Assembly (NCBI GenBank): GCA_903813345.2
Contig: CAIIXF020000002.1
Span: 28,467,223 to 28,531,222 of the forward strand
Reading direction: 5' to 3'
DNA length: 64,000 bases
Source of the DNA: Owenia fusiformis
Lineage: Eukaryota > Annelida > Polychaeta > Sabellida > Oweniidae
In this document: one piece after another, positions 1 through 64,000 of the stretch
Layout of the letters: every line of letters starts with the position of its first letter
Position numbering within the stretch: the stretch's first letter is position 1
The notes under the pieces: generated by a model
What the model was told of the DNA's origin: nothing
Database searches by the model: none
The model's input: the letters and a program-made list of their open reading frames with translations, nothing else
Program-made: the position numbers and the translations under genes

Positions 1-634
1 TCGATGCTTGGCCACCCAACAGCCCCGATGCTACATGTAATGTGTATGATTACCATACATGGAGCCATCTCGAGGAAATGGTACAATCAAAAGCATCCAA
101 TAAACAGCTTTGATGTGCTGAAACAGAATCTTAAAGTGCTGAAATGAATTGCAACAGAAATCTCTCAATAAGGCTATTGATAGATTGCGCTTCCATTTGA
201 AGCTTATTGTTGATGCATAGGGGAAGGGGAGGGGGTGGGGGTATATTGAGCAATTGTGAAAATTGTTTCAATAAATAAAATGTTATTAAACAACAATGAA
301 ATTCATAAACAATAAATTAAGTCACACAATGATGAAAATATAAATATCCAAGCATGTATTCACCTAACAAAAGAATGATATTCTATACATAAAAATTAAC
401 ATAATTCCACAGATTTACTATTTTCTCCCTTAAATCTGGAGACCTTAAATAGCGACCCGGACTCCCAAATAAGTATAATAAAACTTTACTATTGATTTCA
501 TGGCAAAGTGTTATATACCAAATTGTTTGAAATTGTATAACCTTTAAAATGGTATGTAAGTCAATGTACCATATTGAATGTAACTATTTTTATCCTGATT
601 TGAAGTTGGGTATTGTTTTTTTTGGCCCATCCTG
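1..634 (+). mobile_element. 3' part of a DD37D-type Tc1/mariner element (copy 1)
   Basis: The window opens inside a mariner-type element. Bases 1-165 encode the remains of the transposase C-terminus (the WPPNSP region). Relative to the second copy at 28918-29908, a small insertion near base 35 breaks the frame. The non-coding 3' part matches that copy closely and ends in an inverted terminal sequence, TTTTGGCCCATCCTG, followed by TA at 635-636. The left half lies outside the window. It is clearly a dead copy. Confidence 0.8.
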
Positions 635-1165
635 TATGTCGTGTATTGGTTTAGTATCATAATAAATTATTCATATCCTCAAATTGTGTCCCAAAGAGAA
701 GTCATTTTCCTATTGAATACATTGAACGTTCTTGCCTATATACATGAAGTGTGAGTGGCAGACAATATAAAACTGTAGAGCTCTCTTGAGGTCAACTGAC
801 AATAACTGTTTAACAATGCTGTAAACTTTGAAGTCATATTCGATGGTTTCAGAAGTGAAATTCGATGGTTTGATATATTTCAATTTTACTAATTCTGCAA
901 AACGATTTTCAATGTTTTCTTTTTTAATTTAAAGTTTTTTAATTTTTGTCAAAATGTTGCTGCCAACAGCACATATTGTTCACTTTTAATTAACCAATCA
1001 GAATTGAATGTTTCAACGGAGCTACTAACAATATATATCAAATTTGTCACACTTGTCTTTTAACTTTCATTCCACATGATATATAACATTCCTCAAATCG
1101 CACCAGATGATTCATACTACTATGGAATCATTTGCCCATAGAGAGTATCATATACAAAAGCATAT
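635..1165. other. No gene recognised
   Basis: AT-rich sequence between two transposon remnants. I see no exon-like open frame, RNA gene or structured repeat. Confidence 0.5.
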
Positions 1166-1167
1166 AT

Positions 1168-1960
1168 AGGGTGTCCCAAAAAAAGAAACCAGGATTTAAT
1201 TGCTTATTTCTCAAATATGAATAATAATAGGAAATTTCACAGTCACCATGTGATAGGTTATAATGTCCTTGTTCATATGATACCAGAATTGTCTATTTTC
1301 CTTTGCGGATGATTGAGTTCTAATATATATAAGTGAACATGTAAGGAAATGGTTTTTGCCACTTTTTCTTTCATGAATGACTGAACAGTAGAGGGATTGA
1401 AATGGCTATGTCAGGATGGTTATTTGGGTTATCTCAAAGATAACATCAACACAACATCACTAAGAGACGTTGATAATCTAAGGGCCAGAATTGTTGCAGC
1501 AGTGGAGGATCCAAGGGGACAGAGAGACATCACCAGGGATGAATTGCGATGAGATCTAGGGCAGACATTTGCATTGAAAGGAATATGGGTCATATTGAAG
1601 GACACTGTGGTTGAAACAACTTTGGATGGACATTGGGATTTAAAAGGGACGTTAAACATGATATGTGTAACTGAAACTGTAATAAATGAATAAAAGAGTA
1701 ATATCCTGATGTTTGTCGTTACTTATCACCTACATGTATACGTTATGATCGGGAAATTGACTTGGTTGAAAGTGGCACGACCCCATTTCTGACAGGGTCA
1801 TTTGAATCCCTCATTACTCAGTTATCTGGGGAGGAAAATATAACATATTGGTATCATATGAAAGAAGATATAAAGACCAGACGCAAATTATGATGGCTGA
1901 CACCAAGTATTGTACTTTTAATAATATGTAATTTCATTGATTCACACGTGGCTAGGCAAG
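1168..1960 (+). mobile_element. Degenerate Tc1-like element with long inverted ends
   Basis: The left end reads TATAGGGTGTCCCAAAAAAA, a typical Tc1/mariner-type terminus. The segment around 1263-1375 is inverted and degenerate at about 1770-1885 (shared CATATGATACCA and GCCACTTT blocks), giving long terminal inverted repeats. Between them, 1430-1560 reads on the plus strand as a transposase C-terminal tail of the type found after the last catalytic residue (DVDNLRARIVAAVEDPRGQR), then hits a stop. There is no intact transposase. The right boundary is approximate. Confidence 0.5.
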
Positions 1961-4900
1961 GTGTGTGAGATTCCAGGCAATCCGAACCCAGTAGTTTTAC
2001 ATGACAGCAGTGCATGAGATTGTGAAAAGATTTGAAACATAAGACTCAATGCATTGTAGCTGCTTCATCCCACCCAGGCGTTGTTTCCTAAACTTGCATT
2101 CCCGCTGCGTGGTCATGCAAAGATGTGGAAACAACCTTCATGATATGATTCAGCATACATTATATGCACTGGGTCCAGGACTTAAGTCCCTCAATGAACT
2201 ATGACTATGATGGCTTTAATTTAAACTGCTGTGCACGATATCACGAATCACTGTATCCAAGGTCGCTTGTGAAACAGTTATCAAGGTGACAACTTGACTT
2301 GAATTGAAATTGATACTTTGCCAACTTGACCATTGCAAAATATTTAAGTGAAAAAATGTTCTTTTTGAGATTTTATATCTTTTAGGTGATTCCGTAGAAA
2401 ATATTTTGCAATGTGTGAAATAATTCAAGCCCTCAATGTAAGACTCGGTGCATTGTGGCTGCTTCATTCCACAAAAGCGTTGTTTCGTGAACAAAGCGAT
2501 TCATTGACACCACCATTTACATCATCATTTTCGGAGAAACAATTCAAAATGTTGATGTACTGATCGATTTTATATATATATATATTTTTTTTTTTAAGAA
2601 ATATAAAGTCAAATGTATAGTTTAGAAACCTAAAACATACACTCAAATTTTATTTCATATAATTTCCTAAAGTAGTGCGTACTCAACAAACATATCAGGT
2701 GCCAAAAGTAAAAAATGTAAACATATAGTTCAATCATTCTGAAACTCTCGACCAACTAATGCGTTTACATCATTTTTCTGTTTTCCTTATTATTCCTTGT
2801 GCATTAAGTATTATCGAACTATTTTTAAATACACAAAGCGTCCAGCAAATGCTGATACAAAGGCATAATTTTTATTTCTTCTATGTCTGACTCAGCTGTG
2901 TGTATTGTTGGGTAGAATTACATTGTTATGTGAAATAAAGGTGAAATAAGTTTAGAATTTTTGGAAAGTGTCAGTGGTCTTGTTCATGAGACCTATGTCT
3001 ACATGTAGTCTTGCTTAAGACCCTGGACTCCCCCCCCCTGTTCAACGTCGCTCAGTACATACTAACATAGGGGGGGGGGGTGTAGACAGTTTTGAAGCAG
3101 GACTTCTTGTGTCTTTTAGACAATGCCACATATAAATTCAGATAACAAACTTCACAGACGATACAGCTATATAATAACATTAATAATTATTCTTTAGGCT
3201 TTCTAATTGCTCTGACATTAAATACCACCAAAAATGTGTTGGTTGTAAAGGAGGGGAGTCACTCTATTTGACAACGCTGTTCTGGTGATGAGTAAGAAGG
3301 AAAAAGCTTTGTCAACGACAAGTAGCATAACATAATGATTGTGCAATGTACTTCCTGATAACGGTCTCATTTTGGGATCAAACATTCATAATAACGTGGG
3401 GTACAAATCAACGCATATCATTTGAGTACTTCAGTGATGTTTATGTTTTGAAACAGTTTATTGATGAACAGTTATTAGGGAACTATCTCAAAATATACAG
3501 AAATGATATCAACGTTGAAAACGAGGTTGATACCCAAGGCGAAGACAAGTATGACAACAGAACATCCACTTTTAACTTCAGAGTCAGGTAATGTTTCTGT
3601 ATTTCAAAATCTTATTGCACACACGTATTTGTAATGGTAGCTATGACTTAATATCCAAATAGACAGATAATGAAAGGTGTGCGCATATTGTTGGCTGTTT
3701 GTTGCAACGAATGTTCCCGACTTCTTTAGAAAAAGGTTAAGGCAGATATGACAATGTATTACAAGTAAGTCGATTTACTCGTATATCCTGAAATTTCAAC
3801 AAAAATGCAAAACGGTTGTTACAGCAACACTGATAGAGGTAACATTTAAGGCGGGACAAACGCCAATGGTTTAAAAATATATGTATACGGGGAATGAATG
3901 TATCCCGTAAATCCCGTCCAGTGTGAAAATTGTCGATGCGCCCTTGAAAAATCATTCCAAGTGCACATTGACTACATAGTTTTACTGCCTGACGACATAA
4001 AGTATGGTAAGAAAATCATATTTAGAAAATTTTATTATATTATAGGCACATAATAATAGTTTTGTTAAATTACACCTTTGTCACCTGACGGAAATTCCCT
4101 TTGAAGGCGGAAAGCTCAAATTGCGTTTAATTCTGACAGTTGGTTGTTCTGTTTGTTTTCTCACATGATCGGCAATACTGTACCCTTACGTTAGATATAG
4201 TCTGAAGATATATCTTAGGTATGTAAGATATTATAAAAGCAATTCTAATATGATACATGACGTCACAATAGCTAGAACAATTGATTTACTGGTCTATATT
4301 GGAGTATGTATGACCGCTAAAATTCTTATATGCAAAAAGTTGTGTTTCTTGTCTGTTTATCATATTAGAATCGTAACAAAGACCTCGATTTTATGATTTA
4401 TGTCAAATATGAGACCTCAAATTTTATTCTGGCCATTGCCAAAGACCTCAATCGCTACGCGATTCCGGTCTTTTAATAATGAACAGAATAGAATGTTTGG
4501 TCATATATTATGACATAAATCAAAAAATCTCGGTCTTTATTCCTTAATTATAATTGGACATTACTGATTGTCCAGGTGATAAACCTAAGAGAAAAGGCAT
4601 TTTTAGATAAAGAGATGCGCAAACAGATTTATTTGTTAATAAACGATGCTTCAAATGTTGTTTTTAATTTTCGTTTCAAGGAAAATTACACAAAAAGGAC
4701 CTTTGTCTTCTTGGTCATAGTGTCAATCAAGATGATAATAAGTGTTTTTAGAAATAGATAACATATTTCTACTACCATTAACAGTTAACCATATAAAGTA
4801 ACTAGAGCAATTTTCCTCAAAAGTACTTGTTTTTAACGAGATTACAATATTTACCTAATGATAAATGTCAAACAATATGATGCTCATATGTCAGATTTAT

Positions 4901-5080
4901 CAATTTTCCAAGAACGTTTTTGTTAAATACAGATTGACATTAAAAGAGCCACCAACATAATGTTGCATAACTTATTTGTCTACATGATATCTGAATTGTT
5001 CTTAAGCACATTATAAGCTCCATGGAGCAACAGGAAGTTCTAGCTGATATCAAAGCTGAAATTTTAGCTCAAACAGAAGT
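1961..5080. other. No supported gene; low-complexity tracts
   Basis: Two short similar segments lie at about 2040-2100 and 2440-2500. There is an AT/T tract at 2570-2600 and C- and G-runs at 3030-3080. An open stretch 3346-3587 ends at a donor-like CAG/GTAATG, but it has an upstream stop, no recognisable domain and the wrong phase to join the PGRP-gene exons directly. I do not call it a gene. Confidence 0.4.
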
Positions 5081-5084
5081 ACTT

Positions 5085-5690
5085 TTATGAAAGGATAGGT
5101 ATCGATATGGTGAACTGAATTCAACAATGTTTTTCTCTTAAACCAATTATTGAAAACATTCTGTAAAAAGCACGGTCCTTTATGTAATGTTGACTAATTG
5201 ACAACAATTTAATGCAACAGGTATTTATATATATTTTGTATAACTGTTTTTGTTAATATATTTTGTTTTTTAGTGCAATTGTTTTTTGTTCCTTTTTACC
5301 AATTCTTGAGAACGAAGTTATATAAAGGAAATGTTGGTTGATTTTACAAAAAGTATGCAAAAACTTAAAACAAAATCCCCTAAAATTGATAAAAATTAAG
5401 TTAAGCCGTTTATTACATTAACAAGATACATTTTTTAAAATCAACCAAACTTTCCTTTGTACAATTACAATATTGAGAGACCTAAACACGTTGTGTTTAT
5501 GCCGTTTTGTTCCAATGAGGTTCGGATAGATGTTTCATTTCATTCCGAACATATGATACCAAGAACGAAAGAAGTGTCTGATGTGTTTTCTAAAACAATA
5601 TCTAATGATTTTTGCGTGTACTTTCAGAGAAAGAAAGCCGAATCAATTAAACATAGGATAATATTGTTGCTATTTATAAAGTCATTATAA
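5085..5690 (+). repeat. Dispersed repeat family A, copy 1 (truncated)
   Basis: Begins with GGATAGGTATCGATATGGTG and is homologous to 18480-19400 (mostly inverted) and 30445-31360. The part at 5457-5600 reads as an open frame but is the same repeat as 30445-30600 and 18700-18785, so it is not a gene. The 3' part departs from the other copies after about 5605. Confidence 0.75.
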
Positions 5691-6120
5691 CTTATTTACA
5701 AAATTATGTTACAAACGGTGGGTGGCATTTTCGTGTATAATCCAGGTGTGTCTGCAAAGGATTAGATGACACTTTTAACACTCATAAAGGTAATCGTAGC
5801 TAGTCATCTGAAGCCTCTTGCAGAGTTGCTCCATGAAATAAAATTTTAATGTGCTAAAGAACAAGTCAAAATTCACGCAGACAGAAAAATTATGCAACAT
5901 TATGTGGGTGGGTGGCATGTTTGTCTCACGCGGAATAAAAGAGGCCGTTTTCTTTTGTGTCCGGTTTTGGGGATGTTTTTCATTTAATTATCGTCGATTA
6001 TTCTTTGCATGTATTAAGCTCTTATGATGGTGTATTATGTGAAATCCCTGTGCCTGCCAGCTCATGATTATGTTTTGAAAAATATTCGTGAAAACTCTTT
6101 GCAGTTTGTCATAAGGACAT

Positions 6121-6672
6121 ATACAGGGTGTCAAATAAGTCCCGTCCCCCCCCCCCTCTACAGCCAAAACCAAGATAATTGGTACCAAGTGTGATATATC
6201 ATTGGAAAGGTCTTCCAAAGTTACGTTGATTGGCATATATCTGACAAATGTCAATCAATCTCACAAATTCACTGTATCAATTGAGGTGACCATAGGCCTA
6301 GAAACATGGCAATTTGGCGTATTTGGCAGGATTTTAAGAATCTGGTATAAGAAAGGTCAAAGGACCAAAAGATGACTAAATAGTAAATATGTATATGGCA
6401 ATGAATTTAACCAATTGCTGGATAGGGTTAGAGGTGTAAAAAATAGAGGTGCAAGGAAAGTGGGGAATCCTTTTTTATGTAACAAGTGACGTTTTTTGAG
6501 GTCATATCCTTGTCATTTTGACGCAAAAAGTTGCTTAAAGGAGGGCACGTTAACTATGTAGGACATCATGAAAATATAGGTAAATTTCATCCAAAATACT
6601 TGAGAGTTGGTGAGTTAACATAACTTTGGATGATCTTTGCAATGGTATATCACACAAGGTACCGTCTAGAAT
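6121..6672. mobile_element. Non-autonomous element with inverted arms
   Basis: The left end is CAGGGTGTCAAATAAGTCCC, as in many Tc1/mariner-type elements, followed by a C-run. The segment 6195-6230 (around TGGTACCAAGTGTGATATATC) recurs in inverted orientation at about 6620-6665, so the two ends form arms of about 70-100 bases. There is no transposase. The right arm stops close to the proposed start codon of the Death-HEPN-PGRP gene at 6674. Confidence 0.5.
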
Positions 6673-6673
6673 A

Positions 6674-9600
6674 ATGTCCAATATAGCTGAAACGATGTTT
6701 TCAAAATCAGACCCTATATATTTCAATGGGGAAAACCCCGGATGTAAAAATGTGTACCCAGAATTAGAGCTCTTCAACACGGGAGGTAAGAATATTGTTG
6801 TAATTCTTTCGCTATCGCGTTTTAGTCTATTTACTTTTATGTGTCTGCCTTTTCTTATTCTTAAATTATGTCCAAACAAAGAAATATTATCTTAAATGTC
6901 AGAAATACATGTCAGTGTATGCAAAATGACACAAATTAACTCTTTTTAATATTTTCCAGTTGCTATATAGTAGGGAAAGGACCTGTCTTGGGTACCATAT
7001 TATCTTAGTTTGTCTAACTCCTAAATCATTCTGATTACTGAGTTGTACTATAACATTCAGCTACTCCTTACTTGCTCTTGTAGATGATATTCCAAATGGA
7101 GGCGCAAAATCCGCTTTCCTCAAAGATGTATCTAAAAAGATGGCAGACGTTCTGAGCTTCGTCGATTATGACACCATGCGTAGATTGTGTATGCTGCTAA
7201 ATCCACCCGATGTATTTGGCAATGACTGGCGGATGCTTGCCGATAAGATGGGATTTACATTTCTCGAGATACGTAATATTCAACAGCGCGAGAAAAATCC
7301 GACACAGGCACTACTGTTGGTGTATAAAACACGCACGGGTAAAGGTAACAAAGAACTCCTTAATGACCTACATGACTACACTTTATCAATGGGTCGAGAG
7401 GACTGCGTTACACTTTTAAAGCATGTATTGGAGGGTGAAGATGGGGACGATTTGAAGATCGATATGTCTGCGCTAACGTGTGGACAGGATAGCATTCTTA
7501 CTGAACAAATAATAGGTAAATCATTTGGACGACAAAAGCTAGAAAATCTAAGCCATCATCAGAAGAGGCTCCGTTGAATAGTACTTCTTTTCCTCATCAC
7601 TCTACGAGTCAACATAATTATTAACATAATATTTCACAATTCTTGTTCCCTTGTGTCCCATTTGAATCATAAATGACATTCATTTCTTACAAGACAAACT
7701 GATCATGAAGACAATAACAGGTTATTATTTCTTGACTCCCTTCTTCTATCAACTAATACTGTGTTTCGCTTATTACTTAGCAATATTTTTTTGTTCACAT
7801 AAGTTTTTTTTCATACTTTAAAAAGATTATTTGAGAAAACGTGTCATGATATAAAGGAAAAATAATTCTAAAATATGTAAAATGTCTCTCTATTAATAAT
7901 ATAAATGTTGATTTACAGATGCTTCCGAGTTTTACTACGGCCGGTTATGCTGTTTATTGTTAAAAGAAGGCACTGAGCAGATAAGAGAATATTTGCTGAA
8001 TAACTTGCCATATGGATTTGACAACATATTCGATGTGTTACGCAGCAAAACATATAAGATGCAGTTCCGACTTCTCAGAGAACAGGAAAAGCTAACCCAG
8101 AACCAATTTAACACCCTGTACCCGCCATCTTGTGCAGCAAACCCCTCTGTCTTTGACCAGGAATTACTGTTTGTCTTGATCAAGCATCTCATCAAAAAGA
8201 ACGACTTGGACTGGCGCAAGTATCCACAGGTGGACAAAATCGATCCAGAATATGACGTCATCAGATTGAGACATTTACGTCATCGGCTTATACACAAATC
8301 AAAAAGAGATCTAAGCCAAAACGAATACGACCAACTTTTCGGTGAAATTTCTCAGATTTTATTGAGAATGGGGCAAAGCCCGGAATCCATACGCAAATAC
8401 AGCGATCGTGTACCAATATCTGATATTCCAGACCTGAAGCAAGAGTATTCCAAAGCGGTGGCACAGTTGAAGGAAGAATTTATCAGAGCCACAATGGCGG
8501 TGGACTTTACCCCTACTCGAAAGTTCAACAGATTCATGATTCTCATCACTCTATGTTTTGTTACGATGATCATAGGAATCTCGATGTTTGTTGGCATTTA
8601 TCTGTCCAATAAACCCAATGGAAGATCAAAATGTGCTGAAAGCCCGGTGTCTATAACCAACAGTAAGAAAAATGTGATAAACTATATTCACTGACAGGGA
8701 TTTCACTAGAATTTCTCACAACAGGGTGTTACTTAAGTACTTAATAAATGAAAACAACAGGCAAAATTAATGGAATTGTTAAAATAATGGAAAAGTTGAA
8801 AAGTCTCTCCAGGCCCTCGTGAAATATCATATTGTCCCTCGGAATAAACCCATATTTAATTCTGACCAGTAAATAAGATTTTTATCCTGTGATGTCATAA
8901 CTCTCTTCATAAAATCATCGGTTCAAAATCCATATCTGATTTTATATGAAACAAAACCAGACTACCAGTATGGTTAAAAAAAATACAACTTCCACAGCTT
9001 ATAAAGATAGCTACTGAACAGTAAGTGTTCTCCTTTCACATTTGTTTCAGAGGAATCGGGTATGTTCCGCTATAAGAGCAGAGAAACATGGGGTGCGAGA
9101 CCTCCGATTAGTCCACTGACGCGTTTTAAGAAACCAGTTAAATACGTCATCATAATACACACAGCTGGCCTTGATTGTGTTGAAATGGTTGATTGTTGCC
9201 AGAGCGTTGTTGAAGCACAAAACATACATATGGATAAGAAAAGTAAGTAAATCAAAGGCATGTACAATAATAGTATTTCTGTTGGAACCATTGAACTCAT
9301 GACAATGATTCTATGCCTCACTGACATTCATCATATTTTCCTTATATATAGTGTTCACCATAAATAAATGACACCTGGATTTTATATCACCATTTCCAGA
9401 CCAATAATGTCTAGATATACATCGCTTAAGTTTTGTACATTTTACATTTTGTATACTCTCATCCACTGATGTATAGCCTCTTGAAAATTCTCTCCTTTTT
9501 AACATGGGAAATCCTCACTTCAGCAAACCCAGGTGTGATTTATTTATGGTGAGCACTGTAATTCATTTTAGACATGTCTGATATCGGCTACAATTTCCTA

Positions 9601-10311
9601 ATCGGTAATTATGGTGTTGTATATGAAGGACGGGGATGGCGCTTTGAGGGAGAACACTCCAGAGGGTAAGACCGGAAGTACATGATTGAATATCAATTAA
9701 TGGTGCGATTTGTATTTATGGATAAAAAAGTCCATTGAATGATTTTACTTTACTGATTTAGCTGGAACAACCTATCAATTGGAATTGCATTTATTGGTGA
9801 TTTCCGCATGAGACTACCGGATAAGAAAGCAATGCAAGCGCTCGAAGAAATTCTTTTCTTCGGAATCCACAATCGGTATTTGAAGCAAAAATACATTATG
9901 TACGGCCATTGCCAGGTAGCGCCTTATTTGAGTCCAGGGGAGACTCTCTACAATGAACTAATGAGGTGGCGTCACTGGGTAAGCTAAACACAAGTCATTT
10001 TATCCTTCGGTGTATTTGTTTCTGGATGCCGAAATAGTTAGCTTAACGTTTTGTTCAACCTATGCACCCGACAATCATGAATCGCAAATAATATTGCCAT
10101 TTATCCGATGGATATTAAATCGGTAAAAATGGTATCCCTCAAAACTCATAGGATATCCTCTAAATACTAATTGTGGATATGTCAATCTGCTATTTTAACT
10201 GATTAATTGTAGAAATACCGCAACGTAACATCAGACGCAAAGCTAGAGGGAAACAGAACAAGTTATTGCTTTGACAAGAAACCCCCACAAATGGTAGCAA
10301 TTCCTCCTTGA
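6674..10311 (+). CDS. Death-HEPN(DZIP3-like)-TM-PGRP receptor, 7 exons
   Basis: Exons 6674-6785, 7084-7515, 7919-8662, 9051-9242, 9572-9665, 9762-9978 and 10213-10311 join in frame (629 residues), all GT-AG with matching phases. Residues about 57-151 are a Death domain of MyD88/IRAK type (W86, MGREDC). Residues about 195-335 are a DZIP3-type HEPN domain with R302-x4-H307 inside [16 protein letters not shown]. Residues 388-411 form one membrane helix. Residues 434-608 are a PGRP domain ([39 protein letters not shown]). Inferred topology: Death/HEPN cytoplasmic, PGRP outside (type II). The first zinc-His position is Ile465 and the zinc-Cys position is Ser582, while Tyr500 and His574 remain, so peptidoglycan binding without amidase activity is likely. 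The start is the first ATG of exon 1; an extra 5' exon is possible. The domains are certain; the single-transcript structure rests on splice phase. Confidence 0.9.
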
Positions 10312-11242
10312 GCGTGTATAAGCTTGGAAATTACGAACAGTTCGGAAATCATCTTGTTTGTCACTCCCTGAGGGTACTATACACTTCACTAAGTATTCCA
10401 ATGACGAACATATTCAGAGTGATTTCCTTATACACACTACTAACACATAGAAATGCATAAGATACTTTGTTTGTCCATTTGTATTGTTAAGTATATTTTG
10501 AAAGTACCTTATTAACATCTAACGCCATCCAATAAACCATTCATAAGGAACAGACAAATAAAAACAAATACATAATCATTACTAATAAGCCAAATGGGTT
10601 GCTCATGAACACCAAATGCAAGGAGTTTTATAGTGTTATTAAGTTAGAAAAGTCCCTTATCCTGTTTTCCTTACAAGTATGTGATACACAGTACAGTGTG
10701 ACCCATAAAACATAATCGATATCGTGTTTTACATCTCAAATTCACTCCGGTGGCAAACACTGTAATCAAGTCATCAACACCAGTCGAATATGTGGCATTC
10801 TCAAAAAGAAATTAAAAAATTAACTAGAATCTACGCAACAACCAAATATAATAAGCCTGTCAATCCAGGGAGGCCTAAGTGGATTATTAAAAACACCCCG
10901 AAATGCTTAGATTTTTGCACCTCCAATGGAAACTTTAAGCAATGCATATAAAATCGAAACGGCAACCTGTACGCAGAAATCGCCCTATTCAAATGCTTAT
11001 TTTAAAAAAGCCCGTATTTAGAGCTGAAATATGTATGACGTACATCATTTTACTTCAGAAATCATTATACTGTACATCGAAATCAAGATTGCCAGCGTAG
11101 TATTCAATAGACATGAGTATAGTGATTCCTGTTGACACCAGCGTGGAATTGCAAATCTCCCGTTTAAAACACGAAACTGAAGCTCATCGGGTATCTGAAG
11201 AAGACGAATTAGCGCTTATTTTCTATGCGCGCTATACACATT
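10312..11242. other. Intergenic, nothing recognised
   Basis: 3' flank of the PGRP-type gene. It is AT-rich with no exon-like frame, RNA gene or structured repeat that I can see. Confidence 0.5.
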
Positions 11243-11384
11243 ATACCTGGGTAACAAATTCTCCGACCCATCGGCCGGCTCCCGGCCGATTGACTGTTTT
11301 GTTCAATATTGTATTCAATTTTGAACAAAATACTAAATCGGCCGGGCGCCATAGTGAAAATCGGAGCAAATGTGACCAAGGCAT
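11243..11384. mobile_element. 142-bp palindromic MITE (family M), copy 1
   Basis: The ends are CTGGGTAACAAATTCTCCG and its degenerate inverse ending TGTGACCAAGGCAT, with internal GGCCGG..CCGGCC inverted arms around an AT-rich centre. It is the same element as 45463-45604 and 45635-45764. The open frames crossing it on both strands are by-products of the palindrome. Confidence 0.85.
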
Positions 11385-11489
11385 TTCTGAACTGATTCAT
11401 GGACTTTGCGTTCACTTTGCGTTTTGAAAAACATTGTAAGATTAAAGTCTCCAGTCTTTTAAAATAGCACGCAGTACACACAATTACTT

Positions 11490-13590
11490 GTCGTTGCTAT
11501 AGTGTCACCAATGCGATTAACTTGTAATCAACTTTATCTGAAAGATGAATTGAGAATAAGGTCAAACGACAAGCCCTGGTACAATGATGATATTGCTCAT
11601 GCCATTCTAAAGGAGAAAAAATTATTTTCTAAATCTAAGAAGTACAAAAGAGAATAATACTATTTAGCCTATACGGCCCAATCAGATTTAGTAAAAATCT
11701 TATTAATGAGTCAAAGGTAAATTACACTAATTATCAAGTTGAACAATTAAATGGTGAAACAAACTCTGGAGATATATTCTGGCACTTATTGAGAAATTAT
11801 TAGGTAAGCAATTTAGTTCCCAAATTCCTACTATGCAAACAATACTAATTCAATATCTAGTCAAGAAAAAGCTGATGAATTCTTAAACTATTTTGTGAAC
11901 ATGTACCACTCTGATGAGATATATGTTAACTTTATATTCCCTTTCAGAAGTCGTTTCGAAACACAAACCAGCCATGTTTTAATCATAAGAGTTGAAATTA
12001 TAAAAACTCTTTCTTCATCAAAAGCATTTTATAACAGTTAAAATGCTTCAACTTTGCTCTAATTCAATAAGTTTCTACTCTACTTTTATTATTCAAAAAA
12101 CTTCTCAAGGACCAAACTTTTCCAGATGTTTGGAAACCCAGGGACATTTGCCCCATATTTAAGAAAAACAAGAATGACATTATTAATTATAGACCCATTT
12201 GACTTTTTTTGAAAGAATCATACACAATAGAATGTATAAACATCTCATCTCATTCTTTATAAATTTCAATCAGGATTTCTGTTTTTCTCGACATTTCCGC
12301 TGCTTTTGACAAAGTTCCGCACAGGTTACTACTTTATAAACTCACTCCTTCGCTCATACCTTACTAACAGAAAGGTCAAAGTCACCGTAATTGAAAAAAC
12401 ATCAACTTCATCTCCTGACAACCACATTAATTGTAGTGTCCCTCAAGGAAATATTCTTGGGCCTTTAATGTTCCTTATTTATATCAACGACCTCTCAGAT
12501 AACCTAGCATCTTGCTTTATTTATGCAGACGATGCGTTAATCTTTGTACCCTCTACTTCAACTGATTTGACCTCCCATAGACAACTTAAAAGTGATTTAT
12601 AAAAGTAGAAGAGTGGGCTTCTATTTGGAAACTTGATTTCAAACCGGAAGAAGTAAGGAACTTGTATTTTCAAGGAAAAACAGGGGGGAAAACAATCAAA
12701 GTGTCATTTTAATAAGTAGAAATATTCTCAAAGTAAATACACATAAACACATTGGCTTCTTACTTGACCACAAATTAAAGGGAGATGCACACATAAATTA
12801 CTCTATTGCCAAATTCAAGCGGCATTAAATCTCAAAGGGAAACTAAAATCAAAACATTTAAAAAATGTTAATAATGGCTACATGCAATCTTTATTTCACT
12901 ACTGTGATACTATCTATGATTGTGTTTCCCAGCAGGAGTGATCGTGTCGAGGATTCTGCCAAGTTCAAATAGTTCCAAAGTGTTTTTAGATTTTAAATTG
13001 GTCACCCTTATCAGAACGCAGATTAGTTCATTTCAAAATAACTATGTTCAAAGTTTGCAATGGTCTACTTCATTAATATATAGCTGATATATTTACTCCA
13101 TTCCAAAATCAAATTGTCAGAACATTGAGATACCCTTATGATTATATAATACTCAAAAAAAGATCACCAATTTTCAAAATGATGCAAACATGGAACAATA
13201 TCCCGCCAGATCTTAAGTGCTCAACTTCTTTAGCCTCCTTTAAAAATTAACTAAAAGGTAAAATGTTTACAGGCACATAATATTGAGCTCACAATTAAAT
13301 GCCCATAACTGGACCAATGTAGATTCTCCGAATTGTACTTATGGCTCCCAGAAACGTTTAAACACATCTTTTTCAACTGTCCCCTAAGAAAACAAAATGG
13401 CGAACGATTTATCCATGAAATAGAATTTATAGTTTAACATATCAACATACACAATCAACTTATTTCTTTCTGGCGATTCAAACTTGATCATTTTAATTAT
13501 AACGTTTATTTCAACTCACTTCAATATGTTTCATAGACAACGTTTGACTTGCAAATATACCTCAGACCCTTCTTTTACCCACCCCACCCC
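11490..13590 (+). pseudogene. Dead CR1/jockey-type LINE (reverse transcriptase remnants)
   Basis: Several frames carry pieces of one LINE ORF2 in order. First comes the endonuclease-RT linker (KPWYNDDIAHAILKEKKLF, near 11572). Then 12300-12600 gives the RT core, with VPQGNILGPLMFLIYINDL followed by the YADDALIF active-site box at about 12522. At about 13195 comes the usual tail WNNIPPDLKCSTSLASFKN. Last, 13315-13380 is a Cys-rich C-terminal segment. Many stops and frameshifts separate them, so no protein is made. The boundaries are approximate. Confidence 0.85.
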
Positions 13591-14023
13591 TATAATAAGC
13601 AGCAGCAAATTTATCCCCTTCCTTTAACATAATTATTGTATTCAACAGATCTTTATTTTATATTTGTCAAAAATGTTAGATATTTGAATCTTGCATGTGC
13701 TCTTTATTGTAAATATTTATATGAGGACATGAAATGCCGGAAGGCGATTTGCCCCAACCCTGTCTATTCATTGTATACTCGTTTGTATTTATGAAATAAA
13801 CCTTCTGATTAAAAAACACATACATATTTCTATAGAGGGGCTTTCTGCATGTTGACAATCCTATTCATATTTGAATTCGAAGTGTTTGATGAATGACTAT
13901 TACACAAAGAAAACAAATGTCACGTGAGTTAACAAGTGTCTAGATCGTACATGTACTAGCTAAAGTACCTTATCACCATACCTGTACACGGCGATAATAC
14001 ATGCTCAAGTAAAGTGTACACCC
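13591..14023. other. Intergenic, nothing recognised
   Basis: AT-rich; only short spurious frames. No structured repeat seen. Confidence 0.4.
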
Positions 14024-14093
14024 GTAGCACACTGTGGCTAGTCGATCTATGTGGATGCAGTCAGGCACATGTAATGTTTCGTGAGTACCCACC
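14024..14093 (-). repeat. Inverted copy of the DLH-gene 5' flank
   Basis: About 70 bases that are the near-exact reverse complement of 17000-17068, the sequence immediately upstream of the dienelactone-hydrolase start codon (shared core CTAGTCGATCTATGTGGATG). Homology stops sharply on both sides. No coding sequence accompanies this copy. Confidence 0.85.
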
Positions 14094-14680
14094 TCTGTAC
14101 TTTTCAATGGAAGAATTTTGCACTTCTGTTTAAATAATCTATATTTACTCATCCGTGTATATCATACTTCATTGATTTACAAAACCAAAGCTACGCTATA
14201 AACACACATTCTCTGATATTTTTACGGAGAATAGATAACTCAAACGAGTTCACTCGACCAGTTTTACCATCTCACTCATAGCTGTGAGAAGGTATGTATA
14301 ATTTGCCATAGGTTTACCTTGTAATGGGGAATAAAAAATTCAAGTAATATAATTATTTCACATTCACAAATATGAAGTAAAATACAAATACAATGCGTTC
14401 TATAATATTTTTGGAGTTATGGTATGAAATATCAGCTTTAAAAAAGCAATTTAATTATGATGTATCATGTGGATTAGTAGACGTTCTGATTGGATTCATT
14501 GAACAGACTGGCTAGGTTCAATTGAATCATTTTGAATGTGTGTATTTTTAATATTTTAATCCACAGTGTCCGAAAACAATAATAATGCTATATTGGTAAT
14601 CGGAAAAATTCCACTTACCACGATTTCAAAAAATTGTAAATAGATAATACTATTCTTGAATGATGGTCATTTGTTTCAAG

Positions 14681-14808
14681 GAATCTGGAGGCTCGTTCAG
14701 CTGAGCTGACAAAATCATCAAGATTTACGGATGGTCCATCTGTTGGCTGCTCATTGTCACCTTCAATGAATGTTAATGGCTCTGAAACTGGTAGCCTTGC
14801 CCAAGTCG
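14681..14808 (+). CDS. Possible orphan exon
   Basis: An open frame lies between an acceptor-like TTTGTTTCAAG and a donor-like CG/GTATTT. It reads NLEARSAELTKSSRFTDGPS and continues, Ser/Gly-rich, to SETGSLAQVG. It has no start codon of its own and no recognised domain. Its base composition is less AT-rich than the flanks. No partner exons were identified. It may be a lost exon or chance. Confidence 0.2.
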
Positions 14809-14999
14809 GTATTTATTTACTTATCTGATCTTGAATTATTACCACCTTGTACAATCCATTGTATCATCGCTGATATTATGCTAACTTATTCAGCGGTTCC
14901 GAGATTCCCATAATACCTAGGCTACCTAAGGGTATCGCAAAACCATATTGATTGACAATATGGACATGGACACAACGTGTGACTTCAGGCTGATTGACC

Positions 15000-15516
15000 A
15001 ATCAAAACGTTATCAGGTTGACCTGCATAAAAAAGCAAACTACCCGTCTAGGACTTGAAATTCAATGATCTGATCGAGTGTTCCTTGAGAGTTACAATAT
15101 ATTATGTTATTAAATGTACATTGGAATGTAAGTAGTCATTAATACTCGTCTAAATGAAATCATGCAATTCAATGTTGATTCAAAATCAAAACTGAATTCG
15201 CGATGGAAATGCACGAAGACCTTGTCAGGCAATGTAGGGCCGTCGTTGATTTGTCAAATTTTACGGACAAAAACATTGGGTCGGTAAAGCACATGGCTTT
15301 CTCTTGGGTACAAGAGGGTCATAATAGAAATCAAGATAAGTAAAATAGACCGACTTTGGCAAGGCTATGAAACTTGATTTGTGGGTATTCCAGTGGGTCG
15401 ATGGGTCTTTTGCTCTGAATTCACTTCATTCTAATTTCAACATTTTCATTATCATCATTACATGTTATGGACCCGTTTTTCAAATTAACAGTATCAGCAA
15501 TAAAACCATAGTTTTT
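15000..15516. other. Intergenic, nothing recognised
   Basis: AT-rich sequence before the (GTCCG)n element. The open stretch from 15367 runs into the element and is not gene-like. Confidence 0.4.
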
Positions 15517-16521
15517 GGCTCACACAGTGAGACTATGGGATCGACCAGGCGTCCGTCCGTTGGTCCGTCCGTCCGTCCGTTGGTCCGTCCGTCTGTCAAC
15601 ATTGGCTGCACAAATTAAAACTGCTATTCGAATTGAGTCATTTCCACATTCATTTTATGCATATCCATAATGTCTATTTGACCTATCATCGCCATTTCCC
15701 AAGTTCGCCCAGTTTCCGAGAAATTGCTGATTTTTAAATTTCGAGAAAAATCGATCTGATGATAGCCTTATAGAAAGTCAAGAGAAGTGAAGAAAAGATT
15801 GAAAAAATACCAGTCCAGTCCATTTCCAGGTCCAAGTCCAGGTCCAAGTCAAGGTCCAGTTCAGGTCCAAGTCCAGATCTGGGTGTAATCCGGTTTAGAC
15901 CAGGTCAAAGGTCAAGAACTAGGTCAAATCCAGTACTTTGTCATTTTTTTCAATTTTCTCAGTCGTCCTTGAATATTTTTGCTCCGTTTTTTTAATCATA
16001 TTCCTCGGAAAAAAGCCAATCCCTACAGGCAAGTTGTTTTTGATCACTCTTACCGTTTTTGAGATATGGCATCCGAAAAGTAGGTCACAATAAAAAGTTC
16101 TCGGAATTAAATGTATAAGTTATGAAGTATGTGTAAAATTGTCTAAGGAATCCGAATCTGCAAACCAGATTTTGATCCAACTTCCGGTTCAGAAGTTATG
16201 GCATTTTGAAATCTCAAAAATCACTATTTTGGTATCCCATGTTAAGTCAATGGGGCTTGAGAAAATTATCAATTGTAACAACACAACACTAGATACAGTT
16301 TGGATGTAGCCAACTTAATAAGAATCTACAATAGAAGCCGTCCCTCAAAATCTACTTTCCTTCAAAATTTGAACACTAAAAGGCCCAGGTCAAAATCTAG
16401 GTCAAATTCATAGTTTTTCTTTTGACTACAACAAATCATCTTTAATTGATCTCATATTTACCAATACTTTTGTTTGTAAATCAGGATATACATTCCTCTG
16501 TAGGTTCTACACTGTGTGAGC
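15517..16521. mobile_element. Non-autonomous element with GTCCGTCC tract, about 1 kb
   Basis: The left end GGCTCACACAGTGAG and right end CACTGTGTGAGC are inverted repeats. A (GTCCGTCCGTTG)n tract follows the left end at 15551-15593. A second minisatellite of AGGTCCAAGTCC-type units lies at about 15810-15890. There is no transposase. The architecture matches the larger element at 46143-51985 (ends GCTCACATGGTG / CACCATGTGAG). Confidence 0.7.
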
Positions 16522-16999
16522 ACAGGACCGTGGGTCCTTTATTTCATCTGTAATGGCATTTTCCAGTTGATGGGTTTATATATAGTATTTTCAATTTTTC
16601 ATGAGGGTGCCTTTAGACTACTTGTAATGGGGTGGCTTATTACTTTACTGAATGAGGAATGTTTATCCAAACAATGGATACAAAGAAAATCTGGCCAGTT
16701 GTCCATCAGTAAATAAATCATCATGATAAAAGTATAATTTATTAAAGCATCCATTTGTTACCGTTCTGAATCCAAATGATACATAGGTGCATCCATTTTA
16801 TACATATATGTTGACGTTTACGAAATGTTTTTCAAATATCTTCCCTTTAACTGGAATATGGTAGCTGAAACGTTCACACATTGTCATACTATGTATATTG
16901 AATATGTGTGCAAGATTTCAAGTCACAATGTTAAGTAGAAACTCTGAGATCACTTACCTCGATTTGCTGTCATATTTTTGCAATGATCCCATTCCCTAT

Positions 17000-17068
17000 A
17001 ATGAGTACCCACGATACATTACATATAAATGACTGCATCCACATAGATCGACTAGCCACAGTGTAGCA
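17000..17068 (+). promoter_or_regulatory. Immediate 5' flank of the DLH gene (partner of 14024-14093)
   Basis: It ends two bases before the start codon at 17071 and recurs inverted 3 kb upstream. It probably contains the transcription start or 5' UTR, since it sits directly before the ATG, but I see no TATA box. The regulatory role is inference. Confidence 0.35.
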
Positions 17069-17070
17069 CC

Positions 17071-19776
17071 ATGGAAAGTAAAACTATGATATCGTTCTCC
17101 TCGGAAAATTCCAAAGGTGATTGCCCAGGAAGCCTAAGTGGGGATATAACAAAATCTCGCAAAGGTCTTATCGTGCTACAGGAATGGTGGGGAATGAACG
17201 AACAGATACGAAACCAGGCTCTAGACTTAGCCACTAAGCGTAACTTTATTACTCTTGTTCCTGATTTATACAGGTATGTACATCTTGACCATTACCATAT
17301 ACAATGTGAATGTGAATATATATACTTCATACTTGAGTAAACAATGGTGATATCCTGGAAGTCAAGAGGGGGGTGGGCAAGTCATTTGTCTATAAATATG
17401 GTTACTATTTTTATTATGTCACCACCAAAAAGTGATGACATATATAAAGTTATTGTCTTCGTTTTTGTGACGGCGGTTGGCGTCCGGCGGTTTGTGGTTT
17501 GTGGTTGAAACAAAATTCTAATTTATTTCACTTACCTTTAATTGATTCTCCAAACATATTCTTTTAACATCAAATAAGGATGTTGATCAGGGAAATTCTG
17601 TACCATTTCAATCAAAAACCTTGTTTTTACGAGAAACAATCAATTGTGATGATACGTCATGGACCAGCCCATTCAAATGATCAGGGAAATGATCAGGGAA
17701 ATTATGTACCATTTCAATCAAAAACCTTGTTTTTACGAGAAACAATCAATTGTGATGATATGCCATGGGAGTGGTACCAGGTTGTAATAGACGTGTTATG
17801 TGATTGGGGAACTGTAGGTTTGTGATCACGGAAAAGAAATTTTGAAGAAAACTTTCATAATTACCTTAATGCTCTAGGTACAAAACAAAATAGATATACT
17901 GAAATTAACTCGATTCTGTGAAGCTAACAATTGTAACATCCCTGTCAATTTTAAGATCATCCTGCGCCATTTTGGATATCCCATGTTTCCCAATTAGAAA
18001 GGCTAAATGTTGTTTAATTAGAAAGGCTATATGTTGTTTAATTAGAAAGGCTATATGTTGTTTAATTAGAAAGGCTAAATGTTGTTTACACATAGGATAA
18101 TTATGGTTAAAATCAAGGAAAGGTTTGTGAAATAAATTAGCACTTGGTTTCAAAATTATGCACAGGACAGTGTTTAACTATGAAATGCTGACTGGCTTCT
18201 AATCGCCAAAAATTTGAATGGCAAAATTTCTAAAATGTTTATTACAGGGGTAAATGTTCAGATGACCGAGAGGAAGCTGGCCATTTAATGGCAGGTCTTG
18301 ATTGGATGGGGGCTGTTAAAGACATTCAAGGTGCGGCAAAGTACCTCATTAGCAAAGGATGCGCAAAGGTAAAATCACTTTCAAGCTCCACGATTCATCA
18401 ATTTAATATTTTTCCCTGGTAACATTTGTTAAAACAAGTCCGTATCCTATACATGTACATAGAAGTATCAAAAATTGACTGGAGTTGTAGCAAAGAAAAG
18501 ATTGGTAACGATGTGGCGAACTGAATTGAACACATGTTTCAAAAATTCAAAAATTCTGAAAGTTTTACACATCGTCAATCTAATGATCATCTTTTGAATG
18601 GTAACAATTTTAATTTGAAAAATATATATAAACTTTTCTCTATATTGTATTAGAAAACACTTCAGACACATCTTTTGTCCTCGGTATCATATGTTCGGAA
18701 TGCAACGAAACATCTAGTGGAACCTCATTGGAACAAAACGACATAAACACAACGTGTTTCGGTCTCTCAATATTGTAATTGTACAAAGGAAAGTTTGGCT
18801 GATTAAAAAGTATCTTGTTATCTTGAAGTATCTTGAAGACTGAACGCTCTATCTTGTATGAGTACTTGTATCCTCAATTATTTTTGAGGTTATGAGTATT
18901 GGCTATCAATTGGCTATCAATTTTTTCTTCAACATGTATTGTTATGACTTTAGTATGAATGAAATGTCCCTATATGTATATCTGTTGAAGAAATAAAAGG
19001 TTTACTTTACTTTTTTTATCTATTTGGGGGGTTTTTGTTTTAATTTTATGAATACCTTTTGTTGAATCAACCAAATTTTCCTTATTATAACTATTGAGAG
19101 GTCTAAGAAAATGTTGTATATGGTATTTTGTTCCAACAAGGCTCGGCAAGATATCTTAGTTCGTTCTCTAGAATTGGTAGAAAGGAACAAATAACAGTTT
19201 CACTAAAAATCAAAAATGTTAACAAATACGGTTATAAAAAATAATTATATTTAAATACGTTTCGCATTAAATTGTTCTCAATCAGTTACCATTACATAAA
19301 TAACCGCGTTTTTCACAGAATGTTTTCAATACTTGGTTAAAAAAGAAAAATAATGCTGAATTCAGTTCGCCATATCGTTACCAATCCTTTGTTCTTGATT
19401 TTTACTATTATAGGTTGGTGTGACGGGATTTTGTATGGGAGGCGCGTTGAGCCTTGCGGCTGCCGCGTTGGTTCCAGAGATCTCTGCATCGGCGCCATTT
19501 TATGGAATCCCTAGCCCCGACTTGTGTGACGTCACTAAAATAACCATACCAGTTCAAGGTCACTTCGCGGAACTTGATAATTTAGTTGGATTTTCATCTC
19601 CAAAGGATGCTCAAGAATTGAAGAGGAAATGCGACGCTGCCAACGTACCATTGACTCTGTATATATACGAAGGAGTTGATCATGGGTTTAATCATGTAGG
19701 GGGGCCTAATTACAATGAGGAGTTCAGCACATTGGCGTTGAAGCGCATGAGCGATTTCATGAGCGAACATTTATAG
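17071..19776 (+). CDS. Dienelactone hydrolase-like protein (CMBL-like), 3 exons
   Basis: Exons 17071-17273, 18248-18368 and 19414-19776 join in frame (phases 2 and 0) into 228 residues, close to the 230-250 usual for this alpha/beta-hydrolase family. Visible catalytic features are the glutamate loop LQEWWGMNEQIR (E38), the nucleophile elbow GFCMGG with Cys115 in place of the usual Ser, Asp163 in FAELDNLV and His198 in EGVDHGFNH. The family hydrolyses cyclic esters and lactones in the cytosol, and the animal homologue CMBL activates ester prodrugs; the natural substrate here is unknown. There is no signal peptide or membrane segment. Intron 2 is almost filled by a repeat (18480-19400) ending about 13 bases before the exon 3 acceptor. 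Confidence 0.93.
17585..17770. repeat. Two tandem copies of a unit of about 110 bp in DLH intron 1
   Basis: A block starting ATCAGGGAAATT and containing ACCATTTCAATCAAAAACC is present at about 17586-17665 and again at 17696-17770, separated by a short duplicated ATGATCAGGGAA. It is nearly identical, so a recent duplication. Confidence 0.9.
17990..18088. repeat. 24-bp minisatellite, four units
   Basis: Four near-identical head-to-tail units (AATTAGAAAGGCTAAATG plus TTGTTT) in intron 1 of the DLH gene. Because 24 is a multiple of 3, each strand shows a spurious repetitive peptide; neither is a gene. Confidence 0.95.
18480..19400. repeat. Dispersed repeat family A, copy 2 (inverted-arm element)
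   Basis: The two ends are inverted repeats around ATTGGTAACGATRTGGCGAA. The right arm (about 19010-19400) is homologous, inverted, to 5085-5440. The left arm (18480-18830) is homologous, inverted, to 5400-5600 and 30445-31360. The element lies wholly within intron 2 of the DLH gene. No protein is encoded. Confidence 0.8.
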
Positions 19777-22700
19777 ACTTCATACATTTGTAATAGGCCT
19801 ATTGTCTTCATCAACAACAGAGACTTTTGAAGTAATATTCACGTCTTCGCTTGTAACCGTCACAACCACATTTAGTATCATCATTTATTCACTCAAACAA
19901 TAAGTGTGAAATTAATTTTGTTAAAAAGTGAAAAAAAATCTAAAATGTTTTTTTCAAATAGACATATAGTATATATCTGTATACATTTGTTCATTCGTTA
20001 CCCAAGGCATTGAAGTAAACTCCAAGGAAAAATAAGCGAATTTTCAAATTGAAGTCAGGGTCCGTCTAAAACATGTCTATTTTCACATCTTGACCCCCTG
20101 ATTAATACGTCAAGTTATTCAAATTAGAATGCAACATTTTCAAAAAAACAAGTATGTTCCTCATGGTACTTAACTGTCCTTTAAAATTGGAAATGGATTT
20201 GGACTGCAAGCTCTTTCTTTTTGATGTGCATTACTTGTCAACATGAACCAATAATATCTATCATTTTTCTCGATTTTTTACTTACCTTTTGTTTTTCATT
20301 TGAATAAAATTGAAAGGGTCGACTTTATTGAAACATGAATCGATGCGATCATGAAAAATGATCCTAAAGACGATAAAAAATGATAACAGTTTTAGTTGGG
20401 AAGAATTGATCATTACGCTAGTTCACTATTCATCCACATGTCGATTTTCACAAGACATTTAGAAACAAATGATCACGATTTAGAAAGTTCACTTTAGGGA
20501 TCGCTTACTTCACGAATCGACATTTTTGATGTGTATGATATAACTACCTGAATTGAGAAACATCCAGTTTGTATTTGTATCCAAATATGACCACGTTTAT
20601 GTAAAAGGATGTGTCTGGATATATGCCCTTTTGGTCCCTCAGTCAAATGTATGTGAAATATGGTTTTTATTACTGTCCTAGTTATATTTGATAAGTATTA
20701 TTTACTTTTTCATGAGTTTTGATGCATAATTAACCCCCTGCTGAGAGTCAAAATAAGTATCTTAACAAATAAAAAAGGGTCATTATCATAGAAAAAACAC
20801 CAATGGCAACATGTATGACATACAAAAAAGAAATAACTTAAGATCCATGAAGAATTAAAAAGAAAATCATATTTTTGAAATATATTTAAGGATTAAAATC
20901 TTTTTCAAATTTTTGAATTTCCAGCCAGTTTAATTTGAAGGGGGAAAAACAAGATGGCTGCCATTTGATGTAAGAAATATCAGAAAAAAAGTTGCTTCAC
21001 TTTTAGTTTTCACATTGAGCACAGTTTTGCGGTTTAGGTTTTTTAATTGATTCTGACTCTTCAACAGCAGGGTCATGTATAGAGATTATAAAATTGAAAC
21101 CAAAATGTTGTGCTCAGCATGAATTTGACTGAAATATGTGTAACTTCACCAACACAATTGAAGTGTCAAAATTGGATGCTCAGTACCTTTGAGTGACTAT
21201 AATCCCTTGATTACCCAGATAAACACCAATTCACTTATCCAGAAATACCATTCAATGTCTATACAAAGAAAGTAAGCAATGTTTTGGAGGATATGTTTCA
21301 CACTTTTTGTATAAATAATTCATTTAATATTTGCCATTTATTTTTTTTCAATTCTGACAAAGTGATATGCACTGTCTTTGATCCCAATATTCTTCATCCA
21401 TTGTGATACAAATTGATATTTTTGTAATCTCACAAGAAGGATAAGATATTGATGTTTAATAATATGTGTGATTGAGTTAGTTTTTCAGACATTAAAATTT
21501 TCAATATTTTCTAAGTCGATACCCAGACTCATTCCCAGACTCATCCTTTCCCGTCGAAACCCGACATACGTAAAACATGATTTGCAGAATCCTGTTGTGT
21601 TTCACATTTTATTCTAAAATATCGTCAAAGAAAATAAACGTAGGACATGTACGTATTACGTCCGCAAAGTTTATATGCACTGAACACATCTTTTCTACAT
21701 CCTTTTCACACCAACTTTACCAAAACATTGCACTGATTCATGAGACCAGGGTTTACATTTTTAGATTGAATGAGAATTGGGTGACAGATGCCATGTCGTT
21801 AAAATAATTTTTTGACACCCTTGGTATATGTTTTCCCTTTTTATCTCATATACCAGGTATGGTACCTTGACTTGTTGTTTACAATTTGTGTAATTTTTCC
21901 TTTAGGTTTAGCTTTTAATGCATGCTTAGACCAGTTGCAGGTTGACGTAGTGACGTTTTTCCTGCACGCATCACAACAGGACAACCATTTACGTAATATT
22001 GGAGTATAAACAGCATCTATCTAGATATCTAGATCTGAGCTGTCCCTTCAACATATTTCAAATCAAGAACTCGGTCCTTATTCTACTCGAGTGTACGTTA
22101 TCAATTGAACTATATGATATTGATGTCGAGTCGAGTCCAGTAAGGCTGATGTATACGCATAGTTCAATCATAAAAATCATCTGCACCGGTGTAGAGACGT
22201 TTCTTTTGACACCATTATCTGCGGAGCGCTTCGCCGATGAACCCCCCCCCCCCTCTCTCTCCAAGTTCCTATCACAAGACTCTTTTCCATGACCACCGGA
22301 AATGTTTTAATTACTATGCTTTGGCTCATTCTGAGCTTTTTGTTTTAGTCGCTATAATTTCCGCTTTAGAGAAACAAATTTCTTTCTTGTCAGACTCGAT
22401 CTCTTTTCCGGATTTCTGATTTCACATCTCATAGCTTTTGCTATTAAATTTGTTTCTTCTGATGTTTTGTTTGAAGCTCTGGAAGTCTATATATTTTTAG
22501 TGGTTTGATTTTGAATCTTGTACATCAGATCGTGATGTATCTAGTAGATCAGATCGTAATAATGAAATTAAAAAGTAATGATAAGCAAATAAACATCGTT
22601 AAAAAGCTATAAAATCTTTCATATTACAAATAAGAGATGTCTGTTTATGCTGTTCACCATTGAGAATGATGCATTCATTGAAAAGGAAACTGAACCCGAA

Positions 22701-24003
22701 CGTTAATAGACTTTATGATTGAAGTCAGCAATTCCCGGGAATGCACTGAACGAAACGCTATTTACAGAGGCTAACACATTTTGGGCTATAATGGTCGTCA
22801 TAATGATTTTTTTAGTAAAAATCTTTCGGTAAATTACGCTTATGGAAGTTCCAAATAACTTATCATCTGCTTGCATGTAACGTATTTTTGTAAAGACGTA
22901 TAAAATGGAAAAGGTATGCTGAACAAAGAGAAAACTCTTTAGCTGTTATATTTTCATTGTCTATCAATTGATCTTTATGCGTATATTCGGAAAACTGTTA
23001 TACATGTGTTATCAGTGTATTGGTAATCATATTAAATAAAATCAATCCATCTGTGATTAATACAAATGACTAATTCACTGCTTTGAGTTACATGGTATAA
23101 CCATGTCGATTTTCACGCATGTCGATTGTCACAGTTTCACACCATATTCGCTCAAAGATGGGACCGTGCTGGTCATTTCATAAAATATTTTCCTTAAAAC
23201 AGAGTGGATATATTGTTTTCTTGAATAGTGTCCGTCTTTACACTAGAATGCTGCCCATGTTTGAATTACATCCTGGTCGTTTTTCACAAGAAAATTGGTG
23301 AATTTTCAGAAATTTTCAGATAATGCTCATTATAATTCAATCACAATTATTATCACGATTTGGAACATGCTGGTCTGTTCAACTGAATGAAGGACTTGCT
23401 AACCACATATAACTAATTTTTCTTGGATTCCTCTAATGCCGTGTGGGTTCGTTTAAACGACCATGTCGATTTTCACAGAATAAATTTTACATTTACTTTA
23501 TTTGGTCTATATAATCGGTAATAGGTTAAGACCAAATAGAGTGCTCTCATCACACTCTGAATGAATGTTCTCTATGCCAGCATAACCAAAATTAAAAGAT
23601 GCGACCATTTATTATTGAGATATGACATGTTTTCAAAAGGGTGTTGTCCTGTTACATTGATAATTTCACGAAATTCACAATTTTGAAGCAAGATATCAAA
23701 GCTGCTTTCAATCGGAACGATCAAAAAAGTATGCTGACGTAGTTCATTTAAAGGCATTATACTTTAGAATACATAAAATGATGAGCAACAATACGTTTAG
23801 TGTCAGCTATGTTCAATAACATGAAAAATGCCAGTTTTTAACACTTATTTGTTTTCACTGTATTGCGCAGTTCTATACATATTCTTACATATGGACGACA
23901 ATTTATAAGGATATCACACTTATGGACGTAAAAGAACAAATACCGTGTTAGTTCAACAAACCATGATAGTTCTACAGACAGACAACCTGTTATATAACAC
24001 CTA
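19777..24003. other. 4.2-kb intergenic region without a recognised gene
   Basis: There are only short, unconvincing frames (for example 21577-21807 and 21812-22009). The word CATGTCGATTTTCACA or a one-to-two-base variant recurs at about 20072, 20437, 23102 and 23461, with a weaker variant near 23271. A C/CT tract lies at 22240-22262. I see no exon with both splice signals and a known domain. Confidence 0.45.
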
Positions 24004-25311
24004 TCAATTTTCCAACTTGTTTTTAATTTGTTCATACATCATTTGAGTATACGCGTTTACAAGGTCATTGTTTACCCTTCTATTTGTCTTAAAAAATATC
24101 ACCTCAAATGGCGATATATTAATGTTCGAAAAATACAAATTTTGAAAGTATGGATCTCCATAACGCTTCCCTTTGATGTCATGTTTGCACATCTTACGTG
24201 TAGTTTCCTCATCTCGGAAGTCGTGACCTTCCCAGCGTTTCAACATTGATGCAATGTTATACCCTGCTTCTATAAATGCTTGGGACAGTTTTACTTCAAC
24301 GTTATCGATTACAGATTGTTTGTCAGTGTAACCACATTGAAGCATAGGCTCAACGATCCTAAGTCCAGCCAGGTCAGTAAGCAAAAACATTGATTGCAAA
24401 TGTAACTTATTTTTAGGATATCTTGGGTGGGGACAGCAAATACTTGTTCCAACTAGTTTGATGTCTTCTGATAAGTGTTTTGTAAATAATGAAGTCCAGT
24501 CCTGATCTGCTAAGTAAGTGGGTAAGAAGGGTCCACGCACTGATGCATTCATAAAAAATACATATTTGTACCAATTTTCTCCCTTTTCTCTCTTCATCTT
24601 TTCAAGACCCTGTTTCCATGCACACGCATCAAAGCCATTGTTCTCTCGTTTTATCACATGTACGTTATCCTGTGTCGGTATATCTGCTGTACACGTGAAC
24701 CCATTCGCTATGATGACATAATCAATGTTTTTTGTGTCCTTTATGGCAAAATCCAAGAAGAATTGAAGGTTGGCTTTTCGTTCAGGAGATTCAAAATATG
24801 CATAAAGAACAAGAATGCGTTCAACAGCAGCTGCATCACTTGTTCCGCCTGACGCTACATGGCCATTGGTACCTATAACATTGAAGATGTACACATATAC
24901 GTTTATTCACCTTTATTTTAACGATAAACAATCAATAAATAATGATTTTTAAAATTGCACAACGCGCATGACGGAAACATTTACAGTACATGTGCACAGG
25001 TAAGTAAGTACATTGAATTTCACAGGTAAGTATAGATGTCATGCTAGGATGAGAACTATCTAATCGATCAAAATAAACTTCAATTTATGAATATAAATAC
25101 ACATTTATTCACCTTTATTTTAACGATAAACAATCAATAACTCAAGCAATAAATAAATCAACGTTTCATCGTATTCCCTTTTACACTTACCTTCAGTGGC
25201 TGTCCTTTGTGTAAACCAACTTGTTTGTGCAGACTCCTCGTACACCAACGCACGGAAAACAAACACTAGTAGACCAGTGAGTAGACCTACTATCACAATT
25301 CTCTTAGACAT
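24004..25311 (-). CDS. Type II membrane glycosyltransferase-like protein (RgpF-like), 2 exons
   Basis: On the minus strand, exon 1 (25311-25191) and exon 2 (24872-24004) join through a phase-1 GT-AG intron into 329 residues. Residues about 4-22 are an uncharged helix after MSKR, a signal anchor as in Golgi transferases; an in-frame ATG ten codons upstream is the alternative start. The body begins RILVLYAYFESPERKANLQF. It contains RENNGFDACAWKQGLEKM and YVFFMNASVRGPFLP, the pattern of rhamnan-synthesis-F/lipopolysaccharide-type glycosyltransferases also seen in marine invertebrates and algae. Donor and acceptor sugars are unknown. The intron holds a 37-base direct repeat (24902-24938 and 25104-25140). 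Family placement is from memory and moderate. Confidence 0.82.
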
Positions 25312-26920
25312 ATATCTGAAAATATAGTAACGTTTCAGCAATCATTGCAAATGCAGCCATTTTTGTTCCCGGCTAAATCTGTTATCAAGTATACGAGTTA
25401 CATTCGGAACAGCACATTTTTTCTTTGTCAAATAGGGAGGTTTATGGGTCGAACGATTAATACTGTAAAGTTTGATTGCTACCACAGTTTTCAGAGGGTA
25501 GTTTGCGGTAATACGGGAAGGTTTCTCACTCTAAATCACTGCTGCCTCTCAATCGAACACTAACGTCTGCAATCTTTTTCATAAGACTGAGGCGTAAGGG
25601 AGGGGGGGGGGTCATTTGGACTTGTCTGATTTCAATAATGTTTGTATTGTTGTAAACCTTTTTCAATTAACTATTCAGAAAAGTATTGCATTCTTTAAAA
25701 AGAATAGGTCAATAAAGGTCAAATCGAGGTCAAGGTGACCTAGGGGATGTAATTTTTGACATTTTGTCATAAAACGTCAATTTCCTTTCAAAATACATTT
25801 TTAGGTGTCAAATGGTACATTTACTAAAAGAATAATGTTTTATCTTTCAAATACAACTAAAATTAAGGTAAACGCCTTTCTAAAACTGAACTTCTGCACT
25901 TCCAAAGATAGCAGGTATCGGTAAATCCTATTGAAACCAATGTAACTGGAAAATCAACAATTTCAAGTTCAACTTATGGTTGTTTTCATTAGCATTCATA
26001 TTTCAAGATGTACAATAAGAAAAACAATCAGTGATTTAGAAGGAAAATGTATAAATGCTTGACTCGGTATTATTTCAATATCATGTCGGTCCATGATTTT
26101 GCCTAACAACTACCTAGCAACGGCATGAAATCAAATTAGTGAAATTGAAAAATTGGGGGCAGGGCGAAATAGAAAAATTATTTCATAAATTCATCGAGAG
26201 AAGAGAACATGTGTCATGTAATTGTCAGATTGTATTGTCGGGCTGGCAAGCCATAATTATCTTGTATTACGTCATTCTGTACTGCGATCGAGGCTTACGC
26301 CATATTGAAATAAATTGGACAAAGTCAGCCAATAATCTCTAGCATTATTCGAAATATAACGTAAACAGAACACATGATTTGCGAATACTCGGCGATTAAC
26401 CGTTTTTTAACTTTAAAATTCATAACATACATATAGTAAATAGTGGCTCGATTTTCATGAAATGAAGCTCATTGGAAATGAATTCAATTTGCTAAATGAT
26501 TATCCAACTGAGCAGAAATTATCACTTTGTATTTTCTAGAGTATTAAAAACAATATTTATGAATCTCAATTTTCTTGGCATCGAGAACCACCTATCATAA
26601 CCTTAACCTCTATCCCCTGTCACCTCGGTTTTTACACCAAAAAAGCTGAACCGGACCGGACTAATGGTTATATTTGAATTTAAAACAGCCATAACTTGCT
26701 CAATATTGACTTCTTCATGTCTAATTTGAAATCCATAATGCCCCCGAATGATTTGAAGTACAACCCTTGATAAGAACTTCCTCAGTTCCACGATAATTTT
26801 TCTTTGGTACTTCCAACATATCTCGTGACAAGCTCCATCCCGAAGATATGGTAACATTCGAAAGGTTGACAGTTTCGTCTTAATACATCGTGTTTTGTGA
26901 GTAAATATCACTGGTCTGTA
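25312..26920. other. Intergenic, no supported gene
   Basis: There is a G-run at 25600-25612. The minus-strand frame 26603-26968 runs into the foldback element and lacks a known domain. Confidence 0.4.
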
Positions 26921-26925
26921 GTCAC

Positions 26926-27955
26926 ACCCGGTGATCGTGAATATGGGACGGAGGGGGGGAGCAGGCAATTTCTGCTAGGAAATTCAACAAATCTGGAAGA
27001 TTTATTTTTTCAAGAAAAAGTTTACTATTGAATTGCTAAATGGATAGGCGCACGGTATGGTAGAATATGTTAGGTTTTCTGGGATTTTTTCTGAAACGAT
27101 ACGCATCTAAAGTATGAGATCTATTAAAAAAGGTGCAAGGCCATCAACAGGCACAAATCAACGTTTTTGCTATAAATCAAGCAACAATGGTCTGGACGAC
27201 CTGTAATAAATACTTGTAAGTGATGTTATCATAACTAAATTAATGTCATTGCTGAATTTATAAAATAAGTTTCCATATGTGAAATAAAAAATAATCGAAA
27301 ATAATGAATTTGGGACGGAGGGGGGGGTACGGAGGGGGGGAGCAATATGTATATAAGACATGATAAGAGACGTTTCGCGACTTTAAGTCCTTTTACTCCA
27401 AATGTCCCCATTTTTCAGTCTCCAGGGGTATATCATCCAGTTTCTTACTAAGTTAATGAGTTCATTTTTCAAATACAAGAATTCGTGTGAAGTTGTTTCA
27501 CTTTATTGAATTATTACTCCCCCCCCCCTCCGTCCCCCCCCCCCTCCGCCCCCCCCCCTCCGTCCCATTTTAATTATTTTCGATTATTTTTTATTTTACG
27601 TATGGAAACTTATTTTATAAATTCAGCAATGACATTAATTTAGTTATGATAACATCACTTACAAGTATTCATTACAGGTCGTGTAGTCCATTGTTGCTTG
27701 ATTTATAGCAAAAACGTTGATTTGTGCTTGTTGATGGCCTTGCGCCTTTTTTAATAGATCTCATACCTTAGATGCGTATCGTTTCAGAAAAAATCCCAGA
27801 AAACCTAACATATTCTTCCATACCGTGCGCCTATCCATTTAGCAATTCAATAGTAAACTTTTTCTTGAAAAAATAAATCTTCCAGATTTGTTGAATTTCC
27901 TAGCAGAAATTGCGTGCTCCCCCCCCCCTCCGTCCCATATTCACGATCACCGGGC
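26926..27955. repeat. 1-kb foldback element with arms of about 400 bp
   Basis: 26926-27323 and 27545-27955 are near-perfect reverse complements, starting with CCCGGTGATCGTGAATAT and ending with its inverse. Both ends of each arm carry GGGACGGAGGGGGG (or its complement), and the 220-base centre contains further poly-C/CCTCCGTCC runs. No protein is encoded. Transcribed, it would form a long hairpin RNA. A foldback transposon or inverted duplication are the two options. Confidence 0.92.
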
Positions 27956-28319
27956 GTGGTAGTTAAAATAACGAAATAATTGCTATTTGTGCAAATTACA
28001 AGCTAATAAGAGAGTGTCGCAATATGGTTTTAGTACATCGTTAATTTATTTAATTGCTCCTTAAATAATATGCAATTTTATGTGCATTAATTATAAGCTT
28101 GATTTCAAAGAAATGTTGATGACATAATTAACAATATCACTATCTAAACGTATTTTATGAAATACCTCATTGTGCGTGTGTCCACTGATACAGTTTGTAG
28201 AAGAATTTCTAGTAAGTAAACCGGTAAATGGTTAACATCGGTTAGCTTACTGTATTTTAACCGTCAAATATCCAGTTGTGTTTGGCTTCAATGAAATTTT
28301 CTTATATAATTCATCGCTT

Positions 28320-28710
28320 CGTTACCCTGCGTGCAGAGTCTAGTTAAACTACACTCTGCCTAGTAGAGACCATATTACAGTTTAGTAGCCCCGCCTCCAC
28401 AACGTTTACCGGTGATAGTTTGGGTAATAAATCACTTTTGACCTACGCGCTGCCCTTTCTTCCACCAATCAGCGAGCTTGAAGAAACATGCGCCAAATGC
28501 ATTCTTATTAAATATGCGCATGTCATTGGTCAATTCCGGGCTCAACGATGACGTCAGAAGGAATGACCATATATAGAACGTCGGTCAAATTTGGCCGACG
28601 AACACTGATTGGCGCGGTGAGTTCACAGGTTTATTTTAGTTTGAAAGAGTGAAGACGAAGCTCTCTTTTAAGAAGTGAAGTCAAACGAATGCAAAGGGTA
28701 TCGCTTCGTT
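28320..28710 (+). promoter_or_regulatory. Promoter-like dispersed repeat
   Basis: Contains CCAAT-type boxes in both orientations (ACCAATCAG, ATTGGTCAAT, TGATTGGCG), a CRE-like GATGACGTCAG near 28549 and a TATA box CATATATAGAACG near 28568. The two flanks (28320-28357 and 28654-28705) recur joined together and inverted at 63215-63300, so this is a repeated unit, perhaps a transposon promoter or LTR-like segment. No open frame follows. Promoter activity is inference. Confidence 0.5.
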
Positions 28711-28813
28711 GATGTTTGGTCTATTTTAATGCGGCCAATGGTAATTACACGCGATCGGCATTTAACTAACAGTGCACATTGTCACTCAATAGATCGCATT
28801 TTCATAGTTACTC

Positions 28814-30265
28814 ACTGAGGCCCAGGAATATGTTTAAAATGTTTAAAAAGTCCCCTAGTGTACTGAGTTGGTAATGTGTGGTGTATACATGTATATTAAT
28901 ATCATTTACTATATTACTACAGGGTGGGCCAAAATTAAAGTTTTATTATGCTTATTTGGGAGGCCGGGTCGGTATTTGAGGTATCCAGATTTTAGGGAGA
29001 AAATAGTAAATCTGCGGAATAATGTTAATTTTTTATTTATGGAATATCATTTTGTTAGATGAATACAAGATTGTATATTTGCATATTGTGTGACTAAACT
29101 TATTGTTTATGAATTGTGGTGTTGTTTATTATCAATAAGTACTCAAAGGGGGTCTGTTAAAAGACATTAAACGTATATGTGTCGAGGATTTTATTTTCCA
29201 ACAAGACATTGCCTCGTACCATAGATCAAAGGAGACATTGGCATTTCTTTGCAAACAAGGTGTCAATTTGATTGAACTCGATGCTTGGCCACCCAACAGC
29301 CCCGGTGCTAATGTGTTTGATTACCATACATGGAGCCATCTCGAGGAAATGGTACAACAAAAGCATCCAATAAACAGCATTGATGAGCTGAAACAAAATT
29401 CTAAAGTGCTGAAAGGAATTGCAACAGAAATCTCTCAATAAGGCTATTGATAGATTGCGCTACCACTTGAAGCTTATTGTTGATGCAGAGGGGAGGGGGT
29501 GGGGTACATTGAGCAATTGTTAAAATTGTTTAAATAAATAAAGTGTAAAATGTCATTAAACAACATTGAAATTCATAAACAATAAATGTAGTCACACGAT
29601 GATGCAAATATCAATATCCAAGCATGCATTCACCTAACAAAAGAATGATATTCTATAAATAAAAAATTAACATAATCCCGCAGATTTACTATTTTCTCCC
29701 TAAAATCTAGAGACCCTAAATAGCAGCCCGGCCTCCCAAATAAGTATAATAAAACTTTATTATTGATTTCATGACAAAGTGTTATATACTAAATTGTTTG
29801 AAATTGTATAACCTTTAAAATGATATGAGAGTCTATGTACCATATTGAATGTAACTATTTTTATGCTGATTTGAATTTGGGTATTGGTTTTTTTTGGCCC
29901 ACCCTGTATATAACTTACATTGAATAAGAATAAGACTGATTTTTTATTAATAAGAATAAGACTGATTTTTTATTAATGACTGTATACCCGGGCCTCAGGT
30001 TACTCAGTTCGGTAGATATGGAAGGAATTGAAACCAGTGACCGTCACTACTGGATAAGGTAAAACAGCCCTAATTCACGTCAACATACTAGTAAATGGGC
30101 AAACCTGAGGCCTTGGCATACGATATAAAATGTTTAATAATCCCCCAGTGTTCTAATGTTGGTAATGACTAACTGAGGCCCGGGTATACAGTCATTAATA
30201 AAAGTCCAGTCTTATTCTAATTCAATGTAAGTAATATAATATACATGTATACCCGGGCCTCAGAA
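28814..30265. repeat. Broken dispersed repeat with CCCGGGCCTCAG ends, split by a mariner element
   Basis: The words ACTGAGGCCC / GGGCCTCAG recur at 28816, 29990, 30172 and 30250 in both orientations. The segment after 28830 (AATGTTTAAAAAGTCCCC) has a relative at about 30128-30165. A 23-base unit TAAGAATAAGACTGATTTTT is tandemly doubled at 29931-29976. The mariner element 28918-29908 interrupts it. Confidence 0.6.
28918..29908 (+). mobile_element. Tc1/mariner (DD37D-type) element, internally deleted
   Basis: TA dinucleotides (28918-28919 and 29907-29908) flank inverted ends CAGGGTGGGCCAAA / TTTGGCCCACCCTG. The inverted homology extends for about 150 bases. The frame 29150-29441 reads as the transposase C-terminal half: FQQDIASYHRSKETLAF holds the second catalytic Asp, and WPPNSPGANVFDYHTW holds a third Asp 37 residues later. 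The first Asp and the DNA-binding part are missing, so the copy is non-autonomous. Confidence 0.9.
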
Positions 30266-30444
30266 GCAAACACCTGGTTTCTTATCTTGAGTTATATATT
30301 CATGTGACCTCACTGGCATATCTGAGGTTCAAAGGCAATGTCTAAGCTCCATTTTGACACTAAACTCAATAGGGGTCAAACACCTACCCTTTGAAATAAT
30401 GGGTCAATGGTGACACTACCCCCTCTCTCTGCCGACAAATATTG

Positions 30445-31360
30445 AAATTATGTACAATTACGATATTGGGAGACCTAAACACGTTGTGTTATATGTCGTT
30501 TTGTTCCAATGAGGTTCGGATAGATGTTTCATTTCATTCCGAAGACATGATACCAAGAACAAAAGAAGTGTCTGATGTGTTTTCTAAAACAATATAGAGA
30601 AAAGTATACAAGTCTCCACTTTTTTTTCAAGACACTATAACTTTTTTATTTTCCAACATATATACCCCAAATTTTGAAGTTATATAGTGCCAGGGGTTCT
30701 TAGTAATAATATAATGTAACAAGCCCTTCAACTTGAATTATATTTGATCTAAAAGAGGAGTTCAATTGGTCTGCCACCCTCTTTGATGATAGATTTTAGT
30801 CTTAGTTGCCTTGCTGATAAATCAGTATCGGTGAAGTGTTAGCTAAGTTTCTTTCAACCTGTCTTAATTGTCAGCTTTAGTTGGGCAATTTTCTAGATTG
30901 GGTGCCTTCATACAATCTACTGGAGACCTTCCCATACCCTTTACTCACTGGGGTTCGCATCAGGGCTATTAGCTTGGCGATCATCAGACCATATCAGTTC
31001 AGGAACATTTTGCAAATTATGCCTATTCCTCATGGCACACCACATGTTTAAGAGAGACGCTGGTGACATATTTTATTCAAGTAAAAGTGTATTCTTTATG
31101 ATCGATGGCTAGATAAAAACCTCAAGTTTTATTTGGTATGCAAATTATGATTTTCTATCAAAAATTAAAAAAGTTATAGCATTTTGAAAAAAAAGTGGCG
31201 TTTTTTTGGCCCACCCTGTATATTTCAAATTATAATGTTACCATCCAAAAGATGACCATTAAATTGACGTAGTGTAAAATTTCCAGATGACTGGTTTAAG
31301 AGAAACGAGTGTTCAAAAAGTTCACCATATCGATACCACTCCTTTTCCTTCAGATAACCC
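30445..31360 (+). repeat. Dispersed repeat family A, copy 3, interrupted
   Basis: 30445-30600 matches 5457-5600, and 31225-31350 matches the inverse of 18480-18620. Between them sits a mariner-type insertion (30612-31217). The uninterrupted arrangement is preserved at 18600-18660. Confidence 0.85.
30612..31217. mobile_element. Non-autonomous mariner-type insertion in family A
   Basis: The right end TTTTTTTGGCCCACCCTG is followed by TA. The left end keeps only CAAGTCTCCACTTTTTTTTC of the matching inverted terminus and is preceded by TA. The inner inverted homology (TATAACTTTTTTA) is clear. There is no usable transposase frame. Confidence 0.7.
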
Positions 31361-32190
31361 GAATAAGCGCATTTTCAGAAGAAATGACATGTTATCTTTG
31401 CAAAAAGATGACAACTGTACTTACATACTAGCTATAGCTGACTCATGATCACAATTGTTTTGGGACTAAATTCATTTTTTTAAAACTACTTTTTCAGCGG
31501 AAATGACGGTAGTTTGACGTTATATGTTTTTAATGGGAATGAATTCTGGTTTGTGTGAAAATAAATGAATGCAACAACACTTATTTATCCATTCATATAA
31601 AATACATGAAATGAGTCGTGAAGTATCAAAGTTATGAATAATCAAAGAGTAAAAACAGTAAAACATTACTTTTTGTAACATGACAGAATGAATGGAATTT
31701 TACATTCCTTATTTTATAATTAATTGGACAACATATTTGTTTTCCAATGTTTAATCAATTTATTCACCATACATGTATAATATATAAAATGAGAGTCATG
31801 AATTATCAATGAGAAGAAACACAATTGGGCACAACCCAACACCAGACCATCACAAGTCAATCAGGCACAACCAATAAAACACAGCCAAACATAGATACAA
31901 CCGAGAAACCAATTACATAATACACAAGCGTAATATTAATGAAGACATGAACCAACCTTTTTCCATCCAGGCATAAGTTGAGTTAACACAGATCATATAA
32001 TACAATCAGGCTCAACCAGATACTACTCTCAAAATGGGAACAACCTGTTCTTAATATCACAGCACAACCACATCATACTGTAACATAAAACAACCCATTG
32101 TCGGAAGTAACATAATGCAAAGAAGAACAACCGAATACCAAACTATCAAACTCCTCTCGCATTTAGTGTAAGTAGTCACAGGCTTATTTT
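31361..32190. other. No gene recognised
   Basis: AT-rich, with an A/C-rich stretch 31810-32060. The minus-strand frame 32057-32527 overlaps the stray SLC6 exon and is its antisense, not a gene. Confidence 0.45.
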
Positions 32191-32196
32191 TTTTAT

Positions 32197-32465
32197 TCAA
32201 GAATGGTGTCGCATTCCATACCCCAGAAAGGGTACCATTTTTACCAAAATATAGAGCACAAGATGCCAGATCCCACATCCACGACTGACTAAGCGGGGCG
32301 TGGAAAATAACACTAACAGAATCGATGTACAGTACATATCTACACGTTTGCACATATAGTGGCTTCGCTTTATGTTCTATGATGTAAGCTGGGCAACTGC
32401 TACAAACACTAGAGTTGTCACAATCATAACTACTACGACCCAACTGAAAGTGACGAATAGTATAT
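32197..32465 (+). pseudogene. Stray last exon plus 3' flank of an SLC6-type gene
   Basis: After an acceptor-like TTATTCAAG the frame reads NGVAFHTPERVPFLPKYRAQ, continues DARSHIHD and stops at about 32285. This aligns with the last exon of the intact SLC6 gene ([20 protein letters not shown] at 55840). The following 180 bases match the inverse of 38680-38860. No other SLC6 exons are visible upstream. It is either the end of a lost or displaced paralogue or a duplicated fragment. Confidence 0.75.
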
Positions 32466-32559
32466 ACTAAATTGCAAATCGAACCCTCTGAAAAGATATG
32501 GATAAGAACCCCATTTTGTTTTAACAACTACCGAAAAAGTAATAAGTATTTTTACTTTT

Positions 32560-35500
32560 TTCAATAACCTCATACAAGGAGTGTATTCCTACCAGAATGA
32601 GGGTTCCATATGTATCCTTGGTGACTTCAACTCTAGATTGGGATCCGCCAGTGATTATATTGAAGGTGTGGATAACATCCCCCCAAGAGCTGTCATTGAC
32701 TACACCGATAATGCATTTGGTGACTTTTTTATGAACTTTCTTGTTGATACAAACATATGTACCCTCAATGGTCGAACATTAGGCCATGACGATTGGACAT
32801 GCATTTCCACAAAAGGAAAGTCTGTTGTTGATTACATCTGTACTACTCATGAACAAATTACAGATTTCAGTGACTGGAAAGTCCTTAAAATGTCAGACAT
32901 TATTCAGCAATTTAATCTCGGTGTTCCTCAACATATTCCAGATCATTCAATAGTTCAATGTGTTTTTAAATTCAAGCCAATTACCAAAATTACAAATCTG
33001 TTCGAAGCTGGCAGTGTACCCAGTACCAATGGCACTAAGCAATATAAAGTAAAATGTCCCCCACAAGATTTTCTACAGGACATCAATCTTGTGAATAAAG
33101 TTAAAAATGCAATTAATCAAATAGAATCAGATGCTTCAATGAGGGGAAAAATTAATACAATCTATGGAGAATTTGTTGCTGTATTAAATGGAGAAATGGA
33201 GCGTGTATTTGAACCTATTAAAGTGAAATCTAAATATGGAAATGCCAAAAGTTTTAAAAAACCCTATTGGAATAATGATCTTCAAACTCAGTGGAATAAA
33301 TCCAAAGAAGCTGAATCTATATGGCTGAAATGCAGGGACACTGGTCAACGTCGCCATTTGAAAGCTGCATATTGTATTGAAAGGAGACACTTTGATAAGC
33401 TTCTAAGGAAATGCAAAAGGTCATATCAACTGAAGGAACAACAAAACCTATTAGATCTGTATAATCAAAGTAATTCCAGAAATTTCTGGCAGAAAATAGG
33501 AAAAATAGGAATCGCCAATGAACGCACAAAAGATATACCATATTCGACTATTGACTCTGAAGGTAATATCAAAAGTGGTCAACAGGAAACACTGGATAGC
33601 TGGGCTGATATATATGGATCCCTATATGCTGAAAACATTGATGACCCAAAGTATGATAATGAACACTTGCAGCAGATTAAGCTAGAAGTTAATAGCATGG
33701 ACAATAACCCTGACCCTTACACAAATGAAATGTTAAATAGCCCTATATCACTAGAGGAAGTGGCAGATGCAGTAGCGCGTGCTAAAATACGCAAGGCAGT
33801 GGGAATTGATGGTATACCAGCAGAGGTACTAAAGTCTCGCAATTGTATCCTACTTTTACACAAAATAATAGCTGAATGCTTTAGTCATGGAATAGTGCCA
33901 GATCAGTGGATGGTTGGGATAATAAACCCCATTTTTAAAGAGGGTGATAACAGAAATCCCCTACACTATAGAGCCATAACATTGATTTCAATTCCATGTA
34001 AAATCTACTGTGACACGCTTAATAAGAGACTGTCCAAATATCTTGAATTGAATAAGCTCCTAGTGGATGAACAGAATGGGTTCCGACCTGAGCGTGGATG
34101 TCTTGACCAAGTGCACTCTCTGTATTCAATAATTAACAATAGAAAGCTAGGAAAACAAAGTACATTTACATGCTATATCGACATGACCAAAGCGTTCTGT
34201 AGCGTAAACAGGGACTGTCTGTGGTACAAACTTAACAAAATTGGCATAAAAGGCAAGATATTTTCTGCTATTAGTTCCCTTTATCAAGATGTATCTTCTT
34301 CAGTTAGAGTTAACAGCCATTTAACACCAATGTTCAGCATAGAGAAAGGATGTAAGGAGGGTTGCGTTTTGTCTCCGACCCTGTTCGCCATCTATATCAA
34401 TGACTTGGCAACTGATGTGAAAAATCTAAACTGTGGTATCAAAATTGATGGCATGGATGTATCTGTCCTCTTGTATGCAGATGACATTGTCTTGATTGCA
34501 GATTCCCCAACTAATCTACAACGTATGCTCAATGTGGTTAATGAATGGTGCTACAAATGGCGCATTAGTATGAACCAGAGTAAAACTAAAGTGGTACATT
34601 ATCGCCCACAGGCTTGTCCAAGATCAAATGCAGTATTTCATTGTGGGACTATGAACATTGAGTATGCTGAAAGGTACAAATATTTGGGAATATGGCTGCA
34701 TGAAAATGTAGACACCAACATAACTGTCAAGGAACTAGCTAAATCAGCCAGCAGAGCTCTCGGGGTAATAGCCAGTAAAGCCACGGCGATTGGAGGTATG
34801 GACTATGATGTATTTAACAAACTGTATGATAACTTAGTCCAGCCCATAATTAATTACGGCTGTTCTATTGTGGGTCTGCATGAACGCAGACCTCTGAACA
34901 ACATCCAAAACCGAGCTGGCAAGATGTTCCTGGGGGTGAGCCCAAAAACTAGCAATGAGGCAGTAAGGGGAGACCTAGGTTGGTCATCTCTCCTCAATAA
35001 GCAACATATTGAGTGTGCTAGACTTTACTTGAGGCTTCACAATATGGATAGAACCAGGACAAATCACAAAATACATTTATGGTCTGCAAAGAAAAAGTCT
35101 AGCTGGGACTATAAAACACAGCAGTTATTAGTTAAAGGAGGAGTCCCAATAACAAATGGCACAAACGTCTCAACCAAACTTGCTCTTAATGCACTGAAAC
35201 ATTACCTGAATCAAAATGACACATTCCTAACCAACATATGGGATGACAAAAATAATGAAGCAAATGGAAACAAACTTAGGACATTTCGTCAATTTAAATA
35301 TGGTGTGGTGACTGAACAGTACTTAAAAAACAGAATGCCCAGACAACACAGGAGAATACTTGCTCAGTTCCGAACAGGAAGTCTCCACTTAAATATAGAG
35401 ACAGGTAGATGGAACAATACACCGGTGCAAGAACGAAAATGTATTCTCTGTGATAATGATTGTATTGAGGATGAGATACACTTTTTGACTCAATGTGAAC

Positions 35501-35967
35501 ATTATAAGGACATCAGGAAAGAGTTTTATGACAATGTTAAAGTAACAGCCCCTCATATAAACATTAACTCAAATGATGGCCTGGGTACACTGATCAGTCT
35601 TATGCATGACAAAAACATCCAAAATTTATTGGCTTCAACTCTATTTAAAATGTGGCAAAAAAGGAACTTCAATATTGAGAGGGTCTGAAATGATCAAAAC
35701 AAATGCTCAACAGATATTTATTCTAGTCAACTGAAAATGCTTACTCTAAAAACATGCTGATATTATATTTGAACAGTGCAATAATTGTATATTATAGAAT
35801 AGTATATTTATTTAATGGACATTGTTCCAGATTGTAGAAGGACCTAAGTGTCTCATAAGCCGACACCGGCTGGTAGTGTTTTAGTTTACTTTGTATTTGA
35901 CATTGTATGTATACTTTTAACACTAGTGACACTATAATAAAATATTTTAATAATAATAATAATAAGT
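32560..35967 (+). mobile_element. 5'-truncated LINE with long intact ORF (EN C-terminus, RT, tail)
   Basis: An uninterrupted frame from about 32581 to 35688 (1035 codons) begins inside an AP endonuclease domain (GDFNSRLG, then SVVDYICTTHE and PDHS). It continues through a full reverse transcriptase: KAVGIDGIPAEVLK, NGFRPERGCLDQ, YIDMTKAF, GCVLSPTLFAIYINDL and the catalytic LLYADDIVLIAD (YADD at 34474). The C-terminus has a Cys/His motif, CILCDNDCIEDEIHFLTQC. The 3' end is a (TAA)n tail at 35945-35967, as in many non-LTR elements. Lack of stops in 3.1 kb implies a recent insertion. The N-terminal endonuclease half, promoter and start are missing, so it cannot mobilise alone. The 5' edge is approximate. 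Confidence 0.93.
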
Positions 35968-35984
35968 ATTGAAGTGTGACAAAG

Positions 35985-36370
35985 TTAAAATTGTTATTTT
36001 CCCATGGAAAACTCATTGCACCTATTGTTTCAGCATATTTTTTGTCATCAGAAATTTATTTTCAAGCTAGAGTTTGAATACTATTAACTACTTTTGAAGA
36101 AGTTTAAGACTCCTTGTTGAATAATCTTTTCAGCAATAAAATCAGAAAAAGAAGATCATCTTTTGAGTGAGAAAAATGTTAAAATGATGTTCCCATGCAT
36201 AATATTTCAAATTGCTCGATCATTGATATTCTATTCTCCTTGAGAATTCATTTGACAGATAACATATTGAGAAATGAGTTAATGAGAAATGTCATATCTA
36301 AATCGAGAAATTACTCATGGTTAAAAAATATGACTGTCTAAAATCACTTGCCATACTATACATGTACCTC
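35985..36370 (+). repeat. Dispersed repeat family C, copy 1
   Basis: Homologous in the same orientation to 50130-50520 (shared blocks such as ACTCCTTGTTGAATAAT-like and TTGCCATACTATAC). The LINE at 32560-35967 ends at its left side, so the LINE probably inserted into it. Confidence 0.7.
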
Positions 36371-37000
36371 ATGTTTTTCATTAATCAAATATTAAAGAGA
36401 CAAACATTGATCGTCAACAATTTTAAGATATAAAAACTTTGTTTGAATAGTATGTTCTTTAAGATGCCTATATAACAATCAAAACTGATAAACAAAGTAC
36501 AAAGTTGATACATGTATTTGATAAAATTCAAACATGCTGTTTTGACGCTGTATAACTTAATGTAAAATAACAACAATGATATGGCGAAGGAGTGAACTGT
36601 TAAATATACCCTCGGTGGTCAATTCGTTGTGACTCAAGCAAACAAATAGTAACATCGTGTGCAGAAATAAATGTGCAGACAATAACCTACGGAATATCTA
36701 GTATAAGAACTACACACGCTATGGATTAATCGTTGTGCGATTGAACGTAGTTATTCATTTGCGTGAGATTGATATTACAAGTGAATTCTAGTACAGGGTA
36801 GTTAACAGACTTTGAATCTGTTTCCAAGTGAGCAGGAAGCAACTATATGTCGATGTAACAAGGGGGTAAAAATGTGAAAACATTTTATATAATACCTATA
36901 TTCAAGTCACATGACACACAATACAAATGTCCTACTTTTCAAACTAAACTGTACACTTTGTGATCTTGTTAAGGCTCGTATACTTTTCCAGCGAGACGAG
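36371..37000. other. 5' flank of the Shisa-like gene
   Basis: AT-rich. No TATA box or repeat that I can place with confidence. Confidence 0.35.
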
Positions 37001-38380
37001 ATGAGCAGTGGTAAATCTTTGTTATTCTTGGCCGTGATTGCCCCTTTAGCATTTCAGGGTATGTAAGGGTTCTCTTTTATCTAGTATACAGGGCATTCAA
37101 TAAGTACTGATAAGAAAGCTTGTTTGATTATATTACTTCTATTTTGTATTTTTGTTTTGTAAGTTGAGTAATGTTTTACTAGGCTGCATGGGAGAACCTG
37201 AATCAACACTTAATATTTTTTTCCAATTCAATAACACTAAGTCTTTAACTTCAGTTAAGAGTCCTGACTGTATAACGTTCAGTACATTAGAACAGTATTA
37301 CGAAATCAACACTTATTGAACAACCTGTATAATAACTTTATAGTAAAAATTAGAATTAAGAAAGGAAAGAGATTCCAGAATAAAAGATATAGATTAAAAG
37401 TGATATTTAAATGGTATTGCTACATTACCACGCCTTGTAGTGTTTATTCAGTCATCAGTATTGGCTCTAATCATCCTTCTTATCTCTTGTTTCAACTCTC
37501 TGATGCTTCCATAGGGGGGAAGCCATGATTTTCCAAGGGGGTTCAATTTTCTCCGGCCTGGGGGTTCGGTTTTTAACGAAGGGGTGGGGGGGTTCAAGGC
37601 GAAGGGGATGGAATTGGGGGGGGGGGTTCGCAAGACAGAAACAGTTTAAACAAACCAATCAAATTACAGAATGCAGTATGCACACTCATCAAATAGCTGT
37701 GGTGAAGATGTATGATTCATTGTTCGCGCGAAAATAGTCATTTTTCTAAGAGTGGGATTCTTCCCGACCTTTGCTGGTTTGTTGATCTTTCAGAAAGGGG
37801 GTTGTTACTGGCCGGATTTGATTAATGAAGAAAGGGGGTGCAGGATAAATGGGGGTTCACATGAGGCCCACAAACCACCTCACGATGCCCATGCAGCTAG
37901 AGTTGTAAAAGTGGACAATATCTTTGAAATTGCTCCAAAGATAAAAGTTTGGAGATTCATATTTTGTGATTTTTCGCATTTGGAGCATGTTTCTTAAAAT
38001 GGCCATAAAATCTTTGAGTCCTAGTAGAATGAAATGACATTGAACAAGGTGTAATTGTACCAAATATAAATTCAAAATCCATGTTCCAACACAGACGGAG
38101 TTATTTACATTTGTTTGGGTTATATTTTTGGCTCACTCTGTATTATATGATAGTGTTTTCAGCAAGCCTTGGATATAAATTTGGTTACTGCCCAGCGTAT
38201 GTAGACAGCGAAGGAGTCCCTCGTCTAGGCTTTTACTGTACAATGAATTTCAAACCATATGGACTCCAGCATGTGTTCTGTTGTGGAAACATAACGTACC
38301 GTTACTGCTGTGACGATATGGAGAAAAACTTTGAAGGGATCAAGTTTTCAAAGCTATACCTATACTGGAATCAATGGTAG
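37001..38380 (+). CDS. Shisa-like secreted/cysteine-rich protein, 2 exons seen
   Basis: Exon 1 (37001-37058) encodes MSSGKSLLFLAVIAPLAFQ, a good signal peptide. A phase-1 GT-AG intron joins it to exon 2 (38163-38380). Exon 2 holds the Shisa cysteine pattern C..C..CC..CC: GYCPAYVDSEGVPRLGFYC, then HVFCCGNITYRYCCDD with a sequon NIT. If translation stops at 38378-38380 the product is 91 residues. A donor-like GTAGGG just before the stop leaves room for a further exon. Shisa proteins normally have a membrane helix and a proline-rich tail after this domain; neither is seen, so the gene is either partial, truncated or a secreted Shisa-like form. The intron holds a MITE and a G-rich stretch. Confidence 0.65.
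37085..37331. mobile_element. MITE of about 245 bp in the Shisa-like intron
   Basis: The ends TATACAGGGCATTCAATAAG and (inverse) TATACAGGTTGTTCAATAAG are terminal inverted repeats flanking an AT-rich core. There is no coding capacity. It is a Tc1/mariner-type terminus. Confidence 0.75.
37510..37860 (+). repeat. G-tract-rich segment
   Basis: Many runs of 4-10 G on the plus strand (for example 37537, 37560, 37583, 37616-37627, 37797, 37834). The density would allow G-quadruplex formation on this strand. The short open frames across it on both strands are composition artefacts. Confidence 0.6.
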
Positions 38381-38679
38381 GGCGTTTTGAACGTTCGATT
38401 TTACATAGTTTAATTATGCCCACTTTGAATATTCAATTTCGAGCGTTCTTGGTGTTTATACATCATATAATGACCCTAAATTACCACTTTGGTCATGTGG
38501 CCAGTCATTAGTACATTTTATCTTCCCTGCAAGCTGGGATTATAGGAGTTGATTGCAAAATACATTGAAATGCCAATAAGAAGCTGTAAGCATTAAATGT
38601 TGAGATTTAAAGATATCTCATTTTGTTTACTAGGGTATATTATAAAACAAATAGTCACGATTTGTGTGCTATTCTTTAC

Positions 38680-38960
38680 TTTCAGTTGGGTCGTAGTAGT
38701 TATGATTGGGATAACTCTAGTTTTTGTAGCAGTTGCCCAGATCACATAGAACATAAAGTGAAGCCACTATGTATGCAAACGACTACAGTTCAGATGTATT
38801 GTGCATCGATGCCGTTTGTGTTATTTTCCATGCCCCTATTTGTCAGTCTGGAATGTGGTTTGGTATCTATCAGGCATCGAGTGCTCTATGTTTTGATTAT
38901 GATGGTCCCCATTCTGGGCGGAATGCTACGCCCTCCTGGAATAAATAGATTGGCCCGTGA
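38680..38960 (-). pseudogene. Second stray SLC6-type last exon plus 3' flank, broken
   Basis: On the minus strand, 38940-38860 resembles the SLC6 last exon (VAF..PEWGPS, then SKHRALDA) but needs frameshifts and contains stops. 38860-38680 matches the 3' flank of the stray exon at 32285-32465 in inverted orientation (shared GTAGTTATGATT and AGTGGCTTC blocks). The plus-strand open frame 38623-39018 is the antisense of this fragment, not a gene. Confidence 0.7.
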
Positions 38961-40234
38961 CTACATAATCTATTTTCAAGAGTATTCTATGGAATTGATA
39001 TCGTTAAAGACAAATTAAGAATGATTTATCCATCAATGTTTGCATTACATTTAACTTACAACAAAATATGATATCCTTATAGCATCGACAGTGATTGTGG
39101 AAAAGGTAAATAAGAAATTACCATAGCAATAAGCTACTGTATTAACATAAGAATGAATTTGGACTTCAATTGTCGGTGAAAGGATTGGACATACTTACAA
39201 CGTTTCACTTTTTTAAAACCTTCATGGACGAGCTCGGAGGAAAGGCTCCAGAAATTTGTTCTGGCGACCGTCTTTAGCTCGCGTTGGGTCTGTTCACAGA
39301 CAAATCGTCCAAATGACGCCCATAGTCAGTCGTTATTCCGCACAAATACGTGAACACAATTGTAGACGTTTATAAAGGTTCAAAGTAGATTTTCATTAAG
39401 ATTTACTAGTAGGTTCGTCGTTTAATTTATTGAGGACATCGTAGTTTAGGGTATTTTACACCAACCACCCCTCGTTTCACAGACTTAGGGTTTGAGAACT
39501 TTTGAGAATTTGCTTGACTCGGGTTAGGTGTTAACTTTCCATATAAAACATTTCAAATGCAAAGTATTGCCAAACATTTCAAATGCATAGTATTGCCATC
39601 TATAAAAACACAGACATATTTTTTACTTGATGACAGAACCTTTTGGCCTTATTTACCTAGTCATTAAACCTGTACTGAACGCCCCTTTTAGGACAAAATA
39701 AATATCATAGCCGCTTGAAATTAGATTTGTTAAAAAGAATCAATAAAGTGGCTATCTAAAGTTGAAACGACCCTTGCCGTTTGTGTTAAGATGAATTCAA
39801 GTAAAACTTAACGTTAACGCTTTAAACAGATTTGACACCTAAAAGTATAAACATACGAAAGCATATATACTACGATGCACAGTTGAGAGTTTATTTGTGT
39901 ATGACACTCTACTAAGGTGATTCGGAAGAGGCGCTTCATCGGCATAATCAGGTGCAAAAGGTATGTGTGTTTTTTATTTTTGTTATAACAAACATCATTC
40001 AATCAATTTTTTGATCCGATTCATTTTTGACCAGTTGAACTGTTTTTGCAAAGTTGCATGGAGGAGTAAACAAGGGTAAGAACCTAGTAGTAAATATTGG
40101 AATGGTGTCTTATTTGCTACTGACGAAGGAATCCTAGCCCCTTTACTCCACCCACTACATGGCTGATTTATACGAACCATATTGTAATGTATATTGCGAA
40201 ATATGTTTATATGTTATATAATTCGTCCTACTAG
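38961..40234. other. 5' flank of SLC6 gene, no gene recognised
   Basis: No domain-bearing frame or inverted repeat was seen. A short duplicated word (AACATTTCAAATGCA) lies at 39547 and 39574. The sequence directly before the SLC6 ATG (TCCTACTAG) looks like a splice acceptor, so a non-coding first exon may lie here. Confidence 0.4.
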
Positions 40235-43200
40235 ATGTCTGAATCGACGAATAGCGAGAGAGGGAATTGGACTGGGAAGCTCGATTTCATTCTTTCTTGT
40301 ATCGGATTCAGTGTTGGACTCGGCAACGTTTGGAGGTTTCCGTATCTTGCTTACGAGAATGGAGGAGGTATATGATATAATATTCAAAGGGTGGGGCAAA
40401 GAAAAATAAACCATGCAAATCGTTAAACAACTTACACTTAAACCGTAGCTGTACCACGAGCGTTTAGAGAAAGGCCATTAACAATAATACTCGAGGTGTT
40501 CCCGTATATCAAAAGAATTAAGATTTTTAAATGTAAAATTCACCATTGACAAGTTAAACTCAAAACTTGATCAGGTCAGACTGATTTAAACTGCGCAAGT
40601 CTAGTATTTTGTAATAAATCAACACTTTAATGGATCTATGTACACGAAAAAAACGACTTGCGATTCAAGTTTTACATTTATTGACTAAAGCAATCTATTT
40701 TGAAATAGTTTTTTTAAATAACATTTTCTTCAATTTAGGCCTTGTACACTGTATATTGTATTCCCTTAGTTTCAAAAGAAACCTTTTATGACCTATATAA
40801 AATATAATTTAGAAGCATTTTTATACCATATGCCATATTTTAGGAGCGTTTCTTATACCAAATGTCATAATTTAGGAGCGTTTCTTATACCATATGCCAT
40901 ATCATATTTTAGGAGCATTTCTCATACCATATGCCATTATGCTTCTCGTATGTGGGCTACCTCTGTATTTCATGGAGCTCGCATTGGCACAATTCTGTTC
41001 ACGGGGACCAGTTTCGTGTTGGACTATATCTCCAATGTTTAAAGGTAGTATGTCACAATGAAACATGAATGATTATGATAAATTATTTCTCATATAAGGA
41101 TATTGGGGTAAGTCGAGGCAAATCTAGTATATCTGTCCGAGACCCGAAGTTCTTCAAGACAGAGATATTTTGACTGAGGTGGTTCACAATTCACATATCC
41201 CGGCAGATAACTCTATGACGAGTATACATCCACTCCAGGTGATATTTACTTGGTATAATTTCAATTCGAATAGTTTCATAACCCGAATACCCGGAACCCG
41301 AACGTTCCAGGTATTATGTTCGCTCTTGTTCAAACACGACCGAATATGTGATAAAAACTATATTCTGCTCACTGTTGAATGCAACATTTTACAAACGTGG
41401 TTAGTGTTTTATGTTACTGTACTTTAAACACGTCTTTGTAGGAGCTATTGAAAAGTTACTTTTTTAATCATTTTAGGTCTAGGTTACGCAATGGTCATCA
41501 TTTCCTCTCTGGTTTGCATCTACTATAACGTAATAATAGCATGGGCAATATTTTACCTATGCGCGTCCTTTACGTCGGAGTTACCATGGCAACACTGTGG
41601 TAACGTATGGAATACAGACGCATGCATGGAGAGAAACGCGAGTGCTCGGACATTTATTCAAGGGTCAAACATAACACTTTCAGGTAATAAATCATGGATG
41701 TAAGTATAGGAGATTTTCACTATCATAATAATTATTTATTATTTTGTGTTTCTGGATAAACGAACGTCCGGCAGAAATTATGAAAAAATGTATTGATGGT
41801 CAGAACAGGCGTCTGTGGGCGCGAACCTAATGTCTCGGTCTTTCTTGATCTACGGCAACCGTACTGCGCCCGTAGCTTCCCAAAATCGAGATAAATATGC
41901 AGCATAAAATATAATGATACGCCGTACGATGTGGTTTTCTATATCGATTTTGTGAAGCTACGGTACCGTACGGCCGCCGTAGACCAAATATGACTGAGGC
42001 TTAAACGTCTAGCAATAACGTACACGATAAAATTCTTTCATTATATCAGCACGATTAAAATAAAATCCCAAGGTTAATAAATGTATTAATTTAAAAACTT
42101 AAAACAAGTCTGGAGTATTATATTTATTATTATACAGAATGTCCGTAGATATTGCACATGTACTTTTTAGATATTTGCTCAAACTCAACGTTGAAGGCTG
42201 ACATTAATGATTCAACAATAGTTTGTCCAACTGCACCAAGTCAAGAATTTTGGAAGTGAGTTACCGAACACTTCTCATACGTTTGGGATAAAGAAGCATA
42301 AAGACAAATATTGTGTATAAAGTGTTACATACCTAGACAAATACTAAACATATAGCATTGTGCCAAATGGTCATATAAAAACGAATTACTTTAAATCCGA
42401 GAAAAATATTTTAAGTAATGTCTAAAGAAAAGCGCATAACCTTTTTTATTACAGTAACTACGTGCTAGAGATTTCATCCGGTATTGAGGAAACAGGGATA
42501 ATCCGATGGCCTCTCGCACTATGCCTCTTGCTCGCATGGATCGTCGTATTTCTTTGTCTTTCTAATGGAATAAAATCCTCGGGGAAAGTAAGACGTTTTT
42601 TCTGTAATAAAAATAAGATTTTGATTGATTTTTATAATATATGAGTGACCGATAGATGGAGGCACCAGTATAAAATATTTATAAAAGAAATATGTAGGTC
42701 GTTAACCTCATCCATATTTAAAAACAAATAATTAATTGCTAACTGTATTTTATCATTTGAGGTATTTCTCATACACTTCATTATCACTGCATTGTTTTTT
42801 TCTGAAAACTCAAATGGTACATTATGAGACCTTTATTTCAAATGTAGAATCTACAAAGTATGACATAGCTAGTGCAGTTTCAATAACGAAACTTATCTGG
42901 TTACACGTACATTCAATAAGACACAACCTTCTCCCAACAGCGTCCCAACTCACCTTTGAGGCGAAAGTTGATGGGATCTGGTATTTATAGTTTGTCATCA
43001 TCTGGACGCATGCGCATTTTATACTTTATCGGACAGTTTAACCCGTTTTTTCAGGTTGTGTATTTCACTGCATTGTTCCCATATGTTGTTCTCATCATCT
43101 TGTTGGTCAGGGGAGTAACACTGGAGGGTTACTGGAAAGGGGTCGAATTCTACATCATCCCGGAATGGGAACAAATGAAATCTGCAAAGGTAAAATGATC

Positions 43201-46200
43201 GATTCCTATTCAATAACAAGTTATGATTCTCTGTCTGTACTAAATGTTCATAACATATATATCGCTGGGCTTAGTTACCCACCCGCGAAAGGCTAAGACC
43301 TCGTCGTCGGCATGGCGGTGCTCACCAAGTTACGATACTAGTTCTGAGTTTCCAGCTCGAGAAGGAGACAATCCTATAATTCCTTAATTATGGTATGACC
43401 AAGTGGCATTGCACAAGGTCGTCCAATAATTTTGCCAGCTCGAGGACGAGACTGTTGTATAGTTAACTATGGTATGACCAAATAGCATTGCACGAGGGTC
43501 GTCCAATAATTTTACATAATCGCAGGTATGGGGGGCTGCTGCAACCCAAATATTTTATTCACTTGGAGTTGGATTTGGAGGACTCCATGCTATGTCCAGT
43601 TACAATAAGTTTCACAATAACGTCTACAGGTAAGATAAGGCTATATTCGGGTGTTTGAGTATCACATTCCTTTCGTCGTAAGTCGTACAACCGAAAGTCA
43701 CTTTTGGATCACTTATCAAAGCCTGTATTAGAACTGTTGTAACACCCCTCGTACAAATATTAGCAATTGACTAGCTAGTTATCAAAATGTTGTGCCCATT
43801 CTGAAATATAAGAGCAGAAAAACTGAAAAGGTCAAATTTCATAATTTTTCGAGACCAAATTTCCATTTGCTTCAAATTGTAATGAAACACCCTATGCAGA
43901 CAGCGCCTGTGGGAAATATTGGGTGCGGCGCAAATGAGCGGAGGGTGCGGATCTAACGGTCATTTTTGAATTTAAAATTGGGATATTTCTGAAACTAAGC
44001 CGTTTTGGGACTTCAAATATACCAAGATATGTGTATTTGACACCAAATATCAATAAAATTGTGAAAATAGTAGTGCAATTCATTTAATAGCGACGCAGTA
44101 TGCCTTAAACATTTCCCAGACCTATATATTTTGAGACTATCCTTTTAATACTGCGTCCCCAGCATTCATAAAAAATGGTGTTCAAGATACACTACCCATG
44201 CAAATTATGTTCTTCAGATATGAGCCCCCTTTAAATATTGGGTGCGGAGGTACGTTTATGGAGCTCCTTCGCACCCAATATTTAGAGGGGGCTCATATCT
44301 GAAAAACATTCCGAATTTTTATAAAATCACACAGATACTGCCTGGCTTCCAAGATGTAAAAATAGTTTGTATAGATAGTGTACCTTGAACACCATTTCTT
44401 ATGAATGCTGGGGACTCAGTATTAAAAGGATAATTTCAAAATATATAGGTCTGGGAAAGGTTTAAGGCACACTACGTCGCTATAGAATGAATTGCGCTAC
44501 TATTTTCACAATTGTATTGATATTTGGTGTCAAATACACATATCTTGGTATATTTGAAGTCCCAAAACGGCTTAGTTTCAGAAATATCCCAAATTTAAAT
44601 TCAAAAATGACCGCAGAGGTTTGGTGTCTTGTGGGCACTTCGGGTTGGAACAACAACCTTCACATTAAATGTACATGTCCACATGCTTTACCTACAGCGT
44701 AAAATGCAGTTTCCTCGACCCGTCACTAGGTATATTTGTTTTAATTTTCAAGGGATGCAGTCATTATCGCAGTAATAAACTGCGCGACCAGTGTGTTCGC
44801 AGGCTTTGTGGTGTTCAGCGTACTTGGGCATATGGCTCACAGGAGTAACGTGGAGGTTAAAAATGTGGTAGACACTGGTGAATATTTAAGTTACCCATTT
44901 GATTTAATAAGATAAATGCATGCACATACCATGGTACATATAATGAACAGGTCGCCGAACCAACTACCTCTCTATTTTTCCTTGCTACGCCCTTGGTGTG
45001 TGGCTAATTAATTAAGATAAGTACTGTAAGTTTACGACGTTATGCAGTCTGGAGGCCGACATTATAAACCCACTGTTATTTATCGGTTTTTATAATAAGA
45101 TAAGTAAATTAATTATAGTAACTTACTATTAATTGTATCGTTTTCAAGGATTTTTTCTCATGTACATGTAGGTCCAGGTTTGGCGTTCGTTGCGTATCCA
45201 GAGGGTGTAGCTTTAATGCCAATTGCCCCTTTATGGTCTATTCTTTTCTTCTTGATGATATTCACGTTGGGACTTGACAGTCAGGTATAGCTTCCTGTTA
45301 TTAGACGTTCCAGTGTTCTCAAATATTTTGAAGTGACGGTTAGCACAGACACGAGTCCCACCATCACAGTATCAATGAACTCAATCCATAACTATGTAAA
45401 CTATATGTATTAGTTGATTGGATCATTTTGGTGGTCAGCGATTGATACCAAAACTCTGCGTAATGCCTGGGTCACGTTTGCTCCGATCCATCGGCCGGCG
45501 CCCGGCCGATTGAATGTTTTGCTCAATATTGTATTCAATTTTGAACAAAATATTCAATCTGCCGGGCGCCGTAGTGAAAATCGGAGCAAATGTGACCAAG
45601 GCATTAATCACATCATCTGGATTTAGACTAAGTAATGCCTTGGTCACATTTGCTCCGATTTTCAGCACCAGCGCCCGGCCGATGAGTATTGAGTACAATT
45701 TTGAACAAAATACTTAATCGATCGGGCGCCGTCGTAAAAATCGGGGCAAATGTGACCATGGCATTATAATTAGTATGTGTAACGTAGGCTTGCTTGTAGT
45801 CATGTACCTTCCTCTCAGTCACTCACATCGATAACAAATAAAACTCTGTAGTTCATCCTACCTTTCAGTTTGCGATGATGGAGACTGTCATCACAGGCTT
45901 AACTGACGAGTTTCCAGTTTTACGTAAGTGGAAGACTTTGTTTACGATGGCAATCTGTATCGTTTTCTTCTTCTTAGGACTTCCAATGGTAACTAATGTA
46001 AGTGTATCAGATTTAAATCAACCCACTTTATCCCACGCACCACTGGAGAGAAAACGGAAAACGATCTAATATTACCATTCGACATAACAAATGATGTGTT
46101 AAATTGCATTGATTACTATTTTATCATCCAAATTCCCCAGTATTTTAGCTCACATGGTGAGCTATTACAATCACTCACATGTCCGTCTGTCTCTCTGTCC

Positions 46201-49200
46201 GTCCGTCCGTACGTCTCTCTGTCCGTCCGTCTGTCTGTCTGTCAACAATTGGCCCATTAGTGTGTGCCAAATTGCTTTCTAAGTGGCTTAGTTAGGCTAA
46301 ACCTATGTTGTGGTAGCTTACTATGAATTGACCCATAGTCATTTTAGATTGATCTATTATCTATTCATTTTTACTTGTCTGCATTCAAAATAGTGACACG
46401 AAAGGGCTAAACGGCTTGCACCAAGGTGCGACCGTCAAAAAGATGAGTTTGAAAAATATAAATTTTTTTAAATAATACTTGTAAGTATACAAAATAGGAT
46501 GCAAATTTGATATTGATGTGTAATGATAGTCCATTCGGATGTGGTAATTTTATGAAAAACAATTATGGTAAAAAATTGGATATTTATGACCTTAAAATGC
46601 GTTTTCAATTAAAAAGTTATTGTTGTCAAGGATATTATTCCTATTTTATAGAATCAATGTCTTTTAAATATACCAATAACCATTTCATTAGTTTTTGACA
46701 AAGTAAATAATTATAGGGCTCACACAAGGATCAACTTTGTTCACAGCGTTTTCATTTAAGTGATGTTTTGAAAGAATACGAAGGTAAACTCAATTTTATA
46801 TTTTATTTGTTGAAGAAAAAATAATTATATGTTTGTTTTCTTGTTTCGACTGAAAAATCTCAATTCATCGCCCTTGCTTTGCAAGCAGGAGAGTCTACAC
46901 CAGTACGAAAAAGTCTTCAAAAAGTTGATCCTTGTGTGAGCCCTACAATTATTTACTTTGCCAAAAACTTATATAATGGTTTTTCGGATATATAAAAATC
47001 ATTTAATAGGTAAAATAGGAATAGTATCATTGACTTTTGATTTTGAATAAAAAGGTATTACGAGCATATAGTGCATTACTTCCAGGACAACCCTTTATAT
47101 TTATAGTGATGCAGCAGATAGTGAAGTTGATTCTTTTTAGTTTATAGCTTGCAGACAGTGATCTAAGAGACATCATCTTGTAGTAATGGGTGTGACAGTG
47201 ATGAGTTTTGATGGTTTATCTTATGGACGTCATATTAAAAGATACCAATTTGCATTACATCAACATCAAAGAAGTTTGATTTGTTCACAGATACGTGTCA
47301 GAGTGATACCTGTAGCAGTTGCACTAGATTGATATACAACAAGATATGTGTGAGCATTCATTGCAACATTTAATTGAGAGTTCTAATTTTACTAAATCTG
47401 ATGGAAAATTAGATAATTTAAGTCTATCTCTTTTGGTTTATTCAATTTAAATATTACTTTTCCAATACAGATACCTTAGTTTTGAAACATTAGCAGCAGT
47501 TTCATTTCAAAAAGATCAGTTTTCAACCTCGTATGTTTTGTTCATAAAATGTGTATTCAACATAGGTCAAAAGTCAGGGTCATTTCAAGTTTAAAAAAAT
47601 CAATATATAGGGTAGTTGGCATTTTAAGACATTTTTCCGATGATGTGACCCTTCACAACCAATGATTATGTGACCGGAGGTGACTGGATAAAAGCAAACA
47701 AACTTTCACTTAATATTGGCAAAACCAATGCTATTCTATTTGGACCCCAAAAAAATCAAACAAATCTGAATCTTAAAATACGCAATGAGAACATAAATTT
47801 CCGGGAAAAAATTGACTTTCTTGGAATTATTATTGATAAAAACTTGAAATTTAAAGAGCACATAAAATCTGTTGAAACAAAGATTTCTCGCGTCATTGGT
47901 TCTCTTTATCACATTAAACATCTACTTCAAATAGACAGTTTCAAAACAATTTACTACTCATTGATACACTCTCAATTAAATTATTGCAACATAATCTGGG
48001 GTAACACATTTAAATCATTTTATGATCGTCTACATAAACTGCAGAAACAATTCTTAAGGCTAGCTTTAAATAAGGATAGACTTTCTCACTCCGCTCCCCT
48101 ATTTAAAGATCTTAGAATATTAAATATTTTTGATGTCAACAGATATTGTACTGGTCAGTTCATGTACAAAATCTTTAATAAGCACCCCAGTCTTCCAAAA
48201 AATCTATTTCAAGACTTGTTTGATATCAACATTAATATTCATCATCATTACACAAGACAATTGCATTATTTTCATATCCCTAAATGCTCTAAACTTTCCC
48301 TTCGCTATCTGGGTCCTAATCTTTGGAATGCTCTACCACATGATATTAAAAAATGCTCCACTCTAAATATTTTCAAATCTTCATATAAAAAACTACTCAT
48401 CTATCGTTAATGTATAATACCAATATCATACTATACTGTTGATTTTATACTGGTACCCGATTTTTGTAACATTTTTACATTGTACATTCCTTAGATTAAT
48501 TGTTAATACCATTTTTATATACCTACATGTAACATAATATAAGTGTTTTCTTTTATATGTAGTCTAGTTGTCATTTTAATGATTTCTGTTAAACCGCAAC
48601 ATATACCCACTAGGGTGTCTAGCGGCTTGTTTTTATAGTGTATATTATATAAGAATTATGAAATAAATAATTGAATTGAATTGAATTGAGGTAAAGATCA
48701 ACTGAATGGGTATAGGTAATTTCAAAGTCAATATCTAGCAATTTGATGTTTTAAGGCAATTGAGAATAATTCTGACCTTTGACAACCCATTATTAGGTGA
48801 CCTGTTGTCAATGTCAAGATCATTTCAAGGTCATCAATATCTAAGTATTTGGCGTTTTTGGGCTGAGGTTACCCTTTGTGTATCATGAATGTGTGACCTG
48901 AGGTCAAGGTTATTCCAAGGTCAAAGATCAGTATCTAAGTATTTGGTGTATTAAGGCACTGGGATCTGCTGTGGCCCCTAGCGACTCATGATAGGGTGAC
49001 TTCCAAGGTCAATATCTAGCAATTTGGAGTTTAAAGGCAATTGAGAACAATTGTGATTGGCGACCAATGATTATGTGACCTGATGTCAAGGTCATTTCAA
49101 GGTCAAAGGTCAATATCTAGGTATTTGGCTTCTGTGGGGCTGTTCTATTTATAATGACCAATGATAAAGTGACCAGAGATCCATGTCAGTGTTTATACTA

Positions 49201-52200
49201 TTATGGATCAAGATCATTTCAAGGTCATAGCTCAATATCTAATTAGTATTTGGCATTTTGGAGCTGAATGTGTTTTTGTGAATACAATATAATTTTGTAA
49301 AGTCCCCGTGATAAAAATGATATCATCCAACTTCTTCACTTGAAAAGAAAAAAAAGAAAAACATCATGAATCCCTCTCAACCTTTATTTTTAAACTTATT
49401 TTTTTATGATTTCATTCTGGTTTGATTCCTTGACAATAAGATAGTTTCTAAATAGCAGAAAAATCAATGAAATCTCGTGCTGCCATCTTTTATTCAGCTT
49501 TTAACTCGGGCTAGAGCTCCATTCATTTACATGCTAAAATCTTGGAAAAGTGGCTTAATTTCATGATTTATCAAAGTGTGTTTGTTGAATCTGTATAAAA
49601 CTTGAATGATATACCACATGATGACCCTGTTTATGTACATGATGTGATTAAACATGCAAATGTTGATTGAGATACAAATAATCCACGGATTTAAAGAATT
49701 TTAGCATTGCATCTATGGACATTTGGCCCAAGTTTTTTTAAATTGTTATAGAAAATTATTCAAATTACATAACTGTGTAAATCAAAGCTATTAAAGGAGA
49801 AAACATTTCACTGAATTCAAATATGCCATTTAAAAGAAGGTAATGTAAGTCATTAGAGGTCTAATATGCAAGTCTCTTAAAATCTCACGAAAAACGAGAT
49901 TTAGCGAGATTTCAAATGCTATATGGAAACTATACTATTGAAAATATAAATATATGAAAATATATCTGAAATATTATTGATAATTAACATCCCCACCTTG
50001 TCACTCTGAAAAATATCAGGCTTATTTTCTAAAGTATTTTTTCTTAATTTGAATATATCAAAAGTTCTAATGAATTAACAAATTCTGAAAAGGGGACAGG
50101 TATTGAAATGCGATAAACTTAAAAACCACAAATTCCATGTTATTTTCCATTGGAAAAACTCAAACTATCCATTGTTTTCATCATAACTTTGGTCATTGAA
50201 AATTGATATCTCCTAAACTAGACTTCTATTACAATTCTACTAATGAAAAGGTTTTAATCCACTTGTTGAATAATATTTTCAAGCAATTCAAATAAAAAAG
50301 AAGAACCTCTGTTGAGTAAATAAGTTCAAAAAATGTTGAGATGGGTTCCCTATTCATAGTTTTTTAGATTGTTCGAATGATATTTTTATTATCATTGAGA
50401 ATTGAATTTTCTTGAAAGATAACATATTGTGTTTTTGAGAAATGTCATATTTATATTGAGAAAGTAGTCATGGTAAAATATATGACAGTCAGATATCATT
50501 TGCCATACTATACCTGGTCCTTTGCCAATTTGAAGTTAATTGTAAAATTATATCAGAAGAGAGGATATCCAAATATGAGGTCATTATAATGACTGCAATC
50601 AGTAATCAACGGTCACGTTGACGAAGTTTTTCACGAGAGTTACTTTCTCTAGTAGTTCTTAATTGGATCAGTAAGCGGATGTATTTCCCAGATTCCAATA
50701 AGTGTAGTAAAACATGCAAAATAGAATGCACATTGGTTTTTGAATTGTAAAGATAGTCGATTAGGGTATGGTTATATTATTAAAAACAATTATGGTAAAA
50801 ATTGGGTATTTCTAACCATATAATGTTTTTTATTCCAAGTTCAATGACAATCTTCCTATTTTACCTTCGAAATGATTTTCATACCACTGAATAACCATTA
50901 TATCAGTTTCTGGCAAAGTAAATAAGTGTAGGGCTTACACAAGGATCAACGTTTTTTAAGACTGTTTATGTACTTGTAGATCCCCTGTCATTCTAAGAGG
51001 AAGAGCAATGAATTGCGATTTTTAAGTCGAAAACAATGAAATAAACACACTATGTGCATTTTGTTAAACATTTAACAAATAAAATTGTGTTTAACCTTAT
51101 ATTTTTTCAAAACATCACTAAATATGAAAAGATTGCAAATAAAGTTGATCCTTGTGTGAGCCCTATATTTTTTTACTTTGCCAAAAATGAATATAATGGT
51201 AATTAAAATATTTTGAAAACATTGAATAGGTGAAATAGGATTATTATCATTAACTACCATGACTTTTGAATTAAGATGGCATTTTCAGGTTAGAAATATA
51301 TAATTCTTCATAATTATTGTTTTTTATAAAAATGGCCACACGCAAATGGACTATCATACTTATCAATATCAAAATTTTTTTTTATCAAACTCATCTTTTT
51401 GATGGTTGCACCTTGTGGCAAGCCGTTTAGCCCTTTCGTGTCACCTTTTTGAGTGCAGACAAGTAAAAATGAATAGTTGATGGACCAATCTATAATGATG
51501 ATGGGTCACTTCATAGTAAGCTACCACAACATAGGTTTTTGTGATTTTCTGGAGTTTTGGCACACACTACATTTTAAAAGCTCTGTAGGACCAATAGGAT
51601 TCCCGTTCTAAGTTATTTTTGTTTATAATCAATAAAGAAAAAACATATTTGACCCCTGCTTCAAAATCTCGCCTATTTCCAAAATGGCCTTCATGTTTGT
51701 CTCGCAAAATTCCCCTTTGAACCATTTGCTTTAGAAGCTCTGTCGATAGGATTCCCGTTTAAAGTCATTTTTGTCCTACATCAATATATCAAAAGTTCAC
51801 CTATTTTCAAAATGGTCGCCATTTTTGTCCTGCATTGTAAAAAGCAATGTCATTGTAAAGAGTAGGTGTATGAAATAATTTTTTTTACAAAAAATCGGCA
51901 AAATATTATATACGTTTTTTTATTTTCTGCCATTTTAGCCATCATTCACTTTTGAACAACACCATGTGAGGCCAGTACCCACGGTACTATTTATTCTTAA
52001 TAACTATGTTCTGTCCGGGATACTAAATACTTTTTGTGACCTAATTCGTTTTACACATTCCATAACAGTTGAGACTCGGTACGTGTGTGTATCGAGCATG
52101 TATGTATCTTTACAAACTAGAAAAATATTAGATATTCTCCATTTCCAGTCTTCCATTTCACTGGACGGATTTTTTGTTTAATTAGACATTTGATATTGCA

Positions 52201-54829
52201 GTCTGGGATGTACTGGCTCCACCTCATGAACTGGTATAGCGCCGGATTCTCACTTATGTTCGTAACTTTCTTCGAGATAGTTGCTATTCATATATATGGT
52301 AAGGAGGGTTTAGTCAATTCCTCATAAGCACTAAACAGTCAGGCTCAGTAACCCCCCTATCACACCAAACTAGTTCTCAACAGTTCTTTCCAGTCATACG
52401 AAAAAGTCGTAAAACGGGCTAAATCTGGCTGTGGTCGGGAAATATGTCTAAAATAATTAGCTGCTTCGTTCATAAACAGTCTTCAATACGTCCATCTCAT
52501 TCGCAGTTCGATCTGATCGCACCATGTCGGTGTGTAAACGTATTGCAATTGATATCTGATTGCACAACGTTGTATAACGCGTCCCTAGTAGGGTTGAAGT
52601 ACGAAGCAAATTACGCTCCTGGTCTAGTAGGTCATCTCGTTTGAAGTACGTTGTCACACGATCTGATTACAGAACGGTATGGTCGCCATCGAATTTTGAA
52701 TCATTTCAAAATTCTAAAATCACCTTCCCGTTTGAGAACGTTCATGAAGTTCGTAAGAAGACCTTAGAAAGTTGCAGCTACGTTGAAGTCCGTTTTCGAG
52801 AACGTAGTGAGAACTAGTTTGGTGTGATAGTAGGGTTACTAAGTCAACATTCGAAAATAAAAATCTTAAAAATCGTAGATCTTTGATTTCAAAAATAATT
52901 TGTGAGGTGGTTAAAAGATGATAATAAACATTTTAACGTAACAATTTTGAGTACATCTCGAAATCCATTCTCAACAAAGCGTTCGCGAAAAAATTATTCG
53001 AAATATTTCAGTTCAGGGTAACAGGTGCCATTTTTTATAATTGAACAACAAAATTGAACATTTTGCATTTCTAGATAGATAGGTTTCTTGAAATACGACT
53101 GTTTTAGCGATAAAAGTCATTAATAATATTTTCCTCGGTGATTCCATGATAAATAGACAGTAGCTGGGTCAATATTTTGTGTTCAACCTTGTTTTCTTGA
53201 CTTTTAAACATGAGTCGACAATTATGTAGGAAATTTAAATTCCAAATGTCAGCGTGTCAACTCGTGTTTTCCACAATATTTAGCCTTTTATCATGATAGC
53301 ATTTTCGCTAAAAACTGCATGCAGCGTTCAATGAGATGATATACCCGCTATTATTTTGATTGCACAAGACGAAATTTCCCTTCTCGGGGAGCACTTTGGT
53401 AACTCTTTGAAGGTGGATTCTTGAAAATCGTTTGAAATCAATTCGTGACCATCATATTTGGCTTTCGAAAATTAAGTTGGAAGTTACAATGGTAGGAGAT
53501 TACCGAAAACGTCAATCACATGGCAAGGCAAGGCTCTGTGAACCAGCAATGTGCATTTCGAAAGAAAACTTCACAAATATCAACAATTTTCATTGAGTAG
53601 GAGATTAAATTCGAAATTACAACTTTGACAAAAAAATGTATCTTTTGAAGTAGGGGAATACAGGGACATAGGGGAAATTCAGAAGTTTAGGCCATATTTT
53701 AAAGATTGCTTCACCAATATGTAAAATCATATCAAAATTACCATTTACACGTTTTGTTGATAGGTTTAGAGGTTTAGTTTAATTGCGGCACCATTCTCAG
53801 TAAATATTGATGAACATACGAATTTCGAATGTTGACTTACTTAGTGATCCTGACTATTAAGAACATATATATTTCTTTTTATTTTCAATATGTTAATTCA
53901 ATTCATATCATGCTAATATAAATGTATGCTATGCCATATAGCAAGATGGAAAATATACATTTTTGTAGCAAACATAAAACAATTGAATTAAAAAGCTGAT
54001 AATGAATTTCTGAAACAATAATAGCATTTGTACTATTTACGTTGATACAGGTTTAAAGAATTTCCTAAATGATATCAAGATGATGATAGGCTTCAGGCCA
54101 AATCCATATTGGATTGTGACGTGGGCTTTTGTCACCCCAGCAGCTATATTGGTAAGTTTTGAATTGGCATGTAACACATTGATGCAAATAAAAACGTACA
54201 CTTGATTTTCAACAATTCTGCATCCCTAAATACGAAACGTCGTATAATTTCATCTTGATTAACAAGTTGCGTTATAACCTTAGAAGTAGAATTTGTCCCT
54301 CTATTCATTTATTTATTTTGTATACATTACCAACGTGTTCATGCAAGGGCTTCTTTAATACCCGGGGCTTAAGTTGTGTACCAAACGAAACGACACGACA
54401 TCCGGGGCTTTTTCATATACGTTTTTCCTTCTCCATTACGTTTTTTCATCTCCATTACGTTTTTTCATCTAGTTCTATTTTAATGTAATCAAATAATACC
54501 GTTATTAATACTAAATTAGTTTACATCTTACCTTAAGCTAATAATGCGTATTTTTATGTTTCTAGTTTATAATTGGTTACTCTTTCTACGACTATGGTGC
54601 CGTCACATACACAGGCAATCCCTATCCCGAGTGGGGAGAGATAGTGGGCTGGTTGATGGTGGTGTGTTCGGCCGTAATGATACCATTGTTCATTGTAATT
54701 GAGTGTTGCAAGCGTGGATGTGTAAGTTAAAAGCTATTTTGATTTTATGCTACATGCAACCATTTATTATCCCAACGAACGAAGTTCTGTAGGGATATAG
54801 TGAAGCCGTCCGTCCGTCCGTCCGTCCGT

Positions 54830-54861
<32 letters not shown>

Positions 54862-55974
54862 CCGTCCATCTGTCCGGAAGATAACTCGAATACTAGTCGA
54901 CAGATTTTCTTCATATTTGGTGGAAAGATGTATATTGGTAAATAGTTTTACGCAAAAAATTTTTTTCAAGATGGCCGCCAGTTTAAAAACATCTTATGTT
55001 TACATCTTATGTTTTTCATTTTAAACCAAAATAATAAATATTATTATTTGAAATTTTGGAAGTATGTTTACAACATCTATTTATTTCACATATATCCCAG
55101 GTTTTTCACCCTGACCCCCAGGGGCCATAAATGGGGGGTCAGGAAAACAGAAATTTTTGCTAATTTTAAGATCTTTCTGAAGTATAGCTTTATTATACTC
55201 AAATGAAAGGCAATTAAGGGTTGATTGCAAATATTTTATCTTTTTTCTGATTCGAGCCTCGCAAAATTCAAAATGGCCGTCTAATGTACGATTTCGCAAT
55301 ATCTTTTCGATCCCTTCAAAGTATGGCTATATTATACTCAAATTGAAGGAATTTTGGAGTAGATCACAATTATGGTATTATTTTTCAGATTTGTACCTCA
55401 GAAAATTCAAAATGACTGCTTTGCAGGAATTCGCAATTCTAAAATCTAATTTTTTCAACTTTAACCAAAGTAATGAGTATAATTGATTGGAATTCGGTAA
55501 TTGATATTTTGTTCGTTTGTGAGTTGTTAGTCTAGCAACAGTCCCACCCAAGTGAGCGCCCCCCCCCCCCCCCTACACACCTCTCCCAAGTGAGAAGATG
55601 TGTAGTCAAGTAGGAGGGGATGGGTCCCATGGACTTGTAGCTACATATGGATAATTAAGCTGTTATATAAATATATTGTTTTGCCTTTTAAAAAAGCACG
55701 GGGAATTGCATTAATTGTTTTTAGACGGAGCCTATTCAGTTTTGTTCATCATATCGCCTCATGTATTTTTGTAATTCCTGGATAACGATACTTTGTCACC
55801 TTTTGACCTATTGAAAGTGGTTATTTAACTAATTTTCAGAAGGGTGCAGCATTCCATACCCCAGAATGGGGACCAGCTTTAGCAGAACACCGTGCTCTCG
55901 ATGCTAGATACCACACCCCTGATTCACAAATGCAGGCCTACCACAACCAAGCATTCTCGAAAGACCAGATATGA
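40235..55974 (+). CDS. SLC6 sodium-dependent amino-acid (glycine-type) transporter, 14 exons
   Basis: Exons: 40235-40367, 40913-41044, 41477-41683, 42171-42255, 42455-42587, 43055-43189, 43526-43629, 44753-44877, 45172-45284, 45869-45997, 52202-52298, 54051-54151, 54566-54721, 55840-55974. All are GT-AG with compatible phases, giving 594 residues, the normal SLC6 length with twelve membrane helices. TM1 shows [20 protein letters not shown] (sodium and substrate site). The large outer loop 2 has a Cys pair ([15 protein letters not shown]) and four N-glycosylation sequons. Other family blocks are [43 protein letters not shown] and [12 protein letters not shown]. The sequence is closest in my reading to the glycine/neutral amino-acid branch (GlyT, ATB0+), and the C-terminal [10 protein letters not shown] supports this. 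The substrate is unproven. It faces GGT tail to tail. Confidence 0.95.
40808..40945 (+). repeat. Four tandem copies of the SLC6 exon 2 splice-acceptor boundary
   Basis: A 31-37 bp unit, TTTTAGGAGCATTTCTCATA plus CCATATGCCAT, occurs four times with acceptor AGs before 40813, 40844, 40876 and 40913. It contains the 3' splice site and the first codons of exon 2 (GAFLIPYAI). Only the last copy continues into the correct transporter frame: 40876 would frameshift and 40844 meets a stop. Confidence 0.9.
43352..43515 (+). repeat. 82-bp tandem duplication before SLC6 exon 7
   Basis: Two units starting CCAGCTCGAG and ending GGTCGTCCAATAATTTT, at about 43352-43434 and 43435-43515, with about 80% identity. 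The second unit ends roughly ten bases before the exon 7 acceptor. Confidence 0.85.
43900..44640. repeat. Foldback element (arms about 330 bp) in SLC6 intron 7
   Basis: 43950-44240 and 44258-44620 are near-perfect inverted copies meeting at GGAGGTACGTTTATGGAGCTCC, itself a small palindrome. Both arms carry the same short open frame ([20 protein letters not shown]) because they are copies; it is not a recognised protein. Intronic transcription with SLC6 would produce a long hairpin. Confidence 0.92.
45463..45604. mobile_element. 142-bp palindromic MITE (family M), copy 2
   Basis: Ends ATGCCTGGGTCACGTTTGCT / AGCAAATGTGACCAAGGCAT, flanked by TA on both sides. Internal GGCCGGCGCCCGGCC arms. Located in SLC6 intron 9. 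Confidence 0.93.
45635..45764. mobile_element. 130-bp palindromic MITE (family M), copy 3
   Basis: Ends ATGCCTTGGTCACATTTGCT / GCAAATGTGACCATGGCAT, flanked by TA. It lies 30 bases from copy 2 and is a few bases shorter in its centre. Confidence 0.93.
46500..47070. repeat. Hairpin unit 1 of the composite element
   Basis: A palindrome centred near 46830. AGGGCTCACACAAGGATCAA at 46715 is mirrored by TTGATCCTTGTGTGAGCCCT at 46926, with homology extending about 200 bases further out on each side. Confidence 0.85.
47560..49270 (+). repeat. Degenerate tandem array, unit about 105-125 bp
   Basis: Repeating motifs in order: GGTCATTTCAAGGTCA, CAATATCTA(A/G)GTATTTGGC, then GACCAATGATTATGTGACCT. About six diverged units are visible, interrupted by the LINE fragment 47670-48690. 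There is no open frame through the array. Confidence 0.8.
47670..48690 (+). mobile_element. 5'-truncated CR1/jockey-type LINE (RT C-terminus and 3' tail)
   Basis: An open frame of about 246 codons to 48410 encodes only the RT thumb and C-terminal part: [51 protein letters not shown] and [20 protein letters not shown]. It ends with a (GAATT)n tail at 48672-48688. It inserted within a tandem-array unit: GAGGT appears at both edges, as expected of a short target duplication. It is non-functional because the catalytic RT part is missing. Confidence 0.88.
50130..50520 (+). repeat. Dispersed repeat family C, copy 2
   Basis: Direct homologue of 35985-36370, uninterrupted, lying inside the composite intronic element. 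Confidence 0.7.
50720..51360. repeat. Hairpin unit 2 of the composite element
   Basis: A palindrome centred near 51040. ACACAAGGATCAACG at 50937 is mirrored by AAGTTGATCCTTGTGTGAGC at 51143, with outward homology to 46500-47070. Confidence 0.85.
52338..53860. mobile_element. Non-autonomous element in SLC6 intron 11, with nested MITE
   Basis: The left end AGTCAGGCTCAGTAA plus, after the insert, AAGTCAACATTCGAAAATAA is matched by the inverse at 53820-53860 (AATTTCGAATGTTGAC then TTAGTGATCCTGACT). No protein is encoded. Confidence 0.65.
52349..52838. mobile_element. 490-bp MITE nested in the element above
   Basis: The ends TAACCCCCCTATCACACCAA and (inverse) TAACCCTACTATCACACCAA extend to CTAGTTCTCA, about 30 bases of terminal inverted repeat. 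No transposase. The superfamily is not determined. Confidence 0.8.
54770..55000. repeat. (CCGT)n(CAGT)n tract and element end in SLC6 intron 13
   Basis: After AACGAACGAAGTTCTGTAGG the sequence runs into about eight CCGT and then seven CAGT units (54808-54862). The layout (unique end followed by GTCCG-type tract) resembles the elements at 15517 and 46143. The right boundary was not found; a C-run lies at 55560-55573. Confidence 0.6.
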
Positions 55975-56214
55975 GAAGTTATGAAGATGATAAAAAGAAA
56001 TAATAAACTGGAGTGCGATCTCAGTAGTTTTAAAATCGATCAAACTTTGCTGAAGGACAAGTATGACGACTATTGTAAACGACATACTCCGTTAGCATGG
56101 TCTTAAGATCCGGAATCCATTCCTATGTTCGCAAAACCCCCTGAGAGGATGTATAAACCATTCCACTAAACCAACATTTTTACATTAATAACACTATTAC
56201 ATGTATCAGTAGTT

Positions 56215-56985
56215 ATTAGGGAGGTTAACCATTTCACGTCAATAGGCTCCATATGGAGCCCTATTTTAGAAATATAGACCGAAAAGCAGGAGTTATATTG
56301 TCGAATACACTTCGCAGGGCTAGGCACAAACGTTTTCTGCACCCCGAACGACCGAAGGGAGTGAGCGGTTCGAAAGCTTTTGTGCCTAGCCCTAAGGGGT
56401 GTATTCGACGATATTACCCCTGCTCTGTGGTCTCTATTACGATTCGAACATGAAAACTCACCAAAATGTTCGATGGTCCGCCATTACTACGACCCACCGT
56501 TATGACGTCACACATTACACGTATTACCAGGGGTATTGATTGCGAATATACCCCGGGTGAAATGTTGACTTTGTTTACAGATTATGTAAGGCGTGAATAC
56601 AGTAATGTTCGAATTAAGAAATATAGACCGAAAAGCAGGGGTTATATCGTCGAATACACCCCGCAGGGCTAGGCACAAACGTTTTCTGTACCCCGAACGA
56701 CCGAAGGGAGTGAGGGGTTCGAAAGCTTTTGTGCCTTGCCCCAAGGGGTGTATTCGACGATATTACCCCTGCTCTGAGGTCTATATTACGATTCGAACAT
56801 GAAAACTCACCAAATTGTTTCGAATATTCATCATGGTCCGCCATTACTACGACCCACCGTTATGACGTCACACATTACACGTATTAACTGGGTTATTGAT
56901 CTCGAATATAACCCAGCTGAAGCATTGACTTTGTTTACAATTTAAAGAAGGCGTGAATACAGTCATGTTCGAATACGTATTATTA
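56215..56985. repeat. Two tandem 350-bp units, each with a foldback of about 160 bp
   Basis: Units 56263-56612 and 56620-56960 are about 90% identical. Each starts with a hairpin: AATATAGACCGAAAAGCAGG with GTCGAATACAC is mirrored by GTGTATTCGACGATATTACC and GGTCTATATT. Each then runs through CCGTTATGACGTCACACATT. The many short open frames come from the palindrome. The repeat sits in the gap between the convergent SLC6 and GGT genes. Confidence 0.9.
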
Positions 56986-57512
56986 TGCACTTTGCTAAAA
57001 TACTCAAATCTGATTGGTTAAGAGCTGCAGGGTCTACTGCAACATGTTTATCAGATGACTGTTAGATGCATGTCAGTAAGGTACTTTCAAAAATATACTA
57101 AACAATACAATTAGACAAATAGAATCTTTAATGTATTTCTAGACGTTAGGTATGTGTGATCAATGTCGACCAGAAATACTCAATACCATATAGCAACAAC
57201 ATTCTCAATTCCCATAATTGAAACAGCAGCATTATTGGGACAGATTCGTGTAACCAGCAGCTGCTATACACGCATTTATTTAAATTGGTTAAAAATCCTT
57301 AACATACAGTACATGTATATTGTAATTAACACAGGTTACCCTGTATTCAGAATAAGTGTTTATCAAAATATATCTATATCATACTAGAAATTGAAAGTCT
57401 ATAATCTCTTAATTAGTGTTTATTCATTGCAGCAGTTTTTGATCAAAAGTGTTGATTTTCAATACATATGCATCGTTATCGGGATGTAAGCAAAGGATTG
57501 AGGTCGTTGTTC

Positions 57513-60500
57513 CTAAAAGCCATCAGTGTTTCCCCCACTCAGCCTGAAGTCACTGTTTGCCTTGACCTCCTTGTGGCCTACTCTATGTACGCCCTGTACT
57601 GCACTACCTCCACTTGAGAACGTTCCATCTTTAACCGTTATAGGGTTGATCACGTGTCCGCGCTTCTCCAAACCTCGTTTTACCTCCTGAAATTAATCAC
57701 GGGATATGAAGTTATAGCTGGTGATATATCAAACATTATTTTCATAAAGAACACCCGTTCTGTATTGTTCTACTGCACTTCATAAGCAAATTATCTAGTT
57801 TCCGAGACTTAAATCGGGTATAACTTAGAAAAGTATGTACAAAATAGTTAATTCAAAGTTTAAATCGTGTAAGGAATAAACTCATGCAACATAAACCATT
57901 CAACACAACGCAAAATCTTATTCCCAGACTCTGTAATATAACGTGTTGAAGCTATAAAGTTTATCGAAGGGATTTTCCACAAATTTCAGTTTTTCAATTT
58001 CCAGCTGTTGCATGTATAAGGGTATTACTTACATCAGAAATACCATCTTCTACGTTAAGAACGGGTGGTAACAGTTGATGATGTATTCTCCGAGCATCCA
58101 TAGCTTGCTTTATGTTCTTGTTGCGTTTTAGTGTGTGCAGCGCCACCTGGAGTATAAACAACAAAAACATAAACATTCCAGTCCTTAGTTTATAAGAGTC
58201 GCATCTCATTACATTAGCAAGTATATGGAAGTGACGTTAATCTCAGCGCCGGTGAGCTCAATGTGCAAGTATAATACCGAATTGACCGTCAGTCAGTGTC
58301 AAAATATTTAGTGCGTATCTTACCAAAGAAGTTGCTGTGATGATCCTTGACCCTCCAGCTGCGCCTACTACAAGAGTCACGTCCCCGGCATCGTCAGTAA
58401 CGATCGTTGGGGACATGGAAGACTGCATACGTTTACCAGGGACGATGAAATTAGAGGGAGAGGGACTGAAGCCCCAGGCATTTGCCTGTCCCGGTGTGCT
58501 GAAATCATCCATCTCGTTGTTGTAGATGATACCAGTTACATTTCCTTTTACCAATGACCCGTATCTGAAATATACATATATATTTAGATAACGCATGAAT
58601 TGAGAATTATACATGCACTTGTGAAACATCAAAGAAAGACTGAGGGAATTACGCAAATTACGCATTACGCAAAATCTTTTGCATGATGTATATTCATATG
58701 TTTGTTTTCAATTCACGATATAAGTCGCTATCCCCGACTGCATAAAGCTGAGACGTAGAAAATTTACCCCCAGTTGATTGAAGACGTGACAGAGACTGCA
58801 TCTCCATTGGGTGCAAGGACGCTGATGTGCGTGGTGCCGGCGTCTGCAACCACAGAGAATGGACTGTAGTGGGATGCGTTAGCTGTCATATTCATTTCTG
58901 TTATCCTTTCCCTTATGCTTGCAATGAAATCTGGATTCGTCATATTCGTCATTAGCTGCAAAGAAATAATATTTAAATGAGATACTGGCGACATCTCTAG
59001 TACAGAAGCTTTGTAGTATAATGTATACAATACATTTCAACATTTTGATCTAAGTGTATGTTATTTACCTCTAATAATGTACCATTTTCGAAGTCAGTGT
59101 CTCCAAAATATGTTCGTTTGGCATATCCCCACTTAAAGGCCTCTGCTATTTTATGATAGCTCTCAACTTGTTCCTCAACAGATTCAAACTTCAGATCAAA
59201 TCCTGCAAAGGGAATTAAAATAAGTTGATTTATATCAAACGTAACCAGGTATTTCAAAATGAACCCATCCCCATCTTCCAAAAGCAATCTTAGACAGTCT
59301 GTTTAGTACATGCCATGAAATGTTCATTCAATTCAAAGTTGCAGTATCTTTCACCTTATTTATTGGACACCCTGTATGTAACAGATTATAGCAAATGTTG
59401 GCCAAGCTTAATGCATTTCGAGTCAATCATACTTACCATCTAAAAGCGACAGGATGAACTGCACTACTATGCCGCTGGACGGGGGAGGAGGTCCATATAG
59501 TTTGGTGCCATTCTTAAGTGTACTGATTACAGGTTGCTTAACTTTAGCTACGTAGTTTTTCAAATCATCTTTTGTAATAATTCCACCTGAAACAAATGGC
59601 TATTGCATCAATCCGAACTAGTTTTACGATATGGTAATGATAAAGATATAAAAATAGGGAGGTAAAGTTACACGTTTTTAACTCGCACGTGGACGTCCAG
59701 AATTATGATATTCTAGGATTAGTTCTCCCATTTGTCAGTTTGTAGTGTTTACCTGGCCAATAGAGTTCAAGAGAATACGGAAAATGATTAAAAGTGGGTC
59801 CCTGGAAAGTGAATTGAGAGCTGGACAGTAATCCCCGGGGGTCGAAATATTACACGCTGGCGTACACGTTCTCTTGAAAACGTGTAAAGTAACCTCCCTA
59901 ATATAAAACGTTGGCGTTAAATACACGATGTTTATCGAAACACATTTAGATATCTAAACTCGTTAAATGAACGACTATATGGCTCCAAGACAGACTTACC
60001 AAAATCTTGAATTTCTTTCACGATAGTATCAGTCAGGGAACCAGTATAGAATGCACTTGCACCCTCGTCTGCAATGACTTGTAGTGTGTTAGCGAGTTTT
60101 GGACGTTTCTGGATATCTCCTGCCTCTAATAGTTCAGCGTCGGATCCGCTTTTAGTGAGCATGTCTCTATCGAATGGATTAATAAAGTTACTAGCACGTG
60201 CCATGATTCTTTCATTTGAAGGTATCAGAAACTGTGTTTGATTTATGTCTGACAGTTCAGAACGTCAACCGTATAGATTCATATTTTCAACAGGATGTAC
60301 GCCATCTATTGATGTGCATTATTGATAATTAAAAGATGCATGTGATAATAAAAACATATTTGAAGAAAGTTCACAATTTTTGCCGAACAAAAAGTACTCC
60401 AAAAGAGCTCACAAAATATGATAACATTGTGTAAGACTACAGCATAAGCCAATGTGGTTTTAACTTTCTTCTGTGCCTTGAAAGCCACGAATGCAAAGTT

Positions 60501-62806
60501 ACCTCAATTCTTTAAATTTATCTAATGGCTTTGATCCAGTATCGCTCATATATCCCTTAGCTTCTTGGTACATATGTGGAGTGACCTTGACGCCATCTTG
60601 GGCCATTTTAATAGCGGGTGCAAACAAATCCTTCCATTCAAGATTGCCAAATCTTTTATGAGCTTCCCACATACCAGCAACATCGCCTGGTACGCCGACC
60701 GCCAATCCACCTAGAAAGATTTTGAACTTCAATTAGACGTTTGTCAAGAAGTTAACACACATGAATCACTGTTCTCTTTACTGGCATAATAACGACTATA
60801 TGTGTATTTGTCATAACGGACTGGACTTAAAAGATGCAAGTTCAAATACAAAGCTGGTGAGGCAGTGGTATTTCAAAATTAATATTTAAGACCTTAAAGA
60901 GATTTTATATTGGTGATGGTAAATGATTGAATGTTGTGGTAAAATATTTGAACAGGAGTTACTCTTTTACCCCATACTGAAGGCTTTTCTAGGCTTGAAT
61001 TTAGGTACATAGTCTCAGTTGCTGCGGCTGGTGCAGTTTCTCTAGCATCTATAATTGTTGTCTCATTGGTTTCTCTAGAAATAAAATAAAATTGATGTCC
61101 AGCCATTCATGCACTAGTGAAATCAAGTCAAATGTTAACAAAAGTTAAAACACATCAATACTAGATATATAGCACTGGCGGATCTGGATGGGCCCAGAAA
61201 AAAATTGGGGCCATGAAAAATTTTGAGCCAAAAAAAGGCCTTAAGGGCCCAAAAAGTGGGCCTTTTTGGTCATAAATGGTCCTTATAAGTCCTTATTTTG
61301 TAATTTTAGGCCAAATTTTGAAGAAAACGGGCCTCGAAATTTCAAAATTTGGGCCCACTTTTTGGTTTTAGGGGCCCAAACTTTTTTTCAAGCCAAAAAT
61401 TTGGGCCCCCCCCCCTTGTTGATTCCCAGATCCGCCCCTGTATAGTACTGTATTTTAATGTTATACCAAAGTGGTAAGGTCATCCTGGAGAAGTGTCCCC
61501 GGTCTTCTGACGCTGTTGTCAAACTGGTAATTGTAAAAATTGTCCTATAACGGAGACAAAATCTCAGTGTGAAAAGCCTGCCATCCAAAAAGTAGTTATT
61601 AGGTGTATTGTGAACACCCATCATTTTTCATTCATCGTGACAAAAAAGTGAGCCAAAATATTTTATCCAAACTGTTTTTAGTATTTTATTGCCAAGTTAA
61701 TACGCCTGAATAAGCCACCGATATAGTTCTTGCATATACCAGTGTTTGTTCAAACTATACGTACGATGAGTTTGCCTATATCTAACGCATACTACAACAC
61801 ACCAAAGACATAATACATATAAGAATGATAAATGATATAATCTGAATGTTGTGGTAACTGTAATATTTGATGAAAAAAACATGGGATTTTTTAAAGCCAA
61901 AAACCGGCCTAAATATCTTAAGCAATCTTGACTGTTTCAAAATGATATTGCTACCTAAAAAGGGTCACTTGAAGGATGTGTAGGCCGTAGGGTACTTGAA
62001 TCCGTCATTTGCATCATTCTTATATGGCAGCATTGTATTGCAGGTCTGTATGTCTTGCTTGTTTGTGACACACACTAGTTACCTTTTATAGACAGTCATG
62101 AAGAATCCTCCGCCGATACCGCTGTTTTGAGGGCTCCCAACTGCTGTACATAGCAATGCAGCTATAGCGGCATCTACAGCAGACCCACACTTGGCTAACA
62201 TTTCCCTGGAATATATGGAATATATACATATGGAATATACGAAATACTACCCTTTCTTAATTCAGCATTAGCCAGAGCCAACGATTAACGCACGTGTATT
62301 TTCATTTTTTAACTACAAAAACAAATACTAAATAGATGGTGAGTAGAACCAATGGACGTGGCACTTGTAGTTAAAACATTTTCCCAAATTCTCCAAATCA
62401 AATTTTTTGCAGAAAATGCAAAAAATGACCATTTTTCATCAAAGCACTAAATGAAATTGCATCTTCATATTTGATATTTCTTCTTTCTATTGGTACCATG
62501 TGATAACTAGCCCTTTTCGTTAGACATTTATTTGCGCAAATAATACACGTTAATAATATTATCTTGGGTAAAAAGAATTGAGTATATTTTGGGTTCGATG
62601 CTAAAATATTCATAAATGATTAATCTTCAGCAGAAATAATCGCAAATCCTACGTTGCAATTTCCGAACATTCTGGGTTAGGTGCAGCGACTCCAGCATAA
62701 CGGTACTCTCCCAGGGGCGACGTGGATGCTAAACTGTCTTGAGGACCTGGTTTCTCCTTATCTGCATCTGTTGTACTAATGGTTACCTCTGATGGATTCT
62801 TGTCCC
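57513..62806 (-). CDS. Gamma-glutamyltransferase (5' exon missing), 11 exons
   Basis: Minus-strand exons in order: 62806-62653, 62205-62083, 61074-60971, 60710-60503, about 60190-60000, 59586-59437, 59202-59069, 58955-58768, 58564-58324, 58146-58033, 57686-57513. Together they give about 593 residues. Diagnostic blocks are GEYRYAGVAAPNPECSEIA, GSAVDAAIAALLC, GIGGGFFMTVY, IIDARETAPA (glutamate-binding Arg), GLAVGVPGDVAG, the autoprocessing site GTTHISVLAPNGDAV (catalytic Thr), YNNEMDDFSTPG, GKRMQSSMSPTIV and VGAAGGSRI. All known active-site residues are kept, so an active enzyme cleaving glutathione at the cell surface is expected. The cytoplasmic/TM anchor exon was not found and may lie beyond 62806 or outside the window. 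The acceptor of the fifth exon is ambiguous (60190 or 60208; both keep frame). Confidence 0.95.
59655..59900. mobile_element. 246-bp MITE in a GGT intron
   Basis: Ends TAGGGAGGTAAAGTTACACG / CGTGTAAAGTAACCTCCCTA are near-perfect inverted repeats around a non-coding core. The repeat block at 56215 begins with a similar TTAGGGAGGTTAAC. Confidence 0.85.
61173..61440. mobile_element. 268-bp MITE in a GGT intron
   Basis: Ends CACTGGCGGATCTGG / CCCAGATCCGCCCCTG are flanked by the direct duplication TATAG (61168-61172 and 61441-61445). The core is built of repeated GGGCC(C)AAAAA-type words. The GGCGGATC terminus is common among hAT-like non-autonomous elements, but a 5-bp duplication is shorter than the usual 8. 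Confidence 0.75.
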
Positions 62807-63214
62807 CTATAATAGGTGGCATAATTTTAAATCCAACTGATGAATGGGGTGTACGTACAGTAGTATAGCAGTATAATATTATTTAATAGACACTAGGGAA
62901 CCTTCCCTTTTGAAATGTTACGATGGTGTCATGAATGAATACTGTGTCATCTAATTTGCATAAATGTGACACTCTGTATATTGGCATGTCATATTAATGG
63001 CAGGGGGTTGAAGAAATCTGAAGATGTTACTTGGTTATTGACTACGTACTGCTTAGCACAATGGGAAGAAAGTATTGTTTTTAGTCTAACCCCATGTTTG
63101 CCCCCTGATATTAATAAGTAAAATATCTTATCTATCTAAGCAATAGTCTTGTGCATGAGCCATTTCGAAAAAGAGGGTGGTTGTCGACAAAATTTCTGCC
63201 TCTGACTAACTATT
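62807..63214. other. GGT upstream intron or flank, nothing recognised
   Basis: I looked on the minus strand for the signal-anchor exon expected at the GGT N-terminus and did not find a convincing one. Confidence 0.4.
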
Positions 63215-63300
63215 ACGTACCCTTTGCATTCGTTTGACTTCACCTCTTAAAAGAGAGCTTCGTGTAGTTTAACAAGACTCTGCACGCAGGGTAACTACAT
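63215..63300 (-). repeat. Short copy of the promoter-like repeat at 28320-28710
   Basis: On the minus strand it reads GTTACCCTGCGTGCAGAGTC, continues to TTAAACTACAC and joins directly to GAAGCTCTCTTTTAAGAGG and CAAACGAATGCAAAGGGTA. The 300 bases that separate these blocks at 28357-28654 (with TATA, CRE and CCAAT boxes) are absent. Confidence 0.85.
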
Positions 63301-64000
63301 GTATTACGTTGCTCCTTTTATGATATGATTGTTCAAAAATAGTGAGAAGCATTATATTGATATGCTATAAATACGTTATGAGATGTGACCATACCCAATG
63401 AAATGACATTGTACTTGTATGAGACTGAGAGATGCAAAATGTAGTTAAAATGTTTAACATGCGACACTATTTAAGCTTATATGTACCATACATGCATCTT
63501 CGGCTGTTTATGTTAATTTCAAAGAAAACTATGAAAGTTATACTGCGTGTAGGTTTATCATTATGTTCGTGTACAGTGTGTTCTCAAGGCCCAATTATTA
63601 AGTAATACTTCTTTAGCTGGATTCGGCCATTTTCAGTTAAAAACACTTCAAAATGTTATGCTGTACATATGTTGTACTATGCCAATAAATTCCTTTTATA
63701 TTCAATAATAACAAAAACTATACTGTAGCCTAAGCTAACTTCCCTTTAAATCAAGAGATTAAATGTAGGGGATCAAATGCTTTGGCAAAGAGACCTGTAC
63801 AATAAAGCCTCAATAAAGTAACCCTTTAACTGAATCATAAATAGAGCCAACAGAAAGTTCTAAAATCACCAAGCCCGATGTTTTGTTCAAGAACCCTGTT
63901 TCTCTCTACTTAGATTGGAATCCATAGTACGTATACTCCATAACAATATTCTACCCCTTTGAACCCGATCAATTTAAGATAATGAGGGTGTCTTGACTTA
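63301..64000. other. No gene recognised
   Basis: AT-rich to the window edge. No domain-bearing frame, RNA gene or inverted repeat seen. Confidence 0.45.

What the first reader, a model, noticed from the sequence alone, without database searches (positions are those of the whole stretch)
6674..10311. One gene encodes Death domain + DZIP3-type HEPN + transmembrane helix + PGRP
Seen: seven exons in compatible phase give an uninterrupted 629-residue protein with the four modules in that order. Known: PGRPs bind bacterial peptidoglycan. The insect receptor PGRP-LC signals through a short RHIM-like motif, not a Death domain. Death domains recruit MyD88/IRAK/caspase partners. HEPN domains are often RNases or nucleic-acid linked. 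Inference: a self-contained innate receptor that couples wall sensing outside to Death-domain signalling and a HEPN effector inside, skipping separate adaptors. I know of no described receptor with this architecture.
Basis: partly seen in the sequence, partly recalled or inferred. Interest (0 to 1): 0.93.

Follow-up and report, generated by a model that had tools for sequence, protein, structure and literature searches.

The report
Peptidoglycan receptor with built-in Death domain
A marine worm gene fuses, in one membrane protein, an outer domain of the kind that recognises bacterial cell walls to an inner MyD88-like Death domain and an RNase-like HEPN domain; a brachiopod has the same combination, so it looks real and old, but its function is untested.

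Summary
Largely confirmed. The window is from the annelid Owenia fusiformis. One gene encodes Death + HEPN_DZIP3 + one membrane helix + PGRP, all above Pfam cut-offs. The public model (P0001, 620 aa) shares exons 2-7 but starts with another exon, 3503-3587; conservation favours neither first exon. Two separate genes are very unlikely. Paralogue A, about 120 kb upstream, has the same seven-exon phases and equals public P0002. Two more copies keep the exon order, one with a stop in its PGRP exon. Two Lingula anatina (brachiopod) proteins have the same modules. The fused PGRPs group together, 99/99. Death, HEPN and PGRP are under purifying selection. Among solved Death domains MyD88 matches best by sequence. 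The PGRP lacks two amidase residues. The HEPN keeps its RNase motif in Owenia but lost it in both Death-bearing Lingula proteins. Best reading: a type II peptidoglycan receptor signalling through its own MyD88-like Death domain; RNase activity is open. My paper searches found no description, but Gerdol et al. 2018 on Lingula was not read.

The parts
3503..3587 (+). Exon 1 of the public model (start codon). A second in-frame ATG at 3551 would give an N-terminus that resembles, by eye, the short ones of P0002 and P0003.
   Evidence: spliced with exons 2-7 it equals public protein P0001 letter for letter; no significant match near the paralogues
6674..6785 (+).
7084..7515 (+). Exon 2, carries the Death domain
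7179..7424 (+). MyD88-like Death domain (residues 61-142 of the 620-aa protein)
   Evidence: Pfam E 7.5e-13; MyD88 best solved relative by sequence
7919..8662 (+). Exon 3, carries HEPN, juxtamembrane stretch, transmembrane helix
8035..8397 (+). HEPN_DZIP3 domain (residues 212-332)
   Evidence: Pfam E 3.2e-17; model of 7921-8430, mean pLDDT 90
8278..8295 (+). HEPN Rx4H motif RHRLIH (putative RNase active site)
   Evidence: alignment; motif definition PMC3710099
8536..8592 (+). Core of the single transmembrane helix
9051..9242 (+). Exon 4, start of PGRP ectodomain
9572..9665 (+). Exon 5, PGRP; holds peptidoglycan-type positions M486 and R505 (the codon of N485 spans the exon 4-5 junction)
9762..9978 (+). 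Exon 6, PGRP
10213..10311 (+). Exon 7, C-terminal tail and stop codon

Best explanation
It is one gene for a type II membrane receptor. The C-terminal PGRP domain, outside the cell or in an endosome or lysosome, binds peptidoglycan but should not cut it. Binding or clustering brings the inner parts together; the MyD88-like Death domain then seeds a Myddosome-type complex with IRAK kinases and drives NF-kB-type signalling, with no Toll receptor, MyD88 or IMD in between. The HEPN domain sits beside it, as an RNase switched on by pairing or as a scaffold. Shown: gene structure, domain content, conservation between two phyla, selection. Inferred from sequence: ligand class, topology, loss of amidase activity, Death partner. 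Not shown: any activity, expression or partner.
Confidence: 0.55

Rival explanations
1. Two neighbouring genes, one Death-HEPN-TM ending at 8692-8694 and one PGRP, wrongly joined.
For: The frame does run on past exon 3 to a stop at 8692-8694; the public model of copy D (P0003, 370 aa, marked partial) ends inside the membrane helix.
Against: Public models of two paralogues join them exactly, and the exon 3 donor and exon 4 acceptor are kept in phase 1 in all four copies read; two Lingula proteins have the same order.
Confidence: 0.02
2. The receptor works, but its Death domain leads to FADD and caspase-8 (cell death, or an IMD-like branch), not to IRAK.
For: Arthropod long PGRPs act through IMD, FADD and DREDD (PMC9835746 passage). 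Death domains can have several partners (recalled).
Against: MyD88 is the best solved relative by six orders of magnitude; FADD, TRADD and RIPK1 are not among the 21 hits at E <= 1.
Confidence: 0.22
3. The HEPN domain is only a scaffold or RNA binder; RNase activity is not part of the system.
For: Rx4H is lost in P0004 (Y..Q) and P0005 (C..A), the only two Death-bearing Lingula members found.
Against: Rx4H with a polar second residue is kept in the four Owenia copies read (RHRLIH/RHQLIH) and in the Death-less Lingula protein (RNSLAH); HEPN dN/dS is 0.08-0.13.
Confidence: 0.45
4. A decoy or negative regulator that binds peptidoglycan without productive signalling, like insect PGRP-LF (role recalled).
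For: Non-catalytic ectodomain; an intron-retained form would be a membrane stub (inference).
Against: The Death domain is among the most constrained parts (dN/dS 0.05-0.08), which a pure decoy would not need.
Confidence: 0.12

Closest known systems
Drosophila PGRP-LC (transmembrane PGRP, IMD pathway)
   Same: Single-pass protein with a PGRP ectodomain at the C-terminal side; its ectodomain is among the best structural matches (tied with others; rank 2 by Foldseek)
   Different: Signals by a short RHIM-like motif through a separate Death-domain adaptor, IMD (recalled). Here a Death domain is in the receptor and there is a HEPN domain.
MyD88
   Same: Death domain closest to MyD88 among solved structures by sequence
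   Different: No TIR domain found; membrane protein with its own ectodomain; carries HEPN
DZIP3-type HEPN fused to Death, NACHT, CARD or LRR in animals
   Same: HEPN_DZIP3 with a Death domain; Rx4H motif (passages of PMC3710099, PMC9646362, PMC9334734)
   Different: Those passages name no PGRP partner; those described with NACHT are NLR-like
IRE1 / RNase L (KEN RNases of the HEPN superfamily)
   Same: IRE1: sensor outside the cytosol, one helix, cytosolic HEPN-superfamily domain (superfamily assignment PMC3710099; IRE1 layout recalled)
   Different: No kinase; opposite membrane orientation; different HEPN family; RNase activity here untested
Lingula anatina LOC106168506 and LOC106153404
   Same: Same four modules in the same order; PGRP in one group with Owenia's
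   Different: HEPN motif lost; 37% and 35% identity to P0001

Membership tests
PGRP (peptidoglycan recognition proteins) | PGRP/Amidase_2 domain and fold | tested here: met
Catalytic (amidase) PGRP | Two zinc His, Tyr and Cys | tested here: not met
   first His is I/M/A and Cys is Ser in 8 of 8 fused rows that cover each; residue list from PMC5725095, mapped by me
Transmembrane signalling PGRP of the PGRP-LC kind | One membrane helix, PGRP outside, signalling region inside | tested here: inconclusive
   Order and one strong helix met; sidedness only inferred: 4 of 4 sequons after the helix, flanking charges undecided
Transmembrane signalling PGRP of the PGRP-LC kind | RHIM-like motif | tested here: inconclusive
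   Only Pfam models were run (no RHIM listed at E <= 1); the insect motif is cryptic (recalled)
MyD88 | MyD88-type Death domain | tested here: met
   E 1.1e-10 against 3.4e-4 for the next family, among solved structures only
MyD88 | TIR domain | tested here: not met
   no TIR at E <= 1
DZIP3-type HEPN | HEPN_DZIP3 profile above gathering score | tested here: met
   63.1 bits against cut-off 27; matched at E <= 0.01 in 7 of 7 members of A1
DZIP3-type HEPN | Rx4-6H active-site motif | tested here: met
   RHRLIH in the window protein; kept in 4 of 4 Owenia copies read, lost in 2 of 2 Death-bearing Lingula proteins
DZIP3-type HEPN | HEPN fold | tested here: inconclusive
DZIP3-type HEPN | RNase activity | not testable with these tools
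   Needs purified protein
IMD adaptor | IMD-type Death domain plus RHIM | not tested
   No IMD sequence was compared

The most novel reading that the evidence does not exclude
In Owenia this is a cell-wall-triggered membrane RNase that also seeds a Myddosome: peptidoglycan pairs the ectodomains, the HEPN domains dimerise into an active RNase, as in IRE1 or RNase L, and the MyD88-like Death domain starts NF-kB signalling in the same complex. The tandem copies would be a small receptor repertoire that keeps the signalling end fixed and varies the peptidoglycan-type pocket.
Probability: 0.22. Interest if true: 0.9.

Novelty: new variant of a known kind. Interest (0 to 1): 0.74.

Why it matters
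If it works as proposed, it is a direct physical link between a peptidoglycan sensor and a MyD88-type Death domain, a step that insects and vertebrates split among several proteins (recalled). The nemertean study PMC9835746 found IMD-pathway parts in a spiralian but no evidence that its PGRPs are the receptors; this family is a candidate receptor in two other spiralian phyla. It also offers a simple test of whether a DZIP3-type HEPN acts as an RNase in animal immunity.

Tried and rejected
Two separate genes: rejected on paralogue and Lingula evidence. MyD88 membership: rejected, no TIR. Amidase function: rejected on residues.

I first took its lack of a match near the paralogues as evidence against it; the control showed that the public exon 1 has no significant match there either, so that argument was dropped. 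The N-terminal exons of P0002 and P0003 themselves were located upstream of their Death exons.

A conserved acidic dileucine sorting signal was considered: [DE]xxxL[LI] is present in the N-termini of A (ERSKLI) and D (EFSRLI), not in E; the P0005 match (EIALLL) lies inside its Death domain. Left as a lead.

Profile searches for more relatives (7 hits among 7993 scored; 8 hits among 7998 scored) found no further species with the fusion. One search did not return P0004 and P0005, parts of which were in its query, so absence elsewhere means little.

Whether the three peptidoglycan-type positions vary more than chance: 3 of 3 vary, probability 0.076 given 62 of 145 variable columns; all three have at least 3 residue kinds, probability 0.005, but that second measure was chosen after seeing the letters.

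Genome-wide counts of Death and HEPN_DZIP3 genes, and Owenia's own MyD88 for comparison, could not be had: the tool did not complete.

Full report
What was checked. Pfam finds Death, HEPN_DZIP3 and Amidase_2 in that order, each well above its curated cut-off, and one strong membrane helix lies between HEPN and PGRP.

First exon. A protein search identifies the organism as the annelid Owenia fusiformis and returns the public model of this very gene, P0001, 620 aa, named only 'unnamed protein product' or 'Death domain-containing protein'. Its first exon is at 3503-3587, 3.5 kb upstream of exon 2. The public genome paper describes gene models built with RNA-seq of embryonic and adult samples by Mikado, Portcullis, Augustus and PASA (PMC9977687, passages); whether this model itself has read support was not checked.

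Not a chance join. The own genome (498 Mb, 525 contigs) holds a cluster on contig C2 from about 28.345 to 28.478 Mb. Copy A (28345132-28351323) has seven exons in the same phases and equals public protein P0002. Copy B is open through exons 2-7; its exon 1 was not found. Copy D has exons 1-5 open and a stop in exon 6. One search also shows three partial or decayed loci, near 28361, 28384 and 28435 kb, which I did not model. Between the window gene and A, synonymous divergence is about 1.2, yet dN/dS is 0.05 for Death, 0.09 for HEPN, 0.06 for the juxtamembrane stretch, 0.32 for the helix and 0.16 for PGRP; against B the values are 0.07, 0.13, 0.08, 0.17 and 0.25. The ends are looser: N-terminal 52 residues 0.31-0.45, C-terminal tail 0.12 (A) and 0.69 (B). 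The domains have been kept together under selection.

Outside Owenia. Of 42 proteins found, 4 carry all three Pfam families: P0001, P0002 and two Lingula anatina (brachiopod) proteins, LOC106168506 (652 aa) and LOC106153404 (518 aa); searches confirm their domains, order and single helix. Three further Lingula entries (two isoforms of LOC106156274 and a near copy) have HEPN, helix and PGRP but no Death domain; P0003 is a partial model of copy D; the other 34 are Amidase_2/PGRP proteins without Death or HEPN, 9 from other animals and 25 from bacterial or environmental sources. Death domains of Owenia and Lingula are 45-51% identical. In a tree of 24 PGRP domains, including six short PGRPs of Owenia itself (exon pieces, one only 43% filled), the six HEPN-fused ones fall on one side of a branch with support 99/99, as in 98% of 200 bootstrap trees; an earlier tree of 46 rows gave 98/94 for five. 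From the earlier tree left out the four Phaedon domains, one domain each of Mya and Vombatus, and the bacterial rows; itself dropped matches under about 110 residues. All rows were found by likeness to this protein or lie in its genome, so sampling is narrow. A single origin of the HEPN-PGRP fusion before annelids and brachiopods parted is the simplest reading. Whether the Death part was there first or was lost in some Lingula genes is open.

Topology. The window protein has no N-terminal hydrophobic stretch, one strong helix, and 4 of 4 sequons after it. Copies B and D and the Lingula rows also have sequons before the helix, and the Death-less Lingula rows have none after it, so this is only supportive. 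Net flanking charge favours N-inside in A, B, D and the Lingula rows but is equal on both sides in the window protein; Lingula isoform P0012 has a second hydrophobic stretch.

Mechanism. The most likely working is ligand-driven clustering of ectodomains that nucleates a MyD88-like Death assembly and so recruits IRAK kinases. Receptor clustering by peptidoglycan and Myddosome nucleation are established for PGRP-LC and MyD88 respectively (recalled). Combining them here is inference. The HEPN domain may be an RNase turned on by pairing, which would make the protein resemble IRE1 in plan, or a scaffold.

Literature. Six searches aimed at PGRP with Death or HEPN and one on annelid MyD88/PGRP were run in the held open-access library. 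One search (six fusion phrases) found 0 papers. Of the 12 papers listed I opened passages of 4. In the passages read of PMC9835746, PMC3308963, PMC4346834, PMC10192322 and PMC9334734 no PGRP with a Death or HEPN domain is described. HEPN_DZIP3 with Death is known (PMC3710099; PMC9646362; one NLR-like Aplysia protein, PMC9334734; all passages). PMC9835746 says that transmembrane PGRPs compatible with IMD activation exist in brachiopods and molluscs and cites two works by Gerdol and colleagues, one of them on Lingula; I did not read them, so the Lingula members may already be in print.

Verdict. Real, conserved between two phyla and unusual; a new variant of transmembrane PGRP receptors. Function untested.

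Noticed in passing
Copies E (window exon 2) and D (C2:28457067-28457492): In the Death region dS between E and D is only 0.23, against 0.65-1.25 in the other regions compared; this looks like gene conversion that keeps the signalling end uniform.
   Followed up: no
L012, C2:28460.8-28461.0 kb: Copy D has a stop in its PGRP exon 6 although its Death and HEPN exons are open and conserved; it may be a recent pseudogene or a shortened form.
   Followed up: partly
N-termini of copies A and D: Acidic dileucine motifs ERSKLI and EFSRLI of the kind that sorts membrane proteins to endosomes or lysosomes (role recalled); not matched in the window copy.
   Followed up: partly
Lingula P0011/P0012/P0013 versus P0004/P0005: In the Lingula proteins found, the HEPN RNase motif is kept where the Death domain is absent and lost where it is present.
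   Followed up: partly
window 24007-24906, strand -: A 300-aa open frame matching RgpF (rhamnan synthesis protein F, PF05045, E 9.7e-11).
   Followed up: no
window 32509-35688, strand +: A 1059-aa open reverse transcriptase frame (RVT_1, E 6.7e-36); a shorter reverse transcriptase fragment lies at 12240-12602.
   Followed up: no
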